Program-made: the position numbers and the translations under genes
Shown: piece after piece, positions 1-64,000 of the stretch
Layout of the letters: every line of letters starts with the position of its first letter
How positions within the stretch are numbered: position 1 is the stretch's first letter
Origin: Microcystis aeruginosa NIES-4325
GTDB lineage: Bacteria; Cyanobacteriota; Cyanobacteriia; Cyanobacteriales; Microcystaceae
NCBI RefSeq assembly: GCF_008974145.1
Contig: NZ_BJKP01000004.1
Coordinates: forward strand, 1-64,000
Length of the DNA stretch: 64,000 nt
Direction: 5' to 3'
The notes under the pieces: model-generated
Told to the model about the DNA's origin: nothing
The model's input: only the letters and a program-made list of their open reading frames with translations
Databases searched by the model: none

Positions 1-556
1 CGCTTGCTTTGGTTTAACCTGAGCAGCTTAGCTTTTGCTGCGCTTTTTTCCGGCTTGAGATTTTGAGTTTTACGGCAACTGCTTGAGTTTTTTTGAATTA
101 CCCCTTGACAATCAAGACAGTCGCTACGTTCATCTTATAGCGGTTCTCGCATCTGTGCGGCACACTTAAACCTTTGCTGATTAAGCTGTTCAGGATCGGG
201 AATGTACCTCGTGTGAATCAGAAACGCTATATATTTAATTCCACCCACCTACTTACTGTTTACTTAATAATCTCCACTGATCACATTATCGCTCCCATCC
301 CCCCCATTCAGAACCGTGCTTGAGATGTTCACCTCAGACGAACCTAGTTTGACGGCTCTCTTGTTAAGGATACAGCTTGACAATGATTGTCTGGGCTAAC
401 TTCAACTTGACAGACCAGTAGTTCCCACTATAGCTTAGTTTGAGGCTCAGGCGGCCTCCTGATTCTACCCTCGGATGCCACAGTAAGCAAAAAAATTTTA
501 GAAACTTCTTGACAAAACCGGGAAGATAGATGCTAATATTAAAAAGGTCTGTGCAA
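1..556. other. Gene-free leader region
   Basis: No convincing gene lies here. A short stem (GCAGC/GCTGC, about 23-41) followed by six T could be the terminator of a gene that ends before the window. A 96-bp mobile repeat occupies 136-231. The rest has no recognisable coding pattern; the open frame between 364 and 570 has no family resemblance and runs into the tRNA. Confidence 0.6.
136..231 (-). repeat. 96-bp MITE-like repeat, family 1, copy 1
   Basis: The reverse complement matches 28583-28678 over its full length, and both copies are exactly 96 bp. The ends are imperfect inverted repeats starting TATAGCG and closing CGCTATA. It has no coding capacity. Shared internal words include AGAGGTACATT-like and TCAGCAAAGGTTTAAGTGTG. 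It is probably a non-autonomous element moved by a transposase encoded elsewhere (inference). Confidence 0.75.
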
Positions 557-629
557 TGGGGATTAGCCAAGCGGTAAGGCAGCGGGTTTTGGTCCCGCCA
601 TTTCCTAGGTTCGAATCCTAGATCCCCAG
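557..629 (+). tRNA. tRNA-Gln (anticodon TTG)
   Basis: A cloverleaf can be drawn by eye. The acceptor stem TGGGGAT (557-563) pairs with ATCCCCA (622-628). The anticodon stem GCGGG/CCCGC encloses a seven-base loop with anticodon TTG at 589-591. The T arm is GTTCGAATC. No CCA is encoded. The discriminator base is G629. Confidence 0.95.
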
Positions 630-630
630 T

Positions 631-1680
631 TTAAGATTTTTTATCCCTGGTCCGCCAATGATTGAGAATATCCTCGATCAGAGCCTCCTTGAGCCAAATA
701 CGACCGATAAGCGTCAGGGGAACCGCCAGAAATAGGCCTAAAAAGCCAAAAATCGAGGCAAAAAACAACTGGGCCAACAGGGTAAAAGCGGGTAAGAGTT
801 TGAGCGACCGCACTGTTAAAATGGGCAGCGGTGGATGATGGTCGAAATATTGAATTAACAGATAAATACTGCTGTAGAGTAGTAAAACTGCCCAGGGTTG
901 CCAGGGAGCTTCCAGAAGGGCGATAGAAAAGGGTAAAATCGTGCTTAAAAGCGGCCCGAGATTGGGGATAAAGGTGAGAAATCCCGCCAGGATAGATTGG
1001 GAAAAAGCGAGGGGAATGCCGATCAGGGATAGACCTAGGCAACTGCATAAGGTCATAATCAACATATGACAGAAAATCCCTTTTAGCCAAGCTTTTAAAT
1101 CTCGATCGCACTGTTCTAGGATCGATCGTACCCTGGAACGGTAGAAAGCGGGAAATAAACGCAGAAAACAACGGTGGTAAGCGGCAGGATCGGCGAGAAT
1201 CATCAAGCTCAGGGCAACAATTAGCAGTAAGCTGAGGATAATGCCTAAAGTACCGTAAAAAATGCTCAAACCCCGGCCAGCAATTTGGTTAATCAGGGGT
1301 TGTAATTGAGCGAGCATCGTTTTAAAGTCCGGAAAGACACTGGCCAGACTAGGATCGAGATAATCCTCAAGACTATGGACTTGTCCCCAGAGTCTTTCTA
1401 TAGCTTGGGGTAATAAACTAAATAATTGGCGAAATTGTTGGACTAAAGCGGGTATAATCCCCACAAAAATACCGATAATACCAATAAAGAAGTTAAAAAG
1501 AGTGATAATTAGAGCGTGGGAACGTTTAAGGTGATGACGCTGCCACCAAGTCACAGCTAAATTTAAAATCTGAGCCAGAAGAATCGCCATCAATAATAAT
1601 AAGAGAATCTGTCGAATCTGCCAGAGAATCAACAGACAAAAGACTAACAGGACTAAACCGAAGCTGCTGCCAAAAGTCAT
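631..1680 (-). CDS. AI-2E family transporter (PerM/DUF20 membrane protein)
   Basis: A 349-residue polytopic inner-membrane protein. It has two N-terminal hydrophobic segments, an amphipathic middle region (about 70-130), then a dense C-terminal block of membrane helices ending in a basic tail, which is the layout of the AI-2E exporter/PerM family. Members export small solutes or act as ion antiporters; the substrate cannot be read from sequence. The stop codon is next to tRNA-Gln. A 57-residue membrane gene lies 21 bp upstream on the same strand, suggesting co-transcription. Confidence 0.85.
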   Translation of the reverse strand: MTFGSSFGLVLLVFCLLILWQIRQILLLLLMAILLAQILNLAVTWWQRHHLKRSHALIITLFNFFIGIIGIFVGIIPALVQQFRQLFSLLPQAIERLWGQVHSLEDYLDPSLASVFPDFKTMLAQLQPLINQIAGRGLSIFYGTLGIILSLLLIVALSLMILADPAAYHRCFLRLFPAFYRSRVRSILEQCDRDLKAWLKGIFCHMLIMTLCSCLGLSLIGIPLAFSQSILAGFLTFIPNLGPLLSTILPFSIALLEAPWQPWAVLLLYSSIYLLIQYFDHHPPLPILTVRSLKLLPAFTLLAQLFFASIFGFLGLFLAVPLTLIGRIWLKEALIEDILNHWRTRDKKS

Positions 1681-1701
1681 GATGAGTAAGAAGAAAAATT
1701 C

Positions 1702-1875
1702 CTAATCAGTTATTGTCCGTCTCCAGAGGGCAAAAACCGTGAGTAGAAAAGGAGTAAAAACCAGAATTAAAGTGTTAAGAGGACTGGGAGCGATCGATAA
1801 TAAAGGGGCAAGATATTTAATTACCAGGGAAATTAAAGCCGATATCAAGATTATTTTGATAATAAAGCCGCTCAT
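1702..1875 (-). CDS. Small two-helix membrane protein
   Basis: A 57-residue frame starts at an ATG preceded in frame by a stop (TGA-TCT-ATG), so this start is forced. The protein has two hydrophobic helices (about residues 4-24 and 32-50) joined by a PLLSIAPSPL turn, and a basic end WRRTITD. It ends 21 bp before the AI-2E family transporter start on the same strand, so it may be a partner or assembly factor (inference). I do not recognise a named family. An open frame on the opposite strand here looks like its shadow. Confidence 0.6.
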   Translation of the reverse strand: MSGFIIKIILISALISLVIKYLAPLLSIAPSPLNTLILVFTPFLLTVFALWRRTITD

Positions 1876-2381
1876 AGATCAATGTTTAGGTGACACAAGC
1901 ACCATCTTATCCCTGAAGAGGGTAAAAATTGGTCAAAATGTGGAAATCATCTCCCATGGGTTTGATTAATACTATTGCTCAAGTTAAGAAAAGATATAAA
2001 ACGGCAAGAATTGAGCTTGCTGGCAATAATAACATTTTTCAGGAATGTAGGCGAAGTCGCTAGATTTTCTGGGGGAGGTCGGTCCAGAGGGAAGGGGAAA
2101 TTATGAGACAATGATGGTATGGGGGTTCATTTAGCCGCTTCCAGCCCCCAAATTCATCTTCAAAACCCTAAAGGCTCCTTTAGCGGGCGACCAAACTCAG
2201 CCAAAAAATAATACTGTGACCAACTAAAAAATCTTAAATTTTTATAAAGTTTTTTCAATTTCCCTAACAAAATGTAAAAATAGATACAGAATAAGAAATA
2301 AAATCTTGTGAATTGTTGTCCCTAAATAGAGACGACAAGAGAGATTAAAGTCAATTTAAAGCATTGCAGGGAGTCAGTGAT
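1876..2381. other. Intergenic region upstream of the DUF4278 gene
   Basis: About 500 bp without a convincing gene. A GGGGG/CCCCC stem lies near 2121-2152 (TGGGGG and CCCCCA with an AT-rich loop). An AT-rich stretch at 2220-2300 could hold the promoter of the downstream gene. A small RNA cannot be excluded, but no known family was recognised. Confidence 0.4.
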
Positions 2382-2774
2382 ATGACGTTAGCCTATCGAG
2401 GAGTTAAGTACGAAAGGGATTCTCTCCCCTTGGAGATGAAGACTGGAGATATCGGGGGTAAATACCGAGGTCAAGACTGGAATCACCATTATCCTCGCCA
2501 TATGCTCCAATTAGAGCCGAAACTGCATCGTCAGTATCGTGGAGTTGCCTACAGCACCCGTCCTCATCTTACTGGGCAAGTCACCCCGAACGCTTGTCCG
2601 TTGCCCGTTGTCAAACCCCCTGTTGTCCTCCAAGAGGAAACCCTTTCTCGCATCCATCTGAACAATATTCGTCGTCGTCTGGAACGTCGTTTACAAATCG
2701 CTCAAGAGAATGGTGACGAAACCCTCGTTAATCTCTTGAAAAAAGAATCCCAAGACTTAGCCTTAAACTGCTAG
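2382..2774 (+). CDS. DUF4278 domain protein
   Basis: A 130-residue soluble protein starting MTLAYRGVKYER. The LxYRGVxY signature typical of cyanobacterial DUF4278 appears at residues 3-9 and again as YRGVAYS near residue 55, so the motif is duplicated. The C-terminus has an Arg-rich predicted helix (NNIRRRLERRLQIA). Start choice: ATG 2382 has AGGGAG nine bases upstream and is preferred over an in-frame TTG at 2364. A perfect terminator overlaps the stop codon, so the gene is probably monocistronic. Function is unknown. Confidence 0.85.
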   Translation: MTLAYRGVKYERDSLPLEMKTGDIGGKYRGQDWNHHYPRHMLQLEPKLHRQYRGVAYSTRPHLTGQVTPNACPLPVVKPPVVLQEETLSRIHLNNIRRRLERRLQIAQENGDETLVNLLKKESQDLALNC

Positions 2775-2788
2775 ATTAGCAGTTTTTT
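2765..2788 (+). terminator. Intrinsic terminator of the DUF4278 gene
   Basis: AAACTGCTA and TAGCAGTTT form a perfect 9-bp stem with a 3-nt loop, followed by T residues. The stem overlaps the last codons and stop of the gene. Confidence 0.85.
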
Positions 2789-3055
2789 CCCACTTTCCCC
2801 TCGGTTCTGCCGGGTGGAATATTTTTGGGCACAAAAATCTTATCGGTAGAAATTATCATCCTAGTTAGGAGCTTACAGGCTTTTAATTAATTAGGGAGGC
2901 ACAATTATTTGTAGGATGGGTTAGCGGTAGCGTAAACTATGGGGGCGTTGGGTTTCATGCTTCAACCGTTCGGCAAAAGCTCACCGTCGAAGCCCAACCT
3001 ACGTTCATCTTATATTTAATTCCACCCACCCACTTATATTAGGTCGAGGTCTATT

Positions 3056-3646
3056 TTAGTTCTGGTTCGGATTGGGGCGTTGTATCATTTCCACAACATT
3101 TTTGATACCTTGTATAAAAGTTTGGAAACTACGGGATTTATTTTCAGTTAGGGAAAGATGGGGGGCAATCTGTTTAGAGTGGGTTCCTGCATAATACTCT
3201 TTCACTAGCTTTTTTAATTCTTGTTTAGCCGAGTTAAGCCGGTCTGGTTCTCTGTATTTACTTTTATTTTGTTTTTGACCGAGACTATTTAAATTATACG
3301 CCTTGGCCACCGCTGCTAAATCTCCCAGAAACCAAGATTCTAATTCATGGCAAATAATCCGTATTAAGACTTGAGCATCACTGGAATTTTGACAAATTTC
3401 CCCTAGGTCTTTTTTAAGTTTTTGACAGTCGTGGGAATCCTGATCGTGAACAATAATAAATTTGGTATTGGGACTAGATTTCTTGAAAGCTTTGAGTTTT
3501 ATAGGAATAGATTTGGCTAGGTCTTGTTTGCCTTGATGACTAATACATTTATACCTTATTTCTGGGGGAATAAGTTTAGGCAAAAGTTCGTCTAACACAT
3601 TTTCTATAGATGACTCTTCTAGCAAAAATACGATATCATAGTTCAT
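3056..3646 (-). CDS. DUF4276 family protein (Toprim-like), partner of AAA ATPase
   Basis: A 196-residue protein. It has an early acidic motif FLLEESS (residues 8-14), an IVHDQDSHD motif near residue 64, and HELESWFLGD near 100. These are the conserved acidic blocks of DUF4276, a family with a Toprim-like metal-binding layout (family knowledge). The start codon overlaps the ATPase stop by one base (TAATG), so translation is probably coupled. ATPase plus Toprim-like effector pairs are often antiphage modules; that role is inferred here, and the nuclease activity is not shown. Confidence 0.8.
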   Translation of the reverse strand: MNYDIVFLLEESSIENVLDELLPKLIPPEIRYKCISHQGKQDLAKSIPIKLKAFKKSSPNTKFIIVHDQDSHDCQKLKKDLGEICQNSSDAQVLIRIICHELESWFLGDLAAVAKAYNLNSLGQKQNKSKYREPDRLNSAKQELKKLVKEYYAGTHSKQIAPHLSLTENKSRSFQTFIQGIKNVVEMIQRPNPNQN

Positions 3647-4830
3647 TATGGTGCTACTCCTTCAAACCAGCCTTGATTCCAAAGATAGCCGGGTAAATCG
3701 CCTTCCGCTACTAAGTTTTTGATGATTTCGCTATCGGTAGCCCTATGGATTTGGGTGATACCTTGGGATTTAATTAGCCAGAAAATACTAGCTAGTGGAA
3801 CCGCATTGAGAAAATCGGGAGAGTGGCTAGAAACAAATACCTGACCCCCCCGATAGCTATAGTGGGCGAATTCTTCGGCTAGTTCTTTTAATAAAGTAGG
3901 ATAAAGTTGGTTTTCTGGTTCTTCGACACAGAGTAGGGGATGAGGATTGGGATCGAATAGTAATATTAAATAAGCGAACATTTTCATAGTCCCGTCAGAA
4001 ACATAGCGATCAATAAAAGGGTCTTTAAAGGCCTGATCTTGAAAACGTAAAATCAAGCGACCGTCTTCGGTTTCTTTGGCTTCCACAGAAGAAATACCCG
4101 GAACTCGTTGTTTCATTTTTTCGAGAATTTGCTGAAAAATTTCGGGATATTGTTGATAAATATATTGAGCAACTGTAGCTATATTGTCTCCAGTGGGGGA
4201 TAAGTGTTCAGCATAAGATATTTCTTTACTTCCTCTAGCTTCGCTAATATGAAAGTCAGAAACGTGCCAATTTTCAATCAGAGAACGAAAGGCTGTAGCG
4301 GCTTTAAAACGTTGAAATTGTCCTACTCCCTTGATCGCTAGTATGTCGTTAGATTCTAGCTGTTGTTCTTCTCGATCAAGGTCTTTATCTGGTTTACTAA
4401 AATCTTCTTCGTTGGTGATAGCATATCCTTGGCCAAGTTTAAAATCTAAAAAATGAAAAGGTGCACCGTGTTCACCCCGTTTATAGCGAAGTATTTCGCG
4501 TTTGATAACGGGACGATTATTGTTTTGTCCAATTATAAGTATATAAGTAACCAGACGTTCTGTATCTAAGATTTTCATGCGAAATTGCAGCTCGATTTCA
4601 ATATCTTCCTGTTCTTGACCTCTAGTGATAATTTCTCTATAACCGCCGCGAATTTGTAAGGCTTGGCGAATGTTGTTTTTGAGGGCATCTCGCAGAAAAC
4701 CAAAAATATCAAATAGAGTAGATTTTCCCGTGCCGTTAGCTCCAATAATCACACAAAAAGGGGGAATATCTCTTATGTGTATATTTTTAAACATACGATA
4801 GTTTTTTATTTTAATAGAAACAATTTTCAT
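3646..4830 (-). CDS. AAA family ATPase (SMC/OLD-like, AAA_21 type)
   Basis: A 394-residue ABC-type ATPase. Walker A GANGTGKST is at residues 30-38, a signature-like YVSDGTMKMFAYL region near 275, Walker B LLCVEEPENQLYP near 297, and an H-loop SSHSPDFL near 335. The insert between Walker A and the signature lacks a long coiled coil, as in AAA_21/AAA15 ATPases of defence systems rather than true SMC proteins. It precedes and overlaps the DUF4276 gene by one base. The likely role is the sensor/ATPase half of a two-gene defence-like module (inference). Confidence 0.85.
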   Translation of the reverse strand: MKIVSIKIKNYRMFKNIHIRDIPPFCVIIGANGTGKSTLFDIFGFLRDALKNNIRQALQIRGGYREIITRGQEQEDIEIELQFRMKILDTERLVTYILIIGQNNNRPVIKREILRYKRGEHGAPFHFLDFKLGQGYAITNEEDFSKPDKDLDREEQQLESNDILAIKGVGQFQRFKAATAFRSLIENWHVSDFHISEARGSKEISYAEHLSPTGDNIATVAQYIYQQYPEIFQQILEKMKQRVPGISSVEAKETEDGRLILRFQDQAFKDPFIDRYVSDGTMKMFAYLILLFDPNPHPLLCVEEPENQLYPTLLKELAEEFAHYSYRGGQVFVSSHSPDFLNAVPLASIFWLIKSQGITQIHRATDSEIIKNLVAEGDLPGYLWNQGWFEGVAP

Positions 4831-5219
4831 AATATAATCGAGTCATTATAGTTTTTTTGATTATACGATTGATCAGGTGAAGATTGATCAATTAGTCAAA
4901 AAAGCCAGAGATTAGGCTCTCTGGGAAATTGGGGTATAAATCAGCGGCTCTCTTAGGTTTGGTGGGTAAAATGTATTCTAAAATATAGTCCTGCCGGCGA
5001 GCGAATGGAAGGAACCACTCCAGACACAGAGGACACAAAGATTGATCGCTTCTATAGTAAGTTAAACTGATCACACAAAGAATAAGAGGGCTAATCAGCT
5101 AGAAACTAGAGAGGCAAGCTCAACCGACTGAGGAAGGGACAAGAAACCAGACTCAACACAAGTTGCCCAAAATAGCGTAAATTGTCTATAAATTTGTTCA
5201 ACGACTTAAATTAGTACAA
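4831..5219. other. Intergenic region between defence-like pair and oxidoreductase
   Basis: A 389-bp gap. It contains AT-rich sequence upstream of the ATPase and GATCA-containing short repeats (about 4865-4895). A 60-codon frame on the minus strand (4892-5074) has no family resemblance and no good ribosome site. I see no supported feature. Confidence 0.5.
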
Positions 5220-6356
5220 ATGTTTGACTGTATTATCATCGGTGCGGGACCAGCAGGAGCGACGGCGGGTTATCATCTAGCTAAAAAGGGAAGATCGATC
5301 CTGATCCTCGATAAAGCGAAATTACCCCGTTATAAACCCTGTGGTGGGGGGGTATCCCCGGCAATTAAGCAGTGGTTTGATTTTGACTTTACCCCCGTGA
5401 TCGAGAATACCGTCACGCAAGTACAGTTTACTTGGAAACAGGGGGATGCCGTCACCACTAAGTTAAATATGCTAGAACCGATGTGGATGGTACAAAGGGA
5501 TCGTTTCGATGATTTTTTAGGTCAACAGGCGATCGCAGTCGGGGCAACCATCCAAGATAACAGCGAAGTTACCCAGATCAAATTCCTTCAAGATCACTGG
5601 CAAGTTACCACATCCCAACGAACATTTTCAGGCAAATATCTGATTGCTGCCGATGGTGTTAAGGGCAATACCAGTCGCTGGTTGGGATTACCAGCGAAAA
5701 ACGAAGCTATCGGTGCTACCCTCGAAATTACTAACGCAGAAGCGACTATTCCACCCCAAAAAGCTTTTTTTGAGTTTGGTTCCCTAAAAAATGGCTATAT
5801 CTGGGCTTTTCCCAAGTCTAATGGTTACACAATTAGCGGTGGTTGTTTTAAGGGCAGAATCAAATCCGAGGAGCTAAAAAAACAACTGTTAAATTATGCC
5901 CGTCAAAAAGGCTGGAATTTGCAGGATTATCGCTATAGTGAGTATGCTTTAGCCCTTTGGAATGGAAATCAACCGCTAAACGCCCAAAATGCCTTAATTG
6001 TAGGAGAAGCGGCGGGGATTCTCGATCCGCTCATCGGGGAGGGTATCCGTCCGGCAATTTTGACGGGAGTTAAGGCAGCCGAAGCGATTGATCGAGCTTT
6101 AGCCGGAGATAATCAGGCTTTAGCGGGCTATAGTCGGATAATTCGGGAAGAATGGGGGGAAGATATGGCTTTAGCGGCCAAATTAGCTGGTTTATTCTAT
6201 CAATTTACCCAAATCGCCTACAATGTCGCCGTTAAACGGCCGATCGCTGGTCAACTGATGGGACGGATTCTCGTGGGAGATTTAAAATACCGGGATGTTA
6301 CGGAACAAGCGATGCAACAATTGAAAAAGCGTTTACTGCCCGGATTCGGTTGGTGA
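5220..6356 (+). CDS. Geranylgeranyl reductase family FAD-dependent oxidoreductase
   Basis: 378 residues. The N-terminal Rossmann motif GAGPAG is at residues 8-13, followed by a KPCGGGVSP motif near 40 and the second FAD motif [15 protein letters not shown] near 261-276. This layout is typical of the geranylgeranyl reductase family, which reduces isoprenoid double bonds or hydroxylates prenylated rings. It is shorter than, and different at the N-terminus from, chlorophyll ChlP, so it is a paralogue of unknown substrate. Its 3' end overlaps convergent aroB by 24 bp. Confidence 0.85.
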
Positions 6357-7433
6357 TAAAACCTCCCGCACCAGGGTGGGGGTGACTCGATCGCTAATGG
6401 TCACTTGGCCGATTGCCGTTGGTAAAATAAATCTAACCTTGCCATCTTTAACCTTTTTATCGGCAGTGAGAGCATTTATCATCTCATCGGCATTTAAAGG
6501 CGGCATACGGGTTTCTAAGGCGGCTTTTTCGATTAAATCGGTTTGACGTTGATTTTCGCTGGCAGTCCACATTCCCAGTTTAACAGCGATCGCACCTGCC
6601 GCCACCATCCCCATGGCCACCGCTTCCCCATGGTTAATCCTAGTGTATCCGGTTAAACTTTCAATGCCGTGGGCGATCGTGTGACCATAGTTTAAGATCG
6701 CCCGCAAACCCGCTTCTTTTTCGTCTTTTCCTACCACATCTGCTTTCGCTTGGCAAGACTTTGTAATAATTGTTTGCAATAGCTCGCCATCGATCTGAGA
6801 AAAACTGGCTAAATTATCCGAGTCTTCTAACTGTTGAAATAACTCAGCATCCCAAATTACACCGTATTTAATCACTTCTGCCATTCCAGCCCGAAATTCT
6901 CGCACGGGTAGGCTTTTAAGCACGTTAGGATCGATCAGAACTAATTTCGGTTGATAAAACGCCCCGATCAGATTTTTGCCCTGGGGATGATTAACACCAG
7001 TTTTACCCCCGATAGAAGCATCCACCATGGCTAACAGGGTGGTGGGAACCTGGACAAAATTAATGCCCCGTAACCATGTGGCCGCCGCAAATCCCGTCAT
7101 ATCCCCGATCACACCACCACCGAGGGCAACCATAGTCGAGGAACGTTCCAGCCGGTGAGCGAGGGCAGTATCATAAACTTGGGTGATCGAATCGAGGGTT
7201 TTATAATTTTCGCCAGCGGGGATCAGATGAGTAGAAACGGCAAATCCCCCTTTTTCCAGGGAATTAACGGTTATCTGCCCGTAATACTCAAAAATTTCGG
7301 GATTAGAAACCAATAAAACCTTTTTACCTAAGTTTAACTGGCTCATTTCTGCACCGAGATTAGCTAAACTGTCCTTCTCGATCAGAATATTATAGGAGCG
7401 ATCAGGTAAATTAACGGGAATACAAATAGCCAT
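6333..7433 (-). CDS. aroB: 3-dehydroquinate synthase
   Basis: 366 residues, normal for AroB. It converts DAHP to 3-dehydroquinate, the second step of the shikimate pathway, using NAD and a metal ion in the cytosol. Visible family blocks include the NAD-binding [14 protein letters not shown] segment near residue 105, the [15 protein letters not shown] block near 152 and the metal-binding [10 protein letters not shown] block near 270. The gene stands alone and runs convergently into the preceding oxidoreductase. Confidence 0.97.
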
Positions 7434-7590
7434 AGGGTGTGAGAATTATAAATTATCAATTATGAATTATCAATTGGGAGGTAGGGAGATGGGGAGTGCT
7501 AGAGCAGGGAGAATAAATAAAAATAATCTCCTGTCTCGGAGTATCCTGTCTCGGAGTATCCTGTCTCCTGATAGCCAAAAAGATGATCGG

Positions 7591-7986
7591 TTATGGGCGC
7601 AGCTTAGTCAACTCTAAGAGCAGACGACAGGATAAAAAACAGATAAAGCTCTCTCCTAGAAAGAGACTTAATTGCCAACTGTCAGCGAGCAAGTCTGTGG
7701 ATAATTGTAGGGGAACTAGGCCGCGGACTAGGGCAAAAGCTGCCACTGTACCATCTTTGAGATGGGGATTATCATCGTTACGGACGACATAACGATAGGT
7801 GACACCAAAGAGAAATCCGCTAATTATCGCCCCAGCTATCTTGACAAAAGCGCCAATTAGTGTGAGCGATTCCCCTAAAAATAGTCGATCAACAGTTAAA
7901 AATAGCAGATAGGGAACCACAAAAGCCAGCGCCGAGATACTCCCCACCTGTATGGATTCGATTCTTTCCTTGAGCGTAATTTGCAC
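7591..7986 (-). CDS. Conserved cyanobacterial membrane protein, function unknown
   Basis: 131 residues with about four hydrophobic segments (around 15-35, 42-65, 80-93 and 103-125) and no catalytic motif that I recognise. Segment two carries small-residue packing motifs (AGAIISGFLFG). The gene lies between aroB and petN, on the strand opposite to petN. The ORF is intact and its membrane pattern is coherent, so I consider it real, but I cannot name the family. Confidence 0.7.
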   Translation of the reverse strand: MQITLKERIESIQVGSISALAFVVPYLLFLTVDRLFLGESLTLIGAFVKIAGAIISGFLFGVTYRYVVRNDDNPHLKDGTVAAFALVRGLVPLQLSTDLLADSWQLSLFLGESFICFLSCRLLLELTKLRP

Positions 7987-8071
7987 GATCGCCTCTCTAA
8001 AACGGAGTCACTGATGAAGTATTATAAATTGAGTAGTTATCTCGCAAGTAATTCGTTTAACAAAGGCAATT

Positions 8072-8161
8072 ATGGATATTTTGACACTTGGTTGGGTTAG
8101 CATTCTCGCCCTATTCACTTGGTCGATCGCCATGGTGGTTTGGGGTCGTAACGGTTTCTAG
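8072..8161 (+). CDS. petN: Cytochrome b6f complex subunit VIII, PetN
   Basis: A 29-residue single-helix protein starting [10 protein letters not shown] and ending [12 protein letters not shown], which is the unmistakable PetN sequence. PetN is a thylakoid membrane subunit needed for stability of the cytochrome b6f dimer in photosynthetic and respiratory electron transport. The start is preceded by AAAGG. The gene is too short for usual ORF cut-offs. A 47-codon membrane gene begins 16 bp downstream on the same strand. Confidence 0.95.
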
Positions 8162-8177
8162 GTAATCTATAGATACC

Positions 8178-8321
8178 ATGGAAACATCTCTGATTCTCAA
8201 CACTCTCTTTCTTGTCGCCTTAATTCTCCTCGTTATCGTCAGTGGTGGTATTCTCTACCTGACGACTACAGAATGGCGCGATCGCCGTCGTCAAGATGGC
8301 GATAAAAAATTAGGAAAATAA
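8178..8321 (+). CDS. Small single-helix membrane protein downstream of petN
   Basis: A 47-residue frame, METSLILNTL at the start, with one long hydrophobic helix (about 8-29) and a charged, Arg-rich tail EWRDRRRQDGDKK. It starts 16 bp after petN and is probably co-transcribed, which suggests a thylakoid role. It is not PetM, PetL or another small b6f subunit that I can recognise. A small NDH-1 subunit such as NdhP is a possibility that cannot be decided by eye. Real coding is likely from helix coherence and spacing. Confidence 0.65.
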   Translation: METSLILNTLFLVALILLVIVSGGILYLTTTEWRDRRRQDGDKKLGK

Positions 8322-8363
8322 TCTTGAACAGGTGTACTTAATTACGCCTGTTTTTCCTTTACT

Positions 8364-9617
8364 ATGATTAAAATACTGCACTTATCGGATATTCACATGG
8401 GGAGCGGTTTTTCCCATGGACGCTTAAATCCAAAAACGGGATTAAACACGCGTTTAGAGGATTTTATGGGCAGTTTGAGCCTCTGTATCGATCAGGCTAT
8501 TGCCTCCCCTGTGGATCTAGTGCTTTTTGGGGGAGATGCCTTTCCCGATGCCACTCCTCCTCCTTTTGTTCACGAAGCTTTTGCCAGTCAATTCCGTCGT
8601 CTTGCCGATGCTAATATCCCGACGGTGTTATTAGTGGGTAATCACGATCAACATTCTCAGGGTAATGGCGGTGTGAGTCTTTCCATCTATCGTACCTTAG
8701 CGGTGCCGGGGTTTATTGTTGGCGATCGCTTGACCACCCATCGCATCACCACCCGCAACGGCGATATCCAAGTAATTACTTTACCCTGGTTAACCCGCGC
8801 CACTCTCTTAACCCGTCCCGAAACCGAGGGTTTATCCTTGAGTGGGGTAAATGAATTATTAATTAACCGTTTGGAACCAGTTTTAGAAGGAGAAATCCGC
8901 CAATTAGATACAAGTTTACCAACAGTTTTATTAGCCCATTTAATGGCCGATAGAGCTAGTTTAGGAGCAGAAAGATTTTTAGCAGTTGGTAAAGGTTTTA
9001 CTGTGCCTTTATCGTTGCTAAATCGTCCACAATTCGAGTATGTCGCCCTCGGTCATGTTCACAAACACCAAAATCTTAATCCTAGCAATGATCCGCCTAT
9101 TGTCTATCCGGGGAGCATTGATCGAGTGGATTTTAGCGAGGAAAGAGAAGCTAAGGGCTATGTTTTAATAGAAGTGGCTAAAGGAGAGGTTAAATGGGAA
9201 TTTTGTCCTTTACCTGTGCGTCCTTTCCGTTCGATCGAAGTGGATGTTTCCGAGGCGGAAAATCCCCAAAAAGAATTGCTGAAAGCTCTGAAAAAATATA
9301 ATATTCAGGAAGCAGTTATCCGCTTAGTTTATAAAATTCGCAGTGAGCAATTAGAACTAATCAACACCAATCAGCTTGACGAGGCATTAAAACCTGCCCA
9401 TAGTTATAGTATTCGGGCGGAGTTAATTAGTCAATTAACCCGTCCCCGTTTACCGGAATTAGGGGTGGGTAATCAATTAGATCCGATGGAAGCGTTAAAA
9501 GCTTATATCGATAATAAGACAGATTTGCGCGATATTGTCGATGATATGTTAGAGGCGGCCCAGCTTTTATTAAATCAACAGCCGGAAATTTGGCTGGAGG
9601 AAGAAACCTCGATTTAG
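8364..9617 (+). CDS. sbcD: DNA repair exonuclease, SbcD/Mre11-type metallophosphoesterase
   Basis: 417 residues. Phosphoesterase motifs are in order: SDIH (D9, H11), GGDAFPD (56-62), GNHDQH (92-97), a histidine in LAHLMAD near 193, and GHVHKHQ near 230. SbcD is the nuclease subunit of SbcCD, which opens hairpins and processes double-strand ends. The C-terminal cap domain (about 290-417) is present. No sbcC is adjacent in this window, as is common in cyanobacteria. Confidence 0.9.
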   Translation: MIKILHLSDIHMGSGFSHGRLNPKTGLNTRLEDFMGSLSLCIDQAIASPVDLVLFGGDAFPDATPPPFVHEAFASQFRRLADANIPTVLLVGNHDQHSQGNGGVSLSIYRTLAVPGFIVGDRLTTHRITTRNGDIQVITLPWLTRATLLTRPETEGLSLSGVNELLINRLEPVLEGEIRQLDTSLPTVLLAHLMADRASLGAERFLAVGKGFTVPLSLLNRPQFEYVALGHVHKHQNLNPSNDPPIVYPGSIDRVDFSEEREAKGYVLIEVAKGEVKWEFCPLPVRPFRSIEVDVSEAENPQKELLKALKKYNIQEAVIRLVYKIRSEQLELINTNQLDEALKPAHSYSIRAELISQLTRPRLPELGVGNQLDPMEALKAYIDNKTDLRDIVDDMLEAAQLLLNQQPEIWLEEETSI

Positions 9618-9735
9618 CTATCAGTTATCAGACTTCGGCGTGAGCTTTTGTCGAACGCTCAGTCGAACGCTTTTTTCTCACTGCTCCCTGCTCCCTTATT
9701 GCTAATCTTTCCCTGACAGGAACAGTGATCGTTTG

Positions 9736-10414
9736 ATTAATAATCCTGTTCGTGGTGCATTCGGCGAAATTTTAGATAAATTAATGGGATTTGGCACCAA
9801 AAAACGTTATCAATCAGCCAGGGAAGTTCTGCAAGAGTTGGCAGTAAAATTAGCCGTAGTGATTCCGCCAAAACCCCGATTACAGGTCACAATTCAAGAA
9901 ACGGTTTTGCCAGTTTTTCCCCTACCACTAGGGAGGAAATTAACCTAAAAGTGATAGGGAAATTGATTATACCAATCTAAGGAATTTATTAGCCCAAGAA
10001 AAATGGCAAGAAGCTGATCGAGAAACAGCTAATTTATTTTTAACAGTTGCTGATCGAACTAAAGAAAAATATCTTAAGATAGAAGATATAGATAACTTTA
10101 CCTGGGAAGATTTAGCCACGATCAATCAACTATGGTTACAATATAGTCAGGGAAAATTCGGTATATCTGTTCAGAAAAAAATCTCTGAAAGTTTGGGAGA
10201 AAGCGGCAATTATGATCAACAAAAATGGAACGCTTTTGAGTCAAAAGTCGCTTGGCGATTTAATAACAAGTGGTTATACTACGATCAAATTACTTTCTCT
10301 CTCAAAGCAACCTCCGGACATCTTCTCACCCTTGTGTGGGGTGTGGATGGCGGCATAATTCTTTTTTCTCGTCTGGAAACCTGTGCCATGGACAGAGTTT
10401 CTAGCAGGGGATAA
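9736..10414 (+). pseudogene. Remnant of serine/threonine kinase with GUN4 domain
   Basis: Two frames together read as the end of a kinase-GUN4 fusion. The first (to 9948) has the kinase tail FGEILDKLMGF..KRYQSAREVLQEL. The second, from about 9944, has a GUN4 domain: DYTNLRNLLAQEKWQEAD, then INQLWLQYSQGKFGISVQKK, ending FSRLETC. Most of the kinase domain, including ATP-binding and catalytic loops, is missing, and a frameshift lies between about 9920 and 9948. The GUN4 half is almost complete but has no clear start of its own. GUN4 domains bind tetrapyrroles. Confidence 0.75.
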
Positions 10415-10420
10415 ATTGAC

Positions 10421-10873
10421 TTAGAAACTTTTCTGAAGAATTAAACAATTTCTCCCTTCACCAGTGCGGATATATTGTAAAGTATCAGTAAGAGAACGCA
10501 TGAAAAGTAATCCTCGATCGCTTTCCATTTCCAAAGGTGCGACGGGATGTTGTTGTAGAGAATCAAGTTTTGCTTGCAGATCAAAAGGTTGACCGTAATC
10601 CCATATTCTTACTTCTAGAGAATGGGACTGTAAAGTTAATTCTAGATCGATCGGTGTAGTTGGTGGTAAATTTTTGTGAGCATAACGGACAGCATTAGTA
10701 AATCCTTCTGCTAAAGCCACCTTACACTGCCAAAGCACCGAGTCAGGTAAAAAAGAGCGGCCGTGAGATTCAAACCATTTTAGGACTGGGATTAAAGCTG
10801 CCAATTCCGTCCGGACTTGTAGATGGAATTGGAGGGGGAAAGAAGGGGAATTTAAGACTTCAGAAGGCACCAC
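10421..10873 (-). CDS. Anti-sigma regulatory factor (RsbW-type HATPase_c_2 kinase)
   Basis: 150 residues. GHKL ATP-binding boxes are visible: N box with E56 and N60 (EGFTNAVRYAH), G1 box WDYGQPFD (91-98) and G2 box DRGLLFM (119-125). Such proteins bind sigma factors or phosphorylate STAS-domain antagonists. It starts at GTG, inside the last 14 bp of the upstream STAS-sugar transferase gene, so the two are translationally coupled and are likely to be a kinase and its STAS partner (inference). Confidence 0.87.
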   Translation of the reverse strand: MVPSEVLNSPSFPLQFHLQVRTELAALIPVLKWFESHGRSFLPDSVLWQCKVALAEGFTNAVRYAHKNLPPTTPIDLELTLQSHSLEVRIWDYGQPFDLQAKLDSLQQHPVAPLEMESDRGLLFMRSLTDTLQYIRTGEGRNCLILQKSF

Positions 10874-11861
10874 TGTTTTTTTGAAAGAGAATCAAAATTG
10901 TTTTAAAAATCAGTTGTAGATCGTAGCCTAAACTCCAATTTTCTTGATAGCGCAAATCTAGTTGAATTACTTCTTCAAAATTACGCACCTGAGAGCGACC
11001 ATTCACCTGCCATTCCCCCGTCATACCGGGTTTTACATCTAAACGTTGCCATTGGGGAACATCGTAGCGTTCCACCTCATCGGGTGTGGGGGGACGAGTG
11101 CCGACAAGACTCATTTCACCAATGATCACATTCCAAAACTGGGGCAATTCGTCTAAACTGGTACGACGTAAAAATTTTCCTACTCGGGTAATCCGGGGAT
11201 CATTTTTATTTTTAAAAAAAGCTCCCTGCGCTTGATTGGGGATTTTATCCTTGAGTGCTTCTGCATCCACACACATGGAACGAAACTTGAGAATTTTAAA
11301 TTGCTTTCCCAACCAACCGCAGCGGGTTTGACTGAAAAAAATCGGCCCCGGACTGTCTAACTTAATAGCGATGGCAATGGGGACAAAAATAACCCCCGTG
11401 ATTAATAAACCCACGATCCCACCAATAATGTCAAGACAGCGCTTTAACCAACTGCGAATCGAGGGATGGGTTTCCGGTAGATGGTTTTCAGTGGGGGTAA
11501 AGCCGTTTTCTTGGGCTGCTAGGGGAGGGATTTGGAAAGTGAACAATTGATCTAGTCCCGTAATCGATAAAACCCCCATCACTGGGGGATGGACGTTAGC
11601 CAGCACTAACTCGATATTTTTTTCCCTAGCCGCTTTGAGATTATGCACTAAAGCACCCACACCACTACTATCCATAAATTGAGTGGCATTCAGATCGAGA
11701 ATGACTTTTTCGGGAGTGGGTGTTTGGGCGATGAGATGGTGAAAGATATCCTTGAACTGTACTGCTTCCAGGACAGTCAAGCGATCGGGCATCCGCAAAA
11801 CGGGATACTCCATCGGAATGATCAGAAAACGTGTTTCAGGAATTTGGGAAGTCATCGACAC
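10860..11861 (-). CDS. STAS domain-sugar transferase fusion protein
   Basis: 333 residues with two unrelated modules. Residues 1-115 form a STAS/anti-anti-sigma domain with the phosphorylation motif MDSSGVGAL (S65/S66). Residues 138-333 form a bacterial sugar transferase (polyprenyl-phosphate hexose-1-phosphate transferase) with KRCLDIIGG, SPGPIFFSQTRCG, KFRSMC and the GTRPPTPDEV signature. The latter starts exopolysaccharide repeat units at the inner membrane. The overlapping anti-sigma kinase gene suggests that phosphorylation of the STAS part may control polysaccharide initiation (inference). Confidence 0.9.
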   Translation of the reverse strand: MSMTSQIPETRFLIIPMEYPVLRMPDRLTVLEAVQFKDIFHHLIAQTPTPEKVILDLNATQFMDSSGVGALVHNLKAAREKNIELVLANVHPPVMGVLSITGLDQLFTFQIPPLAAQENGFTPTENHLPETHPSIRSWLKRCLDIIGGIVGLLITGVIFVPIAIAIKLDSPGPIFFSQTRCGWLGKQFKILKFRSMCVDAEALKDKIPNQAQGAFFKNKNDPRITRVGKFLRRTSLDELPQFWNVIIGEMSLVGTRPPTPDEVERYDVPQWQRLDVKPGMTGEWQVNGRSQVRNFEEVIQLDLRYQENWSLGYDLQLIFKTILILFQKNSGAF

Positions 11862-11968
11862 AACGAGGTGGTTTGATGGATGAACAAGGCCTGATGACCT
11901 ACCTAATGTTTACTACACTTTTCCCCAAATACCAATGGGTAATGTCACAGATTGCCTGTGATTATCGG

Positions 11969-12619
11969 CTAACGAATCTCGCCTAGGGGCGGACGGCCTT
12001 GGGTTTGGGCTTTCGCTTTGGCAGCACTCTTTCTCAGGGCATCTAAACGGGTCTCATAACGCTTACGCAGACGACGGTTAGGCGTTTGTTCGATTAGGGT
12101 TTTAAAGGCACTGCCTAGGCTCTTGTAGGCGTTGGGGAGAGAATAACCGAAACGGGTGGCTAGGGCGATCGCTTTTTCATCGGCTTCGATCGCTTCTTTG
12201 AGAATTTTATCACCGTTATTTTTGCGCCAGAGACGATAACCGGAAATCCCACATAATCCCATAGCCAAAAGCAATAATAACCCGTCCTGTACCCATAATT
12301 CCCCCACTGCACCACCTAAGCCAATAGCGAGGGCGGCCATTTCCCAGCCTTCCCGGGGAATACTATCATTTTGAATCCTGGCCACTTCATGCCAAAAGAG
12401 CAAATTACGCTGATCAATGGCTAAATTTTCCCATTTGGCTAAATCTATCTGAATTTCTACCTCATCTCTGCCAATTTCTTCACAACGGATCAGGGGGGGA
12501 TTAACCTCTGTGGAACCTTCTACCGTTACCCAACTTTGTAATTCTGGAGGTAGTAGGGTTTTTAGGCGCCGAAGTTCGCTCATTTCGGCTCGTGCAGAGG
12601 AGGCCGCATAAGATGTCAT
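11969..12619 (-). CDS. DUF3318 domain membrane protein
   Basis: 216 residues. A soluble N-terminal part carries FWHEVARIQ (75-83). Two hydrophobic segments follow (about 94-107 and 112-130), then a basic helical C-terminus (KAIALATRFGY, RLRKRYETRL). This is the architecture of the cyanobacterial DUF3318 family, of unknown function. The gene stands alone between the sugar-transferase operon and a low-complexity spacer. Confidence 0.85.
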   Translation of the reverse strand: MTSYAASSARAEMSELRRLKTLLPPELQSWVTVEGSTEVNPPLIRCEEIGRDEVEIQIDLAKWENLAIDQRNLLFWHEVARIQNDSIPREGWEMAALAIGLGGAVGELWVQDGLLLLLAMGLCGISGYRLWRKNNGDKILKEAIEADEKAIALATRFGYSLPNAYKSLGSAFKTLIEQTPNRRLRKRYETRLDALRKSAAKAKAQTQGRPPLGEIR

Positions 12620-12719
12620 AGATTTTTTACCTATTCTCTACCAATGACGATGATTTCTATTTTCGATCATAGCGGTCTTTTTTGTGATCTTGGCAGCTTT
12701 TAGCCCTAGGGGCATTTTC

Positions 12720-12805
12720 AGTGATCGGTAATCAGTCATCAGTGAGGGAAGTGGGAAGTGGGGAGTGAGAAGTGGGGAGTGAGAAGTGGGGAAGTGGGGA
12801 GAAAC
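12720..12805. repeat. Low-complexity GTGGGGAGTGAGAA tandem repeats
   Basis: Imperfect repeats of units such as GTGGGAAGTGGGGAGTGAGA follow one another in the spacer between the DUF3318 and RNase D-like genes. Similar GTGGGGA-rich tracts occur at 37457-37485. They look like slippage-generated spacer DNA with no coding sense. Confidence 0.6.
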
Positions 12806-12904
12806 AATCCATAACTGGGTTTTTAAAGTTCGATTGGGAGTCAATCATACTATTAAAAACGCATTTGGTATTATTGGCAAAATATAGACCGTAACTTTTG
12901 CCGA

Positions 12905-13534
12905 CTAATGCTCAAATATATCTTTGTATTGCTGTAAATCTAAAGCGGTAAAAATGGGGATACAACTAAAGCATTTTTGGGCTAATTCCCATCTTTCTTC
13001 TCTTTGCAGCATCACAATTAGTTTATCTCGCGCTGATATTAAATAGCGCACATCGTTAGCAGCATAACTCAGTTGTTTTGGGGTAAGATTAGCGGCATTT
13101 CCCCAATCAGAACTTTGAGCAGTTTTGTCTAATTCTATGCCTTCCAATTCCTGCACGAGACTTTTTAAACCGTGACTGCTGGTATAAGTCCGAGCGAGTT
13201 TACTGGCGATCTTGGTACAGAAAATCGGTTGAGTGGCAATGGCAAAAGTATGGGACAATTGAGCCACATCAAAACGGGCGAAATGAAAGACTTTTTCTAT
13301 CCGCTCATCTTCCATGACCTTTTTGAGATTAGGAGCCTCTGTTTGACCCCTAAAAACGCGAATGGCGGTGACAAAACCACTGGGATCACAGAGTTGAATT
13401 AAACACAGTCGATCGCGTCCCGGTATTAATCCCATCGTTTCTGTATCTACAGCGATCGAATTAACCCCTAAATAACGGGATAATAGGTCATCGCTTAAAT
13501 CTCGATCGCACACTTGAAAATTGTCTAAGTTCAT
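12905..13534 (-). CDS. RNase D-like 3'-5' exonuclease
   Basis: 209 residues. DEDDy exonuclease motifs are complete: Exo I D30-T-E32, Exo II D89 in FHFARFDV, and Exo III Y157...D161 (SYAANDVRYL). Members trim RNA 3' ends using two metal ions. The protein ends soon after Exo III, so it lacks the HRDC domain of Escherichia coli RNase D. This is the usual short form in cyanobacteria. Confidence 0.9.
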   Translation of the reverse strand: MNLDNFQVCDRDLSDDLLSRYLGVNSIAVDTETMGLIPGRDRLCLIQLCDPSGFVTAIRVFRGQTEAPNLKKVMEDERIEKVFHFARFDVAQLSHTFAIATQPIFCTKIASKLARTYTSSHGLKSLVQELEGIELDKTAQSSDWGNAANLTPKQLSYAANDVRYLISARDKLIVMLQREERWELAQKCFSCIPIFTALDLQQYKDIFEH

Positions 13535-13709
13535 ATAGTTAGGGGTTAAGATATCAGGAAGTGGGGAGATGGGAGACAGGAGACAGGAGGGAAATTTGTA
13601 ATGCTTTTGCCTATTGCACGAGTGCCTTTATTTCCCTGATAACTGATAACTGAAAAGGCTGATAGTTAAAAACTGATAATTAAATTTAAATATCATCATG
13701 GTCATTTTG

Positions 13710-14693
13710 TCAACGCTTTTTAACAAAAAGTTGTGTAAAATAATATTCACCAGCATTATTTTTAGCGATACCGATACCAGTGACATTATAATCACCAACC
13801 ATATTTTTTTGATGGCCGGGGCTATTAATCCAACCATTGACGGCAACGCTAACGGGGTCAGGATATCCCTTCATAAAAGCCAAATTTTCGCCCATTTTTT
13901 CTAAAGGAATCATCCTTTGTACTGCTTTCATTCTTCCCTCAAAACCATCATGACTAAAAGGAGCCTGTTTATGGGCTATTTTTTGACTAAATAAGCGAGC
14001 TTCATGACTAATGCGAGCATCGAGACGTAGGGGAGGTAAATTTTGAGAAATTCGGTAGCGATTAACTTGATAATTAGTGTTTTCTTCGAGGGTAATGAAA
14101 AAAGATTGATTCCTGATAGGATCGTAACTAAGGAGATTAGTAGCAACGGGAGCGGATTGACGTTTTAAAAATATTTGAGTAAAGTACAATATTCCTTGAT
14201 TATCCGTCGCTACTCCAATCCCGGTACTATCAAAATCTCCCTCCATATTTTCCCGATGACCTTGACTTTTAATCCAACCATCCACAGCCATCATTACTGG
14301 GTCATCATAACCTTGATTAACTGCCAGATTTTCCCCTACTGCTTGATAGGGAACTGAAACGCCAATAGTTTGCGCTCTTTTGTCAAAATCTTGATGACTA
14401 AAAGGAACTAAACCCGCAGCCATACGTTGGCTATGTAATCTTGCTTGTTGCGAAATTGCCCGATTTAACAGTAGGGGAGATAAATTGCGAGATTGACGAT
14501 AGCGATTAACCTTTTGATAGATTTTATTCTCTAAAACAAGTAAAGTTGCCGCATCTAAAGGAGAAGGAGAGGGAGATAAAGATGGTACAAGTTCCGTAAA
14601 AGAGCTATAGTTTAAGGCACTACAGGCCATTAAACTTGTCGATACAAGCATCAAAGTTCCTAACTGATAACGCTTCTTAAAAGAACATTTCAT
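13710..14693 (-). CDS. Lipoprotein with two tandem CAP (SCP/PR-1) domains
   Basis: 327 residues. It starts with a basic n-region (MKCSFKKRYQLG), a hydrophobic stretch and a lipobox-like LMAC, so export and lipid attachment are likely. Two CAP domains follow (about 58-180 and 205-327). Each contains the VNRYRxSxNLxPL opening, the ARLxSQ helix, the PFSHxxFxxR segment, a GENLA motif and the DxTGIGIA/V..YFTQ(I/L)F end. The internal duplication is clear. CAP domains bind sterols or lipids or act at cell surfaces; the role here is unknown. Confidence 0.88.
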   Translation of the reverse strand: MKCSFKKRYQLGTLMLVSTSLMACSALNYSSFTELVPSLSPSPSPLDAATLLVLENKIYQKVNRYRQSRNLSPLLLNRAISQQARLHSQRMAAGLVPFSHQDFDKRAQTIGVSVPYQAVGENLAVNQGYDDPVMMAVDGWIKSQGHRENMEGDFDSTGIGVATDNQGILYFTQIFLKRQSAPVATNLLSYDPIRNQSFFITLEENTNYQVNRYRISQNLPPLRLDARISHEARLFSQKIAHKQAPFSHDGFEGRMKAVQRMIPLEKMGENLAFMKGYPDPVSVAVNGWINSPGHQKNMVGDYNVTGIGIAKNNAGEYYFTQLFVKKR

Positions 14694-14798
14694 ATTAAGC
14701 TAGTCTAGGACAGGTAACAGGTCAAAATGAAGATCAAATTTAGATGCACAATAGCTTATACCTCTCACTGATAACTGTTAACTGATAACTGCTCACTG

Positions 14799-16046
14799 TT
14801 AACCATTCATCGATAAATATTTAGCCACCGATTGCACATCTTTATCACCCCGTCCAGAGAAATTAATAACAATGCGAGGACTACCGGTCACTTGTGGGCA
14901 AAGAGTTTCTAAATAGGCTAAAGCATGGGCAGTTTCTAGGGCCGGAATAATCCCCTCTAAACGGGAAACTCGTTGAAAAGCTTCTAGTGCTTCCTTGTCG
15001 GTGACACTGTAATATTCAGCGCGACCACTATCTTTTAAAAAGCTATGTTCTGGCCCGACTCCGGGATAGTCTAAACCGGCACTAATGGAGTGGGCCTCGA
15101 TAACTTGACCTTCGTTATCTTGTAATAAATAACTCATGGCCCCATGTAGAACCCCCGGTTGACCTTGGGTAAGGGTGGCTGCGTGTTTTCCGGATGCGAT
15201 ACTTTCCCCGGCGGCCTCCACACCAATTAAACGCACGGCAGCTTCTTTAACAAACTCATGAAATAAACCCATAGCATTAGAACCACCCCCCACACAAGCG
15301 AGGAGAATATCCGGTAAACCGCCCCATTTTTCCAGACTTTGCTGACGGGTTTCTTGACCGATAACCGCATGAAAATCGCGCACCATCATCGGATAGGGAT
15401 GGGGACCTGCCACAGAACCGAGGATGTAGTGAGTGGTTTCGACATTAGTTACCCAGTCGCGAATCGCTTCCGAGGTGGCATCTTTCAGGGTTCCCGTCCC
15501 CGCAGCCACGGGTTGCACCGTCGCGCCAAGCAGTCTCATGCGAAAAACATTGAGTTCCTGGCGTTCCATGTCGTGAATTCCCATATAAATCACGCATTCT
15601 AGACCAAAACGAGCGCAAACCGTAGCGGTGGCCACGCCGTGCTGTCCTGCCCCAGTTTCGGCGATAATTCGCTTTTTACCCATGCGTTTGGCTAATAAAA
15701 CCTGGCCGAGGGCGTTATTAATCTTGTGAGCGCCGGTATGGTTTAAATCTTCCCGTTTTAGGTAAATTTGCGCCCCAGTACCGTCCGTTTTGGCATAATG
15801 GGCGGTGAGACGTTCGGCAAAATATAAGGGACTAGGTCTACCGACGTAATCCTTGAGCAGTTGATTTAATTCTTCTTGAAAATCGGGGTCGTCCTTATAC
15901 TGATTATAGGCCGTTTCTAGTTCACTTAAGGCTGGCATCAGGGTTTCCGGGACGTATTTGCCCCCGTAGCGTCCAAAACGCCCAAAAGCATCGGGATACT
16001 GGCTTACTGTGCTGGCTGAGGCGGCATAAATCGGCGTGATAGTCAT
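14799..16046 (-). CDS. trpB: Tryptophan synthase beta subunit
   Basis: 415 residues, typical for TrpB1. It joins indole and L-serine to give tryptophan with pyridoxal phosphate. The PLP lysine is K108 in [13 protein letters not shown]. The phosphate-binding GGGSNAMG loop and the [12 protein letters not shown] motif are present. trpA is not adjacent, as usual in cyanobacteria, where trp genes are scattered. The start ATG at 16046 gives the expected N-terminus before the [19 protein letters not shown] block. Confidence 0.97.
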
Positions 16047-16148
16047 GTAAATCTTAGATGAGAGACTATGTCCATTATAAATCTAAGGGTTTAGTCTCCG
16101 GGTTAACCTGAGTTCCAGGACAATTATCGCCTAACCTACTTAATAATC

Positions 16149-16173
16149 AAAGGGTGAGCATTGCCCACCCTTT
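16149..16173 (-). terminator. Terminator of the GH57 gene
   Basis: AAAGGGTG and CACCCTTT pair around a short loop, just beyond the GH57 stop codon. Read on the minus strand the stem is followed by an AT-rich tail rather than a strong T run, so it is a likely but not ideal intrinsic terminator. Confidence 0.6.
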
Positions 16174-16181
16174 GACTGATT

Positions 16182-18752
16182 TTACAGCCAAATACTCACA
16201 TCAACTTTTAACACCTGTCCTAATAGTAATAACCACTTTAATTGAGTCATCGGCCAGGGACAGGAAACATCTATTGAATTAGACCGCAAACAATTAGGAA
16301 CCAGACGCTCGTGGAAATAATAATAGTATAATTCCTGAGAGCGATCGAGGGATAATCCTAGCTTTAATTGTTGGCTAACTTCAATTAAACGGGTGATTAA
16401 GCGGGCATCCTCCTCCGCCGTTAAAGGATCGCCATCGTGTAATAATTGCCAAAGAGATTGCCAGAGCAAACTTTCTAAGGTTTGACGCGCTTCGGGAATG
16501 TTTAATTGACAGTGTAAATGATTGGCTTCCTTAGCAATAGCCAATAATTGATCGAGATTATTTTCCGTCGCTTGCCGCTGCTCAAAATCTTTTTCTAGGG
16601 CATTAATCACCTGTAAACAACGGTGAGAAATGGCTATATCGGCCGCTACCTGTAACTCTTGAGGTACGGGAATCTCATCCCGTTGGAAAGCCGCTAAAAT
16701 GCCGTAATTATCCCGATAAACTTGGGTGTATAATTGATCGAGACGTTTTTTAGTTTCGGCTGTCACCTTCTGCATGATCCGGTGTCTTTCATCGGCAAAA
16801 AGATGGGGTAAAGCAAAAAAGTTTTCTCCCAATCCGCGCCCCATTTCTACGATCATGGTCGAAACACTGGCCTGTTGTAAAGATTCAAAGAGATGATCCT
16901 TTAGATTGGTATAGATTAACCGACTGTTAAACGGTTGAATGCAGCAGTAAAAATCCCAACCTCCTAAATGTAGAACAGCAAAAACAAAATGTTCACTTTC
17001 TTGGGTAATTTCCGAGGTTAATTCCACCTGTCCCACCGCTAAAGTTAAAGACCCGATCGCTTGTTTTTGATAATCTAATTGACGGGTATTGTAACAATAA
17101 ATCCGATGATGACTGGGATAATTGGTAAACAGGGAACTAATAGCGTAATGGGCTGCCACCTGTTCCAAATCGACCCGCGCAGAAGTGACCAATTGTCGAT
17201 AGACATCGGCCCCATCTTGATATAACTTAACGTTACTGGGGGCGAAAGCTAGACGACTGAGGAAATTCATTTCTAATTGAATTCCAGCCACTTCTCCAGC
17301 TAATTCCAGGGATCGGCCAGCATATCTCAAAATTTGCGTACCTTCAGGTCGAGAAATTTCCTCAAAAAACCAGCCACAACTGGTAAACATCAATAAAGCC
17401 TGTCTTTGCATTTCTAACAAACGCAAAGCATCGATTTTCTCGCTTTTACTCAGGTGGCGACTTTGATGCAAAGCGAGGAAATGTTCGATCGCGTCTGGGG
17501 ATCGATCTAAAATAACTGCAATGTAGTCATCCCTTGTCTGCCAAGGATCGCGGAAAAATTCCTGTCCTTGAATCTCATATACCTTAATTAACTCATCTCT
17601 GAGCCAATTTAGGGACTCCCGCAGGGGTTTACGCCATGTTTGCTGGTAATTTCCCCCTCCCCCGCAACCACAGTCATCCTGCCAACGATTTACGCCATGG
17701 ACACAACTCCACGCGGTCACGGGTTTTAATTCCACTTCCCAAGTGGGGGGGCAAATACTGAGATAATGGGCAAAATTGGTGACTGTCCAGCCGTTTTTAG
17801 GGAAAGATTCCGTAAAAGCATAGCTAAGACACTTCTCTGTCCCCTGTTTGTGGTGGCCGAAGGTTTCCCCATCGGTAGCGACGCTGATTAACTGGGAGGG
17901 ACGATGATCCCCTTTAATTGCCTGTCCCAGACGACCGACGAGAAAATCACTGCTGGCTAGGACATCATTAAAGCCCATATCGCGAGAAATTGGGCCATCG
18001 TAGAAGAAAATATCCAAATAACGACCATCGGGGATGTAACAGCGATAGGGACGGGTGGGATCGATTTGACCTCCGGCCACCGCGTGCCATTGGGGATGGG
18101 GATCATGGTCGCTAGGGAAAGGACGACAGCGCAGGGCCTGGGAAGGGGCTAAAATGGTGAATTTAATCCCTTCATCGATTAAAGCTGTCACTGTGGCTAA
18201 ATCAATGGCTGTTTCCGCTAACCACATTCCTTCGGGATCACGGCCGAAACGATGCTGAAAATCGGCTTTTCCCCAGCGAATTTGGGTGTATTTGTCCTGT
18301 TTGTTGGCTAGGGGCAGAATGATATGATTATAGACCTGGGCGATGGCGTTACCATGACCGTTTAAGCGTTGACAACTTTTTCGGTCCGCTGTCAGGATGC
18401 GTTGATAAACTTCGGGATCATGGCATTGCATCCATGACATGAGGGTGGCCCCGATGTTAAAGCTGAGATATTCGTAGTTATTGACTATTTTGATCACTTC
18501 CCCCCGGTCATTGTAAATGCGCGCAAAAGCATTGGGACGATAACACTCGTGATGGATGCGTTCATTCCAATTATGGAAGGGATGGGCGCTCGGTTGCCGT
18601 TCAATTCTGTCTAGATAGGGATTTTCTCGCGGTGGTTGGTAAAAATGTCCGTGAACCGTGATATAAACTCCGTGAGCGGTTTTCAGGGGATCGACCCCCG
18701 TATCGGTATAGGAATAAAAGGTTGTAGAAGGATTTTCAACAAGATAAGTCAT
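16182..18752 (-). CDS. Glycoside hydrolase family 57 protein with DUF3536 domain
   Basis: 856 residues. The N-terminal half matches GH57 style: VYITVHGHFYQPPRENPYLD (HGHFYQP motif, near 30-50), the WLAETAID segment near 193, and the SVATDGETFGHH block near 316. A cysteine/glycine cluster (DDCGCGGGGNY) is near 375. The C-terminal part is the DUF3536 region found in large cyanobacterial GH57 proteins. These act on alpha-glucans, for example in glycogen metabolism or branching. The exact reaction cannot be assigned from sequence alone. Confidence 0.88.
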   Translation of the reverse strand: MTYLVENPSTTFYSYTDTGVDPLKTAHGVYITVHGHFYQPPRENPYLDRIERQPSAHPFHNWNERIHHECYRPNAFARIYNDRGEVIKIVNNYEYLSFNIGATLMSWMQCHDPEVYQRILTADRKSCQRLNGHGNAIAQVYNHIILPLANKQDKYTQIRWGKADFQHRFGRDPEGMWLAETAIDLATVTALIDEGIKFTILAPSQALRCRPFPSDHDPHPQWHAVAGGQIDPTRPYRCYIPDGRYLDIFFYDGPISRDMGFNDVLASSDFLVGRLGQAIKGDHRPSQLISVATDGETFGHHKQGTEKCLSYAFTESFPKNGWTVTNFAHYLSICPPTWEVELKPVTAWSCVHGVNRWQDDCGCGGGGNYQQTWRKPLRESLNWLRDELIKVYEIQGQEFFRDPWQTRDDYIAVILDRSPDAIEHFLALHQSRHLSKSEKIDALRLLEMQRQALLMFTSCGWFFEEISRPEGTQILRYAGRSLELAGEVAGIQLEMNFLSRLAFAPSNVKLYQDGADVYRQLVTSARVDLEQVAAHYAISSLFTNYPSHHRIYCYNTRQLDYQKQAIGSLTLAVGQVELTSEITQESEHFVFAVLHLGGWDFYCCIQPFNSRLIYTNLKDHLFESLQQASVSTMIVEMGRGLGENFFALPHLFADERHRIMQKVTAETKKRLDQLYTQVYRDNYGILAAFQRDEIPVPQELQVAADIAISHRCLQVINALEKDFEQRQATENNLDQLLAIAKEANHLHCQLNIPEARQTLESLLWQSLWQLLHDGDPLTAEEDARLITRLIEVSQQLKLGLSLDRSQELYYYYFHERLVPNCLRSNSIDVSCPWPMTQLKWLLLLGQVLKVDVSIWL

Positions 18753-19142
18753 AGAAAGGCCTAGAAAATCGGTTTTTTTGAGCGAAAATAGCTGTAGAAT
18801 GTAGCGACCTGATGTTTAAAAAAACTGAAAACCTGGCCGTTTTTCACGGCCCTGGGGTCACAATACCATGTTTTATTTTCCTAGCAAAGCTAAGGTTAAC
18901 AATTCGCAACTTCTCTATACACAGCCCTAAGTAATACTAAATTTTGTTACAAAATCTAGCTTTTTCGGGTAGGCTGTTGACTATCTAGGGCTGACTGACC
19001 ATCCTTTGCCATCAGCGTTCTACCCTAAGAGAGATGCGATCGCTCCTGCTGCTGCCCAAAAAGCGATCGCCATTTGCGTTCCTATCCCAAGCAATGGCAA
19101 TTTTAAAGTTTAATCCACAAGATGACAGCGATTACATTGAGC
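18753..19142. other. Spacer upstream of GH57 gene, with start of accessory island
   Basis: About 310 bp of AT-rich, gene-free DNA that should contain the GH57 promoter, then repeat copy A of the 73-bp element. A GGCTGTTGACTATCTA word at about 18971-18986 recurs as AGCTGTTGACTATCTA near 41331-41346. HIP1 octamers GCGATCGC occur at about 19036 and 19063. Confidence 0.5.
19063..19135 (+). repeat. 73-bp cassette-flanking repeat, copy A
   Basis: It shares GCGTTCCTATCCCAAGCAAT and the TTTTAAAGTTTAATC block with copies B and C and has the same length. The left end is GCGATCGCCATT. The right end is degenerate (GACAGCGATTAC). It ends seven bases beyond the stop of the YoeB-like toxin gene. Confidence 0.8.
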
Positions 19143-19403
19143 CTAGTCATAATGAAATTTACAACTGATAATAACAATTTCTGTTTCTGTAATTTTATAA
19201 ACTAAGCGATGTTCATCATTAATGCGTCTTGACCAATAACCCTTGAGTTGATGTTTTAAGGGTTCGGGTTTACCGATTCCAGAGAAAGGATGGCGCAATA
19301 TGTCGTCAATTAAATCAACTATTTTTTTATAGAGTTTTTTGTCTTCTATAGCCCATTCATTGAATTGTTTAAAAGCTTTTGGATCAAATACTATATTTTT
19401 CAC
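19143..19403 (-). CDS. YoeB/Txe family toxin (ribosome-dependent mRNA nuclease)
   Basis: 86 residues, normal for YoeB. Visible features include EPLK with E47, the YWSRRINDEHRLVY block (R60, R66) and the end CKFHYD with H84 and Y85, which match the catalytic residues of the family. YoeB toxins cut mRNA in the ribosomal A site. The start lies 20 bp inside the upstream antitoxin gene, the standard antitoxin-first coupled arrangement. Confidence 0.92.
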   Translation of the reverse strand: MKNIVFDPKAFKQFNEWAIEDKKLYKKIVDLIDDILRHPFSGIGKPEPLKHQLKGYWSRRINDEHRLVYKITETEIVIISCKFHYD

Positions 19404-19638
19404 GCCATTCTTTTACAGTAATTATCACTAAGTTTTCTTTCTTTTCTATTCTGTCAATAGCTTCGGATAATTCACGCTGATTGGCTTCTGTTGAAAGAAG
19501 ATATTCGGTTGTATCGGGTTCAGGATCAGATACTAAAATAATGATATCCACATCTGTTCCTTCTTCTAGTTCCGCAGAATAAAGCTCTATTTTTCCTTCT
19601 CTGCCAACAATTCCTTTCTGTTTAATCGCTCTAATCAT
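19384..19638 (-). CDS. Antitoxin partner of the YoeB-like toxin (Phd/YefM-like position)
   Basis: 84 residues from ATG 19638, chosen because GAGAAAAA lies just upstream; a longer frame to 19665 would include that region. The N-terminus MIRAIKQKGIVGREGKIELY suggests a beta-strand DNA-binding domain. The acidic middle is followed by a C-terminal tail (KENLVIITVKEWREKYSI) likely to wrap the toxin. The position and 20-bp overlap with the toxin support antitoxin function. The exact antitoxin family is uncertain. Confidence 0.8.
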   Translation of the reverse strand: MIRAIKQKGIVGREGKIELYSAELEEGTDVDIIILVSDPEPDTTEYLLSTEANQRELSEAIDRIEKKENLVIITVKEWREKYSI

Positions 19639-19752
19639 GATTTTTTCTCTTAAGATGTCAAACAATTATGGCTATTATATCAAAATCAGCATGAGTTAGA
19701 ACTGATGACAAGAAAAGCGATCGCCATTACCCAAAAATTGATCCTTCCCAAA

Positions 19753-19825
19753 ACGATCGCCCTTGGCGTTCCTATCCCAAGCAATGGCAGTTTTAAAGTT
19801 TAATCAAGAAGATAACGGCGATCGC
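19753..19825 (+). repeat. 73-bp cassette-flanking repeat, copy B
   Basis: Nearly identical to copy C over 73 bp. The left end ACGATCGCCCTT and right end AACGGCGATCGC form near-perfect terminal inverted repeats. It lies between the YoeB cassette and the DUF2442 stop codon, 16 bp from the latter. A second HIP1-like GCGATCGCC and a CCCAAAA word occur just upstream, as they do at the other copies. Confidence 0.88.
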
Positions 19826-19841
19826 ACTACAAAATCGGCAA

Positions 19842-20087
19842 TCATAGTTCAATTCCATTGATCCAAATTTCATACTCGCTTATATCAACTTCATCATTCC
19901 AAATGATTCCGCTACCTGATGGATCAAGTTGAAAGTTTTTAAAGAAAGCATAGTTTTTAAGGGAAGAAAACATCGTTTTTTCTAGTAGATTTTCACAGTT
20001 ATATTTTCTAGATTGATGATTAGAAAAATGCACCAATAGAGTATAATTTTCAATGATTTCGGCTGATGTTATTTTGGGATAAAGCAT
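19842..20087 (-). CDS. DUF2442 domain protein
   Basis: 81 residues. The pattern YPKITSAEIIENYTLLVHFSN at the start and IIWNDEVDISEYEIWINGIEL at the end is the usual DUF2442 layout. The gene follows a DUF4160 gene by four bases on the same strand. DUF4160/DUF2442 pairs are widespread in genomes rich in toxin-antitoxin loci and are suspected to be such a system, but no activity is shown here. Confidence 0.85.
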   Translation of the reverse strand: MLYPKITSAEIIENYTLLVHFSNHQSRKYNCENLLEKTMFSSLKNYAFFKNFQLDPSGSGIIWNDEVDISEYEIWINGIEL

Positions 20088-20091
20088 TGTT

Positions 20092-20340
20092 TTATTTCAA
20101 AGGTGGTAATTTATTAAATTCTTGAGTGTTCCACATTTTCAATAATTCTGATTGATAGATTGTTGCCCATTCTACAACCATTTTTGTGGCTCTATTAGGT
20201 AAGTCTCCTTCAATGATTTCTAAGGTTTCCAGATTAAATAGGGCGTTATATTCTCCATAAATCGCATGAAAATGGGGAGGTGGATGATCGGCAAAAAAGA
20301 TTTTAATGATAATTCCATAAAATCGAGTAATTTCTGGCAT
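20092..20340 (-). CDS. DUF4160 domain protein
   Basis: 82 residues. It has the family hallmark MPEITRFYGIIIKIFF followed by DHPPPHFHAIYGEY (residues about 18-31), then GDLPNRATKMVVEWA. The histidine-rich HPPPHFHA block is nearly diagnostic. It is the first gene of a two-gene unit with DUF2442, spaced by four bases. The role is unknown; a toxin-antitoxin-like module is an inference from context. Confidence 0.87.
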   Translation of the reverse strand: MPEITRFYGIIIKIFFADHPPPHFHAIYGEYNALFNLETLEIIEGDLPNRATKMVVEWATIYQSELLKMWNTQEFNKLPPLK

Positions 20341-20455
20341 AAATCTATTTTTATAAGTCTTGCTTTATGACAAAAATATTATAACAAAGCTTGTTGGGTT
20401 TTGTTACCTCGACCTAAACGACAAGATCAGCAATCGCACTCCTTATCCCCAAAGA

Positions 20456-20528
20456 GCGATCGCCGTTGGCGTTCCTATCCCAAGCAATGGCAGTTTTAAA
20501 GTTTAATCAAGAAGATAACGGCGATCGC
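20456..20528 (+). repeat. 73-bp cassette-flanking repeat, copy C
   Basis: The best-preserved copy: left end GCGATCGCCGTT (20456-20467) and right end AACGGCGATCGC (20517-20528) are perfect 12-bp inverted repeats. The HIP1 octamer forms part of each end. It separates the DUF4160 pair from the EcoRI-type system. Confidence 0.9.
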
Positions 20529-20573
20529 ACTAGGTTCTTCGGCATCCCACTGACAGCTGCCATCAATGTGCAT

Positions 20574-20629
20574 GGTGCGTTCCCCAAAAGCGATCGCTTT
20601 GTAGTAGGACTTGCATTAGGGAACGCACC
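20574..20629. repeat. Inverted repeat abutting the methylase stop codon
   Basis: GGTGCGTTCCC (20574-20584) and GGGAACGCACC (20619-20629) are perfect 11-bp inverted repeats around a loop with a GCGATCGC octamer. The right arm touches the stop codon of the methylase gene, so it could serve as a transcription terminator or be another small mobile repeat. Confidence 0.7.
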
Positions 20630-21658
20630 CTAGGACTGAGTTATACATTGTTTTTCTTTGTCAGTTAAATCAATATATTCAGTTTGTATTCGTTTATTCT
20701 TGATTAGTATTCTAAAATAAGGACATTTCCCATTTACTGATAAATCTTTATCATCATTCCCTTTCCTGAATTTAATTATTTCAAATTGGTCGGGATTGAA
20801 TTTATGTAAAAATGTTATTGGTACACCCATAACCCCCTTGAAGTCTAAAGGAATGTCTTGGGTTTTATTGACATTAATTCCATCATAATTGTCATATTTT
20901 GGATATGCTTCCTCATTGCCAAAATATCTTTTTGTGAGAGCTATATCTTGGTGTCGTTTTGATGTGTCTAAGTTTGTTAACCATAAACAATTATTTGGAG
21001 AAACTATTCTATTTCCAGAATTGTCAATACGAGCCTCTGTTCCATAAAGTTGATATTGTTCGGGAACAATGAAACCAGAAATACCTCTACCAAGATTTAT
21101 TCCTAACCAGGCTTTGTTTTCTTTAATTAGTTTGAAAATTTCTTTATAGGTTATTGCATTAATATTGCCAATTATCAAAAACTTTTTGTCATATTTAACT
21201 AATTGAGCTACATATTCTCTGAATAATGAAAATGGCGGATTAGTAACAATAATATCAGACTTTTTTAATAGTTCAATACTTTCAGGACTACGAAAATCTC
21301 CATCCCCATTAAAGTAAATAATGTCAGTGGAAATAGGTTTATTTTTTTCTCTATCTGTACCTGTATATTCAAAGAAAAAACCCTTTTCATCTTCTTCTGT
21401 ATTAAATAAATCTCTCACTTGTTCTCGATAACAAGATGTTATTATTTTTTTTAGACCTAACTTTTTGAAGTTTGCAGCAAAATACTTAAAAAAGTTACTA
21501 ATTCTGGGGTCATCGCAATTGCAATAAACTACTTTATTTTCAAAATGACTTTTATAATGTTGCAACTCACTTTCTATATCTGAAAGTTGTGTATAAAACT
21601 CGTCACTTTTTAGTTTTTTAGCATTTTGCAATAATTTATTTGTCGCATTTCTTACCAT
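20630..21658 (-). CDS. EcoRI-type adenine-specific DNA methyltransferase
   Basis: 342 residues from ATG 21658 (AAGG about ten bases upstream; the frame extends to a TTG at 21664). The N-terminus VRNATNKLLQNAKKLKSDEF and the YCNCDDPR block match M.EcoRI as I remember it. Motif IV is NPPF at about residues 140-143, the same place as in M.EcoRI. It should methylate the second adenine of GAATTC and protect host DNA (inference from family). The nuclease gene lies 39 bp upstream in the same order as in the EcoRI system. Confidence 0.93.
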   Translation of the reverse strand: MVRNATNKLLQNAKKLKSDEFYTQLSDIESELQHYKSHFENKVVYCNCDDPRISNFFKYFAANFKKLGLKKIITSCYREQVRDLFNTEEDEKGFFFEYTGTDREKNKPISTDIIYFNGDGDFRSPESIELLKKSDIIVTNPPFSLFREYVAQLVKYDKKFLIIGNINAITYKEIFKLIKENKAWLGINLGRGISGFIVPEQYQLYGTEARIDNSGNRIVSPNNCLWLTNLDTSKRHQDIALTKRYFGNEEAYPKYDNYDGINVNKTQDIPLDFKGVMGVPITFLHKFNPDQFEIIKFRKGNDDKDLSVNGKCPYFRILIKNKRIQTEYIDLTDKEKQCITQS

Positions 21659-21697
21659 GTTCAACCTTTTTTGATTTAATAAATGTTTTGTTTTTAG

Positions 21698-22534
21698 TTA
21701 TTTACTTTTGGTTATCTGATTAAATATTTCACTGCCTAATACTTGAAGAGAGGTTTTAGAAATTTCAAGCATAATATCAAACATTTTTTTGATATCCCAT
21801 TTTTCTCCATTCCCTTGTGTGTATATAGAAGTTGCTTGAAGCATTATGGTTTTATCTTTATGTTTGACAAACTTATTCTTACACAAATTGATATTAATTG
21901 GCATTCCATAATTTGCAGAAGTTAATCGATCTAATCTATTTAACATTCCTGAATTATATTCGAGCGTTACAACCCTTCCATCGGGTATTTTAATTGAAAT
22001 ATTTTCTGTTAAAAAATTTGAGCCTTCAAGAAATAAGACATAAGGAAAATGAGATTCATATAACATCAAATTAGCGATTTCAGATATGTTTTTATGCGAC
22101 CTTTCTATTGCATTACCAGCAGCCATCAAGTCTTGATTATTATTCTTACCTACCAGTTTACCGTTTTTGATATTTTCAATGTCTTTTCCTTGACGTTTAG
22201 CTTCCGAGACTAAAACGATTCTCCAATTACCGTTATCGTCTTTTACTTCTATTATTCCACCATCAGGTCTAATACTTGAATCTGATACAAAAAGGGTTTG
22301 CCCTAATTCTGGGTCAACTTTCTTTAATGCTTCGTTTATTTCTTCTTTTTTTATACTTCTTTTGTATTGAAAAGATAATTGAGGAAACTCCTTTTTAAGT
22401 TGGTCAATAACAAGATGTGAAATTTCTCCAACTATTGTTTCGTGTGATTTTGCTTCAGCCCCAAATATACCAGCTACACCTTTAGACTCTTTATGTTGAT
22501 TCGTTAATCTTTTCGATTGATTTTTTTTAGACAT
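21698..22534 (-). CDS. EcoRI-type restriction endonuclease
   Basis: 278 residues, against 277 for EcoRI, apparently colinear without gaps at the key sites. The catalytic centre is D91 (RPDGGIIEVKDD), E111 and K113 (VLVSEAKRQGKD). Recognition residues N141 and R145 (AAGNAIERSHKN) and R200/R203 (LNRLDRL) are all present, so GAATTC specificity is expected. Position 114 is Arg where EcoRI has His. Long stretches such as SHKNISEIANLML and LFLEGSNFLTENI match EcoRI closely. The ATG start agrees with the EcoRI N-terminus. Confidence 0.95.
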   Translation of the reverse strand: MSKKNQSKRLTNQHKESKGVAGIFGAEAKSHETIVGEISHLVIDQLKKEFPQLSFQYKRSIKKEEINEALKKVDPELGQTLFVSDSSIRPDGGIIEVKDDNGNWRIVLVSEAKRQGKDIENIKNGKLVGKNNNQDLMAAGNAIERSHKNISEIANLMLYESHFPYVLFLEGSNFLTENISIKIPDGRVVTLEYNSGMLNRLDRLTSANYGMPININLCKNKFVKHKDKTIMLQATSIYTQGNGEKWDIKKMFDIMLEISKTSLQVLGSEIFNQITKSK

Positions 22535-22641
22535 AATGTATCTTTTCCTTACTTAAACTTTCTGCTTTCTGCTACGGGTAATGTATGTATAACGTTGGCA
22601 ATCAGCGGCTCGCAACCTTGGACGATCCACACCGCCCGATT

Positions 22642-22974
22642 TTATCGCGAGTCCGCTGCATTGCGTTGTTCGCCGATGGGAGAATCGTCAATCCGGTAGT
22701 GCTCTACGGACAGCTTTCTTCCGAAAGCCTCCATACCGGCGGGAATCACTGGTGTGTTCCATTCCGGCCCTGCGAAGGCGACCAAAGCATCTTCGTCGCG
22801 CCATCGGGTGATCATGGAATACGTGTTGGGCGCCCATCGAGTAGGCATCCCAATCTCGCACGAAAGATTGCCGGGGGCTCGCGTGACTGCATCGACGGAC
22901 AGGGATCGAAACCCGGCCTCAAAAGCGGAACGGGTTGATGGATCAATCTCGACACGAAAGATGCGAAGAATCAT
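22642..22974 (-). CDS. ABM-type (antibiotic biosynthesis monooxygenase-like) protein, GC-rich
   Basis: 110 residues. The start MILRIFRVEIDP, the NLSCEIGMPTRW middle and the YSMITRWRDEDALVAFAG segment match the ferredoxin-like ABM fold, small cofactor-free monooxygenases or quinol-oxidising proteins. The gene is clearly richer in G and C than its neighbours, with many CG-ending codons, so it is probably a recent acquisition. It lies directly upstream of the EcoRI-type nuclease gene on the same strand. Its substrate is unknown. Confidence 0.72.
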   Translation of the reverse strand: MILRIFRVEIDPSTRSAFEAGFRSLSVDAVTRAPGNLSCEIGMPTRWAPNTYSMITRWRDEDALVAFAGPEWNTPVIPAGMEAFGRKLSVEHYRIDDSPIGEQRNAADSR

Positions 22975-23335
22975 GGCTGGTTGGCGAACTACATATTATA
23001 CAGAAACTTTCTGTCTAACACTCTCCAGAGTAACGATAGGTGGAAACTTTGGGCATATTCCCCCATTTTACTGCAATCGCCGGAACTTTTCCCCATATTA
23101 TACCCAAGAGCGTATTAGCCAGATTAAACAACGTCTTTTAAGTGGATTCCTAACAACAAGCTCAAATAAAATCGACTTTTCGGGAAGTGTAGCACTAATT
23201 CTTCAATCCACCCCACAATTACCTAATTTTCGGGGAAAAAGTGCCTAAATTTTGCCACCGGCTGGCACTTTTTGAGGACAAAAAGCCTAAAAGTCTTATC
23301 CCACAAGGGTTTTAGCTCTATTCAGCCAACCCTAT
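22975..23335. other. Spacer at the right edge of the accessory island
   Basis: No complete gene. A plus-strand stretch (about 23042-23248) reads without stops as an unrecognised peptide containing YTQERISQIKQRLLSG and ends in a stop, so it may be a decayed gene. After it, a TGGCACTTTTTGAGGACAAAAA word resembles sequence near 23867-23900. Confidence 0.35.
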
Positions 23336-23809
23336 TTAATGGTGTACTTGCAAATGAAGGACATAATGACCTAAAATCAGGTTATCTGACCATAATTCGT
23401 ACTCTAGACGCAAATATTCGGGGAGATTATTCCCCTCTAATTTGAGACTACGGGTATAGTTGCGGATGCGAAAAGCGTAACCCGGTTGAGGACTTTCGGC
23501 ATTTAACCAGTAGCGACTGACACCAAAAACCCCTTGCTCCCAAAAATGACGATAGGCGAATCTTCCCTGGCCCTGCATGGTCATAATTACCCGATTAGCT
23601 GAAATTTCTAGCCAAATTAATTTATTTTGCTTATTTTCAGGTTTGAGTGTCTCTATTTCTGCGAGAGCGACTGGTGGTTGATTGAGGAGAAGATGAAACC
23701 GGTGGCGATCCTTTTGGTAGAGGGTAGCGGCAGTGTCTAAAGTGGAGAGGATGGGTAGATCTGTCGAGAGCAGACAGAAGGAAACGGGACGGCGGTGATG
23801 GGCAAGCAT
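23336..23809 (-). CDS. Conserved hypothetical protein
   Basis: 157 residues, soluble, with no signal peptide or membrane helix. Alternating hydrophobic and charged residues (KLIWLEISANRVIMTM, EYLRLEYELWSDNLILGHYVLHLQVHH) suggest a beta-rich fold. I do not recognise a family. The codon pattern fits the rest of the window, so it is likely to be real. It is transcribed away from tRNA-Asn. Confidence 0.6.
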   Translation of the reverse strand: MLAHHRRPVSFCLLSTDLPILSTLDTAATLYQKDRHRFHLLLNQPPVALAEIETLKPENKQNKLIWLEISANRVIMTMQGQGRFAYRHFWEQGVFGVSRYWLNAESPQPGYAFRIRNYTRSLKLEGNNLPEYLRLEYELWSDNLILGHYVLHLQVHH

Positions 23810-23956
23810 AGACTAGACTTAATGGTGTCCTTAACTCCACAATAGTCGATTCTCCGCCCACCGCTGCTGGCACTGGAAATTTTTTTGAGAAAAAATCCAG
23901 AAAGCACTTGCATTATTGAGGGACTTATGATTATAATTATTAATTGTGAGTAGCCT

Positions 23957-24028
23957 TCCTCGGTAGCTCAGTGGTAGAGCGGTCGGCTGTTAACCGATTG
24001 GTCGTAGGTTCGAATCCCACCCGGGGAG
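23957..24028 (+). tRNA. tRNA-Asn (anticodon GTT)
   Basis: The acceptor stem TCCTCGG (23957-23963) pairs with CCGGGGA (24021-24027), and G24028 is the discriminator. The D arm is AGCTCAGTGGTAGAGC. The anticodon stem CGGCT..AACCG holds GTT. The T arm is GTAGGTTCGAATCCCAC. No CCA is encoded. Confidence 0.95.
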
Positions 24029-24040
24029 TTAATCAAAAAT

Positions 24041-24073
24041 AGCAGCGGCAATAGTTTTTTGTTGCTGCTTTTT
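24041..24073 (+). terminator. Terminator after tRNA-Asn
   Basis: AGCAGCGGCAA and TTGTTGCTGCT pair with one G-T pair, followed by TTTTT, thirteen bases after the tRNA. Confidence 0.7.
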
Positions 24074-24080
24074 GCTCTGA

Positions 24081-25340
24081 CTAGAGAATTTCAGCGATCG
24101 CATTTTCTGGACCGACTAGAGAAATGTAAGGATTTTGAAAATATTTACTGGCTACCGATCGCGCTTGTTCGGCAGTAATCTGATTAATAGAATCCGGGAA
24201 AGTGCGATCAAATTCAATCCCCAAACCTAAGCTTTCATACCAACCGTATAATTGAGCGATTTCGGCGTTAGTTTGTTTACCGAGAGCATATTGACCCAAT
24301 AACTTATTTTTAGCTGACTGTAACTCCTCCTCACTCAAAGTTACTTTATATAACCTTTCTGCTTCCTGACGCAATCCCGCCACGGCCATCGCTGTGTTTT
24401 GGGGTGCAGTTCCCATATAAATGACAAATTGGGAAGAATCGAGACGGGTGGGATAAAAAGCGGAAACATCGTAGGCTAATCCCCGTTTTTCTCGCAATTC
24501 CACGAATAAACGACTAGATAACCCATTCCCCAGATAGGTACTCAATAATTTTAAAACGGCATAATCATCCTCTTGTACAGAAGAGCCGGGGTATCCTAAC
24601 ATAACGATCGCCTGTTGACTAGCTTGGACGGTAGTTAAACAGGTGGGCTGAAAATCAAAAGCGGCCGGGGGTAAACTAGATAAAGGAAGATCGGGAATTG
24701 ACCAACTGCCAAAAATTTCCGTTACTGCTTTTACTGCTTGCTCTAGGGTAATACGGCCAGAAAGACTAATTACCAAGTTATCAGGACGGAAAAAGCGACT
24801 ATGATAGGCCAGCAGATCATCCCGTCGCAATTGCGAAACCGTTGCCTCCGTACCCAATAAAGACATACCATAGGGATGATCCGGGTACATAGCGGCGCGT
24901 AATTGATTAAAAGCCACATTAAAAGGCTGTTCCAATTGAGAGCGAATGCTTTGACGGGTGAGATTTTTCTCTAATTCGATTTCTGGAGTGGGAAAACTGG
25001 GAAAACGAATAATTTCCGCCGCTAGACGCAATATATCTAAAAAATCCTTTGTAACAGTCTTTAAACTAACCACAAAATAATCGGTCCCTGTGTCGGCGCT
25101 TAAACCGGCCCCCGTGGACTCAATGCGATCGGCAATTTCTAGGGAAGATAACTTTTCTGTACCTTTGGTGAGCAGCACGGCTAAAAGACGAAATAAACCC
25201 GCTTTTTCGTTTTTTTCCCAACGAGTACCCGCATTTTTGAGAAAAATCCTCCCTGCAACTAACTCCACGGCCGTATTTTCCACCACTAAAAGGGTGATGC
25301 CATTTTCTAAGGTTAAGCGGTGAATGGGGGAAGCGGACAT
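24081..25340 (-). CDS. M16 peptidase-like subunit lacking the zinc site
   Basis: 419 residues with the M16 fold (GYPGSSVQEDDYAVLKLLSTYLG, ELREKRGLAYDV). The HxxEH zinc motif is absent; the matching place reads GLFRLLAVLLTKGT. The Arg/Tyr substrate-binding block RGLAYDVSAFY is retained. This is the usual inactive partner of a bacterial M16 heterodimer. It starts three bases after the stop of the active subunit gene, so the two are co-translated. The pair resembles processing peptidases/PqqL-type enzymes of cyanobacteria. Confidence 0.9.
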   Translation of the reverse strand: MSASPIHRLTLENGITLLVVENTAVELVAGRIFLKNAGTRWEKNEKAGLFRLLAVLLTKGTEKLSSLEIADRIESTGAGLSADTGTDYFVVSLKTVTKDFLDILRLAAEIIRFPSFPTPEIELEKNLTRQSIRSQLEQPFNVAFNQLRAAMYPDHPYGMSLLGTEATVSQLRRDDLLAYHSRFFRPDNLVISLSGRITLEQAVKAVTEIFGSWSIPDLPLSSLPPAAFDFQPTCLTTVQASQQAIVMLGYPGSSVQEDDYAVLKLLSTYLGNGLSSRLFVELREKRGLAYDVSAFYPTRLDSSQFVIYMGTAPQNTAMAVAGLRQEAERLYKVTLSEEELQSAKNKLLGQYALGKQTNAEIAQLYGWYESLGLGIEFDRTFPDSINQITAEQARSVASKYFQNPYISLVGPENAIAEIL

Positions 25341-25343
25341 GGT

Positions 25344-26621
25344 TTATTCACAGGGTTGCATTATTGTAATAGCATATCGCTCCGGGGAGAGATACTGACG
25401 AGCGAGACGCTGTAGATCTGACGGTTGCAAACTTTGGATAACTTGGGGATAGATCGTTGCTAGGTCGGCAGCTCTCAGGGTTTGATAATATCCATAGAGT
25501 CCGGCTAATTGGCCTGGGGTTTCTGTGGAGAAAATATAATCGTTAGCTAATAACTGTTGAGTGCGGTGTAATTCTGCGGGGGTGACGGGATGATCGTGCA
25601 GACGTTGGAGATGTTCACAGATAATAGCTTCAATTGCCGCGGTTTGTGAGCTAGATAGCCAAGCGCCGATGGTAAAGAGACTGGAATCTCGTTGCAGGGA
25701 AAAATTGCTGTTAATATCGAGGACGATTTGCGCTTCTTCCCGCAGCTGTCGCACTAACCGCGAACAGCGTCCCCCGGCAAGAATTACCGAAAGCAAGTCT
25801 AATCCAAAGGCATCTTCTAGGCGATCGCATCCCGGTCCAATCCATCCCATCAAGAGACGAGAATGTTCTAGGTGGGGTAAATATACTTGGGAACGACGAA
25901 TTTCGATCAGAGGGGGTTCGGCAACCACTAGATGGGGAGGGGATTCCGAGGGGACGGGAAATTCCCGAAAAGATTGCCGGATAATTTCTAAAGCTGGTTG
26001 GGGTTCAATTCCCCCGATAATCGCCACACACATATTTTCTGGTTGATAATAGGTGCGATGGAAACAGCGCATTTGGTTGGGGGTTAATTGCTCTAAACGG
26101 GGTTCATCACCTAAAATAGAGCGTCCGTAGGGATGGTTTTGATAGATGCTTCCGCAGAGGGTTTGGTAGGCAATCCAATCGGGATCATCATAACAGGCCC
26201 GTAATTCTTCTAAAACTACATCTTTTTCCCGATAGAATTCCTCATCGTCAATCTCGGCATTCAGAAGAATTTCTGCTAAATGGGGTAAGGTATGTTCAAT
26301 TTGATCCGCACTGGTGGTGAGATAGAAGTGCGCGTAATCGTGACTGGTGGCAGCGTTGGTCATTCCGCCACAATTTTCGATTAAATAGTCGAAGAGTCCG
26401 GGGGGAAGTTTTTTTGTCCCCTTAAAGATCATGTGTTCGAGAAAATGGGCCATACCTAACCATGAGTCGGGTTCAGCGATCGCACCTGCTTTCACCCACA
26501 CATCCACCACCACCACAGGAGTCACGGGTAAATACTGATGAATTACGGTTAATCCGTGATCTAATTGCCATACCTGAGCGGGAAAAGAACTTGTTTGACA
26601 CTGCGCTATCGACTTGATCAA
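25344..26621 (-). CDS. M16 family zinc metallopeptidase, catalytic subunit
   Basis: 425 residues. The inverted zinc motif HFLEH is in GMAHFLEHMIFKGT (about 59-72), with the distal glutamate in the EEFYREKDVVLEELRACYDD block. The C-terminal repeat of the fold is present (EHSRLLMGWIGPG). It cleaves peptides, probably in the cytosol or at membranes, as a dimer with the downstream inactive subunit. No signal peptide is evident. The two genes form an operon. Confidence 0.93.
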   Translation of the reverse strand: MIKSIAQCQTSSFPAQVWQLDHGLTVIHQYLPVTPVVVVDVWVKAGAIAEPDSWLGMAHFLEHMIFKGTKKLPPGLFDYLIENCGGMTNAATSHDYAHFYLTTSADQIEHTLPHLAEILLNAEIDDEEFYREKDVVLEELRACYDDPDWIAYQTLCGSIYQNHPYGRSILGDEPRLEQLTPNQMRCFHRTYYQPENMCVAIIGGIEPQPALEIIRQSFREFPVPSESPPHLVVAEPPLIEIRRSQVYLPHLEHSRLLMGWIGPGCDRLEDAFGLDLLSVILAGGRCSRLVRQLREEAQIVLDINSNFSLQRDSSLFTIGAWLSSSQTAAIEAIICEHLQRLHDHPVTPAELHRTQQLLANDYIFSTETPGQLAGLYGYYQTLRAADLATIYPQVIQSLQPSDLQRLARQYLSPERYAITIMQPCE

Positions 26622-27102
26622 TGTCCGTTAACCAGATTTTTTGTTAAATTCTATACATAGGTTATCTTATCTCTTGCCTGCTCAACCATTAAAAAACTTT
26701 TGTCATGATTTCTAGATAATTCCCCCGAATATCAGCCTTATCAGTGATCAGTTATTCAGTGATCAGATGTGAGTTTTTAGTGAATAGCATGACAGCCTTT
26801 CTCGTAAAGGTGAAGCACAAGCTGATCATTGCTAATCAAGTATTTCAGATGTAACAACGAAGCTCATGTATCTGGGAAAAGCTGTAAGTGATACTAAATC
26901 TGGTTATTAAAGACTGATTATCTATTGCTTCTATTGCCTATTGCAAGAGTGCCTATTGCCTGTCCTGATATGTAGCCTATACTCAACGGATTTAGTATGA
27001 GAAGTATTAAATGGCATTAACAGTGCTGTCTTTTCACTGATTACTGATTACTGATTACTGATTACTGTTCACTGTTCACTGAAAATACTTCCCACTAACT
27101 AA
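26622..27102. other. Repeat-rich intergenic region upstream of coaX
   Basis: 480 bp without a gene. It contains CAGTGATCAGTTATTCAG-type words (26740-26770), a candidate mobile repeat at 26891-26998, and a tandem TTACTGATTACTGATTACTG tract (27038-27085) just before coaX. Repeats may affect expression of coaX by slippage (inference). Confidence 0.6.
26891..26998. repeat. 108-bp candidate MITE with ATACTAAATC ends
   Basis: ATACTAAATC at the left end and GATTTAGTAT at the right end are perfect 10-bp inverted repeats, with weaker matching beyond. The interior is non-coding and contains ATTGCCTATTGCAAGAGTGC. Only one full copy is in this window; a related word TAATACTAAATTTTG is at about 18931-18945. 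Confidence 0.5.
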
Positions 27103-27882
27103 ATGACTGAGCAAGATACTGACTGGATAGGGTTGATGATCGGCAATTCTCGGCTACATTGGGGGTATTTTCGCGGTCAAACCCTGTTAGCTTGTCTCGA
27201 TACTCCCCACCTGACCGAACCCCTAAGTGATGAATTTTTGCAACAAATTTTCCCTAAACTCTTGACAAATAAATGCAGTTGTGCATTGGCTGTCGCTTCT
27301 GTGGTTCCTAGCCAAAGGGAATTATGGGCAAATTATGGCAATTTACGGATAATTACTTTAAAAGATATTCCTTTATTGGATTTATATGCAACATTCGGCA
27401 TCGATCGAGCTTTAGCTGTCTTAGGTGCGGGGAAAAAATACGGATTTCCCTGTTTAGTCATCGATGCGGGAACAGCCTTAACTTTTACGGGAGTGGATAG
27501 GGATAAAAAGCTAGTGGGGGGGGCAATTTTACCCGGGTTAAAGGTGCAATTAGCCAGTTTAAGGGAACGGACGGCAGCCTTACCAGAGGTGTCCTTATCG
27601 GCAATATTACCCCAGATGTGGGCAAAAGAAACAGCAGAAGGGATAAGAAGTGGGATAATTTATACAATTTTGGCGGGAATAGAAAAATTTAGTCTGGAAT
27701 GGTTAAATTTATATCCAGAGAGCGGGATAATTTTAACAGGGGGGGATGGAGACTTAATTAGGGATTACTGGCAAGAAAACGCCATTAAAGCGCTTCTAGT
27801 GGATAAGACGATCATTTTTGACGGAATTGCCGCAGTTAAGGGAATCTCCTCCTGTTTAATTGACAAAGGCGAACATATATAG
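27103..27882 (+). CDS. coaX: Type III pantothenate kinase
   Basis: 259 residues, normal for CoaX. It phosphorylates pantothenate in the first step of coenzyme A synthesis. The family blocks are seen: MIGNSRLHWG (12-21, phosphate-binding), the VIDAGTALTFTGVD block near 125-138, GGAILPGL near 144 and the ILTGGDGDLI block near 208. The cyanobacterial form usually begins with a short extra N-terminus as here. It is monocistronic on the plus strand. Confidence 0.9.
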   Translation: MTEQDTDWIGLMIGNSRLHWGYFRGQTLLACLDTPHLTEPLSDEFLQQIFPKLLTNKCSCALAVASVVPSQRELWANYGNLRIITLKDIPLLDLYATFGIDRALAVLGAGKKYGFPCLVIDAGTALTFTGVDRDKKLVGGAILPGLKVQLASLRERTAALPEVSLSAILPQMWAKETAEGIRSGIIYTILAGIEKFSLEWLNLYPESGIILTGGDGDLIRDYWQENAIKALLVDKTIIFDGIAAVKGISSCLIDKGEHI

Positions 27883-27952
27883 TAAAGTCAGGGAAAGTTT
27901 TCTCAACTTGGGAAATTTCTCAACAACTAGGCAAAAAATTCAGGATATAGTT

Positions 27953-28060
27953 ATGGCGATCATTCTAGTAACTGGTTCTGCTGGTTCACAATGATGTTAT
28001 TAATAGCAATATTGACCTAGAAAAGCTAAACCAGAGCATATTTTACTGTACTATATGTTA
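27953..28060 (+). pseudogene. Possible remnant of NAD-dependent epimerase/dehydratase gene
   Basis: ATG 27953 opens MAIILVTGSAGSQ and then stops (27992). VTGSAG is the start of the nucleotide-binding motif of sugar-nucleotide epimerases. A second frame (about 27988-28060) reads HNDVINSNIDLEKLNQSIFY and stops, overlapping the gtrA start. This looks like a gene whose middle was deleted, leaving both ends. The identification rests on few residues and is tentative. Confidence 0.35.
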
Positions 28061-28489
28061 ACTAAAATCTACAACAATAAAATTGTCCGATTTCTCATTG
28101 CTGGGGGAGTGGCATTTTTAATTAACTTATTCTTAATTTATTGGTTCATTGATGACTTGGGATTTAATACACCTTGGCTCGAAAATGTGGCCAACGTCAT
28201 CTCTATAGAAATATCTTTAATTGCTAGTTTCTTTATTTATAGAATCTGGGTGTGGACTGGGGGCGATTGGACAATTAGAGATGTGATTTTGATACAACTT
28301 CCTCTCTATCATCTCTCGGCAGGTTTAGCAGTTTTACTGCGAGTTTTCTTGATATTTCCCTTCTTAAATTGGTTAGGAATTAGCCCAGGAGTTAATACAA
28401 TGATTGGGGTTTTAGTGGGGGCGAGTATTAACTATGTCGCCAGTGATAGTCTAGTTTTTAAACCCAAGAATAAGAGTAATGAGACATGA
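28055..28489 (+). CDS. GtrA family membrane protein
   Basis: 144 residues with four membrane helices and the GtrA opening VRFLIAGGVAFLINLFLIYWF (split across residues 10-30), then VISIEISLIASFFIYRIWVW. GtrA proteins are thought to help move polyprenyl-linked sugars and usually pair with a family 2 glycosyltransferase. The partner gene downstream here is broken, and an epimerase remnant lies upstream, so this may be a surviving gene of a decayed glycosylation cluster. Confidence 0.88.
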   Translation: MLTKIYNNKIVRFLIAGGVAFLINLFLIYWFIDDLGFNTPWLENVANVISIEISLIASFFIYRIWVWTGGDWTIRDVILIQLPLYHLSAGLAVLLRVFLIFPFLNWLGISPGVNTMIGVLVGASINYVASDSLVFKPKNKSNET

Positions 28490-28496
28490 GACAGAA

Positions 28497-28963
28497 ATGT
28501 ACTGTGTGGCTAATGACAATAGCCAAGATAACACCGAAGCAGTTCTGCAAAAAATGGCTCTCCTAGACTGGTTATAGCAAATTATAGCGTTTCCTGTTCG
28601 CAAGAGGTACATTATCGATGTTGAAAAGTCTGATCAGCAAAGGTTTAAGTGTGCCACTCAGGTGTGAGAACCGCTATAGTAGTTTAAATCAGCCTAAACC
28701 CTTAAATAGTCTGGAATCCAACAAAGCAAAAAGCTGTTTTTATTAAAATTGCTTTTTTGAATTCTGGTGAGCCTTACTTGCCAAGGCTTGTGTGGATTAT
28801 TTTCTGCTGATATATCATAACTACTCGCTTAAGAGCCCAAAAAATCAACCAAGAAAATCCTCGGATTCGCCACATCAGTAACTATTATCCCAACGGTTTT
28901 GGTTTTGCGGTGCGCTGTGGATTGGACAATTTTAGCTTTTGGGAAGTTGACAGTGGTTCATAA
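28497..28963 (+). pseudogene. Broken family 2 glycosyltransferase, interrupted by a MITE
   Basis: The first piece (28497-28577) reads MYCVANDNSQDNTEAVLQKM, matching the GT2 DDxSxDxT region. The second piece (28832-28963) reads QENPRIRHISNYYPNGFGFA and VRCGLDNFS, matching the next conserved GT2 block. Between them are stops, a 96-bp MITE (28583-28678) and unrelated sequence. The rest of the catalytic domain is missing. It follows gtrA, the usual neighbour of such enzymes. Confidence 0.7.
28583..28678 (+). repeat. 96-bp MITE-like repeat, family 1, copy 2
   Basis: The same length as, and the reverse complement of, 136-231. It begins TATAGCGTTTCC and ends AACCGCTATA. It lies between two fragments of one glycosyltransferase gene. 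Confidence 0.8.
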
Positions 28964-29004
28964 TCTTTCTTGAACCTTAAAAAGCGGTTAATATCTCTGA
29001 AAAA

Positions 29005-29077
29005 TGGAGAATAGGGAACTCGAATCCCTGACCTCTGCGGTGCGATCGCAGCGCTCTACCAACTGAGCTAATTCCCC
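29005..29077 (-). tRNA. tRNA-Ala (anticodon CGC)
   Basis: Read on the minus strand, the acceptor GGGGAAT pairs with ATTCTCC (one G-T pair), with discriminator A. The D arm is AGCTCAGTTGGTAGAGC. The anticodon stem CTGCG/CGCAG encloses ATCGCAC, giving CGC. The T arm GGGATTCGAGTTCCC is intact. The HIP1 octamer GCGATCGC falls in the anticodon arm. Confidence 0.93.
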
Positions 29078-29208
29078 ATATATAGACCATAATAGCATTT
29101 TTGAGCAGAAAATCCTAGGAACTGGCAAGGGATCGAGGCGCAAAAAATCGAGCGGCTTGCCTCTGGAAAACTTTAAAATATAAAAAGTAATCTTGAGGAT
29201 GATAACCA

Positions 29209-29760
29209 ATGGCGATACTACGCTTAGAGAATGGGACAACCTATACCCAGTTAGCCGATATTAGTCTGGAATTGGCTAAATTAAATGTTACTTTAAACTA
29301 TTGGCCGATCGAAAACGAGGCCACCCGTCAGCTACTTAAGCAAGCTTCTCTGACTGACGAAGAAAAAGAAATAGTTTTAACCAGCTTAGACGGTTATTTT
29401 GAGCAACTTAAGCAAGAAGCGGGTTATCAAGCTAGAGATTTAATCGTTTTACACCCCGAAATTCCCAATCTCGACACTTTACTGGCAAAATTCGAGCGCT
29501 GTCACACCCACGCCGAGGATGAGGTGCGTTATATCATTGATGGGGAGGGGGTTTTTGGCTTTGTCTTTGCCGATGGTTCTCAGGGGGAATTAACTATTCA
29601 ACCTCAAGAATATATCAATGTTCCCGCCCATAGCGAACATTGGTTTCACCTCACTGCCAGTAAACGAGTTAAAGCAGTGCGTTACTTCACCACTACCGCC
29701 GGATGGGTTCCCGAATACACGGAAACCGTTATTCGTTTTCCTAGTTTAACAGCCGTGTAG
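29209..29760 (+). CDS. mtnD: Acireductone dioxygenase
   Basis: 183 residues, cupin fold. Metal ligands are H99, H101, E105 and H144 (CHTHAEDEVRYII and PAHSEHWF). The enzyme converts acireductone to the keto acid precursor of methionine in the methionine salvage pathway; the outcome depends on Fe or Ni. No other mtn gene is adjacent. It starts at an ATG 131 bp past tRNA-Ala, which lies on the opposite strand. Confidence 0.93.
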   Translation: MAILRLENGTTYTQLADISLELAKLNVTLNYWPIENEATRQLLKQASLTDEEKEIVLTSLDGYFEQLKQEAGYQARDLIVLHPEIPNLDTLLAKFERCHTHAEDEVRYIIDGEGVFGFVFADGSQGELTIQPQEYINVPAHSEHWFHLTASKRVKAVRYFTTTAGWVPEYTETVIRFPSLTAV

Positions 29761-29865
29761 CTCTTGGTTTTAGGCGTGCGCTTTCCCAATAAGACAGATG
29801 AATTTTGCAGGGATGGCAACGCCGGCAGCCATAATGTGTTAAGCGGCAAATCTGCTATGTCTAAA

Positions 29866-29900
29866 AATCTCCCGTCTAGTGCCTAGCTTGACGGGAGATT
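29866..29900 (-). terminator. Terminator between mtnD and petG
   Basis: AATCTCCCGTC and GACGGGAGATT form a perfect 11-bp stem. Read on the minus strand the stem is followed by TTTTTAG, suiting petG. It could also stop mtnD transcripts from the other side. Confidence 0.8.
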
Positions 29901-29930
29901 GTCTCAATTCGGGGGATTGGCGTGATAGAT

Positions 29931-30047
29931 TTAGTCTAAGCCGAATTGATTGCCCCGTTTGTACTGTAAGTAGGCGGCAACGAACAAACCCGCTAGGGTA
30001 ATGGGAATTAAGCCTAGGACAATCCCTAGCACTAAAGGTTCAATCAC
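29931..30047 (-). CDS. petG: Cytochrome b6f complex subunit V, PetG
   Basis: 38 residues ending [15 protein letters not shown], the PetG signature, after a hydrophobic helix [19 protein letters not shown]. PetG is a small thylakoid subunit required for assembly and stability of the cytochrome b6f complex. The start is GTG, with a strong AAGGAG six to seven bases upstream, which settles the choice. It is monocistronic with its own terminator. Confidence 0.96.
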
Positions 30048-30513
30048 GTCTGTACTCCTTGGATTAGCAATTTTTCACCCGTATTTTATCCTAGCAGGGG
30101 TCGCCTGCGAAAGATCGGGCGGGCAGGAGGTAGATATAGCGATCGCACACAATTCTTAATCATCTAAGACGTATTTATAGCGTTTCCTTTTCGCAAGAGG
30201 TACATTATTAATGTTGAAAAGCTTAATTTTTGCTAATAAACATAGCAAAAGTATATAGCGTTTCCTAAGCTAGTGAGGTACACCTATTTTTCTTCCCTTT
30301 TGCCTTTTGCCTCTTGCATGAGTGCCTAAAACCCATAACTTTTGTACCTCAGCAGACTGAAAAACGCTATAGATAATTTCCTGACCTAAGATCACATTTT
30401 ATTCTTTTTTCCACTTCCATCTAAAAATTGAGAAAAAAGCAAGACCATCCGTTATCCCATAAAAAATTTATGCAAGAGGTCTTATCTTGTTTAATCTAGC
30501 CTGAATCGAATCC
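30048..30513. other. Repeat-bearing region between petG and FAD oxidase
   Basis: About 470 bp with no gene. It holds the petG promoter side, a HIP1-type AGCGATCGCAC near 30139, a compound MITE (30176-30371), and a CAAGAGGTCT word (30473-30482) that resembles the end of the second MITE family. Confidence 0.55.
30176..30371. repeat. Compound family 1 MITE (nested or tandem copies)
   Basis: The left part TATAGCGTTTCCTTTTCGCAAGAGGTACATTA matches copy 2 closely (split: TATAGCGTTTCC, then CGCAAGAGGTACATTA). A second TATAGCGTTTCC start appears at about 30254. The right end GAAAAACGCTATA closes the element. The middle has diverged, so it looks like one copy inserted beside or into another. Confidence 0.65.
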
Positions 30514-31848
30514 CTACCTCCTTGCTTCAACCCATGCTCGCATTTTACCCGGATTGTTCAATCCGTAGGGATCGACGAGTTTTTTAAATTCTAGTTGTAG
30601 CGGATTAGTCTGTCTGCTGCCGCCATCTTCCATGATATAAGTGTGAGGATTGGCAATGGCTGCCCCCTGTTGTTCATAGATAGCAATAATCTCATTTAAT
30701 CGAGTTTCTGTGGTAAATTCTAGCAAGGGAAGACCGGCGGGAATAACTTTACCTTGAAATTTTAAAAATTCTATGTGCATCATTATTTCCTCCCCAAAAT
30801 AATTATAGAGTTTCTCTACCGTAGCTAGATTAAAATAAAAAGCCTGTAGATAAGTTATCTTGGGGTTAAAACTACGTGCGTGGAGAGTGGTATGATTCCA
30901 AGTAAATTCTAAGATACCGCTGCCTTTTTGGGTTTCTTCTGGCGTTTTATAGTAAGTAAGTTCACCATGATATTCTTGAATTAAAGACTCTAATGCCACT
31001 CGATCGATCTCTGATACTATTAACAAAACTGCTGCTTTTCCTGTGGGTAAATAATCCTTAAGAGCAGTAAAATAAGCGGGAATTGGCCAGGAGTGAACAC
31101 TAACCATTTTCTTAACAATACCATCACTATCACTGAGTGCTTGACCAAATTTAGCGGCGGTGATAAAATCGGCAAAAGTAACGATAAATTCAGCCCAAGG
31201 ATAACAGGGAGCGAGAGCTATTTCTAATTCAGTAATAATGCCATTGGTTCCGTAGGCATGATTGACTTTTTCTACCTCATCTCCCCGTAATTCGATAATT
31301 TTTGGTTCTGCTTCTAGGGTGACTAATTGCACTGCTTGCAGATTACCTCTATCCTTCAATTGTCCATAATTAATTGAACCCATGCCCACACTGCCACCCC
31401 CGATAAAACCGCCAATTGTCGCCGTCCGATAGGTAGAGGGAGCCATTCTTAATTCCCAACCAATTGCGCGAGCTTGTTTATCAAAAAATGCCATTTTTAC
31501 ACCCGCTTCTACCCGGGCTGTCCCCGGTTTGATCGAGATAATTTTTGTTAGTTTGGTTGTGTCTAAAATTACTCCTCCCTGCAAGGGAACACATTGACCA
31601 TAATTACCTGTACCCGCACCTCTAACTGTTAAAGGAATTTGGTATTTAACGCAGGTTTTAGCGATGTCAATAACTTCTTGGCTATTCTGGGGACGAATAA
31701 CTAAATCAGCCCGTTTATCTTGCAGTTGTGCCTCTAAAATGGGACTAAAATGATAATAATCTAAGGAAAGTTTCGCCACTTGCCCCGGATCGGTGATCAT
31801 TTCCAGATGGGCAAGTTCTTGAATGAGATTTTGACAGTTAGATTTCAT
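30514..31848 (-). CDS. FAD-binding oxidoreductase (GlcD/FAD-linked oxidase family)
   Basis: 444 residues. The FAD-binding type 4 (PCMH) domain is visible: RPQNSQEVIDIAKTCVK, VRGAGTGNYGQCVPLQGG (near 96-113) and the TATIGGFIGGGSVGMGSINYG block near 163-182. The C-terminus ends MRAWVEARR after NNPGKM, the usual FAD-oxidase end. Members include glycolate and D-lactate dehydrogenases; the substrate is not predictable. No glcE or glcF homologue is next to it. Confidence 0.88.
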   Translation of the reverse strand: MKSNCQNLIQELAHLEMITDPGQVAKLSLDYYHFSPILEAQLQDKRADLVIRPQNSQEVIDIAKTCVKYQIPLTVRGAGTGNYGQCVPLQGGVILDTTKLTKIISIKPGTARVEAGVKMAFFDKQARAIGWELRMAPSTYRTATIGGFIGGGSVGMGSINYGQLKDRGNLQAVQLVTLEAEPKIIELRGDEVEKVNHAYGTNGIITELEIALAPCYPWAEFIVTFADFITAAKFGQALSDSDGIVKKMVSVHSWPIPAYFTALKDYLPTGKAAVLLIVSEIDRVALESLIQEYHGELTYYKTPEETQKGSGILEFTWNHTTLHARSFNPKITYLQAFYFNLATVEKLYNYFGEEIMMHIEFLKFQGKVIPAGLPLLEFTTETRLNEIIAIYEQQGAAIANPHTYIMEDGGSRQTNPLQLEFKKLVDPYGLNNPGKMRAWVEARR

Positions 31849-31972
31849 GGTTAGGTAGTAGTGTAAAATTAGTTTCCTAGTCGAGTTGACAATTCAGTGA
31901 TCAGTTATCACTGATCAGTCATAATTGATAATTGATAATTCCAATCAGCGATCGCCTTATAAGGAAAAATTA

Positions 31973-32000
31973 AAAACCGACCGCCTAGGCGGTCGGTTTT
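31973..32000 (-). terminator. Terminator of psbY
   Basis: A 28-bp perfect palindrome: AAAACCGACCGCC and GGCGGTCGGTTTT around TA. It starts 22 bases beyond the psbY stop on the minus strand and ends in T residues. Confidence 0.9.
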
Positions 32001-32021
32001 ACTAAGAAGTATAAACTATTA

Positions 32022-32141
32022 TTAACTTTGTTTGCTGAGAAACTGTTGAGCTTGTCTAATAGCGGCAGCACCGATATTGAAGACAGCCCAGCCACCAGCA
32101 ATAAGCAAAGGGGTTAAAACGATTAACACTCTCCAGTCCAT
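32022..32141 (-). CDS. psbY: Photosystem II protein PsbY
   Basis: 39 residues, [20 protein letters not shown] followed by [15 protein letters not shown], the PsbY pattern. PsbY is a single-helix thylakoid protein at the edge of photosystem II near cytochrome b559. GAGGAGAAGG lies about seven bases upstream of the ATG. A strong terminator follows, so it is monocistronic. The gene is below normal ORF-length cut-offs. Confidence 0.93.
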
Positions 32142-32206
32142 AGATTTCCTTCTCCTCGGTCAGTGCTTAAAAGATTGTTACTTGATTCTCATTTTATATT
32201 TATACC

Positions 32207-32758
32207 CTAATCCGCCCGTTTTGGGAATCCGGTATCAGTACCTTTTCCCCCATGAACGAGGGCAAGTTTAGCATAGCGCTCGGCGTGTTCGATCAACTCT
32301 TGAGCCTCCTGTGGCGACACTTCCCGGACGCGTTTAGCGGGAATGCCCACCACTAAAGATCGCGGTGGTATATCTTTTGTCACAATACTACCCGCCCCGA
32401 CAATACTACCTGCCCCGACGCGCACACCATCGAGAATCACTGCCCCAATGCCGATTAAACAACCGCGTTCAATATGGGCTGCGTGAATTACCGCCCGATG
32501 CCCGATGGTAACGTAATCCTCAAGGATAGTAATTTTGCCTGGATCTCCGTGTAGGATCGCCCCATCTTGGATATTAGTATAAGCCCCAATTTCGATGCGT
32601 TCCACGTCGGCGCGCAATACCGCCCCATACCAAACACTCACCCCCACAGCTAGGGAAATATCGCCCATTACCGTGGCATTGGGGGCAATAAAAGCCGCTT
32701 GACTGACATCGACAATCGGCCAGAAATTAGAAGTTGATCTTAAGTTATCTAAAGACAT
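32207..32758 (-). CDS. Gamma-carbonic anhydrase-like hexapeptide repeat protein
   Basis: 183 residues forming a left-handed beta-helix: repeated (I/V/L)Gxxxx steps from about 25 to 140, such as NATVMGDISLAVGVSVWYGA and GVRVGAGSIVGAGSIV. Histidines in ILHGDPG, TIGHRAVIHAAHI occupy the places of the gamma-CA zinc ligands. The cyanobacterial relatives include CcmM and YrdA-type proteins. Without the CcmM small-subunit repeats it is a stand-alone homologue. Catalytic activity is uncertain. Confidence 0.88.
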   Translation of the reverse strand: MSLDNLRSTSNFWPIVDVSQAAFIAPNATVMGDISLAVGVSVWYGAVLRADVERIEIGAYTNIQDGAILHGDPGKITILEDYVTIGHRAVIHAAHIERGCLIGIGAVILDGVRVGAGSIVGAGSIVTKDIPPRSLVVGIPAKRVREVSPQEAQELIEHAERYAKLALVHGGKGTDTGFPKRAD

Positions 32759-32866
32759 GAAAGGATCTGCACTAAAGTCGAAAGAGAATGCCCGTCCAAT
32801 TTGGTTGGGTATAATATGGGTAGGATTATTGGTACAAAGATAGCAATTTTTAGTTTAGGTTCTCCC

Positions 32867-33382
32867 ATGATCAATGCAAGTTTACAATACCCTGTTTTTG
32901 GCCCCGATATCCATTGTCCTCACTGTCGGCAGCTAATCCCCGCCCTCACTTTGACGGATACCTATTTGTGTCCGCGCCATGGGGCTTTTGAAGCCGATCC
33001 CAAAACGGGTGAGTTGGTTCACTTGCAGTCAGGACGACATTGGCGACTCTGGAATGGTGAGTGGTATCGTCAACACACTCACCCGGATGGTATTCGTTTT
33101 GAGATTCACGAAGCACTCGATCGTCTCTATACCCAAGGATTTAAAGCGACTAAAGTGATTATTGCCAACCGTTATCGCGATTTAGTTAGTTCCTACCTAG
33201 AACGTAACACTACTTGGCGCGGCAATGAACCGGGTGAAGCCACTATTCCCCGTCTCTACGGTTTACCTGTAGAATTTAGTCCCGATGCCCCCGATGAACC
33301 CTGTTGGGATGTAATTAACTTTGATCTAGAAAAAGAACCGGGGGTTCCCAAACGTTATCCCTATTTTCGTCTTTTTGACTGA
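32867..33382 (+). CDS. TIGR02652 family protein with zinc-ribbon-like motif
   Basis: 171 residues from ATG 32867 (MINASLQYPVFG); an in-frame start at 32801 would add an unlikely leader. Cysteines in DIHCPHCRQLIP and TYLCPRHGAF give a CxxC...CxxH zinc-ribbon-like site. The rest (RHWRLWNGEWYRQHTHPDGI, KRYPYFRLFD) matches the cyanobacteria-only TIGR02652 family. Function is unknown. A VOC-family gene follows 16 bp downstream, probably in the same transcript. Confidence 0.85.
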   Translation: MINASLQYPVFGPDIHCPHCRQLIPALTLTDTYLCPRHGAFEADPKTGELVHLQSGRHWRLWNGEWYRQHTHPDGIRFEIHEALDRLYTQGFKATKVIIANRYRDLVSSYLERNTTWRGNEPGEATIPRLYGLPVEFSPDAPDEPCWDVINFDLEKEPGVPKRYPYFRLFD

Positions 33383-33398
33383 TTACTAATCACTGAAA

Positions 33399-33833
33399 AT
33401 GCACCATGCTTCTATTCGTACCGCTAATATCCATCGGGCGATCGCTTTTTATCAACTTCTCGGTTTTACCCTAGAGGAAAGATTCACCACGGGTTATACT
33501 TTGGCCTGTTGGCTAACCGGGTTAAACGGACGCATCGAATTAATCCAAATTCCTCAACCGAAACCCGCCCCCGATGCCTTTGGTGATCAGCATTATGTCG
33601 GGTATTATCACTTGTCTTTTGACCTAACAGAAAATATCAGCAATTTACCAGAATGGTTAGAAAAATTAACAAATAACTTTCAGCAAGCCCATCAAGAGGA
33701 TGCCGATTTATATCAACCTTTAAATATTCTTTTGCCCCCCCAACAACAGATGATCGGAGATCATGTCTATGAAGTCACCTTTATTGCCGATACAGACGGT
33801 TTACCCCTGGAATTTATCCGTCGTTTAACCTAA
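33399..33833 (+). CDS. VOC family protein (glyoxalase/dioxygenase fold)
   Basis: 144 residues. The N-terminal pattern MHHASIRTANIHRAIAFYQL is typical of the VOC fold, with H3 as a possible metal ligand, YYHLSFDL near 69, and the closing glutamate in GLPLEFIRRL. Members bind metals and act on small molecules; no substrate can be given. It follows the TIGR02652 gene and overlaps the convergent next gene by four bases at the 3' end. Confidence 0.8.
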   Translation: MHHASIRTANIHRAIAFYQLLGFTLEERFTTGYTLACWLTGLNGRIELIQIPQPKPAPDAFGDQHYVGYYHLSFDLTENISNLPEWLEKLTNNFQQAHQEDADLYQPLNILLPPQQQMIGDHVYEVTFIADTDGLPLEFIRRLT

Positions 33834-34492
33834 AAAGATTGTCCCACTTCTAAAACTTTTGTTTGGCCGTTGCGAGACAAAATAACCTGTTGATTGCCAA
33901 CTTCCACTAAAGTCCAACCGTTGATAAATTCCCCTGGAGAAATACGAGTAGTTATGCCCTTATTATCGAATAAAGCTGAAGATTGATCGCCTAAATCCAT
34001 CACCCCCACCAGGGTATTTTTTACCTGATTATTGGTAGGCATAACCGCTGCCACGGGCTGATTCACCTCGGGGGCAGCCGGAAATGGTGCCGCAGAAATA
34101 TCGGTATTTGGGGGTGTAACCGGGACAAGTTTGGCAGTAGTTTTAGGGGGTTGGGGATCAACCGGAACGTAAATTCTTTTTATAGGACTATTATTAACCG
34201 GTAAATTAGCGGGGGGTGGTGGTGGAACCGTGGCTACCGGAGGAGGGTTATTTTGGGGAGAAGGATGAGGATCGGGGGATGAAGTTTGACCTTGGCGATC
34301 AATAATAGTCAGGGATGATTGCAGATAGGCGATAAATTTTTGATCTTCTGGGGAAATCGTGCCATTTTGAGAGATAGTGGCATTTTTTTGACTGATGAGC
34401 CATGCCACCACCCAACCTAGATAGACGCAAGCAATGACAAAAATAACTTTATCTAGGGGTATTCTGGGATTTTCTTCATGGCCTGCCGCCAT
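33830..34492 (-). CDS. Proline-rich membrane-anchored protein, PilP/GspC-like C-terminus
   Basis: 220 residues. One membrane helix near the N-terminus (about 15-34, KVIFVIACVYLGWVVAWLIS) is followed by a long Pro/Asn-rich linker and a compact C-terminal domain (about 160-220: TLVGVMDLGDQSSALFDNKG, then VEVGNQQVILSRNGQTKVLEVGQSF). The end resembles the homology region of PilP/GspC inner-membrane secretion or pilus proteins; this is by appearance only. The protein should project into the periplasm. Confidence 0.65.
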   Translation of the reverse strand: MAAGHEENPRIPLDKVIFVIACVYLGWVVAWLISQKNATISQNGTISPEDQKFIAYLQSSLTIIDRQGQTSSPDPHPSPQNNPPPVATVPPPPPANLPVNNSPIKRIYVPVDPQPPKTTAKLVPVTPPNTDISAAPFPAAPEVNQPVAAVMPTNNQVKNTLVGVMDLGDQSSALFDNKGITTRISPGEFINGWTLVEVGNQQVILSRNGQTKVLEVGQSF

Positions 34493-34655
34493 ACTTTTGG
34501 GACTCCTCGATCGCTGCTCTCGTTTCGATTCTAACAGGATAGGGCATCGCTAAAAACAATTTTTTAATTTATCAAAATGCCCCTAGGGGGGATATAGTAG
34601 AGAGAGAATGATGTATCCTAATATAAGTAAAGTTTTGTAACAATTCTGAAATCCT

Positions 34656-35357
34656 TTGCTCAACTCTACCCTAGTCCCCAGTAATCCCGATCGCCTGAAA
34701 CCCCTAGTCCCTAACTGGGAAAAATGTCAATCCGTCTTTTGGACAGCAGCATTTCTGGTATCAGTACCTGTGTTCATGCAAGCGCCCCTAGTGCGCTACT
34801 ATCCCGAAATTAGCCTAGGTTTAACCGTTTTCTGGGTGGGGTTAGGGATGTGGCTGCTCAAACAGGCAAAAATCAGTCTTTGGGGGGATTTACTTTTGGG
34901 CTTTAGTTGGAGTTGGTTAGCTGGTTCTCTGTACTGGGGTTGGTGGCGTTGGGAACCCTTGATCCATATTCCCATGGAAGCGATCGGGCTGCCCTTTGCT
35001 CTTTGGGGATTATACAAAGGTCGCGGCAAAGTAGGCAATCTTTTCTATCTTGGTTCTTTGTTAGGAACCGCCATCACCGACTTATATTTCTATCTAACCG
35101 GACTAATTCCCTACTGGCGACAACTAATGACCGTGGAACTAGACCCCAACCTAGTATCGCCGATATTTGATAACGCCTTAGCCCAAATTCAGACCCCCTG
35201 GGGCATCAGTTGGGCGATCGTACTGCTCAACCTGCTCTTAGCGATCGGTATCTATCCTTTGCAAAAACGGGTATCTCATTGGTGGGCATTTAGCGGAGCC
35301 GTATTGAGTACAATTTTAGTCGATGGTTTATTTTGGATTACCGCTTCTCTGGCCTAA
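34656..35357 (+). CDS. DUF3120 family membrane protein
   Basis: 233 residues, highly hydrophobic, with about seven membrane segments and many tryptophans (SWSWLAGSLYWGWWRWEP). This is the cyanobacterial DUF3120 family of unknown function. The only start giving the full protein is TTG 34656; a later ATG would remove the first helix. Upstream AT-rich sequence (34560-34650) probably holds the promoter. Confidence 0.85.
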   Translation: MLNSTLVPSNPDRLKPLVPNWEKCQSVFWTAAFLVSVPVFMQAPLVRYYPEISLGLTVFWVGLGMWLLKQAKISLWGDLLLGFSWSWLAGSLYWGWWRWEPLIHIPMEAIGLPFALWGLYKGRGKVGNLFYLGSLLGTAITDLYFYLTGLIPYWRQLMTVELDPNLVSPIFDNALAQIQTPWGISWAIVLLNLLLAIGIYPLQKRVSHWWAFSGAVLSTILVDGLFWITASLA

Positions 35358-35441
35358 GAGTTGTTCTAGGTCATTTCCATTTCTGGTAAATAGAATAAAC
35401 TATCTAGTTAGCACCGCCTGTCGATCGCCGCTCATGCACCC

Positions 35442-36473
35442 GTGGATATACTAGGACAAAATCCCTATTTACTACTCCATACCGAGAAGGGACAGCGTTT
35501 TTTCCCTCTCGTGGGGAGACCTTACTGGACGATCGGACGGAGCAAAGATAACGATATCGTGATTAAAGATCACTGTATCTCCCGCAACCACGCTATTTTA
35601 CAATCCACGGAAACAGGAGATTTTTATCTGATCGATCTCGGTAGTCGCAATGGAACGTTTGTCAATGGCAGAAGGGTAGCCATTCCAGTGACTCTCTATA
35701 ACAAAGATCGGATCACCTTTGGCAAAACCGAAGTGCAGTTCTATCGTCCTACCCCCACTAATGTAGGCAAGCAACCGCGTAATTTAGAATGGGATACCCT
35801 CACCTCTGCCGTCCATGAACGGTGCTTAACATCGGTGATGGTGGTGGATATGCGGAATTTTACGGCTTTAACCCAGCAATTAGACGAAAAAGTGCTTTCT
35901 TGTCTGATTGGCAATTGGTTTCGCCATGCGGGGGGTATTATCCGCAGTTCCGGCAGTTGGGTAGATAAATATATTGGTGATGCGATCATGGCCATCTGGT
36001 TTCACGGCCAAGAGGAAGTCAATCAAGAGGATATCCTGCAAATTTTCCAAGCAATTACGCAACTAGACAACATGACTCGCACCTTAAGCGAACAATATCC
36101 CTTACCCTTCCAATTACGCATCGGTGCGGCGGTGAATACCGGTTATGCCATGGTGGGCAATACTGGCAGCGGTGAACATCCAGATTATACGGCGATCGGC
36201 GATACGGTCAACGCCGCTTTTCGTTTAGAGTCGGCTACTAAAGAAATGGGTAGGGATTTAGCCATCGGAGCAACTACCTACAGTTATCTCATCGGGTTAC
36301 CCCATCTCCAGCAAGTTTTTGCTCAACATACCGTCAGTCTGAAAGGATACCAAGATAGAACTATTGCCTACGGAATCACTTTTGATGACTTGGATCGTTT
36401 CCTTGATGCCAACAGTAGTGAGGAGATGACCGGAATTACAGGAGTTGCCAGCAGTGTTGGTTTTGAAGATTGA
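35442..36473 (+). CDS. cya1: FHA domain-containing class III adenylate cyclase (Cya1-type)
   Basis: 343 residues starting at GTG. The N-terminal FHA domain (about 10-105) shows GRSKDNDIVI, SRNHAIL and LGSRNGTFVNG, so it binds phosphothreonine. The C-terminal cyclase domain has metal-binding Asp in VVDMRNFTAL and DKYIGDAIMAIW, and the AIGDTVNAAFRLES catalytic segment. Lys in DKYIGDA and Thr in DYTAIGD favour ATP over GTP as substrate. The same two-domain layout is known in Synechocystis Cya1, which makes cAMP. Confidence 0.88.
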   Translation: MDILGQNPYLLLHTEKGQRFFPLVGRPYWTIGRSKDNDIVIKDHCISRNHAILQSTETGDFYLIDLGSRNGTFVNGRRVAIPVTLYNKDRITFGKTEVQFYRPTPTNVGKQPRNLEWDTLTSAVHERCLTSVMVVDMRNFTALTQQLDEKVLSCLIGNWFRHAGGIIRSSGSWVDKYIGDAIMAIWFHGQEEVNQEDILQIFQAITQLDNMTRTLSEQYPLPFQLRIGAAVNTGYAMVGNTGSGEHPDYTAIGDTVNAAFRLESATKEMGRDLAIGATTYSYLIGLPHLQQVFAQHTVSLKGYQDRTIAYGITFDDLDRFLDANSSEEMTGITGVASSVGFED

Positions 36474-36593
36474 AAAAACAGGGAGCAGCTAACTTTTTTG
36501 CTGTGATCAGTAAACGTATCAATATAGACAAGAACTTGAGCAATAGCTAACAAAATGAGGTAAGGTAAAAAAGCTGTGCCTATAACCGAGACC

Positions 36594-37427
36594 ATGAGCG
36601 TTGAATGGCAATCCGTAAAAACCTACGAGGATATTCTTTACCATAAATGGGGGGGAATCGCCAAAATTACCATCAATCGCCCCCATAAGCGTAATGCCTT
36701 CCGTCCAAAAACAGTTTTTGAGCTTTACGACGCTTTCTGTGATGCTCGCGAGGATGCGCGCATTGGGGTGGTACTGCTCACGGGTGCAGGTCCCCACAGC
36801 GACGGCAAGTATGCTTTTTGTTCCGGCGGCGATCAGACGGTGCGCGGTCAGGCGGGTTATATTGGCGATGACGGCGTACCCCGGCTCAACGTGCTGGATT
36901 TACAGAAATTAATTCGCTCCATCCCCAAGGTAGTTATCGCGCTGGTGGCAGGTTATGCGGTCGGTGGTGGTCATGTTTTACACTTGGTTTGTGATTTAAC
37001 CTTAGCAGCGGATAACGCCATTTTTGGCCAGACCGGTCCGAAAGTGGGCAGTTTTGACGGCGGTTTTGGCTCTAGTTATCTAGCCCGGGGAGTGGGTCAG
37101 AAAAAAACTCGCGAGATTTGGTTTCTCTGTCGGCAGTATAACGCCCAACAAGCTTTAGCAATGGGTTTGGTTAACCATGTCGTCCCGGTGGAGGAATTAG
37201 AGCAGGAAGGGGTTAAATGGTCCTTAGAAATTCTCGAAAAAAGTCCCTTGGCGATTCGCTGCCTAAAATCGGCTTTTAATGCTGATTGTGATGGTCAAGC
37301 GGGTTTACAGGAGTTAGCGGGCAATGCCACTTTACTCTACTATATGACCGCCGAAGGAGCCGAAGGTAAACAGGCTTTCCTCGAAAAACGTCCCCCCGAT
37401 TTTAGTCAATATCCTTGGCTACCCTAA
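36594..37427 (+). CDS. menB: 1,4-dihydroxy-2-naphthoyl-CoA synthase
   Basis: 277 residues from ATG 36594; the frame is open back to a GTG at 36576. It is a crotonase-fold enzyme that closes the naphthoquinone ring in phylloquinone (photosystem I cofactor) synthesis. The conserved blocks [47 protein letters not shown], and [17 protein letters not shown] are present. The Gly in the [11 protein letters not shown] block fits bicarbonate-dependent type I MenB. It stands alone. Confidence 0.95.
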
Positions 37428-37710
37428 TCAGTGAGCAGTAAACAGTAATCAGTAAACAGTGATCAGTGGGGAGTGGGGAAGTTGGGGAGAAAAAAGCTGA
37501 CGGCTGATAGCTAAAAGCTTGGCTGCCGCTTCAGATTCAGGCTCGCAGGCTATCTTCTCGCTGAAATTGCTATTAAAATTTCAATGCCATATATCTTATC
37601 AATAGAATGATATTCAATCAGAAATATTGAACTTACTAGAAATTGCTTGACAGATTAAGTAAAAATACTTATCATCATTTCACGTCAACTTACAAAAACT
37701 TCATATCAGC

Positions 37711-38436
37711 ATGAAAAAACTCCCAGCATTAGGTGTTGCATTGGGCGTCAGTTTAGCATTGCTTAATAGTGCCAAAGCAGATGCGGCTATCGTCAGTTAC
37801 GAAAACGAGTTTTCTCGCTTTTTGCCCTCTACTTTTAAGCCTGGCGATACTTTTGATTTAAGTTTCAGAATTGATAATTCTCGAAGACCGAGACCAATTC
37901 GTATTCACAAGATCATATATATTGTTATCACTCCTCGGGGGAAGATATTCATTCCATTGTTCTTTGAAAAATTGTCATCACAATCCTCTTCTAAATTTAC
38001 AACTCCCCCTGGCGCGATCCCAGCAGATGGTATTGATCTGACCTTAGCTGGTTCTGGTGCTTTTGCTATAACCAATGGCTTTGTACCCTTTGATTTCAAA
38101 ATTACCCGTTCAGATATACTAGCTGCCTATTTATCCTTGTCATTGGACACAGATGGTTTAGTTGCAGGGGATGGGTTTGTTGCTTCTCTTAATTTAAACG
38201 GAAAAAGCATTGGTTCACAAGTATTTAAACCTGATTTAAACGTTATAGGAAATATCGGTATCGCTTCACAAGCCTTTGAACCTAATTTAAACGCAAGAAG
38301 TATCGGTATCGCTTCACAAGCTATACCAGAGCCTAGCACAGTGTTGGCAATTTTAACTCTTGGTGGTGCCATGGCCACATTGAAGAAAAAATCTCGGCCT
38401 TTAGGGATTAAAGATTCCCAAGATAATGCCGCCTAA
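37711..38436 (+). CDS. PEP-CTERM sorting domain protein with internal repeats
   Basis: 241 residues. A signal peptide (MKKLPALGVALGVSLALLNS, cleavage near AKADA) is followed by a beta-rich secreted domain. A repeat region near residue 170-205 has IGSQVFKPDLN, IGIASQAFEPNLN and IGIASQAIPEP; the DNA word TATCGGTATCGCTTCACAAG occurs twice. The end has PEPSTVLAIL, a hydrophobic helix and KKKSR, the PEP-CTERM sorting signal, followed by an unusual 12-residue extension. It is likely exported and processed by an exosortase system. Confidence 0.85.
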   Translation: MKKLPALGVALGVSLALLNSAKADAAIVSYENEFSRFLPSTFKPGDTFDLSFRIDNSRRPRPIRIHKIIYIVITPRGKIFIPLFFEKLSSQSSSKFTTPPGAIPADGIDLTLAGSGAFAITNGFVPFDFKITRSDILAAYLSLSLDTDGLVAGDGFVASLNLNGKSIGSQVFKPDLNVIGNIGIASQAFEPNLNARSIGIASQAIPEPSTVLAILTLGGAMATLKKKSRPLGIKDSQDNAA

Positions 38437-38473
38437 CGCCATTTTTCACAAGTGATGGCAGAGATGGTTAATT

Positions 38474-38521
38474 GCCCTCACCCCGTCTACCAGAAAAGGA
38501 GAGAAGGGAGAGGGTGAGGGC
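38474..38521. repeat. Inverted repeat after the PEP-CTERM gene
   Basis: GCCCTCACCC and GGGTGAGGGC are perfect 10-bp inverted repeats around a purine-rich loop. They may act as a terminator for the PEP-CTERM gene, or be a dispersed REP-like sequence. Confidence 0.55.
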
Positions 38522-38711
38522 GATGAATAAAGAAAAATGCTATTAATAATCCATACTACTACTGATCACTGATCAGCTATGCTAGTTTAAAGAGAGTAGT
38601 TAGGTTCGGTAGCAGCATTGGTTTCAAACAGAAGCGGTTTTTCCCTGATGGCCTTGACTGGGTTGTGTCCGATCTCCTTCTCAAAATGGCTATGATCTTG
38701 GGAGACAATCC

Positions 38712-39017
38712 ATGACGATTTACGTTGGTAATCTGGTTTATGAAGTCACTAAAGAGGACTTGCAGGGTGTATTCGCTGAATACGGCACAGTTGTTCGCGT
38801 TTACTTGCCCGTAGATCAAGCAACCGGTAAAATGCGCGGTTTTGGTTTTGTGGAAATGTCCTCCGATGAGGAAGAAGCAAAAGCGATCGAAACTCTTGAC
38901 GGGGCCGAATGGATGGGACGACAGATGAAAGTTAATAAAGCTCGTCCCAGAGAAGATAATTTTGGTGGTGGTGGTGGCGGTGGTGAGCGGAAAAACTTCG
39001 GGCGCCGCGAACGCTAA
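38712..39017 (+). CDS. Cold-inducible type RNA-binding protein (RRM, Gly-rich tail)
   Basis: 101 residues. One RRM domain has RNP2 IYVGNL (3-8) and RNP1 RGFGFVEM (42-49), followed by an acidic helix and a glycine-rich tail (GGGGGGGERKNFGRRER). This is the cyanobacterial Rbp family, which binds single-stranded RNA and often responds to cold. GGGAGA lies about ten bases upstream of the ATG. A good hairpin terminator follows. Confidence 0.92.
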   Translation: MTIYVGNLVYEVTKEDLQGVFAEYGTVVRVYLPVDQATGKMRGFGFVEMSSDEEEAKAIETLDGAEWMGRQMKVNKARPREDNFGGGGGGGERKNFGRRER

Positions 39018-39371
39018 AGAGATTCTTGGAAAATTCCAGAAGCGGTTATCAGAAATAACCGCTTTCCTATGGATAAGTAATCAATCTGCGTTTGTTTTCT
39101 CACATCCTAATGCCTATTTTTAAAGGACGGGGTTTCAGACCGAAAATTTTCGATGAATCTATTCAAGATAAAAATGATCCCAGATACTCGATATGCACAT
39201 TTCATCGTTTTGACAAAAAAAGGCTAACAGACGCAAAAATCTCGGTTCGTCCATAGATTTTGAGAATGTTATCAGGTAAAATCAAGATTTGATTCGCACC
39301 TACTCCCGCCTACCTTATTTGTTCTGACTTTCCCATCATCATCCAACCGCTGCCATAAACTTTGACAAAAA
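39018..39371. other. Spacer between RNA-binding protein and glycosyltransferase
   Basis: Holds the rbp terminator. A 48-codon frame (39110-39256) starting MPIFKGRGFRPKIFDES has no recognised family and may be chance. The remainder should include the promoter of the glycosyltransferase gene. Confidence 0.4.
39040..39067 (+). terminator. Terminator of the RNA-binding protein gene
   Basis: AAGCGGTTAT and ATAACCGCTT form a perfect 10-bp stem with a five-base loop, followed by TCC. The T run is short, so termination may be partial. Confidence 0.75.
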
Positions 39372-40457
39372 ATGAAGATAGCAATCATCACAGCAACTCC
39401 CCAAAATGTCAAGCTCGGAAGTGGTACCTTCGTCACCAATATCCATCTGACCAACGAGTTGCGCTCCCAGGGTCATGTGGTTGATGTCTTCTCGCCGGCC
39501 AAAGCATCGGGTCCGTTAGGTTATATGGCTCATCGCTTTCTTTGGAATTGGCGACTCGATCCCCGTTGTTTTGACGACTATGATCTGGTGGTGGGTTACG
39601 ATATGGATGGTTACGCCATCAGCGATCGCCTGAAAGTACCCTTTATTGTTTATATTCTTGGTATTATTGCCGATGAGGCCACCTTTGAGCGGGGTTGGGT
39701 GCGAACTTCTCTAGAATTGATGGCAAAAGCCGAGAAAGTGAACGTCCATCGTGCCGATCTGGTCATCTCTATCAGTGAATATTCCCGCACTAGACTCAAG
39801 CAACTTTATCAGTATGATGGCAATATCGAAATTGTTCATTCTCTAATTGATCTCAAAGGGTGGGATGCAGCGGTCGCCTCGGTCAAGTATGAGGAAAAAA
39901 ACCGCGAGCAGAGGAGGCCGACGGTGTTTTGTGTCGGTGTCCAGTATCCCCGCAAAAATGTTGCCACTTTGATCCGCGCCGCCGCAATTCTCCGCCGTCA
40001 AATACCTGATGTAGAGGTACGAATTGCCAGCAAAGGTCCTGAATGGAATAATTTACGCCGTCTGGCACAAGAACTCAATTTAGAGCAAAATGTTACTTTT
40101 CTCGGCTATCTTTCCTATCAAGAACTGATCCAAGAATATCTTGATTGTCAAGTTTTTTGTTTACCTAGTCTGCAAGAAGGATTTGGTATAGTTTTTGCTG
40201 AAGCTATGGCCAGTTATAAACCGATTGTCGCCAGTCGTTCCTCCTCGACACCGGAGTTGATTGAAGATGGTGTACAAGGTCTATTAGCCAACCCCTTAGA
40301 TGCCGAAGATTTAGCCAGTAAATTAGCGGAAGTGCTTCTCAATCCAGAAAAAGCTCGTTCCTTAGGGAAGGCAGGTAGAGCGAAAGTTTCAGAATTTGAT
40401 GCCCCGATTATTGCCCAACGTTTCAGTCAGTTATTAACCAATTTTCTGGAAAAATAG
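39372..40457 (+). CDS. Family 4 glycosyltransferase
   Basis: 361 residues with the GT-B fold. The N-terminal domain opens MKIAIITATP and GSGTFVTNIHLTNELRSQGH. The C-terminal nucleotide-sugar domain has VGVQYPRKNVATLIRAA near 180, the GYLSYQEL segment, and the retaining-GT motif LQEGFGIVFAEAMASYKPIV with two glutamates seven apart. It transfers a sugar from a nucleotide donor, perhaps in surface polysaccharide. A FkbM methyltransferase gene is convergent downstream. Confidence 0.9.
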   Translation: MKIAIITATPQNVKLGSGTFVTNIHLTNELRSQGHVVDVFSPAKASGPLGYMAHRFLWNWRLDPRCFDDYDLVVGYDMDGYAISDRLKVPFIVYILGIIADEATFERGWVRTSLELMAKAEKVNVHRADLVISISEYSRTRLKQLYQYDGNIEIVHSLIDLKGWDAAVASVKYEEKNREQRRPTVFCVGVQYPRKNVATLIRAAAILRRQIPDVEVRIASKGPEWNNLRRLAQELNLEQNVTFLGYLSYQELIQEYLDCQVFCLPSLQEGFGIVFAEAMASYKPIVASRSSSTPELIEDGVQGLLANPLDAEDLASKLAEVLLNPEKARSLGKAGRAKVSEFDAPIIAQRFSQLLTNFLEK

Positions 40458-40485
40458 ATTAACTTTGACAATAAAAATTCAACCA

Positions 40486-41256
40486 CTAACGCACAGCGTA
40501 TAAATGGAAAATATCCACAAATGTCGAAGGTAGCAAGTCTCTTTTTTCTAGTTGAATTTTGAAGCCATTGTCCGCCAGCATTTGGCTTATTTGTTTTAAG
40601 CGTCCCTTTTTATCGTGAATTTCAGCCACTATTTGCTTAATTTTTGGCCAGTCTTTAGCTTTGATGCTTTGAAATACTTCGTATTCTTCTCCTTCCACGT
40701 CAATTTTCAATAAATCGATGGAGTCAATACCGAGTTCATTAATTACGGAGGATAGAGTTCTTACTTCACAGACTACTTGTTCTTTTTCTTGGAAAAACTC
40801 TTCAAACAAATTTTCTATTTTTGGGGAATTCTGATCGACTTTAATATCTTCTAATTCAGCCAGCGTATCCTCTGGCTTCGTGGTTGAATTAGCAGACATA
40901 TTGGGATAAAAAGTAAAGATTTTTGCTGGGTTATTTTCTGAACTTAATCCACAGTTAAATAAAACAACATCCTCTAAAGAATGCAAATGAATATTTTTTT
41001 GCAAAACATCAAAAGTTGCCTTGATTGGCTCAAAGGCGAAAACTTTTGCTGTTGGTTCAACTCCCTTGACAAAAATAGAGAAGAGACCGATATTAGCTCC
41101 AACATCAAAGATTACATCGCCTTCTTTGATGATGATATTATGCCCTTCATATTGCCTTTCAGTAAATATTTCCGAAAAAATGTATTCTGTTTCCTCTTTG
41201 CTACTACTGTAGTAACATTCCAATCCATTAGAAAAAGTAATTTTTTTGGCAATCAC
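40486..41256 (-). CDS. FkbM family methyltransferase
   Basis: 256 residues. SAM-binding motif I is VIFDVGANIGLFSIFVKG (about 48-65), followed by KVFAFEPIKATFDVLQKNI, and the FkbM block IDLLKIDVEGEEYEVFQSIK near 190. The enzymes O-methylate sugars or other small molecules. The start is GTG. Its neighbourhood next to a glycosyltransferase suggests glycan modification (inference). The 3' end faces the glycosyltransferase 3' end. Confidence 0.88.
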   Translation of the reverse strand: MIAKKITFSNGLECYYSSSKEETEYIFSEIFTERQYEGHNIIIKEGDVIFDVGANIGLFSIFVKGVEPTAKVFAFEPIKATFDVLQKNIHLHSLEDVVLFNCGLSSENNPAKIFTFYPNMSANSTTKPEDTLAELEDIKVDQNSPKIENLFEEFFQEKEQVVCEVRTLSSVINELGIDSIDLLKIDVEGEEYEVFQSIKAKDWPKIKQIVAEIHDKKGRLKQISQMLADNGFKIQLEKRDLLPSTFVDIFHLYAVR

Positions 41257-41644
41257 CGTTGATGTATAGTTGTAATCTTGGACAAAATTATATTAACACC
41301 ATGAATCGCTCCCCGTCAAGAATGAGGTAAGCTGTTGACTATCTAAATTACTCGTTAAGATTGCAGGGGAGTGCCGGAGCTGCGGATCAGGGAGAAGCAT
41401 CTTGAACACTTGTACTAAAATTTCAATACGCAGTTTAAATTCAGTACAGCTTAGTCACTAGACCTCTTGTAAAAATCAAAAATTGCTGTTAGGTTTAGGA
41501 GTCAGTAGCCTGTAGTCAGTAGTCAGGAGAATTAAGAATGAATAATAATTAACTAAATGGTCTATTTAGAGATTTTATACAATTTAATCCTTAATTTTGC
41601 CGTTTATAACTGATAACTGATCACTGATAACTGAAATGACGAAC
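41257..41644. other. Intergenic region with family 2 MITE
   Basis: No gene. An AGCTGTTGACTATCTA word (41331) recurs near 18971. A family 2 repeat fills 41459-41579, followed by AACTGATAACTGATCACTGATAACTG-type short repeats (described by unit: AACTGAT, about 41605-41634). Confidence 0.6.
41459..41579 (+). repeat. Family 2 MITE-like repeat, copy 1
   Basis: It begins TAGACCTCTTG and ends TTTAGAGATTTTATA. The reverse complement matches 58135-58254 and 61385-61507. Shared words include AGTCAGGAGAATTAAGAATG. It is about 120 bp and non-coding. Confidence 0.75.
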
Positions 41645-42262
41645 TTAAACCGCCGTTTTCCGTGACTCAAGGATGGGGTGGATAATTGTCCAAGCCAGGA
41701 CGATAATTAAAGCCAAGATACCAAAACGAGCCATAGAAGTAACTAACTGGTGCAAGGGTAACAAGCGGCCTAAAAAGAAGGATAATGTCACCATAATCGT
41801 CGCCCACACCGTGGCCCCACCGAGATTACAGAGGAAAAAGCGACCGTAGGGCATTCGGGCAATTCCCGCCATGGGACCTGCAAAGATTCTTAACAAAGCC
41901 ACGAAGCGACCGAAAAAGACCGCCCGGGGTGCATTTTTACTAAATTGTTCCTTGGCTAATTCTAGTTTTTGAGGCGGAATCCGAAAGAATTTGCCAACTT
42001 TTAACAAAAACGGCCAACCTCCAGCGCGACCGAGCCAATAGCCAAAATTATCGCCCAAAACTGCTCCTGTAATTGCGCTGACTAAAACTAACCAATAGTT
42101 TAAATCACCGCTACCGGCAAGGAAGCCGCCGACAATGGTGATGGTTTCTCCTGGGATGGGAATCCCGGTATTTTCGAGGGTGATGCCGATAAATACTGCC
42201 CAGTATCCGTATTGGTGGGCGATTTCTTCAATATTTTCTAGGGATAATAGCTCTAGGGACAT
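41645..42262 (-). CDS. DedA family membrane protein
   Basis: 205 residues from ATG 42262 (a TTG at 42280 is an alternative). Family hallmarks are LENTGIPIPGETITIVGGFLAG near 30-50, GDNFGYWLGRAGG near 75, and FFGRFVALLRIFAGPMAGIARM near 125. DedA/SNARE-associated proteins are inner-membrane transporters linked to lipid recycling and proton homeostasis. Cyanobacteria carry several copies. It stands alone. Confidence 0.9.
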   Translation of the reverse strand: MSLELLSLENIEEIAHQYGYWAVFIGITLENTGIPIPGETITIVGGFLAGSGDLNYWLVLVSAITGAVLGDNFGYWLGRAGGWPFLLKVGKFFRIPPQKLELAKEQFSKNAPRAVFFGRFVALLRIFAGPMAGIARMPYGRFFLCNLGGATVWATIMVTLSFFLGRLLPLHQLVTSMARFGILALIIVLAWTIIHPILESRKTAV

Positions 42263-42331
42263 GGAGCGCTTTCTTAACAAAGGTTTACGAATATTCTAAG
42301 ATATTTTTACAGTATTTAACCGTGGCTGAAC

Positions 42332-42871
42332 ATGACTTTTCCCAGTATTGATTTATTAGCAATTCGTCAGGGTGAGATAAAAGATTTAGCGGGCATGAAC
42401 TTGTCAGGGGCTGATTTAGCGGGTGCAGACCTAGCTGAGGCGAATTTACGGGCAAATTTACGCGGTGCTGACCTGACAGGGGCAAATTTAAGGGGAGCAG
42501 ATTTTCGTAATGCCGATTTACGCGGGGCAATTCTCCTTGATGCGATCGTCACTGGGGCAAGTTTGGCCGGCGCTTTTTTAGCTGGGGCTGTTTTTAATCA
42601 TCTAGATTTGTCTGGGGCGGATTTTCGCGGTGTCGATGGCCGGGGAGTGAGTTTTGTCGGGGCGATTTTAACCCATGCGGATTTTACTAGCGCTAATCTG
42701 TCCGGGGCAGATATGTCGGCAACCGATTTAGAGGAAGCAATTTTTTTCGGGGCGGTTTTACGGGGAACAAATTTTACTGATGCCAATCTTCTTTGTGCTA
42801 GTTTAGCCTCGGCAATAACCACGGGGGCAATTTTCGATCGAGCTTGTTTAGAGGGGACAGGATTAACCTAA
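42332..42871 (+). CDS. Pentapeptide repeat protein
   Basis: 179 residues built almost wholly of A(D/N)LxG-type five-residue repeats: ADLAGADLAEANLRANLRGA and so on, from about residue 20 to 175. Two of the central turns are less regular (ILLDAIVTGASLAGAFLAGA). It should form a right-handed beta-helix. No membrane segment or extra domain is present. The function of most cyanobacterial members is unknown. Confidence 0.93.
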   Translation: MTFPSIDLLAIRQGEIKDLAGMNLSGADLAGADLAEANLRANLRGADLTGANLRGADFRNADLRGAILLDAIVTGASLAGAFLAGAVFNHLDLSGADFRGVDGRGVSFVGAILTHADFTSANLSGADMSATDLEEAIFFGAVLRGTNFTDANLLCASLASAITTGAIFDRACLEGTGLT

Positions 42872-43239
42872 ATGGCTGATAGATAAAAGAAGATGAGTTT
42901 CTAATTCGTTGCTGGAACCTGATCTAGGCTTAAAAATCTGACCCATTCCCCTGTTGATCTGCCTCCATAGCTCCAGCTATTCTGAACCAGATGCAATCAC
43001 TGATCTTCAAGAAATAAGACTTTTAAGCTATTGCTCTTCCTCTTGGCCAAATTGATCAAGTTTTGGCCATCCTCGACTAGAAAATTTAGGTTAATTGTCT
43101 GGGTAATTAGTGCAGTTATTGAATAATTTTCCCCAACCAATTAAGCAATCAACCTAGTTCCTTAAGGGAACCTAGAAGAAAAGATTATGCACAAAAATGA
43201 TAGGATTGATTGATACCTAGCTGCCGTTAATCGCCATCG
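42872..43239. other. Intergenic region upstream of the substrate-binding protein
   Basis: About 370 bp without a gene, repeat or hairpin that I can support. It should contain the promoter of the downstream lipoprotein gene. Confidence 0.5.
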
Positions 43240-44856
43240 ATGAGACCTTTACGCCAACTTTATCGCTATTTAAGTTTATTTTGCCTCTGTCTTCTTCTGA
43301 CTGTGGGCTGTCAGTCCACTAATTCCAATTTACTTCAGGGGAATAGCGATCGCCTGATGATTGGGACAACCCTAAAACCACGCTCGATCGATCCTGCTGA
43401 TAGTTATGAGTTAGCAGGACTTTTTATTATTTATAATCTCGGTGAAACTCTCTACACCTACGCAGAAGGAACCACTAATTTAAAGCCTCTCCTGGCCACG
43501 GAATTACCCAAAATTAGCCCCGATGGTTTGACTTATACTATCCCAGTACGTCGAGGAGTTATCTTTCATGATGGGACGGTTTTTAACGCAGATGCGATGA
43601 AGTTTTCCCTAGAAAGATTTATAAAAAATGGTGGTGAACCTTCCTTTCTTCTCCAGGATACAATTGATAAAATCACCGCTACCAAAGAAGACGAAATTAC
43701 TATTAAATTAACCAGACCTTTTGCCGCCTTTCCTGCTCTTTTAGCTTACCCTGGAGCCTGTGCGGTTTCACCAAAATTTTATCAAATTGGCGAAGGGAAA
43801 TTTAAACCCGAAGAATTTATCGGCACAGGACATTATCGATTAAAAGCAGTTACCAGCGATTCTTTTAGTTTAGAAGCCTTCGATCGCTATTGGGGAGAAC
43901 CGGCCAAAAATAAGGAAGTTAATGTTCAAATTTATCTCTCGAATCCTGCCAATTTGTTTAACGGTTTTCAGACGGGGGCGGTAGATATTGCTTATCAATC
44001 TTTACTGCCTCCTCAAGTGAGAAAATTACGCACAGAAGCAGCCCAGGGAAAATGGCAAGTGATCGAATCTTCTGGGGCAGCAATTAACTTTATGAGCGTC
44101 AATCTCAAAAGTGAACCCACCGATAATATTTTAGTACGACAAGCAATTGCTTCTCTAGTCGATCGAGATTTACTTAATGATCGCATTTTACAAGGTCAAG
44201 GCATCCCTCTTTTTAGTCTCATTCCTACTACTTTTTCCGAGTCACAACCAGTGTTTAAAGAGCGCTATGGCAACCATAATATAGAGCAAGCAAAACAATT
44301 ACTAAAAACTGCTGGTTATAGTCCAGAAAAACCCGCAATTGTAGAAGTTTGGCACTCCTCGGGATCGATCACTTCCAGCAGCGTGGCGGCGGTGATGAAA
44401 GCTCTAGCAAAACGGGATTTAGATAATATGATTCAATTTGAACCTAATAGTATACTAGGAGCGGCCTTTTTCCGTAATATTAGCCAGGGACTTTATACCA
44501 CTGCCCTATCTAATTGGTATCCCGATTTTTTGGATGCAGATAACTATATTTATCCCTTTTTAGATTGTGCTAAAGGTTCCCCAGAAACTGGCTGCGAAGA
44601 GGGAGGATCACAAAGTCAAGGCTCATTTTTTTATAGTCAAGAAATGAATCAATTAATCGCCCAATCCCGTCGGGAAACTAACCCAGCCAAAAGAAAGCAA
44701 ATTTTTGGCAAAATTCAAGAAATTCTCGCCGATGAAGTTCCCTATATTCCCCTTTGGCAAACCAAGGAATACGCTTTTGCTCGCAATGGCATCACGGGAG
44801 TTATCATCAATCCCAGTCAGACTTTTCCCTTCTGGACAATTGCCAAAAAATCCTGA
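43240..44856 (+). CDS. ABC transporter substrate-binding lipoprotein (peptide/nickel family 5)
   Basis: 538 residues. The signal sequence ends in a lipobox LTVGC (C about 23), so it should be lipid-anchored in the periplasm. The solute-binding family 5 blocks are clear: LKPRSIDPADSYELAGLFII, LKPLLATELPKISPDGLTYT, VRRGVIFHDGTVFNADAMKF, and the YYSFL-like end with DEVPYIPLWQTKEYAF. It should deliver oligopeptides or similar solutes. The dual ATPase at 48639 could be its partner, but the genes are not adjacent. Confidence 0.93.
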   Translation: MRPLRQLYRYLSLFCLCLLLTVGCQSTNSNLLQGNSDRLMIGTTLKPRSIDPADSYELAGLFIIYNLGETLYTYAEGTTNLKPLLATELPKISPDGLTYTIPVRRGVIFHDGTVFNADAMKFSLERFIKNGGEPSFLLQDTIDKITATKEDEITIKLTRPFAAFPALLAYPGACAVSPKFYQIGEGKFKPEEFIGTGHYRLKAVTSDSFSLEAFDRYWGEPAKNKEVNVQIYLSNPANLFNGFQTGAVDIAYQSLLPPQVRKLRTEAAQGKWQVIESSGAAINFMSVNLKSEPTDNILVRQAIASLVDRDLLNDRILQGQGIPLFSLIPTTFSESQPVFKERYGNHNIEQAKQLLKTAGYSPEKPAIVEVWHSSGSITSSSVAAVMKALAKRDLDNMIQFEPNSILGAAFFRNISQGLYTTALSNWYPDFLDADNYIYPFLDCAKGSPETGCEEGGSQSQGSFFYSQEMNQLIAQSRRETNPAKRKQIFGKIQEILADEVPYIPLWQTKEYAFARNGITGVIINPSQTFPFWTIAKKS

Positions 44857-44976
44857 TAATTAATTATTAGGAGTCAGCCTTGAATCAGTTATCAGTTATC
44901 AGATGTGAGTTTTTAGTTCACTGTTCACTGTTCACTGACAAAACTCTCTATTTCCTTCCTCATTATCCATTTTCCT

Positions 44977-45759
44977 ATGAAACTAACAGCAATGTCCTTT
45001 AATATTCGCTACGATAAACCTGATCCCGATGAGCGTAATTGGCGAGTAAGAAGGGAAGCAGTCGCGGCTTTAATTGCTCACTATTCTCCTGATATAATTG
45101 GTACTCAGGAAGCTCGCGCTAATCAATTATTGGATTTACACCGTTTATTGCCAAAATATCAAAGTTTAGGCAGTGATCGCAGGGGAACAGGATTAGATGA
45201 ACATTGTGCGATTTTATATCAACCAAGTCGGTTAAAATGTTTGGAAATTTACGAATTTTGGCTATCAGAAACTCCCGATATTGTTGGCAGTATCACTGAA
45301 GCTTGGGGTAATCCTTATCCCCGCATGGTAACGGGGGCTAAATTTCGCAATCTTGAGGGGCAAACTTTGCAGTTTTATAACACCCATCTCGATTACTATA
45401 GCGACAAAGCTAAGGACTTAGGGGCTAAGTGCATACAGGAGCGTTTTTGTCAACTAGATTTAACAGAAGATTACCTGTTTTTAACGGGGGATTTTAATGT
45501 TAATTATCAACGATTACCCCGTCAGATTTTAACTCAACATCTCCAGTCAGAAATTAAATTAAAGGATGCTTTAGCAGATTTGGAATTAGCAGAACAAATG
45601 AGCTTTAATAATTACACCGATACCCCTTATTTAGCCATCGATACAATTTATTATGATAGCCGTTTGCAGTTAGATTGGGCAAAAGTAGATCGTTCTCGTT
45701 GGTTGAATCTTATTCCTTCCGATCATTATCCCGTAATTGCTGCTTTTACCTTGCCCTAA
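44977..45759 (+). CDS. Endonuclease/exonuclease/phosphatase family protein
   Basis: 260 residues covering one complete EEP domain. Conserved blocks: MSFNIRYD (5-12), IIGTQEAR with catalytic Glu near 43, NTHLDYYSD near 136, LTGDFNVNY near 167 and SDHYPVIA at the end with the catalytic His. The fold hydrolyses phosphodiesters or phosphate esters; DNA, RNA, lipid or sugar substrates are all possible. No signal peptide is visible. It follows a spacer with CTGATAA-type repeats. Confidence 0.9.
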   Translation: MKLTAMSFNIRYDKPDPDERNWRVRREAVAALIAHYSPDIIGTQEARANQLLDLHRLLPKYQSLGSDRRGTGLDEHCAILYQPSRLKCLEIYEFWLSETPDIVGSITEAWGNPYPRMVTGAKFRNLEGQTLQFYNTHLDYYSDKAKDLGAKCIQERFCQLDLTEDYLFLTGDFNVNYQRLPRQILTQHLQSEIKLKDALADLELAEQMSFNNYTDTPYLAIDTIYYDSRLQLDWAKVDRSRWLNLIPSDHYPVIAAFTLP

Positions 45760-46029
45760 AAATAGATCATTTTTGTATTTAGCAAATATATAGAGGCTGA
45801 AAGCTTCAGCAGGCTCTGGTGATTCGATGGTTAAATTTGTTAAGTTTTTTAAACGGCAAAAAAATTAACAATAAGCGCAAGCCTTGCCAGATATAGATCG
45901 CTCTCAATGGCGAAACCAATAATAATTATTCCCAAAAACTTAGGATTTATTTACGTTTTTAAAGGGCAGTAATTACCGCATTTGTGTTATAAAAATAACA
46001 AGAACAATTTCTTGACCGAGGAAAAATTT

Positions 46030-46266
46030 ATGAGCATCGAAGACAAAATGAAAGCGGCTGCCAAAAATGTCGAGGGGAAAGTACAATCGGCTGCTGGAGA
46101 ATTAACTGGCGACGAGAAAATGAAAGCAGAAGGAGAATTAAAGCAGGTACAAGCAGCGGCAATGAACGTGGCAGCTGATGTCAAAGATAAGGCAGAAAAT
46201 TTGTTGGAGGACATGAAAAACGCCGCCCAGGACGCAATCGAAAACATCAAAGACAAAATTAACTGA
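46030..46266 (+). CDS. CsbD family stress protein
   Basis: 78 residues from ATG 46030; GAGGAA lies just upstream, and the longer frame to 45982 is unlikely. Lys/Ala/Glu-rich helical protein with the CsbD pattern EDKMKAAAKNVEGKVQSAAG and ELTGDEKMKAEGELKQ. Members are general stress proteins of unknown mechanism. A GlsB/YeaQ membrane gene starts 14 bp downstream, so the two form a small stress operon. Confidence 0.92.
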   Translation: MSIEDKMKAAAKNVEGKVQSAAGELTGDEKMKAEGELKQVQAAAMNVAADVKDKAENLLEDMKNAAQDAIENIKDKIN

Positions 46267-46280
46267 ACGGGATTAAAATC

Positions 46281-46556
46281 ATGATTAATGTCATTTCTTG
46301 GATAATTTTGGGCTTTATTGCTGGTGCGATCGCAAAAGCTATTTATCCTGGGCGACAGGGGGGTGGTATTTTTGCCACGACTTTGCTAGGAATTATCGGG
46401 GCTTTTGTGGGGGGAACCCTGTTAAATTTGCTTCAAACTGGCAGTTTTGCCCTAGGGAGTTCTAGCTTGAGCATACCGGGTATTTTTGTGGCTATTATCG
46501 GGGCAATCCTGTTTATTTTCCTCTGGGGATTAGTTACCAAACTCCTTCCTCGCTAA
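46281..46556 (+). CDS. GlsB/YeaQ/YmgE family stress membrane protein
   Basis: 91 residues with three hydrophobic segments and the glycine-rich pattern ISWIILGFIAGAIAKAIYPG followed by GGIFATTLLGIIGAFVGG and GAILFIFLWGLVTKLLPR. This is the transglycosylase-associated/YeaQ family. It lies 14 bp after the CsbD gene. These genes are commonly induced by acid or osmotic stress; no enzymatic role is established. Confidence 0.92.
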   Translation: MINVISWIILGFIAGAIAKAIYPGRQGGGIFATTLLGIIGAFVGGTLLNLLQTGSFALGSSSLSIPGIFVAIIGAILFIFLWGLVTKLLPR

Positions 46557-46572
46557 TAGTCTTAACTCCTCT

Positions 46573-47106
46573 TTATTTGATTAATTCCACCCCATCTTTG
46601 CCGTCAATCTCCTGTAGATAAACTCTGACCTGTTCCTCGGCTGCGGTGGGGAGTTTTTTGCCCGTAAAATCTGGGTGAATTGGTAATTCCCGATGACCAC
46701 GATCAACGAGGACTAATAGGCGAATTTTTTGCGGTCTGCCATACTCAATAATAGCATTAAAAGCGGCGCGGATCGTGCGACCTTTATAGATAACATCATC
46801 AACTAAAATCACGGTTTTTCCCGTGACATCTAGGGGCATTTTGGTTTTAGCAGGAGTGCGGGTTTTAATGCGATCGAGATCGTCGCGATAGAAGGTAATA
46901 TCGATCGCTCCCACGGGAACTTTTACCCCTTCTAAGCTCTCGATTTGACTAGCAATTAAATTAGCTAAAGGCACTCCTCGCGTGTAGATACCGATCAAAA
47001 TCAAGTTATTTAAATCGCCACTTTTTTCGATAACTTCGGAAGCTAAACGGGTAATGGTGCGACGAATTTCGTCAGCCGAGAGAATTTCAATTAACTGTGA
47101 GGTCAT
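46573..47106 (-). CDS. pyrR: Bifunctional pyr operon regulator/uracil phosphoribosyltransferase
   Basis: 177 residues, normal for PyrR. The PRPP-binding loop is [18 protein letters not shown] (about 94-111). The [10 protein letters not shown] segment and the final [17 protein letters not shown] block are typical. In Gram-positives PyrR binds pyr mRNA; in cyanobacteria the regulatory role is uncertain and the uracil phosphoribosyltransferase activity may be retained. The 3' end faces the GlsB gene. Confidence 0.93.
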
Positions 47107-47248
47107 AATTTTCCAAGAGAACGGGGGATAGGGGATAGGGAAATTTTTACGGCAATGGACTTTTTTTACTTTTTCTTTTTTCCTTTAAAACCATCTTCCC
47201 ACTAACGAATATAATTATTTTCACTTACCTATTTTAACTCGATCGCTC

Positions 47249-48646
47249 ATGAGTGATGAATTATTGCAAAAATCTGCCCTAGAATTAGCCCAACTGATTC
47301 GCACTAAACAAATCTCCCCCCTAGAATTAACCCATTTATACCTCGACAGAATTGAGAAATTTGACTGTCAAATTGGTAGTTTTGTCCATGTCGCCAGGGA
47401 AAGCGCCCTAGCCACCGCTGGCGCCCAAACGGAACAATTAAGTCAAATCGCCGCTACTGCCGAATTACCGCCTTTTTTTGGAGTTCCCACCGCCATTAAA
47501 GACTTAAATGCCGTCGCTGGAATGCCGGTTAGTTACGGAGTCGCCGCTTTACAGGGAAATATCGCCCAATATGACGAAGGAATCGTCACCAGAATGAAAA
47601 TGGCGGGTTTTATCCTTCTGGGCAAAACTGCCACTTCCCAACTAGGTTCCTTTCCCTACACCGAAAATCCGGGTTTTTTGCCGACTCGTAACCCCTTCAA
47701 CCGCGATTATACCGCAGGAGGTTCCAGTGGCGGCGCGGCGGCGGCGGTAGCGGCGGGTTTCTGCCCGATTGCCCAGGGTTCCGACGGTGGTGGTTCCATT
47801 CGTACTCCGGCGGGTTGTTGCGGTTTGGTGGGGATAAAACCCAGTCGTGGGCGCGTTTCCTATGCCCCGGTGGGGGAATTTCAAAGCGGTATCGCCACTA
47901 ACGGCACTCTTTCTAAGACGGTGGCAGATGGGGCTGCGCTGCTTACCGTGATTTCTGGCTATACGACGGGCGATCCCTACTGGCTACCAGATCCGCCCTT
48001 TTCTTTCCTAGAAGCCACTCAGAGAGCCGTAAAACCCCTAAGAATCGCTTTTTCTACTTCCATATCCCCCTTCGGCGAGGCGGCTTCCGTCTATAAAAAT
48101 GCTGTCCTCGCTACGGCTAAAATTTTAGAGGACATGGGGCATCATTTAACGGAGTATTCTCCCGATTTACAGGCGTTAATCGCTCCTTTTCGCCGTATTT
48201 GGCAAGCGGGAACGGCAGCGACGGGAATTCCCAAGCAGTTATTAAGTCCCCTTAACCAATGGTTATTAGAGAATTCTGGCAGCGCGGGGGAGTACCTGCA
48301 AGCAGTGCAGCAGATGCACATTATTTCGCGGCAAATTGTGGCGATGTTTGATAATTTTGATGTCTTACTTTTGCCCATTTTCCTACATCAACCCCCCGGA
48401 ATTGGTGAGTGGGAAAATTTACCACCGGAAGCAGCGGTTGATAAGATGATTGCTTGGATTGCCCCTTCCCCGATTGCTAATGCGAGTGGTTTACCTGCGA
48501 TTGCTTTACCCACAGGAGTGGATAGTCAGGGTTTACCCGTGGGAATCCAGTTAGTGGGTAAACCTGCTGATGAAATCACTTTGTTAGGTTTATCGGCACA
48601 ATTAGAGGCAGCTAATCCTTTCGGTTTGATGGCTAATTTTAACTAG
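47249..48646 (+). CDS. Amidase signature family enzyme
   Basis: 465 residues. Catalytic Lys is in [13 protein letters not shown] (near 83), and the Gly/Ser-rich signature [20 protein letters not shown] is at about 160-180, with [21 protein letters not shown] next, giving the Ser-cisSer-Lys triad. The protein resembles GatA, but the window does not show a full gatCAB context, and it could be a general amidase. It overlaps the convergent ABC transporter gene by eight bases. Confidence 0.88.
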
Positions 48647-50513
48647 CAAGACTTTGGGTAAATTGGGGAATGGAAGCGATAAGTTTGCGGGTGTAATCGC
48701 TTTGGGGAGAGTTGATAATTTCGTTAGCTGTACCGATTTCCTCAATTTTACCTTTATTCATCACCATAATGCGATCGCTCATAAATCTGACAACACTTAA
48801 ATCGTGGGAAATAAAGATATAAGTGAGATTAAATTCCTGCTGTAATTCTTTGAGTAAATTTAAGACTCCCGCTTGTACGGAAACATCTAAAGCAGAGACA
48901 GATTCATCACAGATGATAAACTGAGGATTTAAGGCTAAAGCGCGGGCAATACAAACCCTTTGTCGTTGTCCTCCCGATAATTGATGGGGATAGCGATCAA
49001 ACCAAGTAGGATCGAGTTTAACTCGTTCTAATAAATATTCTACTCGTTGCCGTCGCTTTTGGGAATTGCCGCCGGTATGATGAATAACCATCGGTTCTAA
49101 AATTGCTTTACCGATGGATAAACGGGGATTTAGGGAGTTGTAGGGATTCTGAAAAACTATCTGTAATTCCCGGCGTAGTAATCTTAATTTTGGCTCACTG
49201 GGGTTTAATTTAGCAAGATTTTCTCCTCGGAAATAGATATTTCCAGAAGTGGCGGGAATTAAGCGCAGAATTGTCCTTGCTAAGGTGGATTTTCCGCATC
49301 CCGACTCACCGACTAAACCGAGAGTTTCCCCCTGTTTAACGGCAAAACTGACCTGATCTACGGCATTAAAAAAGGTCTTTACTTGCCCGAAAACTCCCTT
49401 AACTGGAAATCTAACCGATAAGTTTTCTACCGATAAAATATTCTCGTGATGTTGTAACCCTTCAATTCTGCTTTCTTCCTCCTGGAGAGTAATAAATTTA
49501 ACTGCTGGTGGAGTAATTTCCTGTAGTTCAATAATCTTACCTTCGGAGTCTTTTTCCACTTGTAAAAAATCGCTGACGGTGGGTAATTTTTCGGGACGAG
49601 AGTTTAAGCGAGGACGACAGGCAAGTAAACCTTTTGTGTAGGGATGTTGGGGAGAATTTAATACTTCTTCTTTAGTCCCCTGTTCGACAATTTCTCCTTG
49701 ATACATTACGACAATTTGATCGGCAATTTCGTTAATAACTCCCAGATCGTGGGATATAAAAACCATCGACATTTCTCGATCGCTTTTACACAAATCTCGT
49801 AATAATCTTAATATTTCTGCTTGGACAGTCACATCTAAAGCGGTGGTTGGTTCATCGGCAATTAATAGGGTAGGATTACAAGAAATCGCCATGGCAATCA
49901 TTACCCTTTGTAATTGTCCCCCCGATAATTCGTGAGGATAACGCTTGAGAATTGCTTCTTTTTGTTCTTGAATATAAGTTCTAATTTTTTCCCTAACATG
50001 ACCCTTATTTTCTAAGGGAAAAGTTTCTATATACTTCTCCTCTAACTGTTCATCACTGGGTAATAAACGCACTTCTTGCAGTAGAGACATTGCTTGATTT
50101 TTTGCCTGTTCGGTGGTGACTTTTTGATGCAGTAAAATTGCTTCGGTGAGTTGAAACTCGATGTTATACACTGGATTAAGAGAACTCATTGGTTCTTGGA
50201 AAATCATTGCCATTTCTCCCCCGCGATAATAACGCAATTCTTCCGGGGGAATAGATAATAAATCTACTACTTGCATTGACTGACCTTTTGCTGGACGAAA
50301 GCAAATTTCTCCCCCGGTAATTTTTCCCGGAGAGGGAACCAATCCCATGAGTGCGAGGGAGGTGACAGATTTTCCTGAACCCGACTCCCCCACACAACCG
50401 AGAACTTGACCTTTCTGCAAGCTAAAACTAATGTTATTAACGGCGACTGTTGTTCTTTTCTGATTAGAAAATTCAACGGTGAGATGGCGAACGTCGAGAA
50501 CTTTGTTATCCAT
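48639..50513 (-). CDS. Dual ATP-binding protein of a peptide-type ABC transporter
   Basis: 624 residues, two complete ABC ATPase domains in tandem. Domain one: Walker A GESGSGKSVT (about 38-47), signature LSGGQLQRV, Walker B LLIADEPTTALD. Domain two: Walker A GESGCGKST (about 404), signature LSGGQRQRV, Walker B FIICDESVSALD. Each domain ends with an oligopeptide-transport C-terminal tail (SPQHPYTKGLL, SPQSDYTRKLI). It resembles fused DppD-DppF/GsiA proteins and energises uptake of peptides or glutathione. No permease genes are adjacent. Confidence 0.92.
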   Translation of the reverse strand: MDNKVLDVRHLTVEFSNQKRTTVAVNNISFSLQKGQVLGCVGESGSGKSVTSLALMGLVPSPGKITGGEICFRPAKGQSMQVVDLLSIPPEELRYYRGGEMAMIFQEPMSSLNPVYNIEFQLTEAILLHQKVTTEQAKNQAMSLLQEVRLLPSDEQLEEKYIETFPLENKGHVREKIRTYIQEQKEAILKRYPHELSGGQLQRVMIAMAISCNPTLLIADEPTTALDVTVQAEILRLLRDLCKSDREMSMVFISHDLGVINEIADQIVVMYQGEIVEQGTKEEVLNSPQHPYTKGLLACRPRLNSRPEKLPTVSDFLQVEKDSEGKIIELQEITPPAVKFITLQEEESRIEGLQHHENILSVENLSVRFPVKGVFGQVKTFFNAVDQVSFAVKQGETLGLVGESGCGKSTLARTILRLIPATSGNIYFRGENLAKLNPSEPKLRLLRRELQIVFQNPYNSLNPRLSIGKAILEPMVIHHTGGNSQKRRQRVEYLLERVKLDPTWFDRYPHQLSGGQRQRVCIARALALNPQFIICDESVSALDVSVQAGVLNLLKELQQEFNLTYIFISHDLSVVRFMSDRIMVMNKGKIEEIGTANEIINSPQSDYTRKLIASIPQFTQSLAS

Positions 50514-50891
50514 GGGTCTTTAAACAGAAAGACAGATTTGATTTACTTATAAATATAGCTTTTTCTGTTCCCAGTAGCTGGGTGCAATTAATTGGTAGAT
50601 AGCTGGGGGAATCTCCCTTGCAAGGGAGAATTTTGCCGGCATTAAGAAGATTTTCGTCTCTCAGCGATCGCCATTTACCGGAGACCGGTGACTTTTTTAA
50701 AGAAAAATTTTTCGTTCCTGTCTCCCCTTTTCGATTAGACTGGCAATTGAGAATAATTAGCATTTATTTGAGCGATCGCAAGTCTTAGACAGTTTCAAAA
50801 CCGTTGACTGAGGCTGATAGTAGTGCAGTTCTCACCCTTTGGCTACTTCGGTAAACTCGATGAGCTATCAAGGAATTATTATCACTCTTGA
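50514..50891. other. Intergenic region between ABC ATPase and feo operon
   Basis: 380 bp with divergent promoters expected. TCTCCCTTG and CAAGGGAGA (50612-50629) are a perfect 18-bp palindrome. No exact Fur-type palindrome was found, only an AT-rich TTATTATCACTCTTGAATGA stretch next to the feoA start. Confidence 0.45.
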
Positions 50892-51569
50892 ATGAAAGAC
50901 CTTCATTACCTTACCTTTGGAGATAAGAAAAGCATGGACGATAAAATTAGACCGAATGAACCAGAAAAACCAGAAAAATCGCCAAATAAAGCCCAATTTT
51001 TCCGTTGGGGTGGTAAAAAGACAGAATTAGATAATGTCACTCCCACGGGTAATGACTTTGCTGCCACTTATCCTTTAGCACAAGTGGAAATGGGAAAAAC
51101 CGTCTGGTTAGTGGGATTTCAGGGGACAGGAGGGATCAATCGACTCCTAGGTATGGGATTAAACCCCGGCATTCAATTACAGGTAATTAGCTCCCAACCG
51201 AGGGGATCGGTTTTAATTGGCATTCAAGACAATCGTATCGGTATCGGGGCGGAAATGGCCGAAAAAATCCTCGTTAGTGACATTCAACCGAAAAAACTGG
51301 AACCCAAAAAAGACCTACCTGAAGTAAGAACATTTCTGCGGGAGATACCCATAGGAAAAGCCGGTAAAGTTGTCGGTTATGACCGAGCATTGCGCGGATA
51401 CAAAGGAAAATTGTTATCAATGGGATTAACTCCGGGGACAGAGTTTACCGTTATTCGCGTCGCACCTTTGGGGGATCCCGTCGAGATTCGAGTGCGGGGA
51501 TTTCATCTCAGTCTGCGTAAACAGGAGGCAGACGCTTTAATCGTCGAAGAAATAGACCCAAAAAGCTAA
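50892..51569 (+). CDS. feoA: Ferrous iron transport protein A with two FeoA domains
   Basis: 225 residues, about three times the usual 75-residue FeoA. After an acidic linker (1-60), two SH3-like FeoA domains follow: about 65-135 (VWLVGFQGTGGINRLLGMGL) and about 145-222 (GKVVGYDRALRGYKGKLLSM and GLTPGTEFTVIRVAPLGDPV). FeoA helps FeoB in ferrous iron uptake. feoB starts 42 bp downstream. A later ATG at 50934 is an alternative start. Confidence 0.92.
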   Translation: MKDLHYLTFGDKKSMDDKIRPNEPEKPEKSPNKAQFFRWGGKKTELDNVTPTGNDFAATYPLAQVEMGKTVWLVGFQGTGGINRLLGMGLNPGIQLQVISSQPRGSVLIGIQDNRIGIGAEMAEKILVSDIQPKKLEPKKDLPEVRTFLREIPIGKAGKVVGYDRALRGYKGKLLSMGLTPGTEFTVIRVAPLGDPVEIRVRGFHLSLRKQEADALIVEEIDPKS

Positions 51570-51611
51570 ATTTAATCATCTAAGCCTATTCATCACTCAA
51601 TATCCTAAATT

Positions 51612-53942
51612 ATGGTCAAACCGATTATCGCCTTAATTGGCAATCCTAACTGTGGCAAAACTACCCTTTTTAATGCTCTCACAGGGGCCAATCAACGGAC
51701 CGGCAACTGGCCGGGAGTAACAGTCGATCGCAAAGAGGGACAATTTCAAGTTAACGGGGAAGATATCACCCTTGTGGATTTACCCGGAGTCTATTCCCTC
51801 GATGTAGAAGAAGGGGAGACAGGAATGGATGAATTAGTCGCTAGGGACTATCTGCTGTCAGGAGAAGCGGATTTAGTGATTAATATCGTCGATGCTGCCA
51901 ATTTAGAGCGTAATCTCTACCTTACTACCCAAATCATGGAGATGCGTTTACCGATGTTGATTGCCCTGAATATGATGGATGTGGCCAAAACTAGGGGTAT
52001 TGTGGTTAATCCGCAACTCTTAAGCGTTCGCATGGATGCAATTGTCGTGCCGATTAGTGCGGTTAAAGGGGAGGGAATCGGAGAATTAAAGCAAAAAATT
52101 GGGGAATTAGTCAGTAATATTAGCCATACTGCTGCTTATGTCGCTTATCCTGCGGTAATTGAGGAAGCTCTTAACGAGATTGTTGCCTACATTAACGACC
52201 ATAGCAGTAAAAGGATCGTTGAGCCAAGATGGACTGCTTTAAATCTACTGCAATACGAGGATCGCATCGCCCCAGAATTGCGCTCACAGGAACTATTAAG
52301 CATTATCGTCAAGCATAGACGACAAATACACCAAGTTTTAGGGGAAGACCTTGATATTTTAATTGCTGATACTCGTTATGGCTTTATTCAACAAGTTACC
52401 CAGGGAGCCACTCAACGGACTGGACAGATAAATGATACCATGTCCGATCGCCTCGATCGGATTGTTCTCGATCGCTGGTTAGGAATTCCGATATTTTTGG
52501 GCGTAATGTACCTAATGTTCTTGTTTACCATCAATGTTAGTGCTGCCTTTATCGATTTCTTCGATTTAACTGCCCAGACTATCTTTGTCGATGGTTTGTC
52601 CCAAGTTTTACAAAAAATCCATACCCCTGGTTGGCTAATTGCTCTGCTCGCTGATGGGGCGGGGGGAGGTGTGCAAACCGTCGCTACTTTTATCCCCGTA
52701 ATTGGCTTTATGTTCCTCTTTTTGTCAATTTTAGAGGATTCTGGCTATATGGCCCGGGCAGCCTTCGTCATGGACCGATTGATGCGTTTGGTGGGATTGC
52801 CGGGTAAATCCTTTGTCCCCATGCTAGTGGGATTTGGTTGCAGTGTACCGGCAATTATGGCCACCAGAACCCTAGAAAATTCTCGTGATCGTTTAATGAC
52901 GATTATGATGAACCCTTTTATGTCCTGTGGGGCCAGATTACCTGTTTATGCCCTATTTGCGGCGGCTTTTTTCCCCATAGGAGGTCAAAATATCGTTTTT
53001 GGTCTTTATATCTTAGGAATTCTCGCCGCTATTTTGACGGGATTGGTGATGAAAAAAACCCTACTCAAGGGAGAAGTCAGTCACTTTATTATGGAATTGC
53101 CTCCCTATCATCTACCGCGTCTGAAAGGGGTGTTAATTCGTACTTGGGAACGTCTGCAAGCGTTTTTATGGAAAGCTGGACGAATTATCGTTTTAATGGT
53201 GATGATTTTGGGACTACTAAACTCCCTCAGTTTTGATGGTTCTTTTGGTAATCAAGACAGCGAGCGCTCGGTTTTAAGTGCTACCAGTAAAGCTGTAACT
53301 CCTATTTTCTCACCCATGGGACTAGAACCGGAAAATTGGCCGGCAACAGTGGGAATTTTTACGGGAGTTTTTGCCAAAGAAGCGATGGTAGGCACATTAA
53401 ACTCGATTTACAGCCAACTAGCAGGGGAAGATAACCCGAATAAAGGGGCAGCACAGGTAAAATTCGACTTTTGGGGGCAAATTCAGGAAGCTATCGCCAC
53501 TATTCCCGCCAATTTAGCGCAATTACCCAATCAATTACTTGATCCCTTGGGTTTAAATCTTGGTGATTTGCAAGATCAAAAAACGGCTGCCGAGAAGCAA
53601 GAAGTAGATTTAGGAATCTTTGGGGCAATGGCGAAAAGATTTGATGGTCAAGCGGGTGCTTTTGCCTATCTCTTGTTTGTTCTGCTCTATTTCCCCTGTG
53701 TTTCGGCCACATCGGCAGTATATCGCGAAACTAATGCCGGTTGGACTGTTTTTATTGCCCTCTGGACCACAGGAATGGCCTATATTGTTGCCACTTCCTT
53801 CTATCAAATCGCCACTTTTTCTCGACATCCGGGGTTTTCTCTCTTTTGGATAGTCTTGATGGGTTTAACCGTAGTCGGGGTTTTATTCACCTTAAAAAAT
53901 CTCCGTCCCCGAAAAATCAACCGTCCCCTCTCCACTTCCTAA
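51612..53942 (+). CDS. feoB: Ferrous iron transport protein B
   Basis: 776 residues. The N-terminal GTPase domain has G1 GNPNCGKTT (10-18), a THTGNW-like NQRTGNWPGVTVDRK switch, G3 DLPG (about 56-59) and G4 NMMD near 120. The C-terminal part has about eight membrane helices with Gate motifs (GFGCSVPAIMATRTLENSRD, PFMSCGARLPVYAL) and the FTGVFAKEAMVGT segment. FeoB imports Fe2+ across the inner membrane. It lies between feoA and a FeoC-like gene in one operon. Confidence 0.97.
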   Translation: MVKPIIALIGNPNCGKTTLFNALTGANQRTGNWPGVTVDRKEGQFQVNGEDITLVDLPGVYSLDVEEGETGMDELVARDYLLSGEADLVINIVDAANLERNLYLTTQIMEMRLPMLIALNMMDVAKTRGIVVNPQLLSVRMDAIVVPISAVKGEGIGELKQKIGELVSNISHTAAYVAYPAVIEEALNEIVAYINDHSSKRIVEPRWTALNLLQYEDRIAPELRSQELLSIIVKHRRQIHQVLGEDLDILIADTRYGFIQQVTQGATQRTGQINDTMSDRLDRIVLDRWLGIPIFLGVMYLMFLFTINVSAAFIDFFDLTAQTIFVDGLSQVLQKIHTPGWLIALLADGAGGGVQTVATFIPVIGFMFLFLSILEDSGYMARAAFVMDRLMRLVGLPGKSFVPMLVGFGCSVPAIMATRTLENSRDRLMTIMMNPFMSCGARLPVYALFAAAFFPIGGQNIVFGLYILGILAAILTGLVMKKTLLKGEVSHFIMELPPYHLPRLKGVLIRTWERLQAFLWKAGRIIVLMVMILGLLNSLSFDGSFGNQDSERSVLSATSKAVTPIFSPMGLEPENWPATVGIFTGVFAKEAMVGTLNSIYSQLAGEDNPNKGAAQVKFDFWGQIQEAIATIPANLAQLPNQLLDPLGLNLGDLQDQKTAAEKQEVDLGIFGAMAKRFDGQAGAFAYLLFVLLYFPCVSATSAVYRETNAGWTVFIALWTTGMAYIVATSFYQIATFSRHPGFSLFWIVLMGLTVVGVLFTLKNLRPRKINRPLSTS

Positions 53943-53973
53943 CTCCTAAATTTACCTTTCTAGGTTGATAAAG

Positions 53974-54213
53974 ATGATTTTAACCGATATACAGGCTTAT
54001 CTTGCCAAAAATCAGAAAGCATCTCTGGCTGAATTATCCACACACTTTCGGATGTCAGCGGATGCCTTAAGTCCTATGCTCGATCGCTTGCTGAAAAAAG
54101 GGCGAATTCGCCTGATTTCCCTAGAAAAATGCGGAGGATGCAGCCGTTGTTCCCCGGAATCTATGGCTTTTTACGAATGGATTGAGGGCAATTCCACAGG
54201 GACAAACAACTAA
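53974..54213 (+). CDS. feoC: FeoC-like small regulator
   Basis: 79 residues from ATG 53974 (31 bp after feoB; an in-frame TTG lies upstream). The N-terminal winged helix (MILTDIQAYLAKNQKASLAE, LSTHFRMSADALSPMLDRLL) precedes a cysteine cluster C53, C56, C59 (KCGGCSRC). FeoC proteins stabilise FeoB and may sense iron or oxygen through an iron-sulfur cluster. Three cysteines are visible rather than the four of some enterobacterial FeoC proteins. Confidence 0.88.
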   Translation: MILTDIQAYLAKNQKASLAELSTHFRMSADALSPMLDRLLKKGRIRLISLEKCGGCSRCSPESMAFYEWIEGNSTGTNN

Positions 54214-54389
54214 AAGTTCACCACTACAGAAGTGATCTCACCATTAAGATAACTGCTGTATTACCAGTCGCTTTCAACGGAGATAGTTAATTTCTGGCGA
54301 AGAACCAAAGTCACTTAACCGCAGAACCTCAAAGTTGTATAATCTTTAAGAGTTATTAAGCTTTGTATCAGTTTGCCCGGCATCATTTA

Positions 54390-55373
54390 ATGAATATACT
54401 TTTGGTGACATCATCTTTAGGTTTACTCCTAGCGATCGCTATCGTCGTCTATTTTGTTTCCTCTCGCAAGTACCAATCGTCGGACTCGGTGGCCAATTCC
54501 TACGACCAATGGACCCAGGACGGGATTTTAGAATATTATTGGGGCGAACACATCCATTTAGGTCACTACGGTTCCCCACCAGAAAAAAAAGACTTTCTAG
54601 CGGCAAAAGCCGACTTTGTGGCGGAAATGGTCTCTTGGGGAGGTTTGGATAAACTACCCACCGGTGCAACTCTCCTCGATGTCGGTTGTGGTATTGGTGG
54701 CAGCAGTCGCATTCTGGCCCGCGACTACGGATTTGCCGTTACCGGTGTCACCATTAGTCCCAAACAAGTGGCACGGGCCAAAGAACTAACACCCCCAGAT
54801 GTAAATGCTCGCTTTTTGGTCGATGATGCCATGGCCCTTTCTTTTCCCGACGAGAGTTTTGATGTGGTCTGGTCAATCGAAGCCGGTCCCCATATGCCGG
54901 ACAAAGCCGTTTTTGCTCGGGAATTACTGCGAGTTCTTAAGCCGGGGGGAGTCCTGGTGGTAGCGGACTGGAATCAGCGAGATGACCGTCAAAAACCGCT
55001 CAATTTCTGGGAACGTCCCGTAATGCGCCAACTTTTGGATCAGTGGTCTCACCCCGCTTTTGCCAGTATCGAAGGTTTTGCCGAACAGTTGGCGGCCACG
55101 GGATTGGTAGATGGGGAAGTGATGACTGCTGACTGGACAAAAGCCACTCTACCCTCTTGGATTGATACCATTTGGCAGGGGGTGATTCGTCCCCAAGGTT
55201 GGTGGCAATTTGGTCTAACTGGGTTGCTTAAATCCGTCCGAGAAGTGCCGACAATTCTGCTGATGCGTTTGGCCTTTGGCACGGGTTTATGTCGTTTTGG
55301 GATGTTCCGCGCTGTTCGCGCTCAATCCCATCTGCAAGCAAGTCAGCAAGAGTCTCTCACCTCAGTTATCTAG
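54390..55373 (+). CDS. MPBQ/MSBQ-type methyltransferase (plastoquinone/tocopherol)
   Basis: 327 residues from ATG 54390; the frame is open upstream to a TTG. A membrane helix (about 4-25) and the YQSSDSVANSYDQWTQDGIL block are followed by SAM motif I LLDVGCGIGG (95-104) and the WSIEAGPHMPDKAVFARELL block. This strongly resembles Synechocystis 2-methyl-6-phytylbenzoquinone methyltransferase (sll0418) as I remember it. It should methylate quinol rings in plastoquinone and vitamin E synthesis at the membrane. Confidence 0.9.
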   Translation: MNILLVTSSLGLLLAIAIVVYFVSSRKYQSSDSVANSYDQWTQDGILEYYWGEHIHLGHYGSPPEKKDFLAAKADFVAEMVSWGGLDKLPTGATLLDVGCGIGGSSRILARDYGFAVTGVTISPKQVARAKELTPPDVNARFLVDDAMALSFPDESFDVVWSIEAGPHMPDKAVFARELLRVLKPGGVLVVADWNQRDDRQKPLNFWERPVMRQLLDQWSHPAFASIEGFAEQLAATGLVDGEVMTADWTKATLPSWIDTIWQGVIRPQGWWQFGLTGLLKSVREVPTILLMRLAFGTGLCRFGMFRAVRAQSHLQASQQESLTSVI

Positions 55374-55399
55374 CTGGTTATAATTAAATTGAAGATAAA

Positions 55400-55430
55400 T
55401 CCCCCCTTAATCCCCCCTTGATAAGGGGGG
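55400..55430 (+). terminator. C-rich hairpin after the quinone methyltransferase
   Basis: CCCCCCTTAATCCCCCCTTG then ATAAGGGGGG allow two alternative stems; CCCCCCTTG..AAGGGGGG is the best. It follows the methyltransferase stop by about 30 bases. Such CCCCCTT repeats are frequent in cyanobacterial intergenic DNA, so it may be a dispersed repeat acting as terminator. Confidence 0.55.
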
Positions 55431-55496
55431 TGTCTGATAATTTTTAACACCTACCTACTTAAATTAATCTTTAATATTTAATTAATCTCTGAAAGA

Positions 55497-56213
55497 TTAA
55501 TAAGGTACGGTTCTAAACTCCACGCAATTATTACTAGGATTATAGAGAGTGTAAACTGCTTTATTTAATTCTTTACCAACGCTACCAACCCCAATTAAAC
55601 GCTTATCTTGAATCGTCAAAGTTTGACTTGGTTGCCGTTTATCTAAAGTAGTAACAGTGCTGGTTAAATTAGCGGACTGTAAAGAATAATCAAAAACTTT
55701 TCCCGCACGACCACAAAATAGATTATTAACTCCCATCCGTTGCAGTCGATCTAAAATTTGCCATGGGGGAGTATCGGGGGTTAATTCTTCACTAACACTG
55801 ACACTACTGCCATGAATTAATAAACAATCCAACTCGACAAAACCAAAATCGAGATTTCGTAACCATTGCACCGTTTCTAAAGAAACTGCGTCCCAGAGTT
55901 GTTTAGTGCTGTCAATTCCATGTTTATCGATTAATTCCGTCGGTTCTCCTGTTGCTCCTAAACTGTGTAAAATTAGACATTGTTCTTCCCACCATCCCCG
56001 ACAAACCTGCGGATATAAGTTATTTTTAGTGGGATAACGTATTTGTTCTACCAGCATTTCACTATCGGGATTAACACCGATAAAATCTCCTAAAATATAT
56101 AAATTTTCTACAGTAACTGACCGTTGCTGAATATCTTCCAAGACCGCTTGATAGGCTGGTAAATTGCCTTGAATACCGCTTAAAATCGCCCACATAATTT
56201 CTTGATTTATCAC
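55497..56213 (-). CDS. Degenerate metallophosphoesterase-like protein
   Basis: 238 residues, a paralogue of the preceding gene product with the same order of blocks. Nearly all metal-binding motifs are changed: SDIHGN reads SGIQGN, GN(H/Y)D reads GWWEEQC, and GHTH reads GRAGK; only LGDFIG and LLIHGSS look intact. It is probably a non-catalytic binding protein. It begins three bases after the upstream gene's stop, so the two should be made together, under the Zur-like site at 57828. Confidence 0.8.
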   Translation of the reverse strand: MINQEIMWAILSGIQGNLPAYQAVLEDIQQRSVTVENLYILGDFIGVNPDSEMLVEQIRYPTKNNLYPQVCRGWWEEQCLILHSLGATGEPTELIDKHGIDSTKQLWDAVSLETVQWLRNLDFGFVELDCLLIHGSSVSVSEELTPDTPPWQILDRLQRMGVNNLFCGRAGKVFDYSLQSANLTSTVTTLDKRQPSQTLTIQDKRLIGVGSVGKELNKAVYTLYNPSNNCVEFRTVPY

Positions 56214-56216
56214 AAA

Positions 56217-57026
56217 TTAACGTTCGCAAACATGAGTCGGATCATCGGCTTTTTCCGCATATTCTAGACCCTTAGCCAATCGCCAAGCGAAAATAGGAGG
56301 TAAACCCGATTCTAAAATAGCCTGACAGGTTTCCTGATAGTTATAGGCCACTTCTCGCAGTTGTACCGCTGCCGTTTCTCGATCGTAAATCACATAGGTG
56401 GCATTTGGACGACCGTGACGCGGTTCTCCCACCGATCCCACGTTGATGATACGTTTAACCGGTGTGGTAAATTGCCGCGACTGTTCCCCATCGGGTTGAT
56501 AAACTTTTATTTGCAAGCTTCCCGCTTCGAGAGTGCGAATGTAGGGGATATGGGTATGTCCACAGAATAAAACCTCTGTATCTACCGATAAAACCCGTTC
56601 TAAAGCCGTAAAAGCGTCCATTTCGGCTAAAAGGTACTCATGGTTACTTTGGGGACTACCATGAACAAAACAGAGGTGATCTAGCTTAAAAATTTCGGGC
56701 AGTTTTGACAAATAATTACGGTTTTCTGGGGTGATTATTTGATTTGTCCACTCATGAGCTAATCTACCGCGTTTTTCTGCTAAAAGCGACGGATAACTGC
56801 ACTCACAGGCATTTAATCCCTCAACGATATCCTCATCCCAACACCCTTGTACTGTAGTAATCCCCAGTTGACGGATTTTTTCCACCACTTGGTTAGGATG
56901 GGGTCCATACCCAACCAAATCCCCTAAACAGTAGATTTCTTGACAACCCTGTTGGTCTAAATCTTGCAAAACAGCATTAAAAGCGGGCATATTGCCATGA
57001 ATACAGGATAAAACGGCTATTTTCAT
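56217..57026 (-). CDS. Metallophosphoesterase with cysteine-substituted metal site
   Basis: 269 residues of the calcineurin-like fold. The motifs are LSCIHGN (6-12; usual SDIHGN), LGDLVGYGPHP (near 36), VQGCWDED (near 59; usual GNxD), FVHGSPQSN and FCGHTHIP. The first ligand Asp and the Asn are both Cys, while H9, the motif-II Asp and GHTH are kept. It is the middle gene of a three-gene unit (stop and start of neighbours touch or overlap by one base), probably zinc-regulated. Two phosphodiesterase-like paralogues in tandem suggest duplication. Confidence 0.85.
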   Translation of the reverse strand: MKIAVLSCIHGNMPAFNAVLQDLDQQGCQEIYCLGDLVGYGPHPNQVVEKIRQLGITTVQGCWDEDIVEGLNACECSYPSLLAEKRGRLAHEWTNQIITPENRNYLSKLPEIFKLDHLCFVHGSPQSNHEYLLAEMDAFTALERVLSVDTEVLFCGHTHIPYIRTLEAGSLQIKVYQPDGEQSRQFTTPVKRIINVGSVGEPRHGRPNATYVIYDRETAAVQLREVAYNYQETCQAILESGLPPIFAWRLAKGLEYAEKADDPTHVCER

Positions 57027-57805
57027 CAGATTAACTCCATTTCTGGCTCTAAAGATTCTTGAAATTGTTGTTGATAATAAAAAAGTGCCTCATCGGACAG
57101 ACAACAATCACTCAGGGTATCGGCAATTGTCGGTTTATCGAGATTGCGACCGACGATTTCAATCCCACTAAAGCGATTCGGTCTCCCATCGACATTTAAG
57201 GGGAAATTTAAGCTTTGAAAGTCTTTTTCTGGGCATTCATCCATAAATTCCCCATAAATACACTGACCATTGATGATATCGAAGATACTTTTGACCCGCA
57301 GCACTTCCCCATAGGCTCCTTGGGTTAATTCTGTCCAAAAGGTGGTTAAACTGGAAAAATCGAGGACTTCTCCCGTTAAAACGGCTCTATAAATCTGTAT
57401 TTCTCGTTTTTTTAACCATTGATTACCTTTTATGGTTGTTTTGACCGGACTAAAGACAATTTCATTGACGGGTACTTGTCCTTCGGAGATTTCTGCTTCT
57501 GGAGACGTAATCGCTACCCGATGACAATTGAGGGGTTTTAGAAAGCTTTCGAGGGATTGCGTGTCTAAATGCCATGGTACTTCCATATAGATCGTGTTTT
57601 CCATGGATAAACTGCTCAAAAGGTCTTCTTCTTCCCTAGAAACACAGGACAACTGGGGAAACTCACTCTGTAAAGTGAGGCGATCAATGGGAAAAGTTTC
57701 CGTCTGGGGACTAAAATATAGGCTTGGCTGCTTGCTCTGAGCGATTTGTTCGCGAATCCAATGGGTTTTTCCCGCAGCTATACCCCCCGTCACCACGATA
57801 ATCAT
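57026..57805 (-). CDS. Small CobW-like P-loop protein
   Basis: 259 residues. Walker A is TGGIAAGKTHW (7-17). The C-terminal third (QIYRAVLTGEVLDFSSLTTF, GAYGEVLRVKSIFDI, RFSGIEIVGRNLDKPTI) reads like a CobW C-terminal domain. The GCxCC metal-transfer motif of typical CobW/G3E proteins is absent; cysteines occur instead as GQC, DEC and DCC. It is shorter than normal CobW (about 340). It heads an operon with two phosphoesterase-like genes behind a Zur-like palindrome. A zinc-handling role is inferred. Confidence 0.7.
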   Translation of the reverse strand: MIIVVTGGIAAGKTHWIREQIAQSKQPSLYFSPQTETFPIDRLTLQSEFPQLSCVSREEEDLLSSLSMENTIYMEVPWHLDTQSLESFLKPLNCHRVAITSPEAEISEGQVPVNEIVFSPVKTTIKGNQWLKKREIQIYRAVLTGEVLDFSSLTTFWTELTQGAYGEVLRVKSIFDIINGQCIYGEFMDECPEKDFQSLNFPLNVDGRPNRFSGIEIVGRNLDKPTIADTLSDCCLSDEALFYYQQQFQESLEPEMELI

Positions 57806-57827
57806 TCTGCTCCTTCTCTACTGTGGT

Positions 57828-57840
57828 AATGATAATCATT
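57828..57840 (-). promoter_or_regulatory. Zur-box-like operator (13-bp palindrome)
   Basis: AATGATAATCATT lies 23 bp upstream of the CobW-like P-loop gene start. It is the exact reverse complement of the site at 61270-61282 in front of thrS. It matches the TGATAATnATTATCA-type consensus of cyanobacterial Zur boxes. It overlaps the likely promoter, so repression by zinc-loaded Zur is expected. Confidence 0.82.
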
Positions 57841-57935
57841 CTAGCATAAGTTAGATTGGGGCAAGTAATCTTCCTTAACCAATCCTCTAGACTTAGCCAG
57901 GTTATTTTGGGAAAAATTGGCGGTTTCTTGGGATA

Positions 57936-58057
57936 TTAATCATGGTTATGGCTCTTTTCTCTAGGATACCATTGGCTTTGTCCATCGGGTAAATCAACTA
58001 AGGTAATTCCCATCATTTTTAATTGTTCCCTTAATCGATCGCTTTCGGGATAGTTTT
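57936..58057 (-). pseudogene. C-terminal remnant of cysteinyl-tRNA synthetase-like gene
   Basis: Read on the minus strand: NYPESDRLREQLKMMGITLV, then DLPDGQSQWYPRE and a stop at 57936. The ESDRxRxxLxxxGITLxDxPxGxxxW pattern is the end of CysRS. The frame is cut at its 5' side exactly where a hairpin repeat begins (58058), so only about 40 codons remain. Confidence 0.6.
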
Positions 58058-58103
58058 TTCAGCGAGAAAACGGGTTTCTTGAAGAGATCGTTTTCTCGCT
58101 GAA
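58058..58103. repeat. 46-bp hairpin repeat
   Basis: TTCAGCGAGAAAAC (58058-58071) and GTTTTCTCGCTGAA (58090-58103) are perfect 14-bp inverted repeats around GGGTTTCTTGAAGAGATC. It truncates the CysRS-like remnant. It resembles a very small mobile element or palindromic repeat. Confidence 0.75.
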
Positions 58104-58134
58104 TTTATCGCCGCAAAAATAAGGGTTAAATGGC

Positions 58135-58254
58135 ATAAAATCTGTAAATAGACCATTTAATTGATTATTATTCATTCTTAATTCTCCTGACTACTGACTA
58201 CTGGCTACTGACTCCTAACCCTAAAAACGATTTTTGATTTCTGCAAGAGGTCTA
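58135..58254 (-). repeat. Family 2 MITE-like repeat, copy 2
   Basis: The reverse complement matches 41459-41579. It ends at GAGGTCTATTCA, and the last bases run up to the stop codon of the downstream-facing CobW gene at 58256. Confidence 0.75.
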
Positions 58255-58255
58255 T

Positions 58256-59281
58256 TCATAGTTTGTACTTTTGAATTTTTTGCGAACTAGCCAAGCATTC
58301 GTTTAGTTGTGTCAAGATTTCCTCTTTATTTAAATTTCTGCCGATAAAAACTAACTGATTCTTAGGAGATGTATCCCATTCTACCGCTTGCAGATCGTAA
58401 CGAAGACCGCTCAATTGAAAAATATGTTTTAAATCGCTTTGTTGAAACCAGAGAATACCTTTAGCTCGAAAAACATTGATCGGCATTTTTTCCGTGAGAA
58501 AAGGTTCAAATTTATCTAGATTAAATGGTTTATCGCTAACAAAGGAGACAAAATTAAAGTCTTCAGGAGATTGATTATTACTGAAGCTTGGGCGATTTTT
58601 TTGAAAGTCTCTCAACTGGTTTTTATACAATTCTTCTTTAGTTAAACCTATATCTAACAATAAACCCAAAGGAACCTGAACATAACTACTTTTTAGGAGT
58701 CTTATACCCTGTTTTTCTCTACGAATAAACTTTTCTAAATCATCTAATTTTTTGTCACTGACTCGATCTATTTTATTGAGAATTACCACGTCACCATAAC
58801 GAATTTGACTAAGGGCAATATTACTATCAAAATGATCGGCGGTAAAGGTTTCAGAATCCACGAGGGTAATAATAGAATCTAAGCGAGTCAGATATTTTAA
58901 TTCCGTCGCCAAGAAAGTGAGGATAATTGGCAAAGGATCGGCTAATCCTGTGGTTTCAATGATTAGATAGTCTACGGGTATTTCTTTTTCTAAGACCTGA
59001 TAGACTGTCTCAATTAAACTATCATTAATTGTACAACAAATACAGCCATTACTCAATTCTACCATATCTTCATCGATGGAAACGAGCAATTGAGAATCAA
59101 TATTAATATCTCCAAACTCATTGACTAATACGGCAACTTTTAACCCTTCTTTATTGTCAAGAATATGATTTAGTAAGGTAGTTTTTCCACTCCCTAAAAA
59201 ACCAGTAATAATCGTCACAGGCATTCCCGATTTAGGCAAGCAAGGGAGGGAATCGGAGAGAGGAATTATCAAAGAACTCAT
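58256..59281 (-). CDS. CobW/ZNG1-type G3E GTPase
   Basis: 341 residues. Walker A GFLGSGKTT (27-35), the metal-transfer motif GCICC (79-83), Walker B region IIETTGLADP (near 107-116), base-recognition NKID near 170 and a CobW C-terminal domain (PINVFRAKGILWFQ, NQLVFIGRNLNKEEI). G3E proteins insert or deliver metal, with zinc in the COG0523 subgroup. It follows the zinc-type threonyl-tRNA synthetase by about 115 bp and is probably in its transcription unit. The start could also be M20. Confidence 0.92.
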   Translation of the reverse strand: MSSLIIPLSDSLPCLPKSGMPVTIITGFLGSGKTTLLNHILDNKEGLKVAVLVNEFGDINIDSQLLVSIDEDMVELSNGCICCTINDSLIETVYQVLEKEIPVDYLIIETTGLADPLPIILTFLATELKYLTRLDSIITLVDSETFTADHFDSNIALSQIRYGDVVILNKIDRVSDKKLDDLEKFIRREKQGIRLLKSSYVQVPLGLLLDIGLTKEELYKNQLRDFQKNRPSFSNNQSPEDFNFVSFVSDKPFNLDKFEPFLTEKMPINVFRAKGILWFQQSDLKHIFQLSGLRYDLQAVEWDTSPKNQLVFIGRNLNKEEILTQLNECLASSQKIQKYKL

Positions 59282-59396
59282 GGCAGCTAACCCACTTGTA
59301 AGTTAATTAATTGGCAGAAAATAGGCTTTTCTCAACCCTGTTAAATTCTCCTGGATGGGATCGATCTCCACTAATTGATCAGTTTATACAAAAGCT

Positions 59397-61253
59397 TCAG
59401 AGATTAGTTTTAGATAGGATCGCCGTTTGCATTTTTTCTAATAAATCTGCCAGCGTCATCGAACCTAAATCACCCGCTTGTCGAGTGCGAACACTTAGAG
59501 TTTTACTGCTAACTTCTCGTTTTCCAATCACAGCTAAGACAGGGATTTTTTCTAGTTCTCCTGTACGAATTTGTTTACCTAAACGCTCACCACTTTTATC
59601 GATTTCCACTCGATAACCAGCTTGTTTTAACTGCATTGCTACCGCTAAAGCATAATGCTGCTGTTCATCACTAACGGGTAATAAACGGACTTGAATAGGT
59701 GCTAACCAGAGAGGAAAATCTCCCGCATAATTCTCGATTAAAATACCAAAAAATCTTTCCAAAGAGCCAAAAATAGCTCGATGAATCATAATCGGTCTTT
59801 CGCGACTACCATCCCTAGCTACATATTGCATATCAAAGCGTTCTGGCAAGTTAAAATCGACCTGAATCGTGGAACATTGCCACATTCTACCGATCGCATC
59901 TTGAATTTTTATATCAATTTTGGGACCATAAAAAGCCCCACCTCCCTGATCCTCAATATAATCCCACTTTTTAGCATTTAAGGCCTCAATTAAAGCCGCC
60001 GTTGCCAATTCCCAAACACTATCGCTACCCACGGATTTACTGGGGCGAGTCGATAAATTTATCTGATAATTAGTAAAGCCAAAATCGGAAAGAATTTTCT
60101 CGGTTAAATTCAAAACTCCTAGAATCTCTGCGGCAATTTGTTCGGGTAAACAGAAAATATGAGCATCATCTTGGGTAAAACCTCGCACCCGCATTAATCC
60201 GTGTAAAACCCCCGATCGCTCGTAACGATAAACTGTGCCTAATTCTGCCCATCTGAGGGGAAATTCTCGATAGGAATGCAGGTCATTTTGATAGGTTAAA
60301 ACATGAAAAGGACAATTCATCGGCTTAATTTGATAGCTTTGCTGTTCTAACTCGATCGCCTCAAACATATTGTCGCGATAAAAGTCCCAATGTCCAGAAG
60401 TTTTCCACAGATCTAAATTAGCTAGATGGGGAGTATAAAGAAATTGATAACTCGCTTCTAAATGAGCTTGGCGCCAATAATCTTCGATTAAATAACGCAT
60501 TGTTGCACCCCGGGGATGCCAAAAAACTAAGCCGCCACCCGCATCTTCTTGGATGCTAAATAATTTTAATTGTTGTCCCAATTTGCGATGATCTCGTCGC
60601 TGCGCTTCTTCTTTTTGTTGGAGATAATTTTGTAATTCTGCGGGGGTTTGCCAAGCTGTGCCGTAAATTCGCTGTAATTGCGGCTGTTTTTCATCTCCTT
60701 GCCAATAAGCACCCGCTACACTCTCCAATGCGAAAGCATCTGGGTTAATTTCCCCCGTCGAGTTGAGATGGGGTCCCGCGCACAGATCCCACCAAAATTC
60801 TTCCGGGGGAGAAACAGCGCCATCAATTAACGAGGGTTCTCGATCGCTCCGTCCTGCGTCCGGACTACCGATAAAATAACGGGTAATGGTTTCATCTGGG
60901 GGAATTCTCTCTAAAATTGACCGTTTGTAGGGTTGATTAAGGCGCTCGATTTCTGCGGTAATTTCGCTTCTTTCCAGCACTTCTCGGATAATTGGCAGGT
61001 TTTTCCCGATAATTCGCCCCATTTCTGCCGCTATTTTCTCCAAATCTTCGGGGGTAAAGGCTGTCGGGCGATCGAAATCGTAGTAGAATCCCGTTTCTGT
61101 CCAGGGACCAATAGCGACTTTGGTTTCAGGAAAGAGAGTTTGTACGGCCATCGCTAAGATATGGGCGCAAGTATGGCGTATTTTTACGATTTTTTGCGAA
61201 TATTTCTCGATAACGGCGCTTTCTGCTAGGGGATACTTAATCTGATTGACCAT
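59397..61253 (-). CDS. thrS: Threonyl-tRNA synthetase, form without TGS domain
   Basis: 618 residues. It begins directly with the editing-domain region (HTCAHILAMAVQTLF, H27 and H31), without the N-terminal TGS domain of the 640-residue bacterial enzyme. The catalytic domain shows PMNCPFHV (zinc Cys), RVRGFTQDDAHIFC and MIHRAIFGSLERFFG (zinc His). The C-terminal anticodon-binding domain is complete. A Zur-like box 17 bp upstream marks it as the zinc-starvation-induced copy known from Anabaena. A housekeeping ThrRS would be expected elsewhere. Confidence 0.93.
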   Translation of the reverse strand: MVNQIKYPLAESAVIEKYSQKIVKIRHTCAHILAMAVQTLFPETKVAIGPWTETGFYYDFDRPTAFTPEDLEKIAAEMGRIIGKNLPIIREVLERSEITAEIERLNQPYKRSILERIPPDETITRYFIGSPDAGRSDREPSLIDGAVSPPEEFWWDLCAGPHLNSTGEINPDAFALESVAGAYWQGDEKQPQLQRIYGTAWQTPAELQNYLQQKEEAQRRDHRKLGQQLKLFSIQEDAGGGLVFWHPRGATMRYLIEDYWRQAHLEASYQFLYTPHLANLDLWKTSGHWDFYRDNMFEAIELEQQSYQIKPMNCPFHVLTYQNDLHSYREFPLRWAELGTVYRYERSGVLHGLMRVRGFTQDDAHIFCLPEQIAAEILGVLNLTEKILSDFGFTNYQINLSTRPSKSVGSDSVWELATAALIEALNAKKWDYIEDQGGGAFYGPKIDIKIQDAIGRMWQCSTIQVDFNLPERFDMQYVARDGSRERPIMIHRAIFGSLERFFGILIENYAGDFPLWLAPIQVRLLPVSDEQQHYALAVAMQLKQAGYRVEIDKSGERLGKQIRTGELEKIPVLAVIGKREVSSKTLSVRTRQAGDLGSMTLADLLEKMQTAILSKTNL

Positions 61254-61269
61254 TGCTAGTTAAAATAAT

Positions 61270-61282
61270 AATGATTATCATT
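61270..61282 (-). promoter_or_regulatory. Zur-box-like operator upstream of thrS
   Basis: AATGATTATCATT stands 17 bp before the thrS start, flanked by AT-rich DNA (ATAATAATGATTATCATTTT). It is the reverse complement of the site at 57828-57840, so both transcription units should answer to the same zinc-dependent repressor. Confidence 0.85.
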
Positions 61283-61384
61283 TTAGCAAAGGAGGGCTGA
61301 TGTCTGAGAGAAAAATGCGCTCAAATCCTCTAGCGGCAAGCTCAACGATAATTAATTTTTGAGAGTTCAAAAATGAGAAAAATA

Positions 61385-61507
61385 GGCATAAAATCTCTAA
61401 ATAGAGAATTTAATTGATTAAAGCCCATTTTTGATTCTCCTGACGACCGAATACTGGCTACCTACTCCTCACATAAGGGAAGATTTTTGATTTTGACAAG
61501 AGGTCTA
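61385..61507 (-). repeat. Family 2 MITE-like repeat, copy 3
   Basis: GGCATAAAATCTCTAAATAG at one end and CAAGAGGTCTA at the other match copies 1 and 2. Its right end overlaps the 3' end of the next gene (61462-62016) and provides its last 14-15 codons. Confidence 0.75.
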
Positions 61508-62016
61508 TACTTAATAGAGCCGTAGATTAATAACATTGCCGTTAAAGTCATGGCCATAATTAGGGGGGCGATTTTGGCTAACCAGAAAGCCACGAAGATT
61601 ATGCCGATTCCGTCAGCGAGTAAGATGGGTAAACGTGGCCCTATGCCATGGTCAATAATTTTTTCCGTGCTTGGCTGCAGTTGAATCTTGGCTAAACAAT
61701 GAAACCAAATTTGACTGACTAGAACTATTAAGGCCCCCCATCCTATCCAGAGGGCAGCCACATAAAAGCCCGATAATTCTAAAACAATTGTACTAACTGT
61801 GACCATAAAAAAGCGATCGAGGCGAGGATCGCTGGTTTTTTGCTGAAATTGGGCAATTTCTGCCAAGTCCACCGATGCCATGCGTGCCTGTTCAATACAC
61901 ATCCCCAGGGTACCTAGGGCAAGAATAGCAGCGGATAGGTTTTCCGGTGAGAAGATTTGGGAGATTATGCCTAAACTAGCCGGAAAAAACAGTAAAAAAA
62001 GGATCGTTCGTCTCAT
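61462..62016 (-). CDS. Membrane protein of unknown function, C-terminus from a MITE
   Basis: 184 residues with about five hydrophobic segments (near 4-18, 27-40, 72-95, 98-113 and 133-168). The final residues YRPLVKIKNLPLCEE are encoded by the family 2 repeat, so the original C-terminus has been replaced or extended. I do not recognise a named family. It is divergent from rnc, whose start is 58 bp from this gene's start. Confidence 0.65.
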   Translation of the reverse strand: MRRTILFLLFFPASLGIISQIFSPENLSAAILALGTLGMCIEQARMASVDLAEIAQFQQKTSDPRLDRFFMVTVSTIVLELSGFYVAALWIGWGALIVLVSQIWFHCLAKIQLQPSTEKIIDHGIGPRLPILLADGIGIIFVAFWLAKIAPLIMAMTLTAMLLIYGSIKYRPLVKIKNLPLCEE

Positions 62017-62074
62017 CTATTCGGTGTGGGGTCGGATTAAGATAAGAAATGCTCTTGACTTGATCATTTCTGTA

Positions 62075-62755
62075 ATGTCTTGTTTGCCTCCTTTTCAAAA
62101 TGCTCTCCTTCTCACCCAAGCTTTAACCCATCGTTCCTATGTCAATGAACAGTCCGAATTGACGGAAAATAACGAGCGCCTAGAATTTTTGGGCGATGCG
62201 ATTTTAGCTTTTTTGGTGGGCGAACTTTTGTATCAGAAATATCCCGCCATGAACGAGGCAGAATTAACCCGTTTGCGGTCAAATTTGGTCAAAGAAGAAC
62301 AATTAGCGCAATTGGGCATCGAAATCGGCCTGGGGGAGTTAATGCGTTTAGGCAAGGGAGCAATTAAAGATCGGGGGCGATCGAATCCTACCCTATTAGC
62401 GGACACTTTTGAAGCGATAATTGGGGCTTATTATCTAGATTCGGGGTTAAATGCGGTTAAAAACTATCTGCACCAACTTTTTATCCCTGTAGCCTCTCAT
62501 TTAGTCTCTCAACAATCGGAATCGCCATCTTTTATCGATGCCAAAAATCTCTTTCAACAGTGGGCCCTGGCCAATTTTGCCTCTAATCCAGAATATGCGA
62601 TCATCGAGGTGACAGGACCCCCCCACGCTAGGGAATTTACTGCCGAAGTGCGGGTTAATCATCTTCTCTACGGTACAGGTAAAGGTAAACGGAAACAGGA
62701 TGCCACCAAAGCGGCTGCCGAAGATGCCTTAAAGTGCTGTCAATTGCCAGGGTAA
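62075..62755 (+). CDS. rnc: Ribonuclease III
   Basis: 226 residues from ATG 62075; the reading frame is open much further upstream but the extension lacks family similarity and overlaps the divergent gene. The catalytic signature NNERLEFLGDAIL is at about residues 31-43, and the second acidic site is LLADTFEAIIGAYYLDSG. The double-stranded RNA-binding domain (about 152-222) ends KGKRKQDATKAAAEDAL. It processes rRNA precursors and antisense RNA duplexes. Confidence 0.95.
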   Translation: MSCLPPFQNALLLTQALTHRSYVNEQSELTENNERLEFLGDAILAFLVGELLYQKYPAMNEAELTRLRSNLVKEEQLAQLGIEIGLGELMRLGKGAIKDRGRSNPTLLADTFEAIIGAYYLDSGLNAVKNYLHQLFIPVASHLVSQQSESPSFIDAKNLFQQWALANFASNPEYAIIEVTGPPHAREFTAEVRVNHLLYGTGKGKRKQDATKAAAEDALKCCQLPG

Positions 62756-62771
62756 ATAGGGCCAACCCCAC

Positions 62772-63551
62772 TTATCTGAGGGGCCACCAATTAACTTTAT
62801 CCCGGGTGGCACTGTACACTTCTTTTAAACCCTCGGCATCCAGTACCCGAATTAAATCCCCCGTCGATTCGGAGGCAATTAATCCCACGTTTTGCAATCC
62901 TTTTAATACCTGTTCGACGGTGCGTTGATTGAGTTGACAAGCGCGAGCAATCACATCGACGGATAGATCAAAAGTATAGATATTTTCAGCATCTGGTTGA
63001 CTGCCTAATTCTCTTTCTTGATAGATTAAGGCTCTGAGTAAAGTGGCTACAGCTTGGGGTGGATAGCTACTGCAATTAAGCAAATGATACTCGAATTTTT
63101 GCTGTAATTCAAATAAAAAACAGTACCGTTGACGAAAACTTTCGTTATCGTTGTAAATCTTTTCTAGCGCCGATAAGGGAATTTTCAGGACGTGGGTGGT
63201 TTTATAGGATTCCACCAAACAGGGAAAGGCGCGACTGGCTAAACCATAACTAAAGGGTAAACTCCTCATGCCAAAACAACCGCCGGGGTAGGTAATGGCA
63301 ATAATCCGGTCGAGGGGAGTGCTGCGGACGACGATTACACCCTCATTCAAAATCACATACAAAACATCTAGAAATTCATCAGGCAGAAAAGCCGTATAGA
63401 CGGGACGATTGGAAAATAGCGTCTCTAGCTTGAGATTGTCGGCATCGAGATACTGACTTAACCAAGCTTCCTCTAGTCCGCGAAAGAGAAAACTCTGGTT
63501 AATCAGTTGTTGTAGGAGGGTTGTTTTTTTGGCTTTGACGCTCTTGCCCAT
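62772..63551 (-). CDS. Crp/Fnr family transcriptional regulator
   Basis: 259 residues. The N-terminal cyclic nucleotide-binding-like domain (about 20-150) contains DVLYVILNEGVIVVR and YPGGCFGMRSLPFSYG. The C-terminal helix-turn-helix (about 200-235) is VDVIARACQLNQRTVEQVLK. The usual cAMP-contact residues are not obvious, and no Fnr cysteine cluster is visible. It is divergent from a sulfate-binding protein gene, which it might regulate (inference). Confidence 0.85.
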   Translation of the reverse strand: MGKSVKAKKTTLLQQLINQSFLFRGLEEAWLSQYLDADNLKLETLFSNRPVYTAFLPDEFLDVLYVILNEGVIVVRSTPLDRIIAITYPGGCFGMRSLPFSYGLASRAFPCLVESYKTTHVLKIPLSALEKIYNDNESFRQRYCFLFELQQKFEYHLLNCSSYPPQAVATLLRALIYQERELGSQPDAENIYTFDLSVDVIARACQLNQRTVEQVLKGLQNVGLIASESTGDLIRVLDAEGLKEVYSATRDKVNWWPLR

Positions 63552-63721
63552 AGTCTCAAACCTATATGTAGCACTGATTTTATCTTCTCACAGTTTCCCT
63601 GCTCCTAACTTGGTTTCAAATTTGTTTTATAAATGTATTGAAATTTTGTTTTGTGTGATGTAGGATTAAAGCAGACCTGAAAACAGATACAAACTCAGAG
63701 TAAATCTCAGGAGCGCCGCCG

Positions 63722-64000
63722 ATGCAGTCATCCCAGTCTTGTTTATCCCTACTCATGGCAACTGTCCTGATGGGAGGAATGCTGGTATCTTGCACCCCAT
63801 CCCCCACCAATAGCGGCAATGACAGCCAAAAACCCCTGACTGTGACACTTGTTTCCTATGCTGTCACCCAAAGTGCCTACGAAAAAATCATTCCCAAATT
63901 TGTCGAGGAATGGCAACAAAAAACGGGGCAAAAAGTAACTTTTGAACAGAGTTATGGTGGTTCTGGTTCCCAAACTCGCGCGGTTATCGATGGTTTAGAA
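63722..64000 (+). CDS. sbpA: Sulfate ABC transporter substrate-binding protein (5' part)
   Basis: The first 93 codons; the gene continues beyond the window. A lipoprotein-like signal ends at LVSCTP (C24). The mature start has TVTLVSYAVTQSAYEKIIPK and FEQSYGGSGSQTRAVIDGLE, the opening of SbpA/CysP-type sulfate-binding proteins. It should bind periplasmic sulfate for a CysTWA transporter. A divergent Crp-type regulator gene is upstream. Confidence 0.92.
   Translation, partial: MQSSQSCLSLLMATVLMGGMLVSCTPSPTNSGNDSQKPLTVTLVSYAVTQSAYEKIIPKFVEEWQQKTGQKVTFEQSYGGSGSQTRAVIDGLE

Follow-up and report, generated by a model that had tools for sequence, protein, structure and literature searches.

How does a cyanobacterium come to carry a restriction-modification pair that closely resembles EcoRI and its methylase, and what moves such a pair between hosts? 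The question is raised by a stretch of 64,000 nt from Microcystis aeruginosa NIES-4325 (the start of contig NZ_BJKP01000004.1, hereafter called the window). A sequence-only reading had picked out a complete EcoRI-type system within it and, given the likeness to an enterobacterial plasmid system, had suggested that the whole pair arrived by horizontal transfer. We examined the two proteins, their relatives, and the DNA on either side of the pair.

The restriction-modification pair

Both genes are on the minus strand, 39 nt apart, and both are intact:

21698..22534, minus strand: EcoRI-family endonuclease, 278 aa, intact, with catalytic and recognition residues conserved and an H114R substitution
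20630..21658, minus strand: M.EcoRI-family adenine methylase, 342 aa, intact, with an NPPF motif; its final codons overlap an attC-type box, GTATAAC

The nuclease matches solved EcoRI chains (E 6e-133) and, over its full length, Pfam PF02963 (1.5e-146), and the methylase matches PF13651 (2.1e-131), values which exclude chance for both proteins. The earlier comparison with EcoRI had been made by eye, with a real alignment proposed as its check. BLASTP against the E. coli plasmid pCol-4 gives high identities: 74.9% over 275 aa without gaps for the nuclease, and 72% (235/325) for the methylase. All seven residues singled out by that comparison, i.e., D91, E111, and K113 (catalytic) and N141, R145, R200, and R203 (recognition), are the same as in EcoRI and are invariant in 63/63 aligned nucleases. 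The methylase start that matches M.EcoRI is the ATG at 21658 (the open reading frame list gives a TTG at 21664), and the NPPF motif and the EcoRI-like order of nuclease, short gap, and methylase are present. The presence of a complete EcoRI-type pair in this cyanobacterium is confirmed. In its full-length proteins, key residues, gene order, and short gap it resembles the type II P system EcoRI/M.EcoRI of E. coli plasmids; it differs from that system in H114R and in a methylase which extends 16 residues beyond the M.EcoRI end (326 aa). The nuclease gene occurs once in the genome (3.88 Mb in 166 contigs, the window lying on contig C4).

His114 is present in 55/63 aligned nucleases, and only the window nuclease and its near twin, Microcystis L002, have Arg at this position. 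In EcoRI, H114 contributes to recognition and catalysis, and relaxed-specificity mutants at H114 are cited in the text available from PMC11755562. Because of H114R, the cleavage stringency of the window nuclease could perhaps be altered.

By its family, the pair would most likely cut unmodified GAATTC and, in host DNA, methylate the adenine within that sequence. Avoidance of GAATTC as a footprint of the pair was considered and rejected: the genome has 921 sites (about 0.24 per kb), a density which resembles that of the other 11 Microcystis genomes (~0.21–0.24 per kb, with or without an intact nuclease), so there is no sign of avoidance. As a side observation, CTTAAG occurs 987 times in the 4.6 Mb of the L002 genome (G010), about 0.21 per kb, and at 0.15–0.17 per kb in the other 11 Microcystis genomes.

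Relatives and origin

The family is very widely distributed. A search of the genome collection confirmed 86 relatives, 80 of which were kept, and their hosts include Bacteroidota, Chlamydiota, Desulfobacterota, Pseudomonadota, Chloroflexota, Bacillota, several candidate phyla, and other cyanobacteria. Because a large share of these records derive from metagenome bins, the host assigned to any one of them is uncertain. Given this distribution, a cyanobacterial host for an EcoRI-type pair is nothing unusual. The nearest named record to the window nuclease is that of Microcystis aeruginosa L002 (97%). Plasmid records gave 19 matches, 16 of them at 60–80%; enterobacterial copies sit on small plasmids, and the Leuconostoc copies are on plasmids too. 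Phage carriage was tried as an explanation and dropped, the phage collection having given one record only (a partial match in a Helicobacter phage), plus three putatively viral IMG/VR contigs. In the Helicobacter phage record (L163, bases 2528–3943), the EcoRI-type nuclease is shortened, and the annotation splits the methylase in two.

From the 63 nucleases and 67 methylases collected, we built maximum-likelihood trees of 52 sequences each, restricted to loci in which both proteins were complete. The window groups with Microcystis L002 in both (support 100/97 for the nuclease, 100/99 for the methylase), and in the methylase tree it also groups with Microcystis G009 (95/85). The nearest rows outside Microcystis are Bacteroidota and Thermodesulfobacteriota. 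Many inner branches are weak, so we claim no donor.

Direct transfer from an enterobacterial EcoRI plasmid would account for the protein identity of about 75% and for the common gene order. We nevertheless regard it as highly improbable: closer relatives of the window pair, at 83–90%, are numerous in other phyla (Bacteroidota, Chlamydiota, Desulfobacterota, and candidate phyla); the E. coli and Klebsiella michiganensis plasmid copies form a separate branch which is not sister to the window in either tree; and the window has a 57-nt leader in common with Desulfamplus and Methylococcales. The idea of horizontal transfer therefore stands only in part. In nearly all loci with both genes, the methylase comes immediately after the nuclease, which supports movement of the pair as a unit, but both trees reject the enterobacterial origin.

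Nuclease matches were found in 11/59 related genomes searched, all of them in the genus Microcystis, and 11/12 Microcystis genomes (G000–G011, the window's being G000) carry at least one unit of the pair, for 12 units in total. These fall into two lineages. Lineage A is window-like, and lineage B has 89–90% protein identity to lineage A and occupies a different chromosomal place.

Anatomy of the window locus

Upstream of the nuclease, the locus can be divided into an attI-like element, a second cassette, and the leader of the pair itself, and a box of the pair's attC lies at the end of the methylase:

22987..23130, minus strand: attI-like element, with TATAAT at 23000–22995 and the crossover at G22989^T22988
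22593..22988, minus strand: second cassette, 396 bp, GC about 50%, exactly at G^TT between the attI-like element and the nuclease
22974–22642, minus strand: ABM-domain (monooxygenase-like) open reading frame in the second cassette
22587..22674, minus strand: attC-like site of the ABM cassette, whose R'' box GGCGAAC exactly complements the R' box of its own circle, GTTCGCC, with a hairpin that has unpaired extra bases
22535..22592, minus strand: cassette leader of the pair, beginning TTATACATACATTA at the crossover
20640..20646, minus strand: R'' box of the pair's own attC, GTATAAC, the exact complement of the cassette start GTTATAC

Read along the minus strand, the order is ...TATAATATGTAG^TTCGCC...ATG (ABM)...GGCGAAC...hairpin...GCCAACG^TTATACATAC...ATG (nuclease), with the insertion exactly at G^TT. 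The ABM unit has the G^TT junctions, exact R''/R' pair, and single open reading frame of an integron cassette, and we take the pairing of its GGCGAAC and GTTCGCC boxes to be cassette and attC architecture. Its hairpin folds little better than shuffled sequences do (z −0.94 and −1.38) and alone is not significant. The GC-rich ABM segment (22594–22986) is absent from lineage B, where the flanking bases are joined, and other DNA takes its place in G010 and G005.

The pair likewise starts at the G^TT of the attI-like site, its leader beginning TTATAC at the crossover. This junction recurs in distant hosts: the 57-nt leader of the window is 88% identical to those of L011 (Desulfamplus) and L017 (Methylococcales), and the next 57 nt above the crossover are 37% (L011) and 32% (L017) identical to the window, i.e., at chance level. 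At the other end, GTATAAC alone is left of the pair's attC in the window, overlapping the end of the methylase, and other repeat DNA then follows. In lineage B (G002, G003, and G007), the methylase is followed by an attC-like GTATAAC...GTTATGC with a hairpin (z −2.92 for L010).

On the 3' side of the window pair (19143–19665 and 19842–20340) are a YoeB-type toxin open reading frame with an upstream partner and a DUF2442/DUF4160 pair, the latter DhiT-like and just below the NCBIfam cut-off. Short repeats bracket these open reading frames and recur within the window locus and in relatives.

The point of insertion is variable. At the window locus, defined by homology of both flanks, the first segment after the common G^TT takes four forms among seven Microcystis genomes: ABM (G000, G003), a 187-codon open reading frame of no assigned family (G009, G010), a third segment (G006, G007), and a fourth (G011). 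Three of these genomes (G006, G007, and G009) have no restriction-modification pair at this locus, and in G003, ABM precedes a leader of the pair that breaks off at a deletion after about 31 bases. A matching R'' box was found for the ABM and G010 segments, and the own-box search found none for the first segments of G006 and G007.

The integrase and its putative attachment site

An integron integrase gene (intI) is present in the window's genome, on contig C26 (not the window's contig), with a TIGR02249 score of 463 bits against a cut-off of 265. Integrases above this cut-off occur in 4/12 Microcystis genomes and in 14/148 genomes drawn from the order; cyanobacterial intI genes are already in print, as noted in the portion of PMC2426708 available to us. 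Relative to G011, the gene in the window's genome (L132, 17500–18532) has a frameshift after about 18 codons, for which an assembly error is possible. Because of this frameshift, intI may be inactive in the window's genome. Many Microcystis genomes have a truncated intI which encodes the first ~105 integrase residues only (L138, L139, L121–L126, L128, and L129).

The sequence adjacent to intI is nearly constant in G000, G009, G010, and G011, ends ...GCATAATATATAG^TT, and is then followed by four different sequences. On this pattern, it behaves as a putative attI with variable first cassettes. The window element has both homology to this site and the same crossover: the 38-nt core before the window crossover is 79–82% identical to the intI-adjacent region (G000, G002, G010, and G011) and has the same end base. 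Its alignment to the intI-adjacent attI scores 36, a score reached by 0/2000 shuffles. Across 21 elements, 18 gave 0/2000 in the same test, and the other three gave one of 2000 each; several other copies align to the intI-adjacent attI in register over almost all of their own 144 bases.

Such elements are dispersed. All 12 Microcystis genomes have them, with 6–21 BLAST matches per genome (some partial or split). The 20 copies that we read (L140–L159) all have GTT as their last bases, and in 18 of them an exact TATAAT stands a short way ahead of it. What comes next varies, with 16 distinct sequences after the 20 copies. In Anabaena and Dolichospermum (L069 and L040, bases 3890–3936; few copies), the pair is preceded by a sequence which by eye resembles the Microcystis attI core, ACAGAAAATTTTTGTATAATACATAGTT.

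A recombinase other than IntI might fill these G^TT sites, e.g., an IS200/IS605-kind single-strand transposon or another repeat-borne recombinase, with the hairpins as its ends. Elements of the IS200/IS605 kind likewise make use of hairpins and of short, fixed targets, and the attI-like element is, with its many matches per genome, a dispersed repeat. We give this explanation little probability, because the crossover is identical to the one beside intI, because the complementary boxes of a unit are at its opposite ends, as they are in attC, and because the two window units hold nuclease, methylase, and ABM open reading frames without a transposase.

attC-like sites within and beyond Microcystis

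A generic attC finder reported six strand-sites in the window, all in ordinary DNA and none at the pair's locus, and our first scan of the integrase regions, which used a loose rule, mostly returned ordinary DNA. An own-box test that accepted 6 of 7 matches and a hairpin of ≤ −9 gave 10/30 units against 159/808 other boxes, hardly above the control. We replaced it with an exact test, which requires a 7/7 complement of the unit's start box and a hairpin of ≤ −10, on 30 units that follow attI-like or cassette junctions. This found 7/30 units, compared with 50/6000 random boxes and 8/420 of other units' boxes; the 30 units include duplicates, and several of the seven positives repeat (ABM twice, lineage B twice).

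For the distant loci, a strict finder was run on 82 of 83 loci (L095 having been dropped beforehand as a duplicate of L094). It found 10 attC-like sites at the borders of the pair, compared with 1.2 expected from the background of the same loci (Poisson 7e-7). These sites belong to 8/82 loci: L005, L006, L010, L011, L035, L042, L094, and L096. L010 is Microcystis lineage B, and the L005 site, the weakest of the set, may be a chance match. In L006 (Bacteroidota), the pair lies inside a run of attC-like sites on one strand; in L094, near-identical attC-like sites flank it on both sides; and in L096, three near-identical sites precede it.

The remaining 74/82 distinct distant loci have no attC-like border site by the strict finder, and small plasmids carry the enterobacterial copies, so the cassette is one route among several and not the rule. 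The window pair, too, could be imagined as an ordinary one that plasmids, transposons, or homologous recombination have spread, with the attI/attC likeness accidental or due to an unrelated repeat and G^TT a coincidence. The 74 loci, the plasmid-borne enterobacterial and Leuconostoc copies, and the abundance of other repeats at the Microcystis loci all favour it. We consider it unlikely, as the breakpoints of independent genomes, including those of other phyla, coincide to the base, exact box complementarity exceeds the control, and intI with a variable attI is present in the same genus.

We therefore favour, with good though not complete confidence, the explanation that the window holds an intact EcoRI-family type II pair which is, or formerly was, an integron cassette inserted at an attI-like G^TT and which has since become stranded. 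The pair would have entered by site-specific recombination at the G^TT of the attI-like site, with IntI as the recombinase, and the −10-like TATAAT just before the crossover probably drives it. The ABM cassette would have been inserted later at the same point, ahead of the pair. In the window lineage the pair's attC appears to have been lost except for its first box, and with the attC gone, the pair would now be stranded.

We put forward more tentatively a wider possibility, that Microcystis has a dispersed attI network: copies with a fixed G^TT crossover and a promoter-like TATAAT ahead of it would be served in trans by an integrase encoded elsewhere. In place of a single long array, the genus would then maintain numerous expression slots of one or two cassettes, and the EcoRI-type pair would be among the cassettes exchanged between slots, strains, and phyla.

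Decay of the pair in Microcystis

Most units of the pair in Microcystis are damaged. Lineage A is intact in G000 and G010; in G008, G001, and G011, it has an open methylase and only the C-terminal end of the nuclease; and a second copy in G009 is a broken lineage A, with a nuclease remnant and a frameshifted methylase. Lineage B is intact in G009. Its nuclease is interrupted by stops in G007, G003, and G002 and by a large deletion in G005, but all four keep an open methylase; in G004, the nuclease is frameshifted and the methylase is interrupted. The nuclease is thus intact in 3/12 units, broken beside an open methylase in 7/12, and broken together with the methylase in 2/12.

Methylase dN/dS is 0.07–0.34 in the pairs computed, except for one pair without any amino-acid change. 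These values indicate purifying selection on the methylase, which perhaps partly predates the loss of the nuclease. A restriction pair is expected to be shed nuclease first only, and the Microcystis series fits this expectation.

Comparison with known systems and significance

EcoRI/M.EcoRI resides on a small mobilizable plasmid, whereas the window pair is at an attI-like site on a chromosome-type contig. It also resembles the defence cassettes of chromosomal integrons in Vibrio and Xanthomonas, with which it has in common a small defence system placed first after attI and an attC-type end. Restriction-modification systems have been reported among Xanthomonas integron cassettes (PMC12444791, in the part available), and Vibrio integrons have been described as biobanks of defence systems (an excerpt of PMC12409362, citing Darracq et al. 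2025). The window pair differs from these in its EcoRI family, its cyanobacterial host, and its attI-like site on another contig, far from intI. Attachment sites away from any intI are also known, namely CALIN (clusters of attC lacking integrase) and attI-containing cassettes (partial texts of PMC9892861 and PMC12901181). The Microcystis sites share this separation from intI, but unlike CALIN, the dispersed site here is attI-like, recurs as 6–21 BLAST matches per genome, and has its own segment after each copy read. Among the matches listed in our literature search, which covered few subscription papers, we found no EcoRI-family integron cassette and no dispersed Microcystis attI. The EcoRI family as a cassette in several phyla, and dispersed attI-like sites, seem to be new.

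EcoRI is the textbook restriction enzyme, and enterobacterial plasmids do not explain the scatter of its family over distant phyla at 80–90% identity. The cassette route offers a concrete, testable vehicle for that spread. The intact, nuclease-dead, and deleted copies at homologous sites in Microcystis form a natural record of the pair's retirement, nuclease first and methylase later. If the dispersed attI sites work, the Microcystis integron would be unusual and decentralised, which bears on how phage defences are swapped in this bloom-forming genus.
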